This document shows, in pieces, positions 1 to 64,000 of a stretch of DNA of 64,000 nt (positions are counted from its first letter, which is position 1; every line of letters starts with the position of its first letter). The notes below the pieces were generated by a model. It searched no databases. It had not been told where the DNA came from and was given only the letters and a program-made list of their open reading frames with translations. A program made the translations under genes and the position numbers. The DNA is from Rhynchonema sp. JSB1_4 (taxonomy: Eukaryota > Nematoda > Chromadorea > Monhysterida > Xyalidae). The DNA lies in the NCBI GenBank assembly GCA_030248065.1, contig JASAMV010006607.1:1-64000 (forward strand). Reading direction: 5' to 3'.

Positions 1-3000
1 TTTGGCAGTCCGCATACGAATTGTGGCCAAACACGCTGCGGCATAAAATGCTGTACTTGGGCTTGTCGACCTGCAGTTGTTTGGAGAAGTTGGTTATTTT
101 TATCCATTCTGCACCGCTCTCCCAGCGCGATTACATTTTGTGCTGTATCAACTTTAAAGACGAGCGCCAGGTATAGCACGTATACATACAGTACAACAGG
201 CACCTCAAGCCCTTCACCAGCATTCAACATGAACAACTTTTACTCTGGTCGCAATCAGTGCCCCATTGCAACCCTTCAAATGTGATACTGCCCTTCGAGA
301 ATTGCCCCCAATTAGTGCCACTCACATGTGTCAACACGTCCACAACATCTTTCCTGAGTTTGTTCAGTTGATTGACACCAATACGAGGCACCATGTCATC
401 ACCAACCACAACCGTGGTGATAAAGTCACGGGTGCCGGCAATGGCGTCACGTGACATCAGACCACCAGGTGGGGAGAATGCGTAGCACTGAAATGTGTGA
501 AGGGTGGGTTATGAAAGGGAGTATGTAGTTCCAGTTCCAATCATGACGGTGACTTGGTTTGGTGTGCGTCGGTAACGGCTACACTTTTGTCTCAACTGTC
601 GAAAAATAAGCGAGATACAGGCTGGCCGAAGCGGTCCAATTCCAGACAGACGGGCGGCGCCCCAGGTCATCGTCAGCGCGAATGCACGAGAGATGCGGCT
701 ATACACGTGAGACCAAAACTACTTGCGAGCGAGCAGAGCTCTGGTTGTTCGCTGGTGATCGGACCGGTTCGCAATGGGCCCAGAGTTCTGCCCCCCCCCG
801 AGGACTGATATGGAAACGTCTGCCATGAAACAATACCTATTAGATATCATGTTCCATGAGTATATAGCTGCTTACGCACATGGCACTAACATTCCAAAAA
901 TACCTGCAATCCCGGGAAATCCTGATGTAGCAAGGTGGCCAACAAGGGTGCAGTGCCAGCGCCGAGTGAGTGGCCACAAATGATGATTCTGTACTCTTCA
1001 TCGCCACGTCTGGCCGCCTGCGCTTTTTGCACCAATTCTTCGGCGATGATCTTCTCATACATGTACTGGCCGGCGGATGTCATGCCCGAGTGTGCCTGGA
1101 AACAAAAATGTTGATGTTGTTATCCCGGCCAGAATCTTCTGCCCAAGCACTTTTTGTATTTTTTCGGCCTCTTTGTTTCAGGCTATCAAAACACTCAGTG
1201 AAGGCCTAAGCCTACACCTAACGACAAGTGGAAGCCTAAGCCTGAAATCAACACCCCAAAAATTATCAAGATTATGGTCAAGGTCAAGGTAAAAAATTAT
1301 GGTCATGTTATGCAGCATAGTTGCTTCAAAACAAAAATCGGATGCCCTTGCTTTTGCCGTATATGTAGATTAATCGCAGTGTCGCAGTCGCTTCAAAGTT
1401 GGAACGGCCAGTTTAATTCATCACTTTTGACTTCAATAAACCGAGTACGGTATGCACCATACCTGCCAATTGTGGCTGGTATCCTTCATCGGTATGACCA
1501 CCGGTTCCATCATCGCATCGGTGACCGCATCATCGAATGACATCGTGCCACGTGGAATGATCACGATCGCCTTCTTGTCGTGGTCGAGAATGATGAAGAA
1601 CGGTGTCTCGCCTTGAAACATCAGGCAGCATTTCGATTGGGTTCAGGCGTGAGCAGGATGTACAGCAGTCTGCCCTCTTTTTAACTGTCATTTTTTCGGT
1701 ATTATATGAGCAACATTCACAAATATAGCTAAAGCATCAAGTGCGATCTGAGAAAATACACTGTGAAACACTGACCAATTTCGTTGAGATACGAAATGTA
1801 GAACAGTTTGGCATCGGTATTTGGCGGGAAACTGTTCAAAATGGCCGACGTGTTTGCCATGCCGCAATCATTGCCCTCAAGCAGATAGTCGCGGTCTTTG
1901 CCGGGGCTCCTGAAAATGTTTTTTTTGGTTTGCGATCTTGTATGACTTCATGTCACATACTTTATTGATTTTGACCAGCGTGAAAGTTTTCGAGTTTTTA
2001 GAGGTCATCAAGGCAAGTGGCCCAATGGTATCTATTCCATTCCGATTCTATCACCAAGTTTAATACCGACGCAAAAATGACCAACTTGCTCTCTTCAATA
2101 ACTGCAATTTCCACAAATCGCCCCCAAACTTACTCACAACAACAACATGAGCAACATTCCAGTCCACACACCCACTTGCAACAATGACCACAGCCGCATT
2201 TCGTGGTCAGATAGTAAAAATAGCCGTAACTGGCCCACGCGTAGTGCATGTAGTGGTGCATGTCGCGGAATTTCTGCAGTAATTGGTTGGATATGTAACT
2301 TTAGCTTAGCCCAGAGAGCAAGCCGACTCCAGAAATTGGAAGCCGGCAAATATTATTCATATATCAAACTTGGTGAACACATCGATCAGGGAACATCTTT
2401 TGCGCTTGGCGAATTTAATGGCATCACTAAATTTCTTAATATCCTTTAATTCAGTCACGTGACCAAGGCGGATCACATCCGATCCGATCACCAAGTTTGA
2501 TATCGCTCATGATTGAGGGTTTGAGATACAGCTGGTGTCGAACCGGGGTGATTTGATTGGCTTTGCCTTGGTTGGGTGATTGTGTTTGTCAGAGGGATGT
2601 GAAAGCGATGCTTTCCATCCGATCCGGCAGTGTTTGATACCGCCAAGGTATACATAGGCATCGCCGTGTGGGTGGCTTTATATGGATAAATTTTGCTCAC
2701 ATTTCGATTCGTTTTCACAGACGGTCAGTGCACCAGAACATCGTCAGTGCTCCGTGGAAGCGTAACCACAAAACGAGATAAGAGAAGATCCAATTGCTCT
2801 CATAACGAATCAACTTGTTAATATGTATATGTACCTGAAACAATTCGTCGTCCTTCAAATCATAGAATTTGGTGTCGGCAGTGATTGGGACTCCTGAACA
2901 GAACTCAGCGACGCACGTGCTTGGCTGCTTGACCACCTATGGACAAAAATCAAGCTTTTTTTGGTGACCATCCTGGGCCAGAAACAACGCAACAAAAGTC

Positions 3001-5522
3001 ACGCACGACGAACCTGTTGCTCGGTGAATTTGCGTCGCTGATCGATCAACACCATCGCCGTTAGAATGTCGGTCGGAACGACGTCCTCGCCTTGAAACAT
3101 CAGGCAATTCATGCGATCAAAATTCTCAATGCAAGACCGTCTGGGTCGATTACAACATTAAAAAATGACGATAATCAAACTCACCAATAAAAAGTTCGGC
3201 AAATATTTTCGTCACTTCCTGCAAGCGAGCGGCGCTGGTCGCGTTGAAATCGATGCAACAACACAGACGGCGACAGCGACGATTCCAGGCCTGCAAAAGA
3301 TTGTTGGTAAAATTAGAATATCAGGGCCGTGATGAGCCGAAGGCGAAATTTTCAAGCACAGACAGAGCATAACTTTAGGAAATGGTCGGAATACTCTTGA
3401 TGAGATACTCTACCATAGTTGATTTCTTCCCATGGGTTTCATCTGTTCAGTTATACCAGTTCTTTACTTGTCTGTTTCGTCTGTACAGAGACAGGCTGTG
3501 CACCACAACATCGTCAGTGTGAATGGTCGAAAAAGAAGGCATTGAACAAAGTCGCAGTCGTTTGTTGGGGTCACAATGCGATTTGGTGCATTCGCACTGT
3601 CGTTTGTGTCATCAACTGCGAGTTAAATGGGTCAGCCAATTTTGTTGCCAGTCACAAACACAGTTTTCGAAATGATCAGTGATGTACAAACTGAGTGTCC
3701 TAGTCGACCAACCAGTGTCACATATTTTAGACCTGATGCACCGCCCGCTTGTGAAAACAAAAACGGGCGACCAAAAAACACGTTGCACAATATTCACATT
3801 GTTCTTGTGAAACATCAACCAACCTCCATGTACGCGTCCTTTACACTGCCGAACTCCTCAGTGCGTCGGTCTTTCTTCCAATTCACCCATTTGTCCCCTG
3901 CTGAATCGTACATGAACCAGATTAGTAGAAGCAGGAGGATCTGCAATAAAGATGATTTAAATTTCATTGAAACCCAGAAATGTTTGAAATCTACTATACG
4001 CAAGCGGAATTTTAGCTCTCTTACGCAAACCTCGCTCGATGCGAGTCGTTTCAAAATCCGTTGGTGTCCCCGATTCCTAACACTACACAGTCATCAGCAG
4101 GTGCAGGTATTTGAGGTCCGGTATGCGCGAAAATTGTAGATTCGACCAGCGTATGGTAGTTGTTCTCAGCCATCCAATAGTCAATTTATCACCGAAAGAA
4201 AATTACAAGTCAACTCGACCCCAATCAGAAGCAAGGTTCCAGTCGCCCGATAGGCCCTGCTGTATATACGCTGGTACCGAATAGGTGTCCCGGCCTCTCT
4301 TCAGAGTCATATACGTCAGCAAAAGCATAGATAATGACTGACCAGTTCCCAAACAATGAGTGCAATAATGCGTTTGGTGCCCTTCATACGCACGTCAAAT
4401 GACCAGGCGAAGTAGAGACCGATGAAGGAGGAGGCCAATTGTAGAATGAAGAGCACCAGACGGACGTACATCAGATAGATGATGATTGGCTCACGCGGCG
4501 CGGGGTTGAGGATTGAGCCTGAAAAAGGACGCACACAGTCAGGACGCGAAATTTTTCATCACCAAAAAGATGGTGAAAGTGCACAGTGAGAGACACTGAA
4601 ATGGTTTCTTGAACTTTAGCGCGGATGGACCGGTTTTTTTTGACAGAAAGATGGATCTGGTTTCAACTCTTATTCGTGTATCGCATTTGCTGCACAAAAA
4701 TTCCTATATGATTTTCTCTCTTTTTTCTGGCGGCCGGCCTATTCGTGTCTGTTTCGTAACGATCTGGTGCATTTCACACTGACACGATGTCCTGGTGCAC
4801 CGCCCATCTGCGTGAACTCAGCACGAAATAGACAAAACCAAATTCCAGATCTTGTATGTCCTTTGAAAATACCATCATTGGTATAAATGGCTCATTTCTC
4901 ACATTCTACAGGCTTTATCGCAGAGTCAAACAATCCCCCCGAAAGCGCACACAGTACCTTTCAAGCTGTAATAGATGACCAGCGCTTCAATGATGACGCA
5001 GAGCAGCAACAGAAAGATGTAGATGGTCATGCCGACTATGAATCGACGTCGACCCGTCAGGGCGTAGGTCTCGACCACAAACTCAATACCGTAAGTCGCC
5101 AGGATGATGCCCCAGATGAGATTCGTGATCAGCAGGAGAACGGCTGGAATTACAGTGTGATCCCGGAACGGTGAGAAAAAGACTATGACTTTGAAAAAAA
5201 ATCTGGGTTAGCAAGACGAGAAAAGTCCTATCTGTTCAAAAATTTTTCAGTTCGCTGTTTTATCCTCGCTTTCCCCCAATGTGATGATCAGATTCCGGTT
5301 AGCTTCAGTGGAGCTGAAACCAACAACGGATAGCTTGGGGTCACGTATGGCCGGCCACCTGGTCTGGACGGAGCAGTCTCACTGATGATACTGTGGTGCA
5401 CCGCCCGTCTGTGAAAACATGCCGAAGCATGCCATCAAAAGTCACAATTCTTGCCAACCTGGAATAATAAAATCGTCGGACCCGACCGACCACCGACGAC
5501 CCAGGGCAACGATGCCGGGCAT
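1..5522 (-). CDS. sn1-specific diacylglycerol lipase (DAGL alpha/beta type), 3' end outside window
   Basis: This membrane serine lipase should hydrolyse diacylglycerol to 2-monoacylglycerol (2-AG type lipids). Exons, 5' to 3' on the minus strand: 5522-5459, 5182-4958, 4518-4343, 3940-3824, 3290-3185, 3090-3014, 2936-2835, 2273-2138, 1909-1776, 1611-1463, 1095-904, 487-326, 70-<1. The start MPGIVALGRRWSVGSDD is the family N-terminus. The next three exons hold the transmembrane segments (SILNPAPREP, IWFMYDSAGDKW). They are followed by RRCRRLCCC, DVVPTDIL, HHYMHYAWASYG, TPFFIILDH and RGTMS. The nucleophile motif GHSLGAG is in exon 1095-904, and SPPGGLMSRDA, carrying the family's catalytic Asp, is in 487-326. 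The catalytic His lies beyond the window. All junctions keep phase except 2138 to 1909 (phase 1 into phase 2): an alternative donor or a missed small exon is likely there. The promoter would face the divergent PAK gene. Confidence 0.93.
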
Positions 5523-7117
5523 TTTCTCGGATCGCTTTTTTGATCGAGCCCCTATTATCGATAAGAACTCAAATTATTCAGTTTAATTATGACCATCTTC
5601 AATCCCGTCGGTTACTGTTGTTTTGAGGGGCAGGCCAGCGAAGCCCTCAACCAAACAGCAGGCTTTGTGTGTGCGCGTGGCATGCACACATACACTGCTT
5701 TTGCTGCCTGCACTCGCGGGGATTATTGCTCTCGCTGAAACATCGGCGTTGGTTTGCGTATCCCCCACTCTGCATTGTGCACCACATCATTTGGGAGACG
5801 TGGTCCATACATAACTGCCTTCTGCCTGCCGTATAGATATCATACCGTTGGTACACCATGCCTGTGGTGATATTCGAAGAGTATTTATTTCCAGGACCAA
5901 ATGAAGTTGGAACTTATTTTAGACTACTTTTTTGTGCACAGTGCACAGCGCGCACAATGTGAGAAAAAGAATGTGAACATTGCCTGTAAACCCGCATGGT
6001 GCACTGTAACATATTGTAAATGCACACCACGTAATCCCTTTGTTTCTTGGTTCTCTGTCCCGTGAGTGTGTCGAATAACAGTTCAAGAAATAACACTGGC
6101 TTAGTGACTTGTCCTGCTCGTCACGAGAGACCAATCCCACAAAATAACGGAATGTGCAGTGCAGTGAAACCCGAACAGGTTTTCGGTCGGACTGACACAC
6201 ATTATTCGACGTGAAACATTTTCCTACCATGCCAGAACAGCCATTGGTTGCAGTGACGTAAACATGAGTCACACTGCAAGTGAGAGAACGAACTTCGCTT
6301 CGCAAACACGCACACAGGCAGCCCAACTTTGTGATGGTACAGCTTACGCTTTGGCTTACAAGCTGGCTGATAGCGTAACGTTTTGGTGCTTGCGGTGTGT
6401 GTGTATTTCGTTACTGCAATGCAAAGTGCCTATGAGTCACTTTTTGCTGTGCTTGTGGCTTGCTCAGTATAACGTGTTTTTTCTATATTTTTCGGTCAAT
6501 CAAGTTGTTATTTTGCTGAGATGAGCTATGCCTATCGGTTTTTTTTGCAACTTGGTGGCAGGCTGGGTGGGATTAGATGGCTGTTGGACTTGTACGTTAT
6601 GTTATTCATTGTGTTTATCTAGTACCTGTCTGTTAAAAAAACGTTTGTTCAAGTTCGCTTCTGCTTGGCGTGTTTTTTTATGTTTGCTCAACATACCATG
6701 GTATGTGGCTTCCATCCATGTGTCAATGATCTGCTTCTCTGTGCTTAACCTCAATTAGTGTTGTACATGCGAAAGTTTCGTGATTCCTTCAGGCCGCTCT
6801 CTGACAAAAGCAAAAAGCAAAAAGTTTACTGCACACTTTTTGCTTTTTGCTTTTTGCTTTTGTCAGAGAGCGGCCTTACCCTTTTTGATAACCCCGACGC
6901 TTGAACCATAAAGCTACCACAACGCATGATTTCTCTGCTCTTTGCAGGCATTCTCAATCACTCCCCTCAAAGATATCCGAAAGGCCATTACTTTTTTGCG
7001 ATGAATGATCGCAATATGTCCCCATTATCATCATAATATCTGAATATATCGAAATTCAACTTTGTGCCACACACACCCCCACACCAGCATAGCCCTTTCC
7101 CTTCACATTCCACAGTT
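5523..7117. other. divergent intergenic region between DAG lipase and PAK
   Basis: About 1.6 kb between two head-to-head start codons, so it must carry both promoters. I see no coding exon in it. It holds a near-perfect hairpin MITE at 6791-6876 and a pyrimidine tract ending in CACAG directly before the PAK start codon. No TATA or initiator element could be assigned with confidence. Confidence 0.5.
6791..6876. repeat. hairpin MITE, family 'GGCCGCTCTCTGAC'
   Basis: The two ends, AGGCCGCTCTCTGACAAAAG and its exact reverse complement, face each other. The arms continue into runs of CAAAAAG/CTTTTTG, so the 86-base unit folds into one long hairpin with a short loop. A second copy is at 22020-22090. 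No clear target-site duplication was found. Confidence 0.8.
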
Positions 7118-10100
7118 ATGAGCGTGGTGCAGCACAAGTCAAATCGCTCAAAGGTGGGTGCGGTCTGGTGTATTCCAAAAGCCGGGTGACAATCAAACTT
7201 GCTGATCGGGCTGCATCGGTCTGAATTTGCGCCAACAAAGATTTACCGTGTGCCTTTTCTCTATCATCTGGAAAATATTTACGACGGGAACCAGCCGAAT
7301 CCGATCCGATCATCAAGTTTGATGCCCCTACCGGTTACCAATCTCAAGTACCTCCCTCAAAGTCAACCCTCCTTACTTTTTCGTTGACGTTCATCTGAGT
7401 TTGTGTTTCACGTCAGGATATCCATACTTTCAGTGAGCTGAACTGCAAACTAGTTTATTTCTCTTGTTTCGAATTTAATCTGTAGTTTGTAATGCAACAT
7501 TAAGAGGAGCAAAATTCCTCACATTTTTGTTACATATGGTTCATATTTGCACGTATCGGTATTATTTTGACGAAGATTCGTTTGCGCCCCAGGCTTCAAA
7601 TGACCAGTACCCATGTTGTGTCTTCGAAATTCTTTCTTTTTCCAAAAATCCAAAAAAAACAATTCCATTTCAAATGAATAATAATTGCAGAAAACCTCTG
7701 GCGGCAGTTCCCAACACCTCGACCAGCACTCAGACCAAGCCAGCGACACGAAGGACAGTCTTTCTGTCGGCGGCAACAGCGCGATGGACACATTGTCACC
7801 GGGCGGGGCCGGATTCGACACACCCGTCGAGCCGAAACGGAGGGGATCCGGACGACTGCCGAAATTCGTCGACAAAATCGTCAGACGCAAGAAGAAGGTC
7901 GGGTCTTGGAGGAATTAAGATTTTTTTGAATAGACAGATCGCAAACATGGGCCACTGAATAGTACGATATGACATTAAAATGACTTGCCTGTGCAATCCA
8001 AATTAGGGTCACTCTACGCTCCTAGGTACAGGGCGTCGAATACCTGCATCGACACAGCTCGGATTGCCACAAACAAACTTGCCTTTGTGGAGTCTGGGCC
8101 AAATCCGAACTCCAATTTATTGCGCTGATACACACATCAGTTGTCATTTCATCTTCGGAAATTCACTCTATTTATTGTCATTTGGCCGTGTCATATAACT
8201 CAGGCAATAAATATCCAATCATAATCCATTTTAGTTCAATAATTGATCATGCATTTCAGGACAAAGAAGCCAGCGCGAGTGGGGGTGATGACTCCATGTC
8301 CATATCCCAGCCGTATGGCATTGTGCACAGGATACACGTCGGATATGACCCATCGACCGGGGACTTCCAGGGTCTGCCCAAACCGTGGCTCGACTCGCTA
8401 CTCGCTCAGATCGGGTGCGTTATATAATTTGGGGTTTTTTGCAAAGCCGATAATCTGGTCTGTTGTAATGGGCAGAATGTATGATTGAAAATTGAAATGT
8501 GCTGCGAATCGGCATGAGAACAAATCCACTGCTGCACTGTGTACGTAATAATCATACATCACGGTTCAAGTCTCACTATTCCACTATTCCGCGACTTTTC
8601 AGGCCTGGAAATTCAGGCGCGACCTGTTCAGGCCCAGTTTTTCAGGCCCGGCAAATTCAGGCCCAACATATTTCACCCATTTATAGACTTAGGCTCAGGC
8701 TCCAGTCGGGCCTGAATCGGTTGGGCCTGAATGGCCGGGCCTGAGCCTGTGCCCCGGGACTGAACCCTCTCACAATAATTTTTCACAGATATGTATAGTC
8801 TTTCCGTTTTATAACAGTCCAGAGGAGGTATACAGAAAATGTTTCAACGCCTTGAAAACAGCAGTCATCGTCGTGGATGATAACCAACAGGTCGACAACG
8901 TGGCTCGAAACATGCGTGTTACTTGATGGCTGCTGTTGCGATGAAACATTTGCTGTATACTTTGTTTGGACCGAGAATAAACTGAAAGACTATATCACCC
9001 GAACCTGACTTTCAGGGAGGCCGACCAGAAACAGAACCCCAAGGCCGTTGTCACAGCGCTGAAATTCTACGCGCACGCCGTGATCAATAAGCCACAAGCA
9101 GGCAGTGACAAATTTATGTTGCGCACATCACAACGATCGGTGCAACCGAGTGATGATGAACTCGAAGATGGTTAGTGCGAGTGTAACGCGTTGTAACGGT
9201 TGGATGCGTGTAGAGAGGGTATCATGGATGTGGGGTTCGAACCTTGGTGGGGGATTTTTGTAATTTGAATGAAACTCAATGGATGCGTAGTGTTAACCTT
9301 GATGATCGGATCGGTGTTGCCTTGGTCATGTGACTCTTGAATTAAGCATATATAGTTTGGGATTTATTGATGACCCTAATTTCCACGAACGTAAATGTTG
9401 TCGCCAGACAACAGAATCAGTTTTTACCCTGGTCAAAACTTCTGGCCTCAAGTTTAACACGTCATATGAACAAGGCAGTGCTGGATACATACCATCACAA
9501 AAGGGCAGTGACAACACTGTGGCTAAAATTCGAAACCGGTTGGCCTGTTGCTCATGCATTCAAAAGCCGCACACTTTACGCACCAAGGTGGAGAGCGCAT
9601 CCATGCGAAAGCGTCCTGTTACACTCAAACTGCATATTGTCACTGCATTTTTGTGAATATTCTGGTTTATTTCCTTCAGATCAATCGTCAACCGCCAGCT
9701 CCAGTACCTCGGCCGATCAGCAAAACGCCAACAATTTGGCACCAAGCGTAACCCCAACGTATCATCACCAGAAGAAGCACTCAGACGCGCGAAAACCGTC
9801 CGCAACTTTCTACACCTCGACCCCTACCGGTCGTGATCAGAATCAAAATGCTGCCGGCGGCGGCGTGCCTGAGATTTCCAAACCGATACCACAAGTGGGT
9901 GGGGTTGTTGAGTAGATTTCGTTATTCGAGCCAATATCAAAACTTGATGATCGAATGAGCCATAGTTTTTGTCAGAACAAATGCAAGGCATATCGGATCT
10001 GCAAGACTGATTCCAGTTATCTGGCCAGCAGGTTTGATACTGACTTTGTTGTGATTTAGGCATAATCTATCTATAAACCTGGGGGTGTTTTGATGCACAT

Positions 10101-13100
10101 GCCTAACCGCTGTTGGCGGACTACCCTACCTGAGCTCAATCACATATAGAAACGATATAGAAAAACGTCGGCTCGCCTTGACCATTCATCCGTGTCGTTG
10201 ACAATCGAATAACTAATCTTTCATCTATTTCTGTCACATAATTTTCACAGATGGGCCATAATTGTCTGTATGACTTTCACAAATTCAGACTAGACAGGCA
10301 TTAGCAGCTTAAATAAACTTTCCTGTGTTAATCCTATAACCGCGTAAACTTTGCCATCACCTGAACTTTTCCATCTGTTTTCTCTGCAGACCCTACCCAG
10401 CCATCTACCGTACCACGAATACACACCGATTCACGATGAGTCCTCTACCACCCAATCACAATACAAGAACTTGCCTCGCACACCGAGCGACTTCGGTGGT
10501 GCATTTGAGCCAACCGTACAAGGTGGCCCAAATATACCGCCACAGCTACCGGGTGGCCCAAATCTATTCGCCACAAAGTACATTAATGGTTCCTCAAACA
10601 AGCCGACTTCAATTGATGACGTGGCTGCCCTCTTCGAGAGAACAGGGTCAATGACGTCATCACCAGCCATCACTGAAGAGCACCGGGCACCACCGGTCCT
10701 GCCGGCCAAACACACCAGCATACACAAACCGGCCCCACCTCCGTTGCCGCCCAAACCGTCGGTTCGTTTCCTGGTCTAACTTCTTTTTCTATTTACTCAC
10801 ATTATGACCAGCAACCTGATGTTTCACTGCTATGCGGTGTTGACCAAACTGCTAATCATAGCGGAATGATATCAAATTTAGAGATGTGTAATGTTGATAA
10901 GAAGTCAGTCAAAAAATTATGTGAATATTAGTGCCGAGGCATTAGGCGGGAGCGTGAATTGGTCACAATCACAAGGTCACTCGTGTATACCTGCGCCCTC
11001 TCCGTGTGCGTACATAGCCTCGCACCACCTGTTTTCATGAAGACTCCCACTAAAATACAGGTTTTATAATCCATGGCCAATAAAAAGCATCGCACACTTC
11101 AACACACGGTACTAGTTTTCTAACTTTTACCCAATGCTAAACATTTTTGCAGCGCCTCAAGTCGAATTCGTCATCGGCCATCGGCGGCAGCCAATCAGCA
11201 TCAGCGGCCATCCTGCCGCCTGGCCAATCAGCGTCGCATCATTCGGCGCTCAGCTCCGCCCATTTTGACCAGATGGCGCACCTGTCTGAGAGCGAACTAC
11301 AAAACAAACAACAACAACAACAACATAATGAGAAAGAGCGACGTAGGCAACAAGAAGAGTTGGAAAGTCGAGAGAACAAGACTGCCGTTGGTGGACCCCA
11401 ATTGCCGACCTCTGTTATCACGGATTTGGCGTCGAAATTGGGCAAAAGGGAGAAATCCGTTAGTTGATGTTTTATAATTGCGTTTTCCTGATTTAATCCT
11501 GAATTATCAAGAAAGGGATGTTACAGTTGATGCACATAGGATAGAAAACGTTGTTATGCATCGGAATGCACTCAAGAGAACGTGACAAACCCACGTGCAG
11601 AGAGTAGATCTCATCCAATTCATGCACTAGTGCACTTACAACCTTTCAAACCACAACAGAGTGTTGTAAAAAACGGCCAACCCTGATGTTTCACTAATTT
11701 TCAGCCCGGCAAACCCTTGCCCACTCCACCGACCAAACCCAGCAGCCCAGCACGTGTGGACAAGAAGGACACAACACACCATCCAACATTGACCAATGTC
11801 ACCAGCAGTCCGCAGCAACCATCGAAACAACAGCCGAAATCGTGTCTGAAAAAATCAGAGTGAGTGGAAAATTATTTTTTTTGAATGACAAGTTTTGCTT
11901 TTCTCGTTTACAACATAAAACGATTATAACCTCAAAAATTTAGTACTGCGCGCGTAAGACCATCGCCCATCGTGTATGCTTTTCACACGCGGCTCATGCT
12001 CCGCAAAACTTGGACGTGAGCACTATGTATTGTACGCCCGTCGAATGGAATGCTCGTGCGCGCGGCACTAATATTCTCAGTGACAAAAAGCAACCTTCTC
12101 CTTTACGCAGGTCGGCCAAGTCTGAACCAAACAACAAGCCGGTCAACAACAATAACAACAACAACAACAATAAGTCCGGTCCACCGCCGATTCCCGTGAA
12201 AAGACGGACCCGAGACGATAAAACCAACGAAAATATACCGCCGGGTACACAACCAAACAGGAAGCTCACCGAGTCTGAGGTAAGAACTTATCGGCGTATT
12301 GGCAGGATTATAACTTTCGCGAAAATTTATTTCATTTCATTAATTCCCAATCTCGAATTTCAGGTTTTGGCCGAACTTCGGAAGTTGGTGTGTCCTGGTG
12401 ATCCGAAAGAGAAGTATTGTCTGTTGAATCAGATCGGCGTTGGGTGAGTGAAAGAACCTTTGCTGTCGTCTCTATCGAACGATTTAGAATATGCTTCTGT
12501 CAAACTTGATAGTCGGTCTGGTCCAATTTGGCTTTGGTTCACGCGTGACTTTTTTGTGTTACTGATGCCGCTCGCATCAGTGTAAGCGTTGTTCATCGCA
12601 TGCACGCTGTCTGGGTGCCACTTTTCTGTCGGTCAAAATCCAAAGATCTCAAACTTATACACAATATAAACTGCAGTTATATATACGTAGATAGGTGCAA
12701 GGTGATTGCGGACCATAAAAATCACCAATTTCTTCTTTCAAGCGCATCGGGCAAAGTGCACACTGCCAGAATCCGATCGAAATCCGCCAGTGACGTTGTG
12801 GCAATCAAGCAGATCAAATTTCGTTCGCAACCGAAAAAGGAAATGTTGGTGACGGAAATCAAAGTGATGCAACAGTACAATCATCGCAATTTGGTCAATT
12901 ACATTGAGGTATGCGCTTATGAACTCCATAGTTTTATTCCCATGTTCATAAGATGTTCTGAGATGTCCTTTGCGATTATGATGGCCTAGAGTTTAATTGG
13001 ATTGTCTCTGTTGTCGCTGGGGCAACTCCGCTGACAAAAAAACAGGAAGCTCTCTTGTGGCTTACGGCGCGGAAGGAACTCGTGTGTTTTTGGGATCATG

Positions 13101-14596
13101 TGACCGTGAGGTGCATTTGCTCTGACGATCACGGGCGCATCGCCCGTCTGTGAAAACAGGTCCGAACGCGGGTAACAAAAAACGCATTGCACAAACAAAC
13201 ACCTAATACCTTCAGATTGTGATGATGTTTCACAAGGTGTTACTCACTAACTTCATCTCCCCTTGATGATCAGGGTTATCTAATCGAAGACGAAGACCTC
13301 TGGGTGGTGATGGAGTTCCTTGATGGTGGCAGCCTGACGGATGTTGTCACCGAGACTGAATTGGACGAGGGCCAAATGGCTGCGATCGTGTGCGAAGTGT
13401 TGAGGGCACTCGAATTCCTGCATGGGTCGGTTTGGGGGCGATGTTGTTTAGTCGGTGTCAAACTTGAACACTTTTTGTGTTTGAGATTAGTTGCTGATAG
13501 ATGGGCAGCTGTGGTCTTGACCATCGTGAAAGTTTGCTGCTGTTTTTGTAGTGTGCTGGCAACAACGTTTTAGGCTAGTCGAAAACCTGTCTTTCCACAA
13601 ATGTTGGCACAACGCCATAATCAATATATGCATATGCCACGTCCCCAAGGCACACGAACAATCCTTTGTTCGATCGAACGCTGCTGTTGTTCTTTTTCCA
13701 GTCAGAACATCATCCATCGTGACATCAAGTCCGACAACGTGCTACTTGGTCGAAATGGTGAGGTGAAACTGACCGATTTCGGATTCTGCGCGCAACTTTG
13801 CTCAGGTTGGTTTTTTGTGTGGTCAGAAAAATATTTCCGCTCACTTCAAACAGTGGATTTTGAACGCATTAGTCTTCTGCGAATGAACAATCGATTTTTT
13901 GACTTCATAATGAAACGTTTTTGTTACTTTTTGCAGAACGTTCGAATCGACAAACCATGGTGGGCACTCCGTACTGGATGGCACCCGAAGTGGTGAATAG
14001 GGAGAAATACAGTTACAAGGTTAGATCTTGTAGTTTATCAGTACAGTATTCCTGTTCTTTTCACACTGAGAGAGTTTCTTCCCCTGTTAACACCCGTTGC
14101 CTGATCGGCAGCAAACCGCCTGCGTGCGTTACCACTCAGCAGTCGTGGTCACGTGATCACCACCTAAGCTGCGCGTCATTACAAAGCGCTTGACAGATCA
14201 TGCAACAAAAGTTTCCCAAATGAACGATATAAAAATAACTATTATCTGAAAACAAACTTTTAAATAAAAATTACATATTGACAGGTCGACATCTGGTCAC
14301 TGGGTATCATGATCCTTGAGATGCTTGACGGTGAGCCCCCTTACCTGAGGGAGCAACCCCTGAAGGCCATCTATATGATCGCGCAAACGGGCACCCCTGA
14401 GATCAAGAAACGAAATGATATCTCCCCGGCGCTGCTGCATTTCATCGAACTCTGTCTCACAATTAAACCGGAAGAACGACCTTCGGCCACCGACCTTCTG
14501 TCGCACGAATTTCTGAAATCCGCAAAACCGCTCAGCTCACTGGTGCCCTACATTGAGGCGGTGAAAAAATTGAAGGCCGAAAAGCAGAAACGGTAA
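7118..14596 (+). CDS. p21-activated serine/threonine kinase (group I PAK-like), 888 aa
   Basis: This is an effector kinase of Rac/Cdc42 that controls the actin cytoskeleton. Exons: 7118-7153, 7691-7897, 8260-8414, 9016-9170, 9680-9894, 10390-10761, 11153-11458, 11705-11859, 12111-12279, 12364-12443, 12743-12908, 13274-13425, 13702-13805, 13937-14019, 14285-14596; total 2667 bases, all in phase. The CRIB domain (about residues 96-121) has [12 protein letters not shown] and [11 protein letters not shown], followed by the autoinhibitory [13 protein letters not shown]. The kinase domain (about 606-875) has [32 protein letters not shown], the activation threonine in TMVGTPYW, and [15 protein letters not shown] and the KFY segment favour group I. 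The linker of nearly 400 residues is far longer than usual. It contains PPPLPPKP (an SH3-binding type motif), a glutamine run (about 11310) and an asparagine run (about 12148). The first exon (12 codons) is inferred from phase and a good donor. The polypyrimidine-CACAG six bases upstream of the ATG could be a trans-splice acceptor. Confidence 0.93.
8575..8775 (+). repeat. dispersed repeat rich in TTCAGGCCC, PAK intron copy
   Basis: The stretch repeats GGCCTGAA/TTCAGGCCC on both strands and ends in CCCCGGGACTGAACC. The same order of blocks occurs at about 50385-51595, where it is split by a 1 kb insertion. The two copies define one interspersed family of roughly 200 bases; the class is unknown. 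Confidence 0.6.
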
Positions 14597-15589
14597 TATT
14601 GGATCGGATTAGTGAGTTTATTGAGCCGTATTCACGAAATGAAACTACAGACGTATTAGTTTAGTTGATATACGCACCGACATGCAGGGCGTAGAATGCG
14701 CTCTTGCAGATATTTTTGTGAATGTGGCTATGATTCTAAATACTGCATAACCCCAAAAGTATTGACTGTTTGATTTATCATTTGCTCCGTGATTCAGTGC
14801 GGTTATGATGTGATGATTCCACAGCACTTGCATTATACATATTTGTGTTCATATCTACTACTTGGACATTGGTTATAGAAAAACGTGTTTATACCGACCC
14901 AATTTTGAGAGCTCAGAGTGCTTTTTGTGCTTACATTTCCTGAATAATGTACCACTGTGGTCATATTTTTCAACCGATTTATGTGTTCCGTTGTGAATTT
15001 GCCTCCCAAACTGTTGCGTTCTGTTGTTTGTACTTATGAAGTACAGCATTGCTGGATTATACAACACGAATTTGCAATTTGTATACTTATATATTTTTGC
15101 ATTCTGATTCAAGATTGATCAGCGCAGGCAAAGATCACCCCACAGTGTTTACGTGTTCTTACCTTGTCTGTGAAACATCATCCAGCTGGGTGTGGTCGTT
15201 GCTCTCACGACAAAATTTACGTGTGCCCTTTTTTACTGATTTCGCTTGAATAATGATTATTTTGGTGCTTGAAACCCGCACAGAAAAACGAACTCGGTTC
15301 GGGCTCATTTACACGAGACACGGTTTTCACTAGTTCACCTGTTTATGTATACCTTACGTAATGTCTTGAGCTTGAGTATTCTTATTGCCGTATTTCAACA
15401 TATTACAAAAAATCTGAAATTCCACCTCTGGGCAGTTTTAGGACCGACTTTTGCCCTTTGCGATCATTTCAAGGTTGCCCTTCTAAATTTCGAACTTACA
15501 GATATATGTATTCTTGATATTGTATGTTTCGTGTTTCCTCATTATGTGCTGTTGGAATTTGTTTTTGCATCCTTTTATCTACTTACAAC
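14597..15589. other. PAK 3' flank, no gene seen
   Basis: About 1 kb of AT-rich sequence after the PAK stop codon. It presumably contains the 3' UTR. No convincing coding exon or RNA gene was seen. Confidence 0.4.
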
Positions 15590-16070
15590 CAGGGTTGGGC
15601 AAAAAAAAACGACGGCGTTTTTTCTTAAAAAAACGACGTTGTTTAAAAAAAAAACGCCTGGGTCGTTTTTCGTTTTTTTTTAAATCCTGAATTTCCTTGA
15701 TTTTCCCTGATTTTTCAAGGAAAGCACCCTGATTTTCAAGGAAAATCAATTTTTTGTCCCATTTTTTTTCAAAAAATTTTCGACCAATTTTTACTTTGTC
15801 GAGATACGTCGATATACGGAGTTTGACTTTCAGTGATGACCCCGGCCAAAGTTGGTCCCATGATGCGGGTCTGATATGGGATCTTAACAACTCGCTAGAA
15901 AAGGGTTGAAACCAGTTTATTTTGCCTCGGAACACATAGAATTACTTCATTTAACCACGTTTTCTTCCCAACATGAGCGTTTTCCAATTTTTTTGGGGGC
16001 ATATTTTGGTCATCTGGGCGTTTTAAAAAAAACGTTTTTTTTGGCTAAAAACGTTTTTTGCCCAACCCTG
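15590..16070. mobile_element. hAT-type MITE, 481 bp, with 8-bp target duplication
   Basis: Terminal inverted repeats CAGGGTTGGGCAAAAA and its complement are flanked by a perfect 8-base duplication CTTACAAC (15582-15589 and 16071-16078), the hallmark of hAT transposition. The interior has poly-A/T-rich arms and a central segment beginning near 15800. There is no transposase, so it is non-autonomous. The same family is at 39978-40470 in the opposite orientation. Confidence 0.9.
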
Positions 16071-16078
16071 CTTACAAC

Positions 16079-17491
16079 TACGTTCACGTACTTAGCGCCC
16101 GGTGGTGAAGGGAACTTTCGACACTGCTTGAAACTTTTAGGCCAGTTTTCCATATTCTTACATGCGGTTGAGGGTTTATAATTTTATCATTGCTATGCAT
16201 TATGCACAAGTTTGCTTGTCAAGTTTTTTGATTTATAGCGCATTATGTTATAATTATCAAAATACCGTCACAATTATTTTATTGATCTATACATGTATAT
16301 TTTGTGGTTGTGAAAAGTTTTGTGTTTGTTTGATTGTTAGCGGTATTGTATTCAACACTTTTGCTTGTGTCTTGCTTGGACTGCTGGAGCTGGAGGTGTC
16401 GTGGTGTTCTGTGTTTGAAAATGTGCTACGCGTATTATACAATAAAAACATAAACTATAATTTAAAATCGGAATAGTTGGTCATGTTCACAAAAGTCATG
16501 ACCGTCCAAAATATTTGAAGACCAGCACGAATTCTACACCGGCGAGGGATGTGTGAAGTGTCGCTTTTGTTAAGTGAGATGCTCATGTCGTCTTGAAGAA
16601 AAGGGAACGATATCAAACTTTGATGATCGGATCGAATTTGCCTTGGTCACGCTCACGCGCGATTCTTGCATTTAGGATATTAAAAAATTTAATGGAGCCA
16701 ATAATACTGTTCGGCTTAAAAGTTATTCATTTTAAGTCGGGGGGACCCTCTTATATATTCATATTCAACGCAACAAGCCTAATCTTGAACATGCTTCGAA
16801 AACATGCAGCTGCCACACAACAACTCCAGACTTGAAGTCACCAGTGACAGATTTACAGGCGATAGAGCAACGTAACAAAGAATCATGTGTACATAAGAGT
16901 TTGTCCAGGACTTTACTAAATACATTCACAGGTAAATGCTCAGTCTGCTGTTTTCGTCACTTCAGCTGAGGGCAAAAATTCTGTTGTCCGATCAAACGCA
17001 CAAATTTTCAGCCAACGCAAAATTGTCCGGCAGCGAATCACTTGGTCGAAGCCAGGCAAAGTTGGCCAGAGCTGCGGCGCCCACGTTTGGACCGCTGTTG
17101 TACACTTGCCAGATTATCTGAAGGTAATGAACCTGAATCATCAAGGAATGACATCAAGTAATTGTAAAATGGTTTTATGGTTTACATTGACAATAATGTG
17201 TTATTATCTGTTGACGTGCAAAAAATACCCATATGATAACCCACACATTGTACGCTCTTTCTGACCTCCATCCTGTGGAGTGGAAAGCCTTTTTATTGTG
17301 GTGAGTGACCCATCCGAATGGTAAGCTTTTGAACGATATTATGGTCCATAACCTGCTTGGGTCTACATATGTAGTTTCCCACTGACCATGTGAATATTCG
17401 TCATGGTAACCGAAAATGTCACACAAACAAGGCGGGCAGAGCAGACTCCACAAAAGCTATAAAGGTTGAAGATAAAAACCAACATAATGTA
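16079..17491. other. intergenic / 3' flank of the minus-strand MAM gene
   Basis: No exon could be assigned with confidence. An AATAAA-like signal is near 16440. A copy of the CTTGATGATCGGATC repeat lies at 16615-16665. An open minus-strand frame at about 16990-17121 was noted but could not be linked to a gene. Confidence 0.35.
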
Positions 17492-17803
17492 CAGTACCAG
17501 CTGCAACTCTGGGTGAATTCTGCCTTTGCGCGTGCAGCAAGCGTGCGTACGCATGCACGCCTTTGACGCCTGCACACACAAAAGTATAGGAGGCCGAATG
17601 CACCATGTGCACCGCGTGCACAGTGCTAGAAAGGTCAAAAGCGTGCACGCGGTGCACGCGTATGCACGCGTGCGTATGCGTGCACTGCGCGTGCACCGCT
17701 GGGTGGTTATACATTGTGCACGCAGGCGTCAAAGGAGTGCATGCGTACGCACGCGTGCTGCACGCGTACGGGCAGAATTCACCCAAAGTTGCAGCTGGTA
17801 CTG
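17492..17803. mobile_element. Tc1/mariner-type foldback MITE, TA target
   Basis: The ends CAGTACCAGCTGCAAC and their reverse complement are bounded by TA on both sides (17490-17491, 17804-17805). Long imperfect arms rich in GTGCAYGCG make most of the 312-base unit a foldback. A related copy is at 37721-38056. There is no transposase. Confidence 0.8.
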
Positions 17804-17999
17804 TACCATCTTCGTTCCAATTGGTATGGGCACATAATGCGTAGCCCAACGTCGATCGGACTGTGTGGCGTGACGATTAGTGGAATACGGACAATTGGAC
17901 AACGAGTTTAGACAGATCTGGAGGAAAAAATTCGGTATGTGAAATAATAATAATGTATTAATTAGTCTAAAAAGAAAGTCGAAATTTTTGGCTCCGGAT

Positions 18000-18160
18000 T
18001 AAATATCAAGTTCTCACTTTTGACCAGTGTAAAACCTGTTTCATGACACATGGTTTGAGGAACAACTTCTACGCTGGTCGAAATCAGGTAGAACAGTCCA
18101 GCAACTATCCATGCTGTGACCAAGGCAGATCCGGTTTGGGTCCGATCATCAAGTTTGTGA
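18000..18160 (-). repeat. dispersed repeat with CTTGATGATCGGACC and TTTTGACCAG blocks
   Basis: The blocks are AAACTTGATGATCGGACC, then GCCTTGGTCAC, then CTGGTCAAAA. Similar groups occur at about 1975-2080, 2455-2505, 7300-7322, 9296-9480, 12495-12545, 16612-16660, 22566-22590 and 29500-29540, in both orientations and in introns of several genes. The GATCGGATCGG and GGTCACGTGAC parts are palindromic. Class unknown; the members are short and diverged. Confidence 0.65.
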
Positions 18161-18228
18161 AAAATCTTCGCACATTCCAAACCCGGTCACGTCACCAACA
18201 AACAGCACAGACACTATGCAAGCCTCAC

Positions 18229-20345
18229 CCTCACACTCATATTGTACACAGCCTCATAGACATCGAATCGCAGTAGTGCACCTGTAACCACCGTTATGGG
18301 ACCGGCCTCAATGCTGGATTGTTCCAATGGACGCAGGTAAGTGGCCAGGAAATCAGCGTGCTCCTTATCAGCTGGCAACAGGGAAGGGTGATGTTTTTCC
18401 ATTAGTTAGCAAGGAGATTTTTGTGGTGATGAGTGAACTGAATAAACTTTTTAAATTCAAATTCACTTACGTCGAACTCCGGTGAGCGCGTTCTGAAAAA
18501 CGTCACATGATAAGGAAATTCGACCACAGTATCGACCGTTATTCATATATCGCGGCTTATACTGCTGTGGTCAAATCAAGTCGTCAAATCTTGTCGTCGA
18601 ATCACGTGTATTACTTTTCCGCTCAGGTGGGGCTGCTTGATTTGACAACATAATTTGAAGACTTAACTTAACGATGACAGCACTGTTACCCCCATTTATC
18701 AGGCAATCACTTACGCGATATTGTCTCGTGCCAATGTGCAGGATTGGTAAAAAGTGGTGTCCTTCTCTTGGAAAAAAAATCAGCCAAAGTTGTGGTCAGC
18801 CAAATTCGTTTGGGCTAAATCTTCGGCACTTTTTCATTCCTTTTTTTGATTTACTGTCAAATTTATTGACGTGATTTTTATGGACACCACTTTTTCATCA
18901 CCCTGTGTGTGTTCAGACGTGTTCGAATGGCTGGTAGGCTGGATCGTTCAGTGAACGGTCTTGCAGCAAGCATGGTGACTCTGTAATTGGTTAGGGTGGC
19001 TATCCCGCTTTATTCTGGTTTGCGATAGTCACGTGATTTTTGCTCTCACGAAACATCACCACCATTCAACATGTAGAGTTTCGATCGAAACAACATCGCA
19101 TTGGTCATCCTTTAGCTCCAAAGTTTATGGACAAATCTCACCAAGCAGAAGATCTCACCGGAACAAGCGAGCACAAAACACGGGTTCTCAGCCAGTGGAA
19201 CCACAGGCTGCGGTGCAGTTGTTGGTGTAACAGTAGATTTTGTTGTTTTTGTTGTTGCTGGCGCACATGTTTGGTAGGAAACGGCAATATTATCGATCAA
19301 CGCGAATGCACCAGTGCGATCAACGAAATTTGATGCAATGATCATCAACTGTGCGATTGAGAAATCGATAATAGCGATTTTTTGTTTTCAATCAAGTTGA
19401 CCAGAAAAGGCTGCAGCACTATGAGGTGCGCAGTATGTCTTTTGGTTGCCTGTTGCGTTGGCAGAGACGGGCGGTGCACCAGGGCATCGTCAGTGTGAAT
19501 ACATCAATTGCTGGTGTGAATGGCGGGCCACGCCCTGTCATAATATCAGCACATCACCTGGAAATCTGTGTTCCTCGGCAATATCACGGGCATTTGGTGT
19601 TGTTGCGTTTCGATGCAGCTAATTGGCTGACCCGGAGTTCTTTGCTGACACACGCTCAAACGGACATTGGAAGTGCGCCACACACTATGAAAAAAATGGA
19701 CGTTTTGAATCAAATAATGACGGAAATTTGGTTTGTATCTTTAATGCAATCTTTCATACCTGAACGACACCAGTACGACATCTTCAGTGCACGGAATGCG
19801 GCACGAGATAAATCGGGCCTCTTCAGTGCTGTCCCTTGATTGACTGCCAACCAGCAAATAACCGCCGGGATCTGACCAACACCAACTCAGTTGACCAAAC
19901 GTAAATCAAGGGTGGGTTTGGTTGCTGGCTTCTCCATGATCTGCTCGCAGACCGCTGGTATCTCAGGTCATCGTCAGTGCGAATATGTCTACCTGTCAGC
20001 CATGAGACTGCATTCACACGTTTCTGGGGTTTCCACAAAATATACATAATCGAAATTTACATTCGATTTCGTACTCGCAAAATCGGCATTGTCATGCTTT
20101 AAACCGGCCGAAACCGCCCGGTTATTGCTCGCCGTCACATAAAGAAGCTTGACGGTATACCAACAGCTCACCAGGCAAATTGTTGGGCTCGAAATATCGC
20201 CTGAACTTTCTGCCGTTCGGTTGTGCCCGACTAATCCTCCACTCCAGCGCATCGTGTGGTGGTTGTTCATTGGCCCAACAACATGATCGACTGAAGTCAC
20301 AATGCAGATCAGACGAGATGTTGGCTTGTTGATGTTGATTGTAGT
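18229..20345 (-). CDS. MAM-domain protein, partial; C-terminal part resembles a Cys-loop channel ligand-binding domain
   Basis: Exons on the minus strand: 20345-20172, 19871-19760, 19684-19558, 19348-19159 and 18371 to about 18229; the junctions between them all keep phase. The first four build one MAM domain: LHCDFSRSCCWAN, ALEWRI, DPGGYLLVGSQS, ARFISCRIPC, VRLSVCQQ, FALIDNIAVSYQTC. A Thr/Pro linker follows (TTKTTKSTVTPTTAPQP). Then comes the last exon: HADFLATYLRPLEQ...GPITVVTGALLRFDVYEAVYNMSV. Its order of Y..RP, ..PITV.., L.F.V.. is like the start of a pentameric ligand-gated channel extracellular domain, but no Cys-loop or membrane exons were found downstream. MAM domains are extracellular adhesion modules. 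The 5' end (signal peptide) and 3' end are not identified; the donor at 18229 is a guess. Confidence 0.7.
18520..18665. repeat. dispersed repeat with GTCAAATCAAG / TGATTTGAC
   Basis: The segment carries CTGTGGTCAAATCAAG, GTCGTCGAATCACGTG and CTTGATTTGAC. A rearranged copy in the opposite orientation lies in a GPCR intron at about 45120-45255 (CGTCAAATCAAG, TTCGACGACGTGATTTGAC, CACAGTAGTATAAGCC). The shared blocks in matching order support one interspersed family. Confidence 0.55.
18739..18905. mobile_element. MITE with ends CAGG.TGGTAAAAAGTGG / CCACTTTTTCATCACCCTG
   Basis: Inverted terminal repeats AAAAAGTGGTGTCC and GGACACCACTTTTT sit just inside outer ends that read as a diverged CAGGGTGATGAAAAAG, typical of Tc1/mariner-like elements. 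The unit is about 167 bases and non-coding. The flanking dinucleotide is TG on both sides rather than TA, so the exact edges are uncertain. Confidence 0.6.
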
Positions 20346-22720
20346 CTGAAATCGCGCCAGGCATATTGGTGTGCAAGACCATTCGGTCAGTATTAAGTGT
20401 GTGGTGGTCGGATCGGAATTAAAAACTCGGTCATGTGACTTTTTGGGAATTAACGGATTTGCTGATGCCGGCGCATTTGTGCGCAATCTCCAATTGGGAA
20501 TCCACACACAAAAGGGCCGTGCCAACTTGGGGGCGAGCGCCATGACAAGCGGAATTGCCCGTTTTCAGTCAGATCCGATCATTTACGATTTAGCGCATTT
20601 TCATGCATATGTGAAAAAGTATTTCGCTTTCTATTTCGAAAGGACAATCGCTGCTAATATTCTTGCGAGTCCAATTTCGCTCAAATCGAAACATCACAAA
20701 AATAAATCGCTCTACCAGATGCACACCTTCGTTTTGATATTCAGCAGTCTGATCAACTGAGTACCCGAGTTTCCCTGAAAAAATACTCACCAGTTTTTTC
20801 TTGAAAAATTCATAGCGATTTGGTTTTTTGAATCGATAAAAAAACTTGAACAAGACGAAACAACAAAATAAAAGTGTTTGAAGCAAACTTTGCGACGGAT
20901 CACGACCACGTTGACCCGTTCGAAAGCACGCTTGCACTGAAGAATTTTTAAAAAAAATATTATGTTCATGATTTTATTTTCTCAAATTATGAACAAATCT
21001 CAAGCTTTATGTTTTATTTTCTTACACGCTCACCTGATTTGCAGCATATTGAGACAATAATAACCAATGCTACTAAATGCATTCCTGTGCTTGAATAATA
21101 AGCTCGAAGTTATTTAGTATACACGCTAAAACTGATGGTGGCTGCGGCGAATGAAGAAGTTATAACTAAAAGCAACCCCATAAACCGGTTGATAATTACC
21201 TAAATGTCTTTGGCGCGTTGTGAGTTGCTTGTTTTCAGTCAGGTTAAGTTGGTAACCTGACAAGTGAAACGTTGAACAAACAGCTGTTTCGCCTTCGTAA
21301 TGATTATGGCACACAAATATAATTAGTCTTTCACTTATTGCCTGTTGCATAAGGCTGCAGAATTTTGCTGCCATTTGCCAATTCGTTTTATCATTTTATC
21401 AGCAAAGCACAGAAGTGGTGTGATTTATTATACAGCAGGTATAGAGCACAGAAATAAAGATCATTTTGACAGCAACAATCAACACAATAAAATGTCAACA
21501 GAATTTGTGCGTTCTTTGCAGGCGGTTATTTCAAGTCTAGCACACTCGTAATAAACATTGCAATGAACCACAAGCATTTAAAAAGACTTCGAAACAAAGA
21601 TAAAGCGAGCAAAACAAATTTCAGAAAGAAAGAGAACAACAGGATTGCACTTCGATAAAAATGCCAAATTTTCAAAAGAATTCCGATTTCATTTTTTAAA
21701 ATTACACCAGAGATTGCGTATTTCCTCCCGAGGTCAAATATTTTCCCCAATTTTTTGTCTATATTTTCGGCAGTTCACATGATACATGTTATGATTGTAC
21801 TTCTACTTCCAAGCTTAGCCTTAGCCTGCTCTAGAATGAGCCTGTGATCTGTACACGCAGAAATAATGGGCAACAACTTTTTCAAAAAATAATAAAAAGC
21901 AGTTTTTACATATATAGAGCAAATGAAAAAAAATAATAATATGATAATAACAAACTCATATCACGTGCCTACTGTAGTGACAATCGAAGAACGAAAACCA
22001 AAAACATCAAAACCAATTAAGGCCGCTCTCTGACAAAAGCAAGAAGCAAAAAGTGTGCTGTGAACTTTTTGCTTTTGTCAGAGAGCGCCTAGAAAATAGT
22101 GCATCTGGAAAGATTAAAAAAATGCAGGAGAAGAAATACCAATTCTTCGGTGACCGGACTTGTTTTTGTAGTGACATGTTTTTTGAAATCAAGAAAAACA
22201 AACAAAAAACCATGCGTAAATTGCGTTCAAAAGGGGAAAGCTGCTCTGATGTTTCACTAAACGGAAAACTCATCAAAATTGCAACATGAAGACGTACAGT
22301 GTCAGGTAAGAAACGTAGCAGTGAAAATCGACTAAAATATTAATAATTACAGCTGTAAGATACACAAATTGCAAACAAACAGAGGTTTTATTCCATAAAT
22401 GACTTGTTTTGCGTTCAGATCCGGGGTACTGTACTTGCAGATCGTGGAGCCTGAAAAAAAGAGACATCTGGCGTTTCATAATTTTATCTGTTCCTTATCA
22501 ACACGGATAGATAAACAACAGCTTGGCGATTGTTACGTGAAAAAGAGATGATTTTCGAGACCCGAACTGAACCGATCACCAAGTTTGAGGATACGGCGTG
22601 GCAACGTTGGTGATTGGGTTGGATTGGATAAACCCAATCCCCTTTTTCATAGATCACCATGTTCGTCGACAAATATAGCAGACTGTATTCCATTATACGT
22701 ACCTACCCATTTGCGCACAT
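20346..22720. other. upstream of the MAM gene / downstream of caveolin, no exon assigned
   Basis: The 5' exons of the MAM gene should lie here, but none was recognised. The sequence is AT-rich and contains one hairpin MITE (22020-22090) and a CTTGATGATCGG-type repeat near 22570. Confidence 0.35.
22020..22090. repeat. hairpin MITE, second copy of the 'GGCCGCTCTCTGAC' family
   Basis: It starts AGGCCGCTCTCTGACAAAAG and ends with the reverse complement, with CAAAAAG/CTTTTTG arms. It is slightly shorter than the copy at 6791-6876 and has one base missing in the right end. Confidence 0.75.
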
Positions 22721-25700
22721 CTACGCCATCTCCACGGTGTGATCGGTGTTGATTCCGTAACGACGCATGTTGATCGATCCGAGACACAGACCGCACGACC
22801 GGAAGATCGGATCGAACAGCGAGCGAATCAGGAAATTCCACGCCTGTGAATGGAATGAAACATTTCAATTGTTTTTCTGTGAAACATCGGTTGACGTTGT
22901 GCAGTGTTAACAATGTCATGTGCTTGCTGCTTGTGAGACTGCGACGAAGCACAAAAATTGTCTCGCGCACAAATGCCGGGATGATACACTGGAGCATTGA
23001 GCTCGAATTTGACCTTATTCACAGCGTTCAGATGAACATGAGCTTGCATGTAGTCAGTAATGTTTCACACGAACATCAAAAACAGGTCGTGTGTGCTCTA
23101 TGTGACCAACAGGTGCATTCGTATTGACGATGACCTGGTGCACCGTGTCCGTGTGGTGTTAAAACAGAACGAACAGCAAAAACGGAATGGAAAACCACGC
23201 TGTACATTTCGTGTTATACAGAAAACTTCGTCGGTGACGAATTTTTGTCTAAGCACACACATTCTAGTCCACGCAAGCCCATTCACCTTAGCGATCCAAA
23301 TAGCGGGCACGGTGAGGGCACGACCGAAGGGCACGCACGCCCAGATGTTGAACACAGCCAACAGCGCGAACACGAGGCCCCAGATGATCGCACACGGGAT
23401 GGCCAGCAGCAGGGCAAACACTGCAATACGGTAGATGGGTTACGGTAGCTGGGTTACGATAAGAGGAGATGGCAAGGTACGACCTAGCACCAATCTGTGA
23501 AACATCACCAAGCTTTCCCGCGGTCAGCTCACCGCGACACATATGCGCACTGGCAGTAATTTTGGTAATTCGCGTGGCAAAAATAGCAGGGATAAAATAT
23601 GTGCGGACCAGGAGGACCTGAGTACCTTTTGCCTTCGAATGATCGGACCAATACTATGCTCTGCTGAACGTACAATGCAAGATGACCAATTTAGGCGCTC
23701 GCAAACAAGGTCTTAGCCACTTTACGATTTTCGGAAGCCAGTTTTATACATAACCACATTGTGAGGAGTATCTTTCCAGAAACAACCCAATGAAACATCA
23801 CCCACATTTGTAGAAGAAGCAGCGTGTGCACGAGAACAGACGATAGGTGAGTCTCCATGAACAGTCCCACGAATGGTTGGTGTCCGGCTCAGCCAGGATA
23901 TCCTCGAAGTTCAGCTGTAAAAAAAGATAAAGATATTTTTAAGTAAATTTCCAATCTTTTTTTGAAAAAAATTAATACATGTTTTACTGTCTTTATAGCT
24001 ATGTATAGGCATGCCAACACGTATAGTTGCTCAAATATTTGTTTGTACTATTATCCACCTGAAACTGCCACCTTTCCTTTTTTGTTGCGACCCCCTTTCA
24101 CGGTGCGGGGTCGCACCGCACCGCGGACCACAATAGTTTTTCAGCGCGGCACAACACAAACAAATGAAAGCACAATGCGCCTGCTGAAGCGGCACCGCCG
24201 TGCTTTTGCTTTGATCATATTCACGGGCCAGAAATCAAATATGACATGCATGACTTGATTTGATTTGGGACTTCTTTGATATCCTGTACCCTTTTGGTGT
24301 GTATTCTGATTCTTCGGATGCAATCAGCGTTTAATGCAGGGATTCGTTTGGTCCCTCTGGTCAGTTTGGCAGGAATGGCATATTATCAATGCGCGTATTG
24401 CACTTAGATGTATGTACATTATCGACGTGCACCAGGACCGTTACAATCATCCGATCGCGCGGTAAAGAGGATCAGTAAACAAAATCAGTACGTGTTCAAA
24501 CCAGAAGGTATACTGTACACCGTATAGATGCGACCGGACATTGTGACACTTCAAATCTGTTGACTTTTGCACCTAATACGGTCCTTTGACAAATATGGGT
24601 CACAGAGAGCGTGACGAAAGTGTTCTTATTACGAAAGAGAAATATTGTGATTAGATTGAGTCACAAAGCATTATCGTGAAGCTTTGTGACATAACAAATC
24701 TGTGTGCACTATGCGCTCTACATGTCGGTGCGTAAAATGGTCTTTGAAAGCGCAAAAGATTTTGAAAACACAGTTGGCAGCCAGGCCAAACATTTTTTAA
24801 GATTTTAACATCGCTAGTGTAGTAAAGACTCAACGCCTGTGAAACATCAGCCAGCTTACCTTGATGTGCTCGTTGAGATTGTGCTCATCACGATCCAACA
24901 TGTTCAGGCCAAACAAACATTCGTCCTTCTTCTCCGGCTCGTCTGTTTCCTCTTTCGGCTCCTTCGGTTTCTTCTCGAACCTTAAAAATACTATTTTTAT
25001 GGTTTTCTACTCACTTTTCTGTGGTCTTGCACACATTAGGTGCTTGTTTTGACTGCAACATCAAGGTTTGGCGATCAGAATGGAAGAGCTTCAAACATAC
25101 AGTGGCGGCCATAAGTTTTTAGACTCTTGCAGTGGATTTTGAAACTCGTGATTTCTGCTCTCTGCAGCTGTGTGTGAGCTCGGCTGCTGCGTCCGTTGTC
25201 TTGCGGCAGGTGTCCACTATGACCATGGCACATGCCGATCTCAGATCTCCACATCAAAAACAAAATGTGGCAGAAGTTCGGTGCTGGGTCCCATTCAGGC
25301 CCGGCCAAAAGTTTTTAGACTTTTTCAGATGACCGTCTCTTTGGTTGTTTTTGGTGGCTTTTTGAGTTAAATACGACCCCTACGAGTAAGTTGAGGTGCC
25401 CTGATCGTTTGGGGAAGGTTTCGCCACTCTTGGTTCCGCAACGGTGGAGGAGTGGCTGATTGGCGGAGGAGGAGCGGCCAAAGTGCCGAGAACCTCAGAG
25501 CTAAACCACTAATCGGTTGTAGAGTGTTATGTCGGTTCAGATTGAGGTTTGTTTTTAATCTAAACAACGTGACAAACCACTAATGACCATTATTTGCAAG
25601 ATTCAGCAATATAGTCACCAGCCACGGTGCCCTCGGTTTTTCCCCGACATTGCCGGATTCACCGGTGGGTTGTAGATTTGGTTATAGTTGAGTGGAGGTG

Positions 25701-28700
25701 TGAGCTGGATGGAACCAAACAGGTCGACAGTACAGGCAATCATGTTTGACTCTTACTAAACTGACAATAACCGGAATTGGACCACTGCCACTAAAATTAC
25801 AGAGGGCCCAAATTCACATGTCGGTCTTAACTACTGAATTATGCCCAAATATCAAGGATTGTTTTTGAACCAGTCTGTATTTCTTGAAGGAGTGGTTCTA
25901 CGTGGTTATTGTCGTTTGACGAAAGTGAGCTGGTGCAGCAATCGGTCTAACTACAGGGTTGGTGATCCACCCACCCCTATGTACTCCCGAGCTGCAGACG
26001 ATAACTATGGTCCGCCGGGGTCCCCGACACCGACCATGCGAATCGCGAAATGTTGAAAAGTAACCCACGGTTACCAGAGGCTCAGAATATGATGCTGACG
26101 CTTATTTACCACTTTCCAGACAAGAGTAGATTATAATGAGCGGTCATTCGCAGCTCTAAGACCGATTCATGATCGATCTTTGGGGTTGCCGACACTTTGA
26201 CTGTTCCTCCTCCTCCAATCAGCCACTCCTCCACCGTTATTCATCCGAGAGACTCAACACACATCACAAATGATCGGGCTACCTCGATTTGCCTCATACA
26301 CACCAGATTTGTCACCAAAATCAATCAAAACAACCAAGAAAACGATCCACTGAAAAAGTCTAAAAACTTTTGGCCGGGCCAAAACCTGGCCGGCTGCGAA
26401 AAAATTATGCTCACAACCAAACAATACATAAAGATGGCTTGTTCTGCTGTATGACTAATTCGTCGGTATCAGTAAAAATAAGACCAACCCCCACAACCAC
26501 TTTTTCGAGAAAAAAGCGTTTGAAGTTGGCCTGACCGCATTTCCAACACGGTTTGGTTCGGTAGGCTGATGTTTGGCATGCCTACGTAAGGGAGCTTGCT
26601 GATCATCATAGAAACAAAAGTAGACTTTGAAACATCATATCCAAGCAAAAACAAAGCTATTTGTCGGTTGGTTTTAGTTCACAAAAAAATAAATATAGAC
26701 CAAGCCCCTTGGCGGAGCAGTTGAAAACCGAAAAATAGTCCAACCCCCATTTTCTCTGCCATTTATTTTTCGCCTGCTTGAAAATGATTCAATACGCATA
26801 CGGGGTTCATGAAAACGTCTTAAATGCAGCATTATCATTCAAAATGCTTGTTACAGAGGTGGGAATCGGGTTACCTCGGTCCGGCATGGCCGGATTCAGA
26901 AAAAGTCAGCCCGGTCCTATCCGGCCCGATTTTTTGGGCCGGGTTTTTCTGATTGTATTTTGAAGCAAACGTCGGGTGTGAAGCGATTGGTTTCTGTTTG
27001 TTGAAATCATTGATATTCACACATTGAAAACATAAAGAAAAACATGAAAAAGCTTGTCTGTGAGAAGCTTCGAACTCGTGGCTCTCACAACCACAGTCAG
27101 ATATGCTTGCCACTGTGCTAAAGACGCCGACAGCCAAGCCGCCTTACGATACATTATAAACGTAATGATCCGGCCAGCAGCGACGCACTCACGGAGAGAG
27201 CGTAAAGTCCCTAATACAACACACACACACAGCTGGGGTATTATGCAACAATCATGTGCTGAAGCAATCTTGTGTGTGTGTGTGTGTGTGTGTTGGGGTC
27301 GCGTGCTTTGGGGCTTGGTCTTTTTTGTCCGCGAAAATTCCTCCGCCAACCAACTTGGTTTTCTTTTTCAAAAATAAGAAACTAGACCAACCCCCAACGG
27401 GGACTAGCAGGTGTTTTCAACATGCTGTAACTCAATGTACATAGCGTTTTGAGACAAAATTTTTGGTGAATGTTTAGAATAGTTTGCCAGCTACACGCTG
27501 CACACAAAAAGGGGGTTGGTCTTTTGTTGGGGCTTGGTCTTAATTTTACTGATACCGACGAATTAGTGACGTCATACCCAGCCCAGATCCCAAGCTCGGC
27601 CCACTCGCTGCAGTCAGCTTGCTGTTTCAGGCACGTGCATTATTACAACACAAGAGTCTAAAAACTTATGGCCGCCACTGTACATTGATGTTTCGGTTCA
27701 GGATTATTTATGTACTGGCCCACAATACTCAGGCGTAATAAATTACGGTAAAAAGCTGTGAAACAGTAGCCTGCCCCTGGCCAACCATCCGGTCCAGAAC
27801 CATTGTTTCGGCTCTTTGGTGGGCGCATTCTGATCGTTCTCCGTCTTCGCCTCACCGCCCTCTTTGTTCTCTTCACCTTCTGCAATAAGAACGAGTGCGA
27901 CATTATTGCGCAATATTGTAAAAACGAGTGGAATATTGTTGTATAACACTGGTCTTCTGTGAACACTGCGGTTGATGTGTCCCCTGCTTGGCTGCATGAA
28001 ACCACTTTGAACCTCCCCGACACCGAAGTTAAAAAGCACACAACTTTGTTGAGTCACCAACACCAACACCAAAGTGCAAAAATGCTCAGTATCGAGTGAC
28101 CTGATATTGGAGCCTGTTCTGTTCTCGCAGAACAACTCGAGGTTGCATTTATAAAGAAAAGATACGCAGGGTTCTTCAAATGGAAATTGGGGGAACCACA
28201 CATCACAGAAAAAACAAAAATGTTGCCACATTCAAGCACGCACAGCTGCTTGTTACAGCTTATCCAAACACGCACGCGCTTGTAATCGCAAACAGATGTT
28301 ATCCATCAAAAAAGCAAGCCAGGAAAACAGAACGCAGTATCACCCAGATTGATTGCTGGTGTTTCCCCGCCAGGATAGATAAACAGTTCGGTGTTTCGAA
28401 GTGTAATTTATGCCAAAACTGGGTTATGCTTGGGTGTTTCCGTGCCCTGATGGCAAAAGGCGGGAGCGGAAAACTAATTTTGATTGTGGTTCACAATGTG
28501 TCCTTTTTTCTGAAAATTCGAGCTGAACACAGCGTCGGCGTGGGCGAGATTATGCGTAATTTATGGATTTTCTGGCGCCTCACAGAAAAACGGCTGGCAA
28601 AACAAAAACACGATGCAAAAATGCCTTCCATCTATTTAAATATTGATATGGCTTGTCTACATTATGAAACGCGGATTTCCGCCTGTAACATTTCTGCCTG

Positions 28701-30329
28701 GCCACAGGAAGCGCGGCAAATTGAAGAGGAAAATGTAACAAGCTAGTGACTCATCGAAGTATATGGCCCTCTACAATGCATTTAGTTGTTTCGTCCCTTG
28801 AGTGTCTTCAGTGAATAAATACTTTAACGCAGTGACCATAAAAATATCGGGTCGGTGCACCATAAAGACGATAAGACTGTAGACCTGTGTACCTTTCAGC
28901 TCCTCACTGGTCTCCTTGACTTTCTTTTCACGATGGAAAAATCGTCCGAAACCAGTGCGCGTCTTTGTCTCCACCTTCTCGGTCGTCGCTGTTGCGGTGT
29001 GTGTGGCTGAAACATCAGGAGGAATCAGCGTGACCGTGTAATGTTTCAATATTCTTGCTTGATCTATTACTGATAGTGTCGGTTATCTGGAAAGAAATTA
29101 TACGGGCTGTGCGGTTACAAAGAAATTGGAATCCCAGGCCATGCTGCAGTGTGTGAAAATTGTTAGAAGAAAAGCAGTAATGGTGCAGTTCATACTATAT
29201 GACGCTGGATGAAACAGATCAGCCATGTCAGGTGAAATTGAACACGAAACACGCAGAGTGAGGCAGCGTGCTTGTCGGTGCGTTTGAAAAAAAGTGCATG
29301 AAAAACTGCAAGAAACTATATTGCGAATCGTGTTGCTTTATAGAGAGCCACTTCAACACCCCAGCGCATGCCAGGAAAAACACAGCATATGTAGGTTGGT
29401 ACGGTTTCAAATTTGGTGGTCGATCTGCCTTGTCAGGTACATATTGCAGCAAAAAGCTTATTCGACCCCCTGGATCTGACTCTTTTGAGCTTGACTTGGC
29501 CTGACAGTACTGATCGCGGTCACCAAATTTGGCACCGATCACAGTTCATAGTCACCAGCGGCTGCTGCCGGTTCAACCGCTTTCACTATCGGGTGTTGGG
29601 GTTGGTCCTTTTCGACCAATTTGGTCGTTTCGTCGCTCACTGTGGCAGGAAACAGGAGAAATTGGTGTAAATTTAGAGGATCGAAGGAGACTTTCAATTA
29701 TGGTGCCGAGCGTATAAGCTAGCAAATGGTTTTATACGTGCGACTGACCTCAAAATTGCTGCCGTGAGCACGAAAAAGTTTACTGGACAATCAATCTTAG
29801 TGCATAACTACAGCGTTCCATGTTTATACGCATGGCATTGATATTCCGGAAACCGCAATTAACCAAGGGGCACACAATACGTACCGTCCTGAACCGGGTC
29901 AGGTACAGTCTGGTCCTGTTCTGCAGCCGGTGCATCTTCAGTGGCTGCTACTGTTCGTGGGAAAATTGGCGGAAAAGTTTTAATTTAAATCTTTTTTTAG
30001 AATTTTCATGCACCATATTGGATTTACCTCTATCTACTGTATATATATCATGCACCATGCAAGTTTTTCAACACACAAAACTCCTCTGTTACACGTTTCG
30101 CTTGGTTAATTCAGTATCAAACCTCAAAAACATGTTAAATAAAGCCATTGGCCTAATATTAAGGTGGGGTGCATGAAACATCACCGAGAGTGACACATAC
30201 AGAGAGTGACAGAGTGCGCGCACCTACGAAATACGAGTCGTGCCTACTTTCGGTAGTTTCGGTCTCGGCCGGTTTGTCGGTGTCGGACTTGAGCGGGACT
30301 TGTTCCATAGCGATTGCCTCAGTAGCCAT
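22721..30329 (-). CDS. caveolin (nematode CAV-1-like), 278 aa
   Basis: Caveolins insert as a membrane hairpin and oligomerise to scaffold plasma-membrane or endosomal domains. Exons, minus strand: 30329-30248, 29944-29885, 29006-28893, 27879-27786, 24980-24860, 23914-23806, 23420-23287, 22843-22721; 837 bases with every junction in phase. The N-terminal ~145 residues are acidic and lysine-rich (ETETTE, KTENDQN, EETDEPEKKDE) with aromatic clusters (GFGRFFHREKK, QWFWTGWFEKK). Then come LNFEDILAEP (the caveolin signature, here from residue 158), HSWDCSWRLTYRLFS (scaffolding region), FYKLFALLLAIPCAIIWGLV...NIWACVPFG (hairpin) and a C-terminal amphipathic part ending in RRYGINTDH. Length and layout match nematode CAV-1 rather than the ~180-residue vertebrate proteins. 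The second exon's 5' edge could be 29944, 29947 or 29950, all in phase. The intron 24981-27785 contains a transposon nest. Confidence 0.92.
27051..27135 (-). repeat. tRNA-derived SINE or tRNA pseudogene
   Basis: On the minus strand, an A-box-like TAGCACAGTGGCAAGC (from 27120) is followed 54 bases later by a B-box-like GAGTTCGAAGC (27077-27067). In between is a CTGACTGTGGT anticodon-arm-like segment (GTG, His, if real). The acceptor and T stems do not pair well, so a functional tRNA is unlikely. It lies inside an inverted-repeat element in the caveolin intron. Confidence 0.5.
27216..27292. repeat. CA and TG microsatellites facing each other
   Basis: A short (AC)n run near 27219-27230 and a (TG)n run near 27271-27292 are inverted with respect to each other, about 40 bases apart, and could form a hairpin. 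They lie within the transposon nest. Confidence 0.7.
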
Positions 30330-33300
30330 ATATTGATTGATTAATTGATCCAATAATATTCAATTCAAATACCGATCGATTTCGGTATTATTGATATTTT
30401 ATTGATCGTTTCCCTCTGCTGTTGTTGGTATCGCCGACAGCACGGTGAATGCTCTGGAATAAACGATTAGTCAACAACTGAAGGTTGTGAAAACTTGATT
30501 ATTTTATTTATTCAAGTTTATTTTCTGCGTATGGCTTTTATGGACTTAATGTTGGCCCAATGTCACAGGTAAATTTCAAATTTCGTTGTCTCACGCATTC
30601 TTACAGACGCAGGACCCCGTTCGAGTGTAACAGGCAGTAAGCTAGCACATATGAACAAGCCACGCAGCTGACACTCACAGCTTGTGTGACTGTAACATTG
30701 AAACGCAGCGAGACAGCTCGTGGCATGTTGACTGCGTGTTGAGCTTTAACATGCTTCGAAACGGGACATTATATGAGGCGAGGCACCATCGAAATAGAAA
30801 CTATAGCTATAGGTATACATATCATGTCCAGCAGTTTAGGTGTGCAGCAGCAAAGACAGGCGGCCATAAATAAAAAACGAACCGCAATGCATTCAGCTGA
30901 CGAAAACTAATGACAATTTAGCGGCCCATCCCCGAAAGGAAAAGTCAGCAGTTTTGTATTTTCTCTTCCTTCTTCCAGGGTTCAAGGGTTCGGGGTGAAA
31001 ACTGCAAACAGAATTGCAAGCTTTGGCGATATATTTAACGACCGCCCAACGTTCCAGACATCAATGCATACCAAAGTGGCCTGCATATGATACACAGAAA
31101 AAAACAATGGCACTAAAAACACCAAGGTATACCACATGTGTGCCACAGTGTGCTGCTGGATGCGCCGTGCAACAACGCGTAATTGCGCAACATCAAGAAT
31201 CGACCCCCCCCCAATTTGTGGATCAAACTGGACGGCACACACGCTTGGCAGTTGGTCACATCACATGTTTCAGAAACACTGCGTCGCTTATAAGTTATAG
31301 TTGACCATGCTGTCTTCGTCTGCTGCGACTGAATGAACATGCGGACTAATTGCTCGGTCGTTGACGCAAATCGTCAACACCGGTCGTCAGCGCAAGCAGT
31401 CCTGAATGAGCGCGAGCGCTTGAGTTGACTATGCGCCTTGACGACATTCATATAAGTCAAAATGCCAAAGTGCCGAACAGAACCGTTAAGCGGACTTAAG
31501 CTCATCGCTAAACTGATCAAAACAAGCACACCATGCATCGTACAGACAGTCCTTATGGATAGTACGGTACCATGCATACCACTTGGTCGCAACATATAGC
31601 CACACAGAAGTGACTGCACCTAGACCTAATACCAAGACTGTACAGTCTGCCATGTTTATAGTGACATGAACCCCAATCGGTCATTTTCAGTCACTCACAA
31701 GCATAAAGAGAAGTCACCGCATATAGAAGTGGAAGCTTAATGAGCAGAGTGGCAACAAAATTGTTGCAAAATATTCACCATTTGAGAGGGTCACTATAAC
31801 GAGGCCTGACAGTGGACTCCATGTATGCTTGTCTCATTGGCATTAGAGGGAGCAAGAGAGAAAATTAAGCGCAACCACGCAATGCAATCTATTATTACCC
31901 GCCATCGCGCATGCAGTGGTCGTGGTTCGACCGTCAACGTGTAATTACTTTCCTGGAATTATGTTTGATGATGGCATTAAAATGTGACGGTAAAGCAGGA
32001 AGAGTAAATGTCGGTAACTTTCAAATAGTATTCCGGTTCAATAGCTTATATGTCAGCTAGAAGGTAGCGCAATTGGGCCGTCAGATATACACCGTTGGTG
32101 AAACATCAGTATTAGCCACGTAAAGAGGATCGTATCATTAAACTATTTGAAGGGTTCAACCATACTGATTTCAAAAATGCCAGACTTACACTGGCGCCCG
32201 TTGCTGCCATAACAAATATGTACCGTCATCACTCTCAAGCCAGAGGGCTTTTGCCGATTCTCTGAACGCAGACTGCTTGTGTCCGTGTATAACCAACAAT
32301 TAAAGTTTTGCACACGGCCGGTACTGGATGAAGTGAAGTCACTTCGAAGGAGTCGGGTATCAGTGTTACCTACATGTAGCCGTTGGACTTGGGTAATTGT
32401 ACAGTGGTTGAGATACGGGTTGCATGACATGTTTTTCGGTTCAAAATTGCCGACCGCAAATATTAATGTGAGCATTCATTCATTTCACAGATTCACCGTG
32501 TCCGCGATGATAATGAGTCAACCATACCACAATAGGCTATAGGATTACCTAACGCCAGTGTTTTTTTTTTAATTTTGGTTCCAGTCTTATCGGAACTGGG
32601 CGATAAATCAAGTCAAGCACACGTTCTTTTTACCATTCATGGGCGCACAAGCCACCACGGCCAAGCGAACAACAATTTTTGGATTCATAATCGCGGAAAA
32701 CAAATCATTGGCCATTGAAAACAGAAAATGACAGCAATATATAACAACCAGAACATGAAAATCAAACAGCTGTAATAACCCGACAGTGGATATTGTTATC
32801 GAGGGGACAAAGCGCCCAAAGCAATAAAGACAAAAATTACGCCATTTCGAAGTGGGAGGTCCGGGTTTGGGTTCGATTCTGTAAAAAGAACAACAACACG
32901 GGAATTGAGCCGTATTCATAAAACCGCACACCAATAAGGGACCAATGAGTATCCAGGTCGACCTGATCTATGCGACACAGATTTACGCACCGTCGTGTGG
33001 AGCGTGAATTATACACGTACAATGTATACTTGTGCAGTAGACAAGAAGCTGCTGGGAACGAACATAGTCATTTTGGCCTGAGTTTTATTAATATGGCCCG
33101 GTGGGAGAGCTGCCGCCACCCACATTAATGGGGAGAAAGCACCCTTCAGAACAAGCGAAAATTATTATTTCAATACCCGATGTTCTGATGAACACAAGTC
33201 AGCTCAATGCAACATACTGCATACGAATAGCACCTGGGGTGACATGAATACCAAAGCCATACATGCAGTTTGCCCAGAGCCTGCATTCTTGACAATGCTG

Positions 33301-33849
33301 TATCCCAGATCACACGCAACGGATCAATTCACACAACTGTTGCGAAAATACGGGCGCACACAGAACCAAGCAACATGAAGCGCCAAAACAAAGCCACACT
33401 TGGGGCTTGTGCGCAGCTTACCCTCGGTTCAGAAGAGCTTTGATTACACACCTGCGTTTCTCGTACATTCGAGTTTTCATTTGAGAGTCAACGGGGAGAG
33501 AAGCAACGTGTTTTGTCTGTTCACCTTTATTTGGATCGTGTGTAACTATGAAACATTGCGGATCTAAAACTAAAAAGTCCGCGCAGGCTGAAATGGAGCC
33601 AAGAAAATCCACGGTTCTCTGATGTTGCATTGCGAGCAACAACCCATTTCAAGCTGTCAAAACGGCAAATAAACATGTACAAATCCACAGCTCGAATTTA
33701 TGAACATACCAATGTTATGATGCCGGAAGGTTTCGATCAGTCAAAGAAGGTTGGAGCCAACCTTACCCCTAAGCAAACCCATGAACTGGGTTGCATACCA
33801 AAACTATAACAGTTGTTCGTTCAGTGGCTTACCGCCACTTTATTGTCTA
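30330..33849. other. gene-poor region upstream of caveolin
   Basis: No exon or RNA gene was recognised on either strand. It presumably contains the caveolin promoter just above 30329. Only short open frames without family resemblance or linked splice sites occur. Confidence 0.4.
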
Positions 33850-33986
33850 CAGTCCACCCACTTTATAGTGACATTGGCGGATTTTGGCAGCCTAGAAATG
33901 AATTTTCGCCATTTTTGAAAACGACATGGTGCACTGCCATCAAAGTGAAATTACTTTGAGTGATTCACTATGAGGAGGATGGACTG
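33850..33986. mobile_element. probable MITE with CAGTCCACCC...GGATGGACTG ends
   Basis: The left end CAGTCCACCCACTTTATAGT and the right end ACTATGAGGAGGATGGACTG are inverted and imperfect. TA precedes the left end, but the right side has TT. It is about 137 bases and non-coding. Confidence 0.45.
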
Positions 33987-36900
33987 TTTGCATGTGGGAT
34001 CTGGCTACCATCCAGAACGGGTCAAATAAAATCTTTTATGGAAACGGATCGGCGTTGGCAGCATCCCCGACTAGCGGTGCCATTAAAAAAACACCTAAAA
34101 TTCGGTTATAATCGCGAGTGATTTTACGATGCAATGGGAGGCTAGGCAGCGCCGAGATGTCATAAAAGTGTACTTGTGCGTGCGACGCGGCAGTGGGTTG
34201 TGTGCAAAAACGACCGCACAAACCACAGAACGACTACATAAATCAAGAAAATGAAGGTCGAAGAAAATTGTGAAAAGATAAGCATCAAACCGTGAAACAC
34301 TCGCCAACACCACCGAATGTTGGGGGTCAGTACGCAAATGTACAGTATCTTATGCGTGACTTGGGACAAAAAGTACATAAACTTAATGATAATGTGCAAA
34401 TAATAACAAAAGTTGACCGGTCCGGATTTCGGAACCTGTTGGTGCTTGAGGGAAATGACAGCGAATACAAGCAATTCGGGATTCCGAATGCGTGTTGCCG
34501 CCATCTACATTGTTGAAAAGCACGGGACGAATGTGCCAAGCAGGTAATGATGTGGTACGCCTATCGTGGATAGGGCTGCATGCACAGTGAGCGAGTGTAC
34601 AGTACATACGTACATACATAATACACATGTACATCACATCAACCATGCCAAGGCAGGATGTATGTAGGTGCGCAGTGCTGTGAATGCACACACAATGGGC
34701 CGGCATACATGCACAATGCACCTCATTTCATAATGTAAGAGAAAATGGTTGTGTATGCAATGCAAGTAGAAGTGGCGGAGGTCCATATCGACGTAACCGC
34801 GCCCGCGCGCAAGGTCAATTTTGGGTGGCTTCTAGTAGGCGGAGTCAGCCAATCAGCGCGCCAGTTGGCCACTAGCCAACGAACGCGCTATGCTGTGTGG
34901 TGATTGGCTAGATTGATATGGGACAAGAATGTGAAACAACAAGTTGCTTTTTGAAGCAATGAAATATCATTGAGTTCATGGAATAATAAAATGTTATCTT
35001 GTTTGTCAGGCAAGCCAGCTTTTGTATCTCAGTTCCAATAAAGTGTATCGCAGTGGGTGCTGCTATCCCTACCTCATTTTTGCCTCTTTACACGGTGAAG
35101 TGGTGTGTAAAGACAGGGAGCTCCACATGCATATACGGTTGGCTAGCGGTCCATATATCGGACTCTAATGAACTCTATATTGAAACAAAAAGCCAATTGT
35201 CCGATCCTAGGTCTACCGTGCGTTTCATTAACCCTAACGTGCGCCAGTGAATGCACTGCTGTTCTTGTTTGAAAAACGAGGTGCATACCACACAAGGGAT
35301 AGCTGCTGCTTTGAGCCTGGAAAGGTGTGTGTGGGGGCAGGCCGGCACCTTGTCTGAAAGGCCCAGGGTAAGTGACCAGGGAACCACATAATGATACATT
35401 TGGTATTGAGTCTATCATTCAGGGGATCTGCTCATTAACCGCGCGATATTTCATTCATTCCCCTTCCTTCATGATAATTATAACCGTGAAACCAACCAAA
35501 TTTGCCATTGAACCAAAACAGAAACCTAGCCTTGCACAATGCTTTCCTTTCGTTTTGTGATCCAAATTGGTTGCGACCAGACAATGTCCAGCCAGCGAAC
35601 TCATGTTGAAAACTGGTCATCTCGACTGGCCTATGGCACTGGCGCAGCTCGCTCCCAAATGGCAAAAAAGTTCGTTTGCCGGTTTGTCATGAAAACTTGG
35701 GCTTGAGCCCACTCAAAGGCTGTACTTCAACCTTCGAGCTGGAATCCCAAGCCCGAAACCGTCCGGACTCGCGGAGCCACTTTACGCTCCCAGGGGTAGA
35801 GCGTAAAACGCATGATCGAACTATGGTCCCAAGTTTGTCAGTGCTAAGTTGGTTCATTTGCTTTTACTGGCGGTTATCTTCATGATTACGGTAATCTTAT
35901 TTACTTGTGTTTTTTTCAAATTGGAGCGAAAACTGAAGCTGTCTCTGTGCCAAACTGCTGATTGAGATGGCGAGCAGGGCCGTGACGAGAGAGAGGGACC
36001 GAGAGAAAACAGAAACCGGTTCCAGCATGACTTGTTCTGATGTAAATGTGCGGAAAATATCAAGAAAGCCACCACCCGCAACACAAACACGCTTGTTGGC
36101 CCTTTGACACTTTATTCAAATTACACGCCGCCACACACTCATATGTATATTTACACGAATGAACACAAATAAAAACAACAAGGCCAATCTCATATCGGTA
36201 TAAAAGGTCAATACGGATAAACACAAGCCATTATTGTAAGAACATTATTATGGTATTGTACATATACATCTAGCTAAACATATGGCGCGGAAAAATATGA
36301 ACAAAATATGCTAATACAGCATGCCAAGCTACAGCAGCATCGAAAATTATTTGTGCTGTACACGTGAGCCGATTGGCGTGCTTTCTCAGCTGATTGCGCG
36401 ATTATTTGCGCAGCACCAATATTTCGACTTGAGACCCTGATATAATAACAAACAAAAAACCGCTTGCAATGCGTATCATAATCATGTCAAATATCTGAAT
36501 ATACAGTATGTCCCAATACCAGCCAGCAACGAGCGGGGCGGCCATTCAAAAGGGGCCACATGTGGGTTCACCACACTTGAAACAGACGCCAGGCACTCGG
36601 CTCCGTTGGCCTGATGACACAGTCCAGTGGTACATGTTTGTGCGCAGCTTTCGTACACGTTTGTGCACGTAAAACGGATTTTGTTGGTCCCGGTTTGTTC
36701 GTTACATATACGGTAGATCATAATGATTACACAGTTATGTATATACCGTCGATTACAAAACTGGTATAAGTCTGGTAATGAATTTGGGCGGTGCAAAAAA
36801 CACAGAATCCGAAAAAGTCGGGGAATGAATTGTTTGTGGGTTTTGCAAAAACATCTACAGTAAACGCTATTTCGAGCGCGTTAGACCCATGCTGTTTTTG

Positions 36901-37720
36901 ATGACACGGTTTGGTGAGACAGCAATCGCACTGATTCTTTTCGGGATAGCTGAATTAGCATGTACAGTCTTCCGTGCTCTTAACAGTGAACTTTCATAAT
37001 ATGGTGAATCTCTCTATATAGTGAACGACTTCGCCGTAGTTCATTAGAGCGACTCTACAATTGAATGTTTGACCGCGTTTGTTTGCAGCCATTTTTTTAG
37101 AAAATGAAGATCAGGTATCAGAAACTCAGATTTAGGAAATGGATTTACAACTCGTTGCTTTGTGATGTTTCACGGAGCCCACACATTTTCAAAAAGGAGG
37201 ATAAAAATGAAAAAGTTTGAGGCCGGCCTGTGAAAACACAAGGTAATCCAACCTAAGATATTTTCAGCGTTTTATACTCGGACGTTTCTCTGTTAAAAAA
37301 TACGAAACGCCATATGTGATAAATGATAAACGAAACACTCCAACAAATCAAGCCTTTTTGAAGCACCCTTTTACTCCAGTGTAATTTTAGGCACCTGTGG
37401 TGAATGAAATAAGTTGTCAATTACAAATAAAAATCCTCTAATAATCAAGTCCGTTGTTTGTGCTTTTCAGTTTTCAAAACCAACCACAGCTCACACAATG
37501 TTTATCACAACACGCACAAGGCAGCCATTCTCACAGCGCGCACGCACAACAAAGCTTGCCAGCTGAAACATTGCTGTGTTGTCGCCGTGCCGGCCGATTC
37601 TGCAATCGGCTACGCTTTGTCAACCAGGAATTTCGTGTTCGTCGATTTATAACCCTTTCTGGTACCTACTGATCAATTCATCATCATAGAGGGTAGACTG
37701 TAACTAACTATGCGTATGTA
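33987..37720. other. gene-poor region, nothing assigned
   Basis: No coding exon with family resemblance was seen. The sequence shows AT-rich stretches, a GTACAT-rich patch near 34600 and a CCAATCA/GATTGGC patch near 34850-34915. None of these could be tied to a gene start. Confidence 0.35.
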
Positions 37721-38056
37721 CAATACCAGCTGCAATTATTGGCTGATTCAGACCTGCGCCTTCAGCGCCTGAACCTGCCAAAAACATACATAAACATCGG
37801 AGGCTCAGGCTAAGGGGATGCAGTGGATGAACAGTGTTGAAACGGCTTTGTGCGATGCCTCATGCGCATGAATATGCCCCTGCAGGAGCCTTCAGGCTCG
37901 GCGGATATGTACCACTCTGTGCTTCTGACCTCTACAACGCTGTGCATGCACTGCATTACCCAATGTGAGCCTGCGCTGTTTTTTTGTGTGTGCACGCATG
38001 CGAATGCAGGCGCTGAAGGGCAGGCCTGAATCAGCCAAAAGTTGCAGCTGGTAGCG
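37721..38056. mobile_element. Tc1/mariner-type foldback MITE, second copy of the TACCAGCTGCAA family
   Basis: The ends CAATACCAGCTGCAA and TTGCAGCTGGTAGCG are flanked by TA (37719-37720, 38057-38058). The arms share GGCTGATTCAG and GCGCCTGAA/TTCAGCGC blocks. It is related to 17492-17803 by its ends but has a different interior. Confidence 0.75.
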
Positions 38057-38716
38057 TACGTCATCGAGCTGAGACCCAATGTGCCTGAATGTCAATCAAG
38101 CTAGAAAGGCACTGTCTATCAGTAGCGTGCCTACAAACTGTACATGTATGTTAATCTTAAAGTTAATTAATTAATTAATCAAGTTAATTTCGTGTTAATA
38201 GAGCACAGCGCGCAGAAGTAATTTAGTAATAAAACAACGGTCCCTTCGGCGAAAAGATTAAGTTTTAAATTGAACTAACGCTGTTTGCGATTGAATTTGT
38301 TATCGTGGGCACGATCTTTTTGTTTTCGTCACGTTGCTCTTTGGCAGCTTACGTTCAGGAAGGCTTTGCAACAAAAGGCTACCGTATCGCTACGATATTC
38401 CTCGAATACCTAATTAATAAGACTATCATATACGTAAATACTGTCATTATTAGTTGCACTATCCGCTTGCTCTTGACTGTGACATCATGCATAGTCCATA
38501 ACATTGCTGTCAATTCGAAGCTCTTAAGACGGATTACCGGAAGATTTGGCTAAAAGCACGTGATAGGAACCTCGGGGCAAAACAGTTTTCCATAAACACG
38601 CACTTTCAGAGTTTCCTTTCCGAGTCTTAGACGCGCATGTAATCCAGACTTTTTTGCTTCTCATTTCCTGTTTTTTTTTTCAAGTCTACCAGTTCTCGCG
38701 TTTGTTTTTGGGGTCA

Positions 38717-38778
38717 CGTGGCCATCTGGTGCATTCGCACTGGTGATGACTTGGTGCACCGCCCGTCTGCGAGAGAGC
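38717..38778 (+). repeat. dispersed repeat with core GGTGCACCGCCCGTCTG
   Basis: The core reads CATCTGGTGCATTCGCACTG, then GATGACTTGGTGCACCGCCC, GTCTG. It recurs with small changes at about 3486-3610, 4752-4812, 5378-5420, 13099-13160 and 23112-23150, and in the opposite orientation at about 663-690, 2721-2755, 19459-19500, 19949-19990, 44067-44120 and 46179-46230. The GTGCA / TGCAC and GACGAT / ATCGTC pairs make it partly palindromic. It is found in introns of several genes and between genes. Class unknown; MITE-like. Confidence 0.75.
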
Positions 38779-38851
38779 AGGTCAAAACGGGCAACCAAGA
38801 ACAGGCTCATATCGGACAAAAGCACCCAGGACAGTCCCCAGCGACATGGTA

Positions 38852-39067
38852 TAGTAAATTTCCAAATTCGCTGCCGCACAGTAAACTACGCCCCATAGTC
38901 AGGTTCTAAACCCGAAATTCAACTTGTAAAACATTCGGACAGCCAACACACAAGCAGCTTGCCTGCCAGCCAGGCAGCTGCGCGCAATGTTTCAGAACCG
39001 CGCATGGTTAGCGTTCGGGTTTATAACTTGACATTAACTATGGGGCAGCGAATTGGGAAATTTACTA
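38852..39067. mobile_element. foldback MITE, ends TAGTAAATTTCC / GGAAATTTACTA, TA target
   Basis: The arms contain TAGTAAATTTCCAAATTCGC and, in reverse, GCGAATTGGGAAATTTACTA, then CCCCATAGT and ACTATGGGG. TA flanks both ends (38850-38851, 39068-39069). The unit is about 216 bases and non-coding, and lies directly beside the GCACCGCCCGTCTG repeat. Confidence 0.7.
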
Positions 39068-39977
39068 TACTGATGTCATACCGACGACCTTCACCATAAT
39101 TTTATTGTGCGTAACGCATCTGTACCACATGGTAATTTTGATTTGTGTTTTTTATTAACAAAATAATAAGGGAACTTCCAAGATTCTAGACAGAAGAAAA
39201 TCATAATTAGTACCCATCTTGGTCAAGTTTCCGACCGTGCCACCCTGTGTTATTTTTTAATTACGGCATGTTCTCCGATTGTTTCTGTTTCATGTACATA
39301 TAAGCTTCCAACAACCAGCATTGTCCCGGATGTAACAGTAAGTGGAAGTTTTGGTTGAACGGAAACGTTTCCAACCGAAGCCCTCGGAAGCCAGGGACTA
39401 TACGTGATGGAAAACCCAGACACACAGGCGGTAAAGTCATGCTTGCTTCTGAATATGGCCCGTGCCCCTCATAACTTGTCGCTTGTATAGTTGTCAGTTA
39501 GTAGCTTCTTGTTCATGCGGGAATAACACGTGGGCGAGACATGGTGTTTGAGCTATTGTGTACCTGCCTGGCGTCACATCCTCGAAAAGGTTTAGTTTTC
39601 ATCAGCTAGATTGTTTGCCATACGATTTACTGGTTACCGGCAATTAGTAAACGTATATGTAGCCTCATTAAATGAAGCTTACAGGCACGTGTGTACGCGT
39701 TCCGCGGAATAGAAGCAGGCGAGCAACGGGAGGAAGAAGGACACATTAAAAGTCGAAATTTTGTATAATATTTGATGTAAAAAGCGAGAAATTCTAAACA
39801 CGCAGCTCTGGATAGAAATTGGCAGCGTAACAATCGCCTGATAGGAAAGACAGAAGCAATTCTGTTGGTGGAACGCTTTTCAGAGACAGGCGCATATGGA
39901 TCGTTCCTCTGTTCGTCGCCTAGTTCTGTTCCTCGGAACAAGTTCCGTGCAGCGTTATACGAAGGACATGTTTCGAA

Positions 39978-40470
39978 CAGGGTTGGGCAAAAAACGTTTT
40001 TTTTTCAAAAAATCGTTTTTTTAAAAAAACGTTTTTTTAAAAAAGCGTTTTTTTTAAAACGCCCAGATGACCAAAATATGCCACCAAAAAATTGGAAAAC
40101 GCTCATGTTGGGAAGAAAACGTGGTTAAATGAAGTTATTCTATGTGTTCTGAGGCAAAATAAACGGGTTTCAACCCTTTTCTAGCGAATTGTTAAGATTC
40201 CATATCAGACCCGCATCATGGGACCAACTTTGGCCGGGGTCATCTTTGAAAGTCAAACTCCGTATATCGACGTATCTCGACAAAGTGAAATTGGTCGAAA
40301 ATTTTTTGGAAAAAAATGATTTTCCTTGATAATCAGGGTACTTTCCCTGAAAAAAATCAGGGAAAATCAAGGAAATTCAGGATTAAAAAAACGAAAAACG
40401 GCCCAGGCGTTTTTTAAAAAAACGTCGTTTTTTAAGGAAAAAACGCCGTCGTTTTTTTTGGCCAGCCCTG
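39978..40470. mobile_element. hAT-type MITE, 493 bp, 8-bp target duplication GTTTCGAA
   Basis: This is the second copy of the element at 15590-16070, inverted. The ends CAGGGTTGGGCAAAAA and GGCCAGCCCTG are flanked by perfect GTTTCGAA duplications (39970-39977, 40471-40478). The shared interior includes ATCATGGGACCAACTTTGGC. It is non-autonomous. Confidence 0.9.
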
Positions 40471-40530
40471 GTTTCGAACAAAAAAATATCGTCACCAGTA
40501 TGTTATATGCAAAGAAAAACACATAACCAT

Positions 40531-41141
40531 GGGTGATATTTTCGAAACGGTGTAAAGGTCAGTTGGGTGTAAAGGTCGGTGGAAAGCTCGGTGTGAGAAA
40601 GTTCAGTGTAAGCTCGGTGTAAGCTTGAAACATTGCACGCTGAGCAAGCAGCAGACGCGCGTTTCTAAACGGAAGGTCAACTTTGATGGTTTGCTCTGCA
40701 AGCGTAAACCGTTTGTTTGCAATCTGGTTCATTTAAGCTGGTTGCACAGACGTTTTAAAGGAATATTTGTAAGTTACCTAACATTTCGCCGCAAGACTGT
40801 TGAGAAATTGAACATTCATTGACGGCGGTGCCAAAAATTTTGACGTCACTAACTGATCGCAGCACGAAATCAAAACGGCTCCATAAAAGGTCACGAAATT
40901 TATAAATATCGTTTAGAAACGCTTGTGCAACCAGCTTAAATGAACCACATTGCAGACAAACGATTTACGGTTGCACAGCAAACTGCCAAAGTTGACCTTT
41001 CGTTTAGAAACGCGCGTCTGCTGCTTGCTCAGCGTGCAATGTTTCAAGCTTACGCCGAGCCTACACTGAACTTTCTCACACCGAGCTTTCCACCGACCTT
41101 TACACCCAACTGACCTTTACACCGTTTCGAAAATATCACCC
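40531..41141. mobile_element. 611-bp foldback element, ends GGGTGATATTTTCGA, 3-bp target CAT
   Basis: Both halves are near-perfect reverse complements for almost their whole length. Blocks GTAAAGGTCAGTTGGGTG, GGTGGAAAGCTCGGTGTGAG and CATTGCACGCTGAGCAAG in the left half are mirrored in the right. A CAT trinucleotide flanks both ends. A second copy, expanded by insertions, is at 48830-50095 with ATA on both sides, which supports a 3-bp target duplication. There is no coding capacity. Confidence 0.85.
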
Positions 41142-41293
41142 CATGACGTCTTTTTTCATAGAGATCAGCTTGTAGGCGCATCCTGTGCACTTACTTACTT
41201 TGAACTTACTTACATAGTTCAAACTTACTTTGAAACTTGAATCATATGGACGCCAGCAGTATATCTATAACATTGTCCAGAATTTAACACAAT

Positions 41294-44200
41294 ATGCTGC
41301 GCAGTGATTTCTTCATTCACTGCATTGTCACGCCGTTGGTGTGCTGTGTTGGTCTGTTCTTCACGATTCTCTCCGCGGTCGTTTTCTATCGTCGAATCAA
41401 ACAGATCGGACACACGAAGTCGGGGCCGCTCAATCTGCTGTTGTTGTCGTTGACCGTTTACGACAGTTTGCTGCTCATCTCGGGTGGAATGATGTTCCCG
41501 ACAACGGAGCTGTGCAGTAGCAGAATGGTGAGTGCTTGATGCTCGCGACGACCTTTTTTGTTCACGGATGTTCCAGGCCCCAGTTACTGTATTATAGTCA
41601 AATTCATTCTTAAAGGGCTCGGGACATAACCGAAGGAAGTGTGCCAGGGCATATTGGTATATACCGTTGGAAAACATTCTGACAGCCTATGTTACACACA
41701 AGTTTTAAGCTCCTTGGAGATTCTCTATCTCTCGGTAGAGGGACTTTTCGTTCCAGAAAAAAGTGAATTTTTTCACAACTTGGAACCACCGGTGCAGAAA
41801 CCCCAAATGAGCTGCGGTTCACGTAACACGAGGACATAATTACAACAGCTTCTGGATAACTTGTCACCACAACTTCAGTCGCTCAAACCATTGCTTAACT
41901 CGGTGAGGGGGCGAAACGTTCCAAAAATCGGCCATATTTTTCGAGAACACAAGTTTGTCCCTAAATTTTGAGGCCGTGCTTTGCGCTGCAGAATTAGAAA
42001 TGCAATGGGAAAATAGAGCATTGTCGAAAGTACCAGAAAATAAGGTTTTTAAATTTTGAAACTCATGGCTAGCTCCGTCACAGGCCTAAAAATCCATTGA
42101 ATTACCATTAAGCCAGATGGTTACATTTATCGCCAGAATTGTGGCACAAAAAGGCCACAGATTGTATCGCATTCGCAACAAAAAATCGAGAGAAAAGTCT
42201 GGTTTAGCAACCTATCAAGGTCCGAAGACCCCAAGGTCTACAAATCTCCCGGGGCAGCCATAGTAATCTGAATACGATATTCAGCTATAAGTGCTCATTG
42301 TTGATAGCTATTGCAGATGTGATAGCACCAAAGAATGTATCGCCAGAGTAGCTTTCGAACGATATATGACAAGCTCCAAAAAATTCTAACGCTTGGGAGC
42401 ACGGGTTAAAAAATTGCTTTTTTGCAGATTCTGGAATGAACCGTCACGTCACCGTGTGCGATTTCGGAATTTTGACCGTTTCTTGCCCATAGTATGAGGT
42501 AGTATGGGCATGTCATATATCGTTCGATAGCTATTTGAGAGCTACATCGTTTGGTGCTATCAGATGTGAAATAGTTCTTGACAGAAACGACTTATAGCCG
42601 AATATCGTATTCAGGTTTGCATGGCTACAACAGTAGGTCAATCGAGTTTGAAGTTTTCAAAATCGTCTAGGTTGTTGGACTGTGCGTTTATCTGACATTT
42701 TCCTTTCAAATGCGATGCAATACGTGGCCTATTTACATCACATTTCCGCCAATGAATGCGACTATACAGTTTTGGGGCAATTTTTGGGTCTTTTTCGGCC
42801 TGTCACGCCGCTGCATAAGGGTTTCTAAATCTAAAAACCTTATTTTTTGGTACTTTCGACGAAGCTCTATTTTTCTGTTGCACTTTCATTTCTGGAATGC
42901 AAAGCGCGGCCTTGAAATTTAGGGACAAACTTGTGCTCTCGAAAAATGTGGCCGATTTTTGGAACGTTTCGCACCCTCACCGAGTGAAGCAATGCTTTGA
43001 GCGACTGATGTTGTGATGATAAGTTATCCAGAAGCTTTTGTAATCCTATCCATGCGTTACTTGACGTCCAGCTGATTTGTGGTTTCTGCACCGGTCGTTC
43101 CAAGTTGTGAAAAAATTCACTTTTTTCTGGAACGAAAAGTCGCTCCACCAGGAGATAGCGAATCTCCAAGGAGCTTAAAGCTTGTGCGCGACATATGCTG
43201 TCGAAAGGCTTTCCAACGGTGTATAACACTATGCCCTGCTGCCCTTCCTACGGTTATGTCCCGAGCCCTTTAACTGTGCTGATGTCTTAGTCATCGGTTG
43301 GGTTCGAATTTACCTCATTAAACGTGCTTGATCGAATATAGATTAATCCACCAAATATAGATTTCAAGCACCAAACCAACCACTACTGCAATCTCAAAAA
43401 GCTATCTGCAGACAGAGAATAGGCGCACAGACACAATTACCGACCTATGTAGCACTCTTTTCTGCGGAGAAAATCTCGAAACCGCTCTCGAGCTCTATTC
43501 GGAATTCCTTAGTTTCGGTGCCTTTTCAGAGCCATACAGCGTGCGTGATGGTGCCCTGGGTGATGCATGTCATGTACCCAGTGTCAGCCTTTGCCCAGTG
43601 TGCGTCCATTTGGACGTGTGCGTTGATATCGATGGACCGGTACACCGCTATTCGGTTGGTTCCTGCTTTTCATCGAATTTTTGCGATCTTTAACTTTGCT
43701 TTGTTTATTGTCTGAAGGGCATAAGCAATCCGCAGGCTGTGTAGCAGCCCAGAAGTGTTGGAAAATCGGGGGGGGGGCTAATTCTGCGATGGCTAAGTCG
43801 AATCTTTCATCGCAATTTCTGCAGCAACCCCCTAGTCCGACTCCGAGCCACGGCACTTCGCAACACGAACCGGTCGGTAATTGGTGTGTTCATCGCGTCG
43901 TTTGTGTTCCGGCTGCCAATGTTCTTTGAAATGACTATTGATGAGAATGGTTTGTCATGGGCTTTGTTCAGGCTTTTTTAGGTCCGCTGTGGTAAGCAGC
44001 CTTTGGCTATCATGATGTGAAGTGTGCACCGCGCAGTTTTTTGATTGCACGTTTTTGTCCAGTTTTCATAGACGGGCGGTGCACCGGGTTGTTGTCAATA
44101 TGCGAATGCACCAGATGGCCAACGGCACAGAAACAGAGTGGCATTCGGCGTGAGTTGACGACTTTAGGGCGGGCCCGGAAATCGGGAATACGGAAATATT

Positions 44201-45750
44201 TCAGGAATTATTTTTGCATGTAAAATCTTGCGTTTTCCGGAAATATTTCCGGAGCCCAGTTTGTATATTTTTGCATGCAAATTATTTCCGGGTACCGGAT
44301 TCCGGATTTAACTTGAATCCGCTCGAAGTTGACGATCTGAATCGACGAGTTAAAAATATAGGCCCAAAACAGCTTTCAGGGGATTTTCTAATAACAATAA
44401 TGCTTCACTACATAATGGTCCAAAAGCATAAGTTACCGTCAGCAGAATACAGACCTCACGGGCCGCGCAAGCCTAAACTTTGGCACAAATGGGTGATGAA
44501 AAACAGAATCCCAGTTTGCAGGTGTGATCGGTCAAAGTCGCCTAGCGCTCAACGTGCAATACCAAGAGTGGTACCACTTCTACGCGTACATATTCGCCAT
44601 CTTCCCGCTGCCCTTCTGCATCATGCTCGTACTGAACACGGCCGTCATAATGAGCGTGAAACATCAGTGGGATCGCAAGCGCTACTGGCAACGACAGGTC
44701 ATGGAGCGCGTGTCGAGCGGCGTATCGCGAGCAGAACTCGAATACCTCAGAATGCAGTCAGTTGTCTTCCACCTGTGATTTGAATTCGAATCGGGACGGG
44801 ACTGAACTCGGGGTTTTCTGAACCCGATCTCGAGACTTCAAAAAATCCCGACCACCATATGTTTCAACTCCCTTTGCGAACCCGACTCCCGCCCACATTA
44901 TTGTGCATATACTTTTACAGTGGCCGTTCGCAAACGAGTAGTCATCTTTTCCGTCACACGGCCATGGCCGTTGGTGTGGTCGTTACGTTCCTGATCGCGT
45001 ATCTGCCCACCGTCGCCATTGTGGTCATGATGTCGTTCAAAATGTTTGGGCCCTGTCGTGAAACGGACTGGTCAGTTCGGAATGTTTCATGATTATTGAT
45101 TCACTGGTTGTTGATTTACAAATGATTTACTCGCCAATCGTGCTCTCGTCAAATCAAGCAATAAGCCCTAAATGAGCCCAAAATGAGCGCCAGAAATAAT
45201 ACGTAGTAATTCGACGACGTGATTTGACCACAGTAGTATAAGCCGATTCATTGCTGCTTTTTTGCCAGAATGCGACTCCAGAGACTAAAGATTTCCTTCA
45301 CTCTAAACCAATATGCTTAAGTTGAGCCAAACCAAAGCTAGAGTCCCAACGCTATCATGAAGCCCAAGCCCAACCCACGACTGTGAACCTAAAGTCCAAT
45401 CCTAAATCGTGCCCATATACAGGTTCCGTCATCTGCTGACGGCATCCACATTATTAGTTTGCCTGAATTCGGCCTCAAATGTGATCTGGTATTGCGGCCT
45501 GAGCGGACCGTTTCGAAATCAACTGCTCAAATTGTTTGGTTGCTCGCACAGCAATAGCGGTGACACGGTGACAAAGACAAGCATTGCTGCCTGTGGAATT
45601 GACTCCGGTTCGTTGTCAATTATAATTATAACTATTGTGTTTGGGCCACATTCACAAGCCTTACTTAGACAATGTCGAGCTTTTACATATGATCGGATCT
45701 CCCTTGATCGTTTGCGTGCCTTTTTGGATTCAACTTTCCTTCGAGGTTAA
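41294..45750 (+). CDS. rhodopsin-class peptide GPCR (FMRFamide-receptor-like), 398 aa
   Basis: A seven-transmembrane receptor, probably for a neuropeptide. Exons: 41294-41527, 43530-43654, 43825-43949, 44522-44756, 44921-45070, 45423-45750; 1197 bases, all in phase. TM1 follows the start directly (HCIVTPLVCCVGLFF); TM2 is LNLLLLSLTVYDSLLLISG. TM3 ends in SMDRYTAIR, with the DRY motif at residues 114-116. TM4 is IGVFIASFVFRLPMFFE, the RLPMFFE type seen in FMRFamide receptors. TM5 is YAYIFAIFPLPFCIMLVLNT, TM6 VVVTFLIAYLPTVAIVV. TM7 has the NSASNVIWY variant of NPxxY, then GPFRNQLLKLFGC. A TAA stop lies in frame just upstream of the ATG with no AG between, so this start is well fixed; the extracellular N-terminus is very short. 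Intron 1 carries a 1.66 kb palindromic element. The ligand is not predictable. Confidence 0.9.
41614..43269. mobile_element. 1.66-kb palindromic TTAA-target element in GPCR intron 1
   Basis: The ends AGGGCTCGGGACATAACCG and the exact complement are flanked by TTAA (41610-41613, 43270-43273), as for piggyBac or Kolobok elements. The mirror symmetry runs through the whole unit: CTTGGAGATTC/GAATCTCCAAG, CGAAACGTTCCAAAAATCGG and its complement, and ATACGATATTCAGCTATAAG and its mirror near 42590. The centre is near 42440, so it is one giant hairpin. No transposase frame was seen. Confidence 0.88.
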
Positions 45751-46909
45751 CTGAACCTTGTGATTACGACAGCCGAAAAAGTTGTTTATATAAGCAGTGG
45801 CGATTTTTTTACATCAGAACACTGTCAACAGAATCTCAAAATATTTGCCTACATTGCGCCTTGTCGAAACTGTATAGGCGAGTCGGGTTTGCAAACGTTG
45901 CACGTTCGAACGTAAAGAGTTAGTTTAGATCGAGATCGCACGTTCAAACGACTGTTGCGTCAAACGCAACACATTCGACAAGCGACGGAAGTGCGGCTAT
46001 CGAACCAGCAGTCAGTCGATCAAGAAGTGGTATTGATTATGAAGAACGCTTCCGCAACGACACGAACCAACGAACATGTTGATCAGACTGTGATTCTCCG
46101 TGACGTACTGGACCAAACCGTGTGACAACCGACAGAAAATGAATTGCGCAGCCCGGAGTGTGTTTTTGGTTTACTGCTTTCACAAACGGGCTACACACCA
46201 GGCGATCGTGAGTGCGAATGCGCCAATGGGAACCTGACACCATTGAAACAGCTGCGGACTGACCTTGTGCGTTTTCGTTTTCGATTACGTTTTCGATCAT
46301 TACACACAAACTGGACACAAAGCTGGTCCCACCTTACAAATGTCACTGGGGATCCTGCTTTTTATTTTGTAAATCAGGTTCTTATACAGTAGGTATGTCC
46401 CATGATTTCTTGCCGGGTGCCCTTGACCATTGTATTTGATTGAATCACAATTAGTTTTAATATTTTCTGATCTGGATAAACGTTGTTTAACCTTGAACAA
46501 CGTCGCAGACTATTTATGCATTAAATATAATAATACAATCAATCAAAATGCTTATATCAATAGAGTTGTTTAAGTATAGAAATCAAAGCATAGTCCCAGC
46601 GCGAAGAATCGCCAGACATACACGAATAAAAAAGTATCATGACAAAAAGCAGACGCAGTGACCACGTATACGATCCCCAATGTTCACGCACATGACACAG
46701 CGTCCATGCAAAATAATATAAAAAGCGTTTAAAAATTGCTGAAGTCATCAAGCGCAAAACATACAGATCAACGATTCCGAAAAAAGACTATGCTCAGCAA
46801 TGGGCAGAATTCCCCCAAATCTGTCCACAGCGCCAACAGCCAAAATCGTCAAGGTCTGACTATGCTGCGATGGCGATTTTGGCAGTTCCGTCCAAAAAAT
46901 GGGGGAGAA
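45751..46909. other. convergent intergenic region between GPCR and globin
   Basis: This is the 3' flank of both genes, which converge. No exon was seen. It contains a degenerate copy of the GCACCGCCCGTCTG repeat (46179-46230). Confidence 0.4.
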
Positions 46910-48599
46910 CTATTCCTTATCACTATTAGTGGTTGCTGCATGGTGCATCTGGTCGTCCACCATCTCAGCCAGTAACACATACAAGGCTGTCCAAGCCTCT
47001 TTCACCTCGTTGTCGTAAACCGCCACTTCTTCGCGAAGCGTGTCCAAAAGAGCCGGCAGCATGTGCTGTTCAAATGTTAATAATGATGATGGAGGAGGGA
47101 CGTATATGGTGATCGGTTTCAACCTGATCTGGCTCAGTCTCAGTAAAGGGACTTTTTTTGAAGTCCGACGTAAAGAACGAAGCCAAGCCTTTAAGGTCAA
47201 AAGTATTTCAGAGGGTCAGGCAAGCGGTGTTGGATCAAAATGAGATTTGACGTTAGCATTTTTAGTGTTTGTATACGATGAGCCACCGCATTGCATTTCC
47301 CACGTCTTGTATTTCACACATCACATCCCTGGAAGCCTCGCAACCCAAAATGCACCATCCCAGTTCCAAATTTTCTGCCTACCTGTATGTGTCCTTTGGT
47401 CACGCGTTTGTTCTTGTGCGCTCGTGCAATCAACTTCAGCGTTTGTTCCAATGATTTCTCGTCGCTGAATGACGATATGATCGCATCCAAACCTGGAAAA
47501 TTATTATGTCTGCAAGCATATATATGTATAGTTCAAATTTACCCAAGTTTTTTTTAAAATCGACCCACCTTGCATATAACGTTCGCCCAGGATTCGTATC
47601 TCAGGTGCACCCATCAGCACGGAATCGTGGATTGGCTTCAACTCTGGCCACAATTTTTTGTCTTCCGGATGTTCGGCAAATAGACTGCAATTATAACTGT
47701 ACTTTTTTGGTGTTGGCCTGAGTTGTTATTCACGCATGTTGTCAAGAGCGTTACAAACTCGGTTCACACAAGCCTAACAGAATCCCCGATCTCAAACTCA
47801 GTGACTCCGTCGCAAAAATTTCCCCGAGCAAACCACCCGCATGCTGTGGTGGCACAACGTGGCGGGACACTTATTCGGCAATTGCATTTGTGGTTTGCTT
47901 TTGCTTTCAACTGAACGTGATGCCTACTGCTGCCGAAAGTCACCGGTGTTCTGGACGCAAACTTACCGTATGAATACCGACACTCCGCTGCGTGTCGGAT
48001 CGACATTGAGCTCCTCGAAAGTGTCGGCGATAATCTTGCGCTGTTCAGCTGTCAGCGTCGCCTGCAAATACGACCAATTTCGGCCTATTCTAATGTACTC
48101 AACGCATGTGCACTGTTTCATGCAAGAGCAGCAGGAGTGTCTTGTTATCGTCAACGCACATTCGTCGCGTGGTATCCAAGTGTGTTACAGCAACCATGCT
48201 ATATATACACTATGTACTGAGTGCAGTAATGTTTCATCTGTTTCGCCCTGCTGCTTTCGCAGACAGACCGAAATGCCAGTGCAAGCGCCTCTGGTAAATT
48301 TTCCTCCAAAAAGTCCAGCCAGAGGATCTGGGCTGTAACATCACGGCGTGCAAACTCAAACAGAGTTTTCGTCACATCTCATCTTATGCAATTCTTCACG
48401 CTCATTTCGAGCTGCTGTTCATTGCGTTTGCACTTGCTTTGCACTTTGCACTAGAGTACAGGTGCTTTGGCACGGAATACACATGCGCACATTCGTAGAC
48501 TTGTAGAATTAAAACTCGAGCATGATGGTATACCTGAACTTGCTGGCCCAGCATAACTTTAGCGCTGCCTTGAACAAGTTGTTGCAGGGAGCCCACCAT
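46910..48599 (-). CDS. globin, nematode-type, 180 aa
   Basis: A haem protein of the neuroglobin-like nematode globin group. Exons, minus strand: 48599-48534, 48061-47967, 47684-47569, 47492-47383, 47065-46910; 543 bases, all in phase. Landmarks are LTAEQRKIIADTFEEL (A helix), GVSVFIRLFAEHPEDKKLW (B/C region), IARAHKNKR with the proximal histidine at residue 118 (F8), and HMLPALLDTLREE with EAWTALYVLLAEM (G/H helices). The usual distal histidine (E7), 32 residues before F8 in the nematode family pattern, is Leu86 here (IRILGERYM). That would favour a hexacoordinate-free or redox-active pocket, but this is inference. A weak Gly2-type N-terminus (MVGSLQQ) gives no clear myristoylation motif. An open frame at 48245-48345 in intron 1 was left out because exon 1 joins 48061 in phase without it. 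Confidence 0.9.
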
Positions 48600-48872
48600 T
48601 CAGGACAATTGAAATAATACTGATTGACTGTGATTTGATCAGAATTCAGGAGTTATTCAGCACAAATAGAAAATGTTCAGAAGCGAAACACCGACATCAA
48701 AAACATTAGCTGACCAGATGATGATAATGCTGTTAGTCGATCTACTGTATTGAGTATGAGCCACTGTGTGGTGGGATGAACCTTGGTCCATGTCTGCGCT
48801 TTGCCTCGGAGCTTTTCGCCCTATGCATAGGGTGATATTTTCGAGACGGCGTAAAGGTCAGTTGGGTGTTAA

Positions 48873-49102
48873 GGTCGGTTTATACTCTGACTGCCTGGCA
48901 GTAGCAGTCAGAAATTTGTGACTGCCCGTTCGGTCAGCTCACGAACGGAGCAAGAACAGTAGACAGCAGGCAACAGTCAATGGACAGAGCGGAACAGGCA
49001 ATCACTACAAGCAATCACTGCCTTGCCGGGCACTTCTGCGTGGTAGTGACTTCTCCGGATTTTGACTTCTACTTCCCGGAAGTCAGAAGTATAAATAGAC
49101 CT
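48873..49102. mobile_element. nested 230-bp TTAA-target MITE
   Basis: TTAA precedes (48869-48872) and follows (49103-49106). The imperfect inverted ends are GGTCGGTTTATACTCTGAC and GTCAGAAGTATAAATAGACC. It interrupts the GTAAAGGTCGGTGGAAAG block of the host foldback, which is intact at 40531-41141. It is piggyBac-like and non-coding. Confidence 0.7.
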
Positions 49103-49143
49103 TTAAGGTCGGTGGAAAGCTCGGTGTGAGAAAGTTCAGTGTA

Positions 49144-49433
49144 AGGCTGCGATTAGATAAATGCGGAATGGCAAATTTCTGCATTCCGCATTCCGCGTTT
49201 ATCTGCTCACCTTTGCGGAATTTTGAATTTCTGCAAGTAAATTTATGCATTTGGTCAAACATCTCAGTTGCTGTTTGCGTTAACACGCACCATTTGAGGT
49301 TGTCATCGTCACCCAAGCACGAACCATTCCGCAAAGGTGAGCAGATAAACGCGGAATGCGGAATGCAGAAATTTATCATTCCGCATTTATCTGCTCACCA
49401 ATTTCCGCATTCCGCATTTATCTAATCGCAGCA
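49144..49433. mobile_element. nested 290-bp TA-target foldback MITE
   Basis: The ends AGGCTGCGATTAGATAAATG and CATTTATCTAATCGCAGC are flanked by TA. Internal copies of TCTGCTCACCTTTGCGGAA and its complement, plus repeats of CGGAATGCGGAATGC, make a compound hairpin. It interrupts the host foldback's GTGTAAGCTC block. Confidence 0.78.
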
Positions 49434-49731
49434 TAAGCTGGCGTAGGCTTGAAACATTGCACGCTGAGCAAGCAGCAGACGCGCGTTTCTCAACGAAAGG
49501 TCAACTTTGACGGTTTACTGTGTAAGCGTAAGGCGTTTGTTTGCAATCTGGCTCATTTAAGCTGGTTGCACAAGCGTTTTTAAACGATATGTATGAATTT
49601 CGTAACCTTTCATGGAACCGTTTTGATTTCGTGCTGCGATCAGTTAGTGACGTCAAAATTTTTGGCACCGCCGTCAATTTCTCGACAGCCTTGCGGCGGA
49701 ATGTCAGGTAACTTATAAATATTCCTTTAAT

Positions 49732-49867
49732 GGCCTAACTATACTTCGTTCTCTCAGAGAACAAAGAACAAATTCTCGCGCGCTGATTGGTCCACGTATG
49801 TTCAACAGCTAATCAGCGCGCGAGAATTTGTTATTTGTTCTCTGAGAGAACGAAGCTTAGTTAGGCC
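49732..49867. mobile_element. nested hairpin MITE, ends GGCCTAACTA
   Basis: Near-perfect palindrome: GGCCTAACTATACTTCGTTC with CTCAGAGAACAAA and AATTCTCGCGCGCTGATT are all mirrored in the right arm, leaving a loop of about 25 bases. It sits near the centre of the host foldback. The target duplication could not be defined. Confidence 0.75.
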
Positions 49868-50384
49868 GGCCAACGTTTGTGCAACCAGCTTAAATGAACC
49901 AGATTGCAAACAGACGCTTTACGCTTGCACAGTAAACCGTCAAAGTTGACCTTTCGTTTAGAAACGCACGTCTGCTGCTTGCTCAGCGTGCAATGTTTCA
50001 AGCTTACGCCGAGCTTACAGTGAACTTTCTCACACCGAGCTTTCCACCGACCTTTACACCCAACTGACGTCTACACCGTTTCGAAAATACCACCCATAGT
50101 ATTGCTTGCACTGGTACATACAGCGTGCAAGAACGACTGCTTTTATGGATCTCTGTTTGTTAATGACGTCTAAATGTATCACCGCATGCGGTCCCCAACC
50201 CCAACGACATACTGTTATACAACATATCAAGCTTCTTGTAATTGACGCTAATGGATTTACCTTTCAAACGATTCTTCTTGAATCCAACAAGCGACCTTAC
50301 TTGCCTACTTACATGGGTCCTTTAAATGTCAGCTGCCCCTCAGCTGGGGCTGCGCCCGTCTGAACAGGATAGCAGAGAAGTTAT

Positions 50385-51595
50385 TCCGCAACATTCTGGC
50401 CCGGAAGTTCAGGTCCGACATTTCAGGCCCAGTTTTTCAGGCCCAGCCGATTCAGGCCGGCATATTTGACCTACTTTATAGGCTTAGGCTCCAGCAGTGG
50501 CCTGAATGGCCGGGCCTAGGGCTCGAGCGGGAAATTTTTTTCCCGCGGCTTTTCGCGGGAGGGAGGGAAATTTGCGGGAAATTTCCCGACCCCGTTTCCC
50601 GGGAAATATTTTCGATAGTGGCATTTCCCGCGGGAAATAGTGCCTGAAAATTCCCGCGGGAAATTTCCCGCGGGAAATCGGCATTTTCCCGCTTTTCCCG
50701 TTTTTCGACCATTTCCCGCGCGGAAATTCCCGTCGGTAATTCCCGTGAAATTTCCCGCGGGAAACGGGAAATCGAAACGATCAGATCACCTTTTGTTGGC
50801 CTTTCTTCTTTAATATGGGTTGGAAATAGAATTGTTGTCTTTTCCAGACCTGTTCATGAAGATCACGACCCTGAGCAATAACTTAGACTGCAGTTTTCAA
50901 CTAACACCAGCGGCTCACGCACTGAGAACTGATCAGTCAAGAAATTCACGGAGTTAATGGCACGGGCGTGTACATAGGGTACTCGTTTGAACATGTCTCA
51001 GCATGAACAGGCCTGACTTTTGGCACATACTGTTATGCAGTTGTTGTTCATCCTCCAAAGAACAAGTTCACCTTTAAGTGCCCTTTTTTTACACTGCCAG
51101 TTCACATCAACGGACAACAGGAATTGTCATCCACTTTTTAAAACATCAAAAGAATGCTTATAGCGGCCAGCTATTGCGTTAGTAACTTCGCACACCGAAA
51201 ACTGGGGCGGGAAATTTAAGGGAAATATCTCTTTTCCGCGGCAAATTTACGGGAAATTCCTATTTTCACGGGAAATTTAAGGGAAATTCCTATTTTGTGC
51301 CGGAAATCTGCGGGAAATATCACCATTTCCAGCTGGAAATTTCCCGCTTTCCCTCATTTCCCGCGGGAAATAGGCCTTTTCCCGCAAGTTCCCGTCCTTC
51401 AAAATTCTGAAAACCATTTCCCGCGACATTTCCCGTCCTTCAAAATTCCAAACTTCCATTTCCCGTAAGAATTCCCGGACTCTTAAAGCGGGAAATTTCC
51501 CCAACTTTTCCCGTCCTTCAAAAAAATTTGCCGCGCGAGCCCTAGCCGGGCCTGAACTTGTGCCCCGGAACTGAACCAACGCACAATACAGAGAA
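50385..51595 (+). repeat. TTCAGGCCC dispersed repeat, split by a hAT-like insertion
   Basis: The left part (50385-50516) and the right part (51545-51595, ending CCCCGGAACTGAACC) together match 8575-8775. The two halves join cleanly when the insertion and one 8-base duplication are removed. Confidence 0.65.
50517..51544. mobile_element. 1.03-kb hAT-like element rich in GGGAAATTTCCCG
   Basis: The ends TAGGGCTCGAGCGGG and its mirror CGCGCGAGCCCTA are flanked by a perfect 8-base duplication GCCGGGCC (50509-50516, 51545-51552). Most of both arms is a degenerate tandem of GCGGGAAATTTCCCG-type palindromes. The central part (about 50770-51190) is unrelated unique sequence with no recognisable transposase. 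Confidence 0.82.
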
Positions 51596-52229
51596 GTAGC
51601 GTTAGTTGTGGATCTGACGTGACCAGTAAACTATGCGTAGGCACGGGATCTGACCAGCTCCTATTCCCCGCTTCAGCTGAACTTCAAGATTTGTTAGTCG
51701 TTCGGTGATACTGTGATATTCTCAGGGATCCCGTTTGATGATTGATTCTAATTGAAACGCCCAGAATTTTAAAAAAGCTGAACTTAATCTAAACCCGAAA
51801 TAAACTGTCGTTCGGGGCTCGATTTGATTCATTATCAAAGGTTATAAGCTAAATTAAAAGCATAAGTCAGCCATAACCACCCTGGCTGGCTGAGATGCTG
51901 CACAGCCCGTTTTAAGAAATGAACATGAAATCAGCAACGCGTTTTTTGCAACCGGCAGCTGGCGAAAATTGACGGCCGCACCAAATCGCGCGTCAAGTTG
52001 CCAATCGATGCGTTTGCTATGGTCCAGCGTAGTCACGAGCAAAAAATAGGGATCGGGAAAAAATACACCAAAGGGGAAAACGAAGTGCGTCATCTGGGGC
52101 GGCCCCTTAATTCAAATAACCTGACTATCCCACACGCGTCTCGACGGCAGATTGAACCTGACCTTTTTTCATCATCGAGTCCACGACACGCTCGCGGCTG
52201 CGGCCTTTCGGTCCCCGAGACCTGCACCT

Positions 52230-53090
52230 CTACAGTACTGACGTCAGGCCGCAAGCCTTCGGTCAAATCCTTCACTCCACCCATATACATCAACGGTGCG
52301 CTGTTTCCCACCGACTCCAACCCGAAGGAGACCCTCAACGTCACCTTCAACGCTGTCAGCAAGTCTATAATAAACTACGCTGCGCCAGTATGGAAGCCAA
52401 CCACGAACAAGAAGGGTATAGACCGCATCCAGCCAGCCCAAAATGCCGCCCTGAGGGTCATTTCCGGTTGTCATCTGATGTCAAAAACGGACCACACCAA
52501 GAGTGCAAGCAGCTGATGGTCGATCGCAATACCACCCATGGTCAGCGCGCAATTCTTGGCGGCAGCTCAACAACAAGAACATCCCTGCCACGAAACGACA
52601 ACCGACCCACACCCGAAAGCCAAACGTCGACCAACTACCCAGTCCAAATTCTCGGAAGTTGTGCAACGCAACACCGTTAGGACGAAGAAGAAGAAGTACA
52701 ACACGGCAAAACGCTGAAAGCGATGCACATACAGCGACTACGTCTCACGTCACGAGACAAGGCGGCACTCAGCGTCAATCGGGTTCTAGGCACCAAACCG
52801 CCCGACATCAGCCCAGAAGAGGAGTCGCTGGACAGGTGTACAAGATGCATCCTAGTGCAACTACGCAGTGGGCACTGCCGCATGCCGAACTCATATCGCA
52901 ATCGCATCGACCCAAACATACAAAACGTGTGCCCTCGATGCAACACCGAGCCGTTGGATTCAGTTTATGTGAATTCTATCTCCCGATGACACGGTCGAAC
53001 ATCTGTTCCGTCGCGAAAGTCGACCCGTACCCTTGAGCCCGAGCGACCTGTGGGGAAACCCGAACAAATGCGCAGAAGAACTGTAGGACA
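52230..53090 (+). pseudogene. broken non-LTR (Jockey/CR1-like) retrotransposon, 3' part of the reverse transcriptase ORF
   Basis: Blocks typical of the polymerase C-terminus appear in order but in three frames: INGALFPTDSNPKETLNVTF, KSIINYAAPVWKPTT, RIQPAQNAALRVISGCHLMS, SAQFLAAAQQQEHPCH, LVQLRSGHCRMPNSYRNRID, then VCPRCNTEP and DTVEHLFRRES...SPSDLW. Stops and frameshifts lie near 52500, 52680 and 52980. About 60 residues usually found between the VTF and KSIINYAAPVW blocks are missing, so there is also an internal deletion. The palm-domain catalytic motifs are absent. It is a dead fragment. Confidence 0.8.
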
Positions 53091-53330
53091 TCTTCAGCCA
53101 GCAATAACGCGACCACGACTTCCGCTCGCTTGGCAACCAACCAACCTAGTAAGCAACCAACCAACGCAACTTCCTCCACAGGCCCAAACAAGAGAAATTT
53201 TTAGGGGAACTTTTGAACAAATTGAAAAAAGTTCATCGAAGATCTCGGCACGGATCGATCGCGCTCGTGCACGGCTTGATAGTAGGGACCCACACCCCAG
53301 GAGAGACGCAAGCGCGCGTTCCCTCGCTGG

Positions 53331-53400
53331 CTTAGGCTAAGGCTTAGGCCCCAGCCACCCCTAATAATACACTGCGTGTAGGCCTAAGCCTAAGCCTAAC
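53331..53400. repeat. short telomere-like TTAGGC / GCCTAA arrays, inverted
   Basis: GGCTTAGGCTAAGGCTTAGGC at 53330-53350 (imperfect units) faces AGGCCTAAGCCTAAGCCTAA at 53381-53400. TTAGGC is the telomere unit of most nematodes. The arrays are only two to three units long. A weaker GCCTAAGCC patch is at about 1203-1240. Confidence 0.5.
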
Positions 53401-54317
53401 AACAATGGTCAAGCCAAGAGCCTAACCTCAAAATAACTATTGTTCCTTAACCACACCTCGAAGAATCTCAACTTGGACCAACATAAGTCATGAAAATCTA
53501 CTCCATCGATACAACCTTGGCATTTGATTGGAATCAAGTCGTCACAGGATTTTGGTTGGTTGTTTACTTGTTTTGTTTTTTTGGGCCGTGGTGGGCTGGG
53601 TGGTTTGCCTGTTGTGCTCACCGTGAAAAAATTCGTTCTTTTTCCTGGTGAAAACGGGAAAAACCGTTTTTTTTGAGCGAGATAAATTTCCAAACTATAT
53701 TACCGGAAAAATTATCGGTAACTTAATTTTCCTAGAAAAATATGTTTTTTGGTCGAAAATGGCAAAAAATTTTCTTGAGGGTCCGAAACTATGCAGAGGC
53801 CGCAATCGGACCGGGTTTGTCCGACCTGGCCCGGGCCGATCACCAAATCTCCGGCCCGGCCCGACCCGAATTTTTTGTGTCAGATACCGCAAAAAACCTA
53901 AATAGAAGGGGCAGGGGGCTCTATTAATTCACTGACCCCATCAAGGGGGCTCTATCACGGGGGGCTCTATTCCGGGGGGGTTCTATTAATTCACTGACCC
54001 GAATCTGAAAAATTGTTCCCAGAAATTTCCCTAAAAACCCCCAAAAAGGGGGGCTGAAAGGATGTTTTTTTTGCTTTTACCGTATTTCCCTAAAATAGAG
54101 CCCCCCAAAAATACAGCCCCCTAAAAGGGGTCAGTGAAAAAATAGAGCCGCCAAAAATACAGCCCCAGCCCCCCAACTTGGAATTCCCCGTAAACCGTAA
54201 AGTCAAGTTCTTGTATAAGACACCTTATGTACAACGTTTGTGGCTGAGTATATGATGACGTAAAGCCTTTTACGGAAGATTTGCACCTAAAAACACACAA
54301 TAATGACCAATACCACC

Positions 54318-54711
54318 CAGAGGTGGGAATCAGGCCGGGCCGGGCCGAGGTTTCCGGCCCGAACGGTCGGGCCGGGCCGGGCCGGGGTAGCCGGCCTGAA
54401 AAGGCCCGACATCATCGAATTTCAATAAAAAATTGTGATTTTTCAGGCTAAATTTGCCAAAATTTCTCGCGATTCTGCAAATTAGTACCGACTTCTATGA
54501 TTATCAGGTATTTTTAAACCAAAAAACAGTAATTTTTGCACCAAAAAATTGCTTCAAAATGTCATCAGAAAATGTCGGGCCGAAAAAATCGGGCCGGGCC
54601 GGGCCGACTTTTTTCCAAGTCGGGCCGGGCCGGGTCGGACTTCCCGGGCCGGGCCGACCCCCGGACCTCGTCGGGCCGGGCCGAGGTAACCCGGCCCGAT
54701 TCCCACCTCTG
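54318..54711. mobile_element. hAT-like MITE, ends CAGAGGTGGGAATCGGGCC
   Basis: The inverted ends CAGAGGTGGGAATC and GATTCCCACCTCTG are flanked by ATACCACC / GTACCACC, a 7 of 8 match to a target duplication. The subterminal arms are tandem GGGCCGGGCC. A truncated relative with the same left end is at about 26858 in the caveolin intron. It is non-coding. Confidence 0.8.
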
Positions 54712-55236
54712 GTACCACCCTGACAGAACTCCATTTTAGGGGCATTTTTGGGAACATTGTTAGAGATTTTGGGCAGCGAAAAAATACAGCCCCCCCAAAA
54801 ATAAAGCCCCCCAAAAATACAGCCCCCTAAAAGGGGTTAGTGAAAAAATACAGCCCCCTTGTATTTTAGATTTTAGCATTCATTCGTGTCTATTCGTCAA
54901 TAAGAGCCGTATTATGTGCTCCAGTCCAAACGAACAACGAACGTGCATAAATGTACCTGCGCACAAGTATCAAGCCTTAATACACTGAGTATTTTTTGAC
55001 AAAAACTACTATTCTTTCAGTAAAATAAGTCACTTCAGAAGCTTCGGGCCGAGGTGTCCGGCACGGTCCGGCCCGATCCTCCAAATCTCCGGCTCGAACC
55101 AAAAGCTCAAAATCGCGACCCGGCCTGAGGGCGGGCCGGCCCGATTGCGACCCCTGAAACTATGTTACAAAATCGACTAAAAAGAGGCTAAAAAAGGTGA
55201 AAACAAGGCTTTTTCGGGCCTATGATACATAAACAA

Positions 55237-55548
55237 CAGAGGTCGCAATCGGGCCGGGTCGGGGATTTGGAGGCACACCGGCCCGAAGCTTCGGAAGTAA
55301 CTTATTTTAATGGAAGAATAGTGATTTTTTGTCAAAAAATACTAAAATTTCTGACGGATTCGGCAAGTTAGTGATCAGTACTTGTCTATCTGACAACCTT
55401 TTCATTGAAAGCAATGATTTTTCCACCAAAAAATAGGTTCAGAAAAATCGCAAAAATTATGACAAAAATCGGGTAAAAATCTGACCCAAAAATTCGGGCC
55501 GCGCCGGGCCGAGCTTTGGCCACGTCTGGCCGGGGATTGCGACCTCTG
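55237..55548. mobile_element. hAT-like MITE, ends CAGAGGTCGCAATC, 8-bp target ATAAACAA
   Basis: The inverted ends CAGAGGTCGCAATCGGGCCG and CGGGGATTGCGACCTCTG are flanked by perfect ATAAACAA duplications (55229-55236, 55549-55556). It is a sister family of 54318-54711. Degraded relatives occur at about 53790-53880 and 55030-55155. Confidence 0.85.
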
Positions 55549-57502
55549 ATAAACAAGCAAAAAACTGCGTAAAAGTAGGTGTTTCGCCCATCGGATTTCC
55601 TTAAGCACTGGTGATTTATTTGAAAAAAAGGTGGCCGTCAAAAATCCCGAAACGAAAAATCCTGAAAAATAAAAAGGTGTGGAAATGGACCAAATTTTTT
55701 TGTCAGAAGTTGGCATTCATGTAACCGGTATCGCAGGCAACGCTACCCGAACGCATATGCGCGTCACGTGCTGAGCGAAGACACCGTGTGGCGACATTCA
55801 CGTGGACACATCATTCACACGATTAGAGTGCTCAGGTGATTTTTTGTCCTTAGTTTGGGGAGCCGGAGATCAGCAGGAACGGGCCGGGTCAAAAATTGCG
55901 GTCCGCCCCGGTCCTGACCTGTGGGGTAGGGCTGGGCGTTTCTAAAAATTTTCGACATTCGACTCGACTCTTCATTTTGGCTTGGCAGATTCGGCATCGA
56001 CAATCGACATCATGGGTCGACGTCACTGTAGTGGATGGGGGGATTCCCCCTTCCCCCTCAGGTGGGTACGTCTGTTCCCCTCCGAGAAAAAGCGGGTACC
56101 GCATGTTCCCCCTCCGGACCAGGAACAACAATGGCTTGCACCCATAGGTAAAATGGGTGTTTTTCGACCTGAAAACATAAAAATTGCGCAAGCCTCCACA
56201 TCATGGCTATTTCAGGCAAAAATGCAAAAAGTACCAATTTTTTAGCCAACTTTGCAGTATAATGCATGCAAAAACACTTTTTTCGGACCGCAGGGGTACC
56301 TTGCAACCTTCTGGAGGTTGGGTAGGTAGAGGGGCTACCTTGCAACCATTTGCCTGCGACCACGAATGAATGTTGGGCTGGGGGGGGCCAGGTCCGCTTT
56401 TGCGATCCAAACGCTTGAGTCGAATTGTTCATCGACTATTGCGCCCTGCCCTCGGAAAAGAATGGCTGTAGCCTGCGGCCACACTGGGTCGACATAATGT
56501 CGAAAATTTTCGACACGTCATTTTCGACATAAGAATGCCTGCGTAAAACGTGAAAAAGTTGGACAGCAGTCCCCGAAAAAGGCTCGTCATTATTGACTCA
56601 TCCGTGCTGGGCTAAAATGGCCGATTTTACTGAACAATTAGCTCTGAAATTGAGTACTCCGAGCTCAGAGGGTGAATTGTACGGTTAGATTGAGTCCCCC
56701 AGGCGAAGGTACGGTACGGAACACCCGATGGAGAACCCCTTCCCCCAGGTAACTGTACAACACCTGGAGACCGCTAGACAAGTCGTCTCATTTCATCAAG
56801 CTCAGGTCTTATCATGGTTAAGTCTGTCTGCCCGGCCCGGCCCCCAGGCCCATTGAAGTATGACGATGAAGTGCGATTTTCAACAATGTTTGCTCCTTAA
56901 ATGTAATGCTTTTGCCTTGGCAGCAGTAGGCCAGAAATTCCTATCCTGAAACTGAATTTGCAAGGGAACCATGCCGCAAAAATGTCGAATCCAGTGTCGA
57001 AAATAATTCACATAAAATTCGACATTTGATTTTGACGTTCGAGATTGTGTTTTCAAAAACATCGACATTCGGGATTAATCGACATGTGTAATGTCGTAAA
57101 TTTTTGACACGGCGAAAATGTCGAATGTCGAGGTCGAGCTCAATCCAACTGTGGGGCTCTATTTTAGGGAATACGGTAAAAAGCCAATATGTTGTACGAA
57201 GCTTTACCACGAAAGACGTAGCTTTGCTTGTAGGAAAACGAATCGGTTGCCAAAATGGGCCGAACGTTTTGCGCCGGCGTCGCGCGAAATTGTCACAGTG
57301 GAGGAGTCAATATTGGATCGACGAAAGAAAATACTGACTACGTTAGCAAAATTGGTTTATTTCGAGCGTCGTGTCAGGTGTCACACAAAAGGGGGATTCT
57401 GCCGTGCCGTGCCGGCCAAGACCTGCCCTATTGCGGCCTCTGACTCTGCGCGTAGTTTTTAGGTAGAAAATACATATTACAACTGGACTTTTTGCTTGCA
57501 AC

Positions 57503-57923
57503 TATGGATCGGAAGATATCGGGTATCGGCGTCCAAAAAGTATCGGGTATCGGCATGTTTTTCCAAGATATCGGGTATTACACTTTTCGCGATTGAAACC
57601 CCTTTCTCAAAAACATATCTTCAGATGTTCACTGTTTTACGAACTAAAATTTTTTCAAATGTATGTGGGAGTTCTTTCCACGTTGGATGACACAACAACA
57701 GAGCAAGATTTTTGCGCGCGTACTCGATGGTTATCTCAAAAGAACGAAGAGCGCAAATCGCATTTTTGCTGTGAAAACGGCGTTTTTATCGGTATTTTGG
57801 CGTTATCGGGTATCGGGTTATTTTCGAAGTATCGGGTATCGCCTTTTTTATGAACTATCGGGTATCGGCATTTGCCAGGTATCGGCTATTGGGTAATCGG
57901 CATACCCGCAATACCGATCCCTA
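57503..57923. mobile_element. hAT-like MITE with tandem TATCGGGTATCGG, 8-bp target CTTGCAAC
   Basis: The ends TATGGATCGG and CCGATCCCTA are flanked by a perfect CTTGCAAC duplication (57495-57502, 57924-57931). Both arms are tandem TATCGGGTATCGG units. The middle is non-coding. The family's typical end would be TAGGGATCGG. Confidence 0.82.
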
Positions 57924-58317
57924 CTTGCAACCAGGGTTTTTTCTCAAAATGGGTCAGTATCTCATTTGCCAAAAATCTTGTGGCCCATTCTTACTTACTG
58001 GCTCCCTGGGATTCTAATGGCCATCTGCCAAAATCTTGTGGCTCATTCAAAATTTTTTAATGGCCCACTAAGCAACCGTTAGTGACAAGAAAACCCAGCC
58101 TGTGCACCTGAACTTGGGGGAGTACAAAAATGCATCATTGCGAAACCAACACTCGTTGTTTTGTGTTTGGTAACGCTCGAAATACAAAGCTCTTTTTTGT
58201 CTTTGCAAAACGTCGCGTGGCCGAGACTAGCGTGATTTTGCCTCAAAACAGTCAGTATCTATTTGATTTCTGTTCTCCAGTTACACGCGAAACGTTGATC
58301 CAGCGAGTCGCAAAGTG

Positions 58318-59372
58318 ATGGAAATCGATGAGAAATGTATTTTCGTCGAAACATCACCGAGTTCGTCAACCATTCCTCCTGACCACAACCTGCCGACCAC
58401 ACGAAAACAAACTCGGGATATTCCGTCGCAGTTGAATCAATTCCACCCGTCGAATTCGAAAGGTTAGCAGGCGGGAGGCGCTGACCAGAAACCCGCAAAT
58501 TATAGACTGTTAGTCTTATTTTCGAATTATTTGAGGAAAACCAGCGCTGTGGTCAGGAATATGCCAATTTTGCTGTGTGTTTGCTTCATTGTGCCTTTAA
58601 GCAAATCAACTGCATCAAACCACAACACCAAGCAAAAGCAATAAATTCAATAAAAATCAGGTGTAGGTGCAAGTTGCAGCTGGTAAAGTTTGAAAAAAAT
58701 CTGGAGCGCCGTGAGTATGAGGGCTGTTATATCGCTGGACTCACCGGTGTATGTCATTTGCTTACGTTATTGACGAAATTTTGTGCACAGCCGCGACGCG
58801 GACATCTGGGCACGGCATAACTGCCACACTGGCCCAGTTTCTTGTTCTATTTTGGCTTCCTTGATGTTTCACCAGGACTACAAACCTGCCGCGAACACTG
58901 GTGCTGTAATATTATTACGAATTCAATGTCCAGAAAATAACCAAACCGCAAAAATAATTTCACAATTGCCGTGCTTGATCCATCGCGGCCCACACATAAT
59001 AATATGACATTAAATCACATATTCTGACTTCAAAAATCAAGATTTCTATTCTCTTCAGATTCTACCCCATCCTCTACACCACCCCCGCCCATCCCCAAGC
59101 CCACCACCACGCTGTCCCGTCGCGCCTGGATCTACGCGCCTCGTTGGGGATTTGTGTTGGAACCATTCGGTTACGAACGATTCAAGCTCAATGCGCACAA
59201 TGCGAATCGGGGCTTCGAGACTGTGCTACTTCGGCTGTTCGCTTTGCCGATCAGGCATCAGGATCAGCCTCCTGCTACCGGCAGTGGCGGGAGTTTGAAT
59301 TTGAAGCAGACCGTTGAGCGACTGGAGGGCAATATACGACGCACCAAGATTCAGCAGTCCGGCACTGAGTGA
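58318..59372 (+). CDS. unrecognised two-exon gene, 152 aa
   Basis: Exons 58318-58462 and 59059-59372 join in phase (145 + 314 = 459 bases) with consensus-like splice sites. The N-terminal half is Ser/Pro/Thr-rich and looks disordered (TSPSSSTIPP, then STPSSTPPPPIPKPTTT). The second half is more ordered: LSRRAWIYAPRWGFVLEPFG, then LLRLFALPIRHQ, a low-complexity GSGGS linker and a basic amphipathic end (VERLEGNIRRTKIQ). No signal peptide or membrane segment is seen. The intron contains a sense copy of TGATGTTTCAC. I do not recognise the family; a polypyrimidine-CAG at 58280 could be a trans-splice acceptor. It could also be the 5' end of a longer gene. Confidence 0.55.
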
Positions 59373-60082
59373 TCTGATGAATACAACCGAATTCACTATG
59401 CGATGGATGGACCAGGCATACAGTACAGTATGTAATTGTCTGTTTTGTATTTCATGCGTTGTTCTCTATCTACGCATCTCTGTGTTGAGCGCAGGATGTG
59501 AATGCTGGTTTTTACCATCGAGTTTGTCATTGGTCTGGCGGTTTGTGAATATCAATTAATTCTCAAGACACTTGCGTTGTTCATCCGATTCCATGCCGTG
59601 GCTTGGAATTTTGACCCGAACTTTCCGTGGAGCCAGATTTGTCTGTTGGCTTGCTTTTTTAATGTTAAACAAACACGGGCAGACAGCCTGTGCTTGTGCA
59701 TATCTTGTCGGTTCTTTTCCTTATGTTACCTATTCACTGCGCTCCGTATTTGAGCTTTGTTGTTACATTCTGGAATAAGATTCTGGTCGAATACGTTGTT
59801 TGTGCCTAACCATTTGAAGATTGGAAGTGAGTTTAGAAATCGTAGCTCAATTTAAATTGGTGTAAACGCAAGGATAGGTGTTAGACTAACGTTGTTCGCA
59901 AGTTTCTGTCATTTTTTGTGTGATTTTCCGCCAATAAAGTCAAAGTTCTTAGCTGTGCATTTTACGCGAATATTCCTTATCTCTCACAGTCGTGGCACAG
60001 TTTATAGCTTGCCAGTCACGGTCGGCTGTGGCTGTATTGCTGCCTCAGTTCTACATTTTTTCATTCACCGCGATTTTCCAAC
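59373..60082. other. intergenic between the unrecognised gene and nitrilase
   Basis: About 700 bases in tandem orientation. No exon was recognised; the short open frames here have no family resemblance. It presumably carries the nitrilase promoter. Confidence 0.4.
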
Positions 60083-63000
60083 ATGAGCACAGGTTCAGCG
60101 AACGAAACTCGGGGTCCGATGGGTTCCAAGGGTGAGTGTCGAAGTTGAACTTTATTCATAAATCCCAATGGCAAAGCCGACTACCAGCCGTATGAGGAGC
60201 AAAGAATTCGTGTAATAGGGAACCCTGCTGACCTGTTATCGGACTTGTCATATGGCGATTTGAAAATTAACTCAAATTGTCGAAACTAACAATATCTCGA
60301 TTTTCAGCTTTCAAAATCGCGTTGGTTCAAATGCTGGTCGGGAAGGACAAGGCGGCCAACGTTGCCAAAGCAGTTAGTCGCGTCGCTGAGGCGTCCAAAG
60401 GTGGTGCGAAATTGGTTGTATTACCGGTTCGTTCATTTTTGCAGCCAGAAACGAAAATGCACGATTCATAAGAAAGCATTCATGTGCCTTGCTATTTCAG
60501 GAATGCTTCAATTCTCCATATGGTACCCAACATTTCGATGACTACAGCGAGCCGGTGCCTGGTGACAGCACACGGGCGCTCTCACAGGTTGGCAACTGAC
60601 TTGAGTGTTCAGTAGAATGTTGATGCCACGCGTTGAGTGAACAGAGCGCAGCGCTTTTTATGCCGTTTTCCACACTGAAAAATGTCATGCGGCATTCGAT
60701 CCTGGTGTTGAATTCGGCCAGAAAATATTTCACGAACGGTCCACTTTGCTTGTGTGTCTCAGTGGGTGTAAATGCATTCCCTGTTTTTTGTTTATTCGCA
60801 CGACCATCACACCAATGTTTGAATGCAACATTTGCTGCTGGCGATGTACTCCCAAACTACAATCACACGACACAACAGGCTGCGCGTGACAACCAAGTAT
60901 GGCTAATCGGTGGGTCCATACCCGAAAAAGGCGCCGACGGCAAGATCTACAACACTTGCGTTGCATTCGGCCCGACAGGCGATACGGTGGCGAAACACAG
61001 AAAGGTGAAATTTATTGATTAATTACGATTTTGATTTGCCTGGAAGTCCAGTTTACAGCTTGTACGAGCATTGCACACAACGCAAACGCACTTGTCAGTC
61101 ATTTTACGCTTTCGGGTTGGGTGCGTTGACTGCCACAGACTTGACGCTGTTATTGTGCCTTGATGTTGAACATTGAGCTAACACTTTATTTACAGGTCCA
61201 TTTATTCGACATTGATGTCCCTGGCAAGATCAAGTTTACCGAATCCGATGTTCTCTCTGCTGGTGATAAGCTGACTACATTTAGCACAGGTGGGTGAGTA
61301 TAATACACAAGGCTCTTGAATAACACAATTCAGGTTTTGTCCACACTGCTATTCAATATCACGTTAGAAAAAGCTATCACTGCAAAAATTTCCAGATTTC
61401 TGCAAAATCGGTCTCGGCATCTGCTACGACGTGAGATTCTGTGAGATGGCGCGCGTCTATGCGCTGCAAGGTTTGTGGTATTATTTGGCCATGTGCACTG
61501 AGCTCAGTGACAGAATGCAAAGTGTGCTTTTGTGGAATCAAATGCGCCGCTCTTCGCTGCGAACAAGTAAAAGTGGCGTAAAGTGGTCGCTGAAGTTGAG
61601 TCTTTCTCTCGTGCAACACTCTTGTCAGCAAAGGATTTTGTCAATTGCGATTGAGCTTTGTGCACATGGCTTTTCTTTTTCATTTCTTTTGCCGGTTTCA
61701 AACTTTCTGATCGCCGACCAATTCCAAAAAACCATTTGGTTGACAATGGGCGGCAAAACCAATCGTCAAGTTCGATTCCACCTTTTATCTCGTTGTTCCA
61801 AATAAGTGCACCGGTGTAGTTCCCACTCCCAGAGCATACTGTAGGTTGCGATCTATTGATCTATCCGACCTGCTGGCCCACCATTACGGCTCAAGCGCAC
61901 TGGCATTTGTACGCCCGCTCACGTGCGCACGTGAATGGTGTCTATATGGTTATGTGTGGCTGGCCGCCCTACCCTCCCGACGCAGACTCGGACTTTCTTG
62001 ACTTTCGACCGTATGGTCATAGTCTGGTGGCTGATCCTTGGTAAGAAAGGGTACGAAAACACTGGATGATTAGAAACCGGCATTGTCCACGCGTGAACAA
62101 ATTAGACGCTTGTGTTGGATGGAAATGGTTATTGCAGAATATTAGTGCCACGTGTACAAGCGTAGCTTAGGGTATTTGCGCACTGCCGTTCGCAGCTACA
62201 TTACGCTTTGGTACCAATATTTTGGAACTTACCTTGCAGTTTTTTTTCTGGTCTCGTCTGTATTGTCCACACCGTCGCGCTTATGCTTGCAGGCTGCAAC
62301 CTACTGGTCTACCCCGGCTGCTTCAATATGACCACCGGCCCCGCCCATTGGGAGCTGATGGCCCGTGCTAACGCCCTTGAACAACAATGTTTCACAGCAC
62401 TATGTTCGCAAGCTAGGGATACGCAGTCAGGTGGATATGTTGCTTGGGGACATAGCATGGTCGTGGAACCGTGGTGAGTTGTTTGTGCGAAAAAATTGGG
62501 TTTTGGTAAATTTGGTGAATGGTTCGGTCATACCCGTGGTTGGGCAAAAAAACGACGTTGTTCTTTTTGTCTGTCTGATTTGTCCTATTCTTTTGGGAAG
62601 TTACCGTAGTTTTCAATATGAAAAACGTTTCTTGGCCAAAACTGGCCATACATACCCGGTCGCTGTGTGGTCGACTGGGGACACCAAAGAAGACTGTGAA
62701 ACCCAGCAATTGACGAGACCATTTACCAAGTTTCGAGTTCTATGTGGCTTGTTAGTGCACAGCTTACTGGCGATGAGCTCCATGTCGCGTTTCAGTTCTT
62801 GTTTCACTTTTGCAAGCGTAAATGACAATGACGAATTTCAATGCCAGCAACCAACATTATTGTGTTCACTGCAATTGACCATGTCTGCCACTTTACGCAC
62901 CGAGGTGCAGAGCGCAGAATCTCAATGCAGGAATACTGGTTCCAGCTGTCATCGAACTTCGATATCTGTATTCAACATCTGCTGATTGTCTTCATATTTC

Positions 63001-63256
63001 GCAAATACGGTCCACATTCATTGCAGGGGTACGGTGATCGCAGATGCTGGTGAAGAGGAAATGATACTTTACGCTGACATTGGTATGTTTTTATCGTTTT
63101 TGATACAGTATTTTTTTTGTTGGTCGAAACCATAAAAAATCGATTGCATGCCTGTACGTTTTATCTGCAGATTTGAACAAGCAGAAGGAAATGCGAAACA
63201 TGGTGCCCGTTATGAAGCAGCGTAGATCGGATCTTTATGACACGATCGCGAAATGA
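60083..63256 (+). CDS. Nit2-type nitrilase-superfamily amidase (omega-amidase), two isoforms of 295 and 290 aa
   Basis: The family deaminates alpha-ketoglutaramate and related omega-amides in the cytosol or mitochondria. Exons: 60083-60131, 60308-60426, 60501-60587, 60879-61004, 61196-61289, 61396-61470, then either 61845-62040 or 62293-62473, then 63027-63082 and 63171-63256. Both versions stay in frame to the stop. Catalytic residues are present: Glu57 in [10 protein letters not shown], Lys127 in [13 protein letters not shown], Cys168 in [10 protein letters not shown]. Other family marks are [19 protein letters not shown] and the end MKQRRSDLY. The version with the second alternative exon carries the canonical [17 protein letters not shown] and [15 protein letters not shown] and is clearly Nit2-like. 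The version with the first is strongly diverged. The start codon is the first ATG, and the intron after 16 codons is in phase. Confidence 0.93.
61845..62040 (+). other. nitrilase alternative exon A (diverged)
   Basis: It starts in phase 1 and ends in phase 2, exactly as exon B. It encodes [39 protein letters not shown], a longer loop [14 protein letters not shown], then [12 protein letters not shown]. It is homologous to exon B (C.LL.YP.C, AHW, AR, GHS.V..PW) but replaces the NMTTGP loop and the Glu of HWE (here HWH), and carries a five-residue longer insertion. Splice sites are TAG|GT and TG|GTAAGA. Confidence 0.85.
62293..62473 (+). other. nitrilase alternative exon B (canonical)
   Basis: It has phase 1 to phase 2 and encodes [39 protein letters not shown], then [14 protein letters not shown], which agrees with ordinary Nit2. 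If A and B were both spliced in, the frame after A (196 bases) would be lost in B, so a protein can contain only one of them. Confidence 0.87.
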
Positions 63257-64000
63257 TCGCAACGATGTTGATGATCAGTTTTTCTATGTTTGCCTGTTTG
63301 TTAGTTGGACTGTGTTAGATTTTTCTCGAATATTTATCATTTTACGGTATTTGTTCTAGAAGTTCATTGGGTTTGTGGAGTGCTGACCGATTCAAAGTTT
63401 CGTTGATTAAAAACATATTCCACTTTCCCCATGAAAGCATTAGAATCGTGACTTTTTATTTCGATTCTTATTCTAAATTACAACTGTGATAAAATTATAC
63501 GGGAAAACTCGCGCCCAATTTTGACTAAAATGACGCGACAGTGTCATTTTTTGCGGCTTTGCGGCTTATCACTTTGGGAAAATATGAGGAAAGTAACATC
63601 TGTTGCTCTAGGGTAAATGCTGATTATTGTTCACGTGTAGGCATGTCATCTGATGATACGTGTGGGATCAAAGTCTTTCGATGATACTTATATGACGTAA
63701 CCATTTGGGTTGAGCTCATTTCCTGACAAAACCCACAACACAACGGAAATTTTGGGTGTCTCACAAAAAACACCCAAAATGAACCCCGTTTGGCCACTTG
63801 GTTGGTTCTGGCGATTTCTCTTGAGCACTTCGGTTTGGTGGCCCAAAAACACCTAATTACGCTGTTGGTTGAGGATGATGCACATTAAATGCATAACGGG
63901 TTCCAATTGGAACAAAACTGCCAAAAGTTTTCTTGCAATCGCGTGTGTCAGCGTTACTCTCAGTCCGTATGTTTTTGGTCCAAGGAATGATCACCCGTGC
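63257..64000. other. nitrilase 3' flank
   Basis: No exon was seen. A hairpin with TTTTGGGTGTCTCA / CACCCAAAA arms lies at 63751-63780. Confidence 0.4.

Follow-up and report, generated by a model that had tools for sequence, protein, structure and literature searches.

In nematodes, annelids and molluscs, the coq-2 gene carries two mutually exclusive exons, 6a and 6e, of 134 nt each, and the choice between them switches the substrate of the encoded polyprenyltransferase; the same source names CYP4F3 as a further splice-switched enzyme and calls such switches rare (PMC7434440). In a later study, two residues of the coq-2 exon were tested by genome editing (PMC8659336). In the nitrilase family, Nit2 converts alpha-ketoglutaramate to alpha-ketoglutarate, a step of glutamine breakdown (PMC12864753). 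The structure of a plant N-carbamoylputrescine amidase, MtCPA, has been solved: its catalytic cysteine is Cys158, Ala183 and Ile184 help to wall the pocket midway, and Glu187, which sits at the entrance, fixes the charge and length of the substrate; the entrance is also walled by neighbouring subunits (PMC4812014). Here we describe a nematode gene of the Nit2 type with two candidate exclusive exons for its pocket segment.

The gene and its exon pair

The window is the whole stretch of DNA that was analysed, 64,000 nt from Rhynchonema sp. JSB1_4 (positions 1 to 64,000 of contig JASAMV010006607.1, hereafter C4053), and the assembly searched comprises 204 Mb in 5747 contigs. Reconstruction of the spliced frame gave a complete Nit2-type gene on the plus strand at window positions 60083-63256, with introns that are all of the type GT...AG. 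The features, with the basis of each in brackets, are the following:

60083..60131, + strand: exon 1, with the start codon (spliced frame)
60308..60426, + strand: exon 2 (spliced frame)
60501..60587, + strand: exon 3, with Glu57 of the catalytic triad (spliced frame, alignment)
60879..61004, + strand: exon 4, with Lys127 of the catalytic triad as its last codon (spliced frame, alignment)
61196..61289, + strand: exon 5, with the invariant Glu143 (spliced frame, alignment)
61396..61470, + strand: exon 6, with the triad residue Cys168 and the invariant Arg172 (spliced frame, alignment)
61539..61736, + strand: 198 bp of the intron that precedes exon 7A, absent from the second copy of the gene (copy comparison)
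61845..62040, + strand: exon 7A, 196 bp, divergent pocket, helix and loop segment (open frame, phases, splice sites, homology to 7B, dN/dS)
62041..62292, + strand: intron between 7A and 7B, 252 bp (compared with the second copy)
62293..62473, + strand: exon 7B, 181 bp, near-canonical Nit2 pocket segment (phases, splice sites, frame, homology)
63027..63082, + strand: exon 8, common to both isoforms (spliced frame)
63171..63256, + strand: exon 9, common to both isoforms, with the stop codon (spliced frame)

Glu57, Lys127, Cys168 and Glu143, the last of which we take to be the fourth catalytic residue of a nitrilase-type enzyme, are all encoded in shared exons, and the triad is invariant in an alignment of 15 rows, in agreement with a preliminary description of this DNA that had assigned the three triad residues to the shared exons. 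Both isoforms are full-length CN_hydrolase proteins by the PF00795 profile (cutoff 23.2 bits), isoform A, made with exon 7A, scoring 218.3 bits and isoform B, made with 7B, 239.5 bits. Among 7989 candidates scored, isoform B scored best with an omega-amidase from the nematode Plectus sambesii, at 66% identity; having the CN_hydrolase domain, the Glu-Lys-Cys triad and omega-amidases as best relatives, isoform B is classed as a Nit2 omega-amidase. Isoform A has the CN_hydrolase domain and the catalytic triad, and on its sequence we class it as a divergent product of the Nit2 gene and withhold the class of omega-amidase by activity.

Exons 7A and 7B are both entered from exon 6 (which ends in CAAG at 61470 and is followed by gt) in the same phase, and the last two bases of each begin a Trp codon; 7A holds 64 whole codons and 7B 59, with one split codon at each end. 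Exon A is preceded by tactgtag and followed by gtaaga, exon B by gcttgcag and gtgagt. In a search of the 204 Mb assembly, the exon A peptide found exon B at E = 6.0e-7 with 38% identity and the exon B peptide found exon A at E = 7.1e-7; the exon A peptide by itself clears the PF00795 cutoff (26.8 vs. 23.2 bits). When the two gene copies were searched by tblastn with A and B, no third copy of the exon better than E = 0.19 was found.

As the lengths of the two exons are each 1 mod 3, double inclusion or double skipping leads to an early stop. The product is 295 amino acids long with A alone and 290 with B alone in both copies of the gene; read by frame, inclusion of A+B gives a stop after codon 274, inside exon B, and inclusion of neither exon a stop near the beginning of exon 8, after codon 186, again in both copies. 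Coordinates, homology search and product lengths thus agree with the preliminary description, which had proposed two homologous exons 252 bp apart with common phases and GT/AG sites, each restoring the frame when used alone and breaking it when combined. Neither the A+B nor the double-skip form should give a working enzyme. By arithmetic, the A+B stop lies ~158 nt upstream of the last junction, and from their frame the wrongly spliced transcripts would be expected to decay, less surely so for the double-skip form because its stop is only ~45 nt before that junction.

Competing RNA pairing between introns, as a possible mechanism of exclusion, showed no clear excess: duplex energies equally low were reached by 26, 18 and 3 of 60 Markov-resampled controls, the 3 belonging to the strongest pairing, between intron 6 and intron B-8. 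The two exons are adjacent, homologous and of the same phase, each alone restores the frame, both or neither are predicted to be unproductive, and both are constrained between the copies of the gene, on small numbers. We regard it as very probable that 7A and 7B form a mutually exclusive pair, and we infer that both exon junctions would be used in RNA.

Putative pocket wall, helix and loop in the two predicted isoforms

We compared the residues of the two exons with a set of 237 relatives, formed by the best 120 of 7957 and the best 120 of 572 matches with three in common. Phe194 and Gly199 are fixed in 237/237 relatives, and exon A has Trp and Ala at these positions; position 192, occupied by G, A or S in 237/237, is T in exon A, and Pro195 of exon A is found in 0/237. 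The changes in the pocket wall from B to A are G192T, F194W, N195P, T197I, G199A and P200Q, and the family pocket segment PGxFNxTTGPxHWE is not matched by isoform A, which has [14 protein letters not shown]. The glutamate of the HWE motif (E204) is replaced by His in exon A, as it is in 95 of the 237 relatives, and HWH instead of HWE is also found in yeast YLR351C. When the 33 columns conserved at ≥95% among the best 120 relatives were considered, exon A departed from 15 and exon B from 5.

Exon A had been described as lengthening the segment, and it is indeed 5 residues longer than B, with A residues 223-226 lying opposite gaps in 237/237 relatives. The description of exon B as ordinary holds nearly throughout, but at position 210 it carries Asn, and 237/237 relatives and exon A carry Arg. 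Exon A keeps this R210 and also GHS. Each exon has thus lost something that the other keeps, for which reason exon A appears unlike a decayed copy of the present-day B. The claim that the choice of exon would swap only the substrate-facing part was overstated, as two further elements are encoded in the exon: the helix HWxLxARxxA, which by nitrilase architecture we take to be part of the dimer interface, and the strand following it.

The pocket positions of the plant amidase correspond to offsets of +25, +26 and +29 from the catalytic cysteine. Counted along the sequence from Cys168, with the shared YP motif as a guide and on the assumption that there is no gap up to +29, they would fall on positions 193, 194 and 197, each of which lies within the swapped exon. 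The residues in B and A are Cys and Cys at 193, F and W at 194, and T and I at 197. Splicing from exon 6 to 7B would give a near-ordinary enzyme, and splicing from exon 6 to 7A would give an isoform in which the triad is the same, the segment is longer, and both the pocket wall and the helix that follows it are different. As the exons differ at Cys+26 and Cys+29, two positions that line the pocket of the solved plant enzyme, the most likely effect would be an altered preference for omega-amide substrates.

Our main reading is that the exclusive exons retune the substrate pocket around a shared catalytic centre, and we put its probability at roughly 0.6; the helix of the dimer interface is probably retuned by the exon choice as well. 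The substrate may nevertheless stay the same when the pocket is altered, given that changes of pocket residues in helical plant nitrilases are reported to have largely failed to alter specificity (PMC6214922). It is possible, though we would put it somewhat short of even odds, that one nitrilase gene gives two active amidases with different substrates, the exons having divided the ancestral pocket segment between them; this view draws on exon A keeping the R210 lost by B and exon B keeping the F194 and G199 lost by A. If it is true, mixed A/B dimers would add a third form of the enzyme.

The main rival to a substrate switch is an inactive or regulatory isoform A. The exons would still be exclusive, but isoform A would be a weak or dead form that pairs with B via the swapped helix and lowers or relocates its activity, or would have a nonenzymatic role. 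With F194 and G199, invariant in 237/237 relatives, replaced and 15 of the 33 conserved columns changed, isoform A might be inactive. The helix [16 protein letters not shown] furthermore belongs to the swapped segment, and in nitrilases the helices at this location form the dimer interface; the walling of the pocket entrance by neighbouring subunits in MtCPA (PMC4812014) points the same way. On the other hand, the catalytic triad is present in isoform A through the shared exons, one of its changes, HWH, recurs in 95/237 relatives and in yeast YLR351C, and both the R210 of 237/237 relatives and GHS are kept. We consider such a regulator unlikely, yet a reading to be taken seriously.

A second copy of the gene and the constraint on exon A

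The assembly contains a second copy of the gene on contig C2597, collinear and with both exons intact, and the protein identity between the copies is 95% for A' and 100% for B'. Twelve BLAST blocks of >150 bp are collinear between C4053 53469-65863 and C2597 at 89-99% identity, and from 65861 on C4053 has its collinear partner in the end of contig C5121, with blocks of 91-99% identity. From this arrangement, C2597 followed by C5121 is probably the other haplotype of the region, broken by insertions; alternatively, the second copy may stem from a recent large duplication. In a peptide search that scores only its best candidates, two loci alone in the assembly match the A and B peptides at E < 0.03, each with both exons, and the other nitrilase-family members of the genome were seen only by the Pfam profile or at weaker E-values. 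The divergence between the copies is patchy, being about 20% in introns 4 and 5, 13/553 in intron B-8 and 0/88 in intron 8, and about 840 gap columns in intron 4 reflect a large insertion in the second copy. For the stretch at 61539-61736, no match besides itself was found in the assembly; its presence in one copy could affect exon choice between the haplotypes.

Between the copies, exon A has 11 nucleotide differences in 10 codons and no indel. Seven of the codon changes are silent and three are replacements (M218V, V219A and D229G), and third positions take 8 of the 11 differences. Compared with a neutral expectation of 22-26% silent changes, this gives a dN/dS of about 0.14 (0.12-0.15; P value 0.002-0.005 for kappa 1-3) in a small sample of 10 changed codons. 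The codon changes number 5 silent and 0 replacement in exon B and 13 silent and 4 replacement in the shared exons, and the intron between A and B has 31 substitutions and 7 gap columns; the 12 positions before exon A and the 11 after it are unchanged. The pattern suggests that exon A is constrained much like the shared exons and less than B.

Exon A could alternatively be a fading duplicate that is spliced in rarely or never, and its 3 replacements between the copies, against 0 in B, as well as the failure of protein database searches to find an A-like protein elsewhere, are what one would then expect. The silent excess and the absence of indels in A argue against a dead duplicate, and its dN/dS of about 0.14 (P value about 0.003) goes together with an absence of stops and with splice sites kept in both copies; stops or decay had been named in advance as what would refute a live exon A, and none are seen in the second copy. 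Exon A is moreover only 38% identical to B, its frame having stayed open through a long divergence. In simulations, 151 of 2000 frames were still open after 150 random substitutions and 1223 of 2000 after 11, and because of the latter number we do not count an open frame alone as proof. We hold a fading duplicate to be improbable.

It is decidedly improbable that exon A is chiefly a regulated poison exon, whose inclusion together with B destroys the transcript and tunes the level of the enzyme. The stop of the A+B form, in exon B after codon 274 and about 158 nt before the last junction, is placed suitably for this; a poison exon, however, needs no conserved protein frame, whereas A is constrained at replacement sites and gives a full-length protein when B is skipped. 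An assembly artefact or a misjoined paralogous exon, for which the fragmentation into 5747 contigs might speak, is hardly credible, as a second contig, about 95% identical and with different flanking indels, shows the same exon order.

Among 5.8 billion database proteins, no A-like protein sharing three 5-residue words with exon A was found, and in the wider protein search W194 and the insert of A were absent from the best 120 of 572 matches; the search works on shared 5-residue words in predicted proteins, and diverged or unannotated A exons may escape it. Against solved structures, the exon A peptide scored 42 bits with yeast YLR351C, 38 with mouse Nit2 and 26 with NitFhit. A tree of the segment (32 rows chosen of 241 aligned, 60 columns) put A toward the omega-amidases, a placement that is not firm, and gave it a very long branch (about 2 changes per site). 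An origin of exon A from another nitrilase gene was rejected, no source closer than B having been found in the assembly. We also rejected a drift of isoform A toward N-carbamoylputrescine amidase: the TIGR03381 profile gave 134.0 bits for A and 119.3 for B, but 8/8 ordinary relatives span 105.1-148.8 bits, and the profile had no match to the exon A peptide alone. The genome further contains a Nit1-Fhit fusion gene (NitFhit) on contig C3183 and 15 matches to PF01060, presumably the nematode-specific transthyretin-like family (the 14 control genomes being prokaryotic); together with the match of isoform B to Plectus sambesii, these speak for a nematode origin of the DNA. Neither the Rfam SL1 model nor the exact SL1 string had a match in the assembly, which does not prove the absence of SL1.

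Comparison with known systems

The preliminary description knew of no nitrilase whose substrate loop is set by splicing, and our search agrees with it: in open-licence full texts, we found neither exclusive exons in a nitrilase or omega-amidase nor alternative splicing of a nematode omega-amidase, the known cases, COQ-2 and CYP4F3, belonging to other families. To our knowledge, no other member of the nitrilase superfamily has a pocket set by splicing, and if one gene does give two active amidases by exon choice, this would be the first. A pair of natural isoforms that share the catalytic centre and differ in the pocket segment would also allow a clean test of what determines specificity in the superfamily.

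Within the superfamily, mouse Nit2 (2w1v) has the triad in common with both isoforms and scores 380.6 bits with isoform B and 332.9 bits with isoform A; yeast YLR351C (1f89) is the other Nit2/omega-amidase structure used for comparison. All of the best 120 relatives (120/120) have F194, G199, N195 and T197, where exon 7A has W, A, P and I. The NitFhit gene, which is of the Nit1 type, is like the Nit2 gene in its superfamily and in the catalytic motif CYDxRF; it differs in that an intron at another place, after HWHV, interrupts the homologous segment, and the A peptide found no match there.

Among enzymes of other families, CYP4F3 is similar to what we propose in that splicing alters the substrate preference of the enzyme core, and differs in being a cytochrome P450 with a tissue-specific choice (PMC7434440). 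COQ-2 shares more of the arrangement of 7A and 7B: two alternative internal exons are used one at a time and replace part of the enzyme core, and by arithmetic its 134-nt exons are 2 mod 3 and would break the frame if combined, as the Nit2 pair would. The two differ in fold and reaction, and while the exons of COQ-2 are equal in length and have been studied with RNA and functional tests, those of Nit2 differ by 15 nt and are predicted from DNA. Nit2 would be the second candidate among nematode metabolic enzymes for retuning by mutually exclusive exons.
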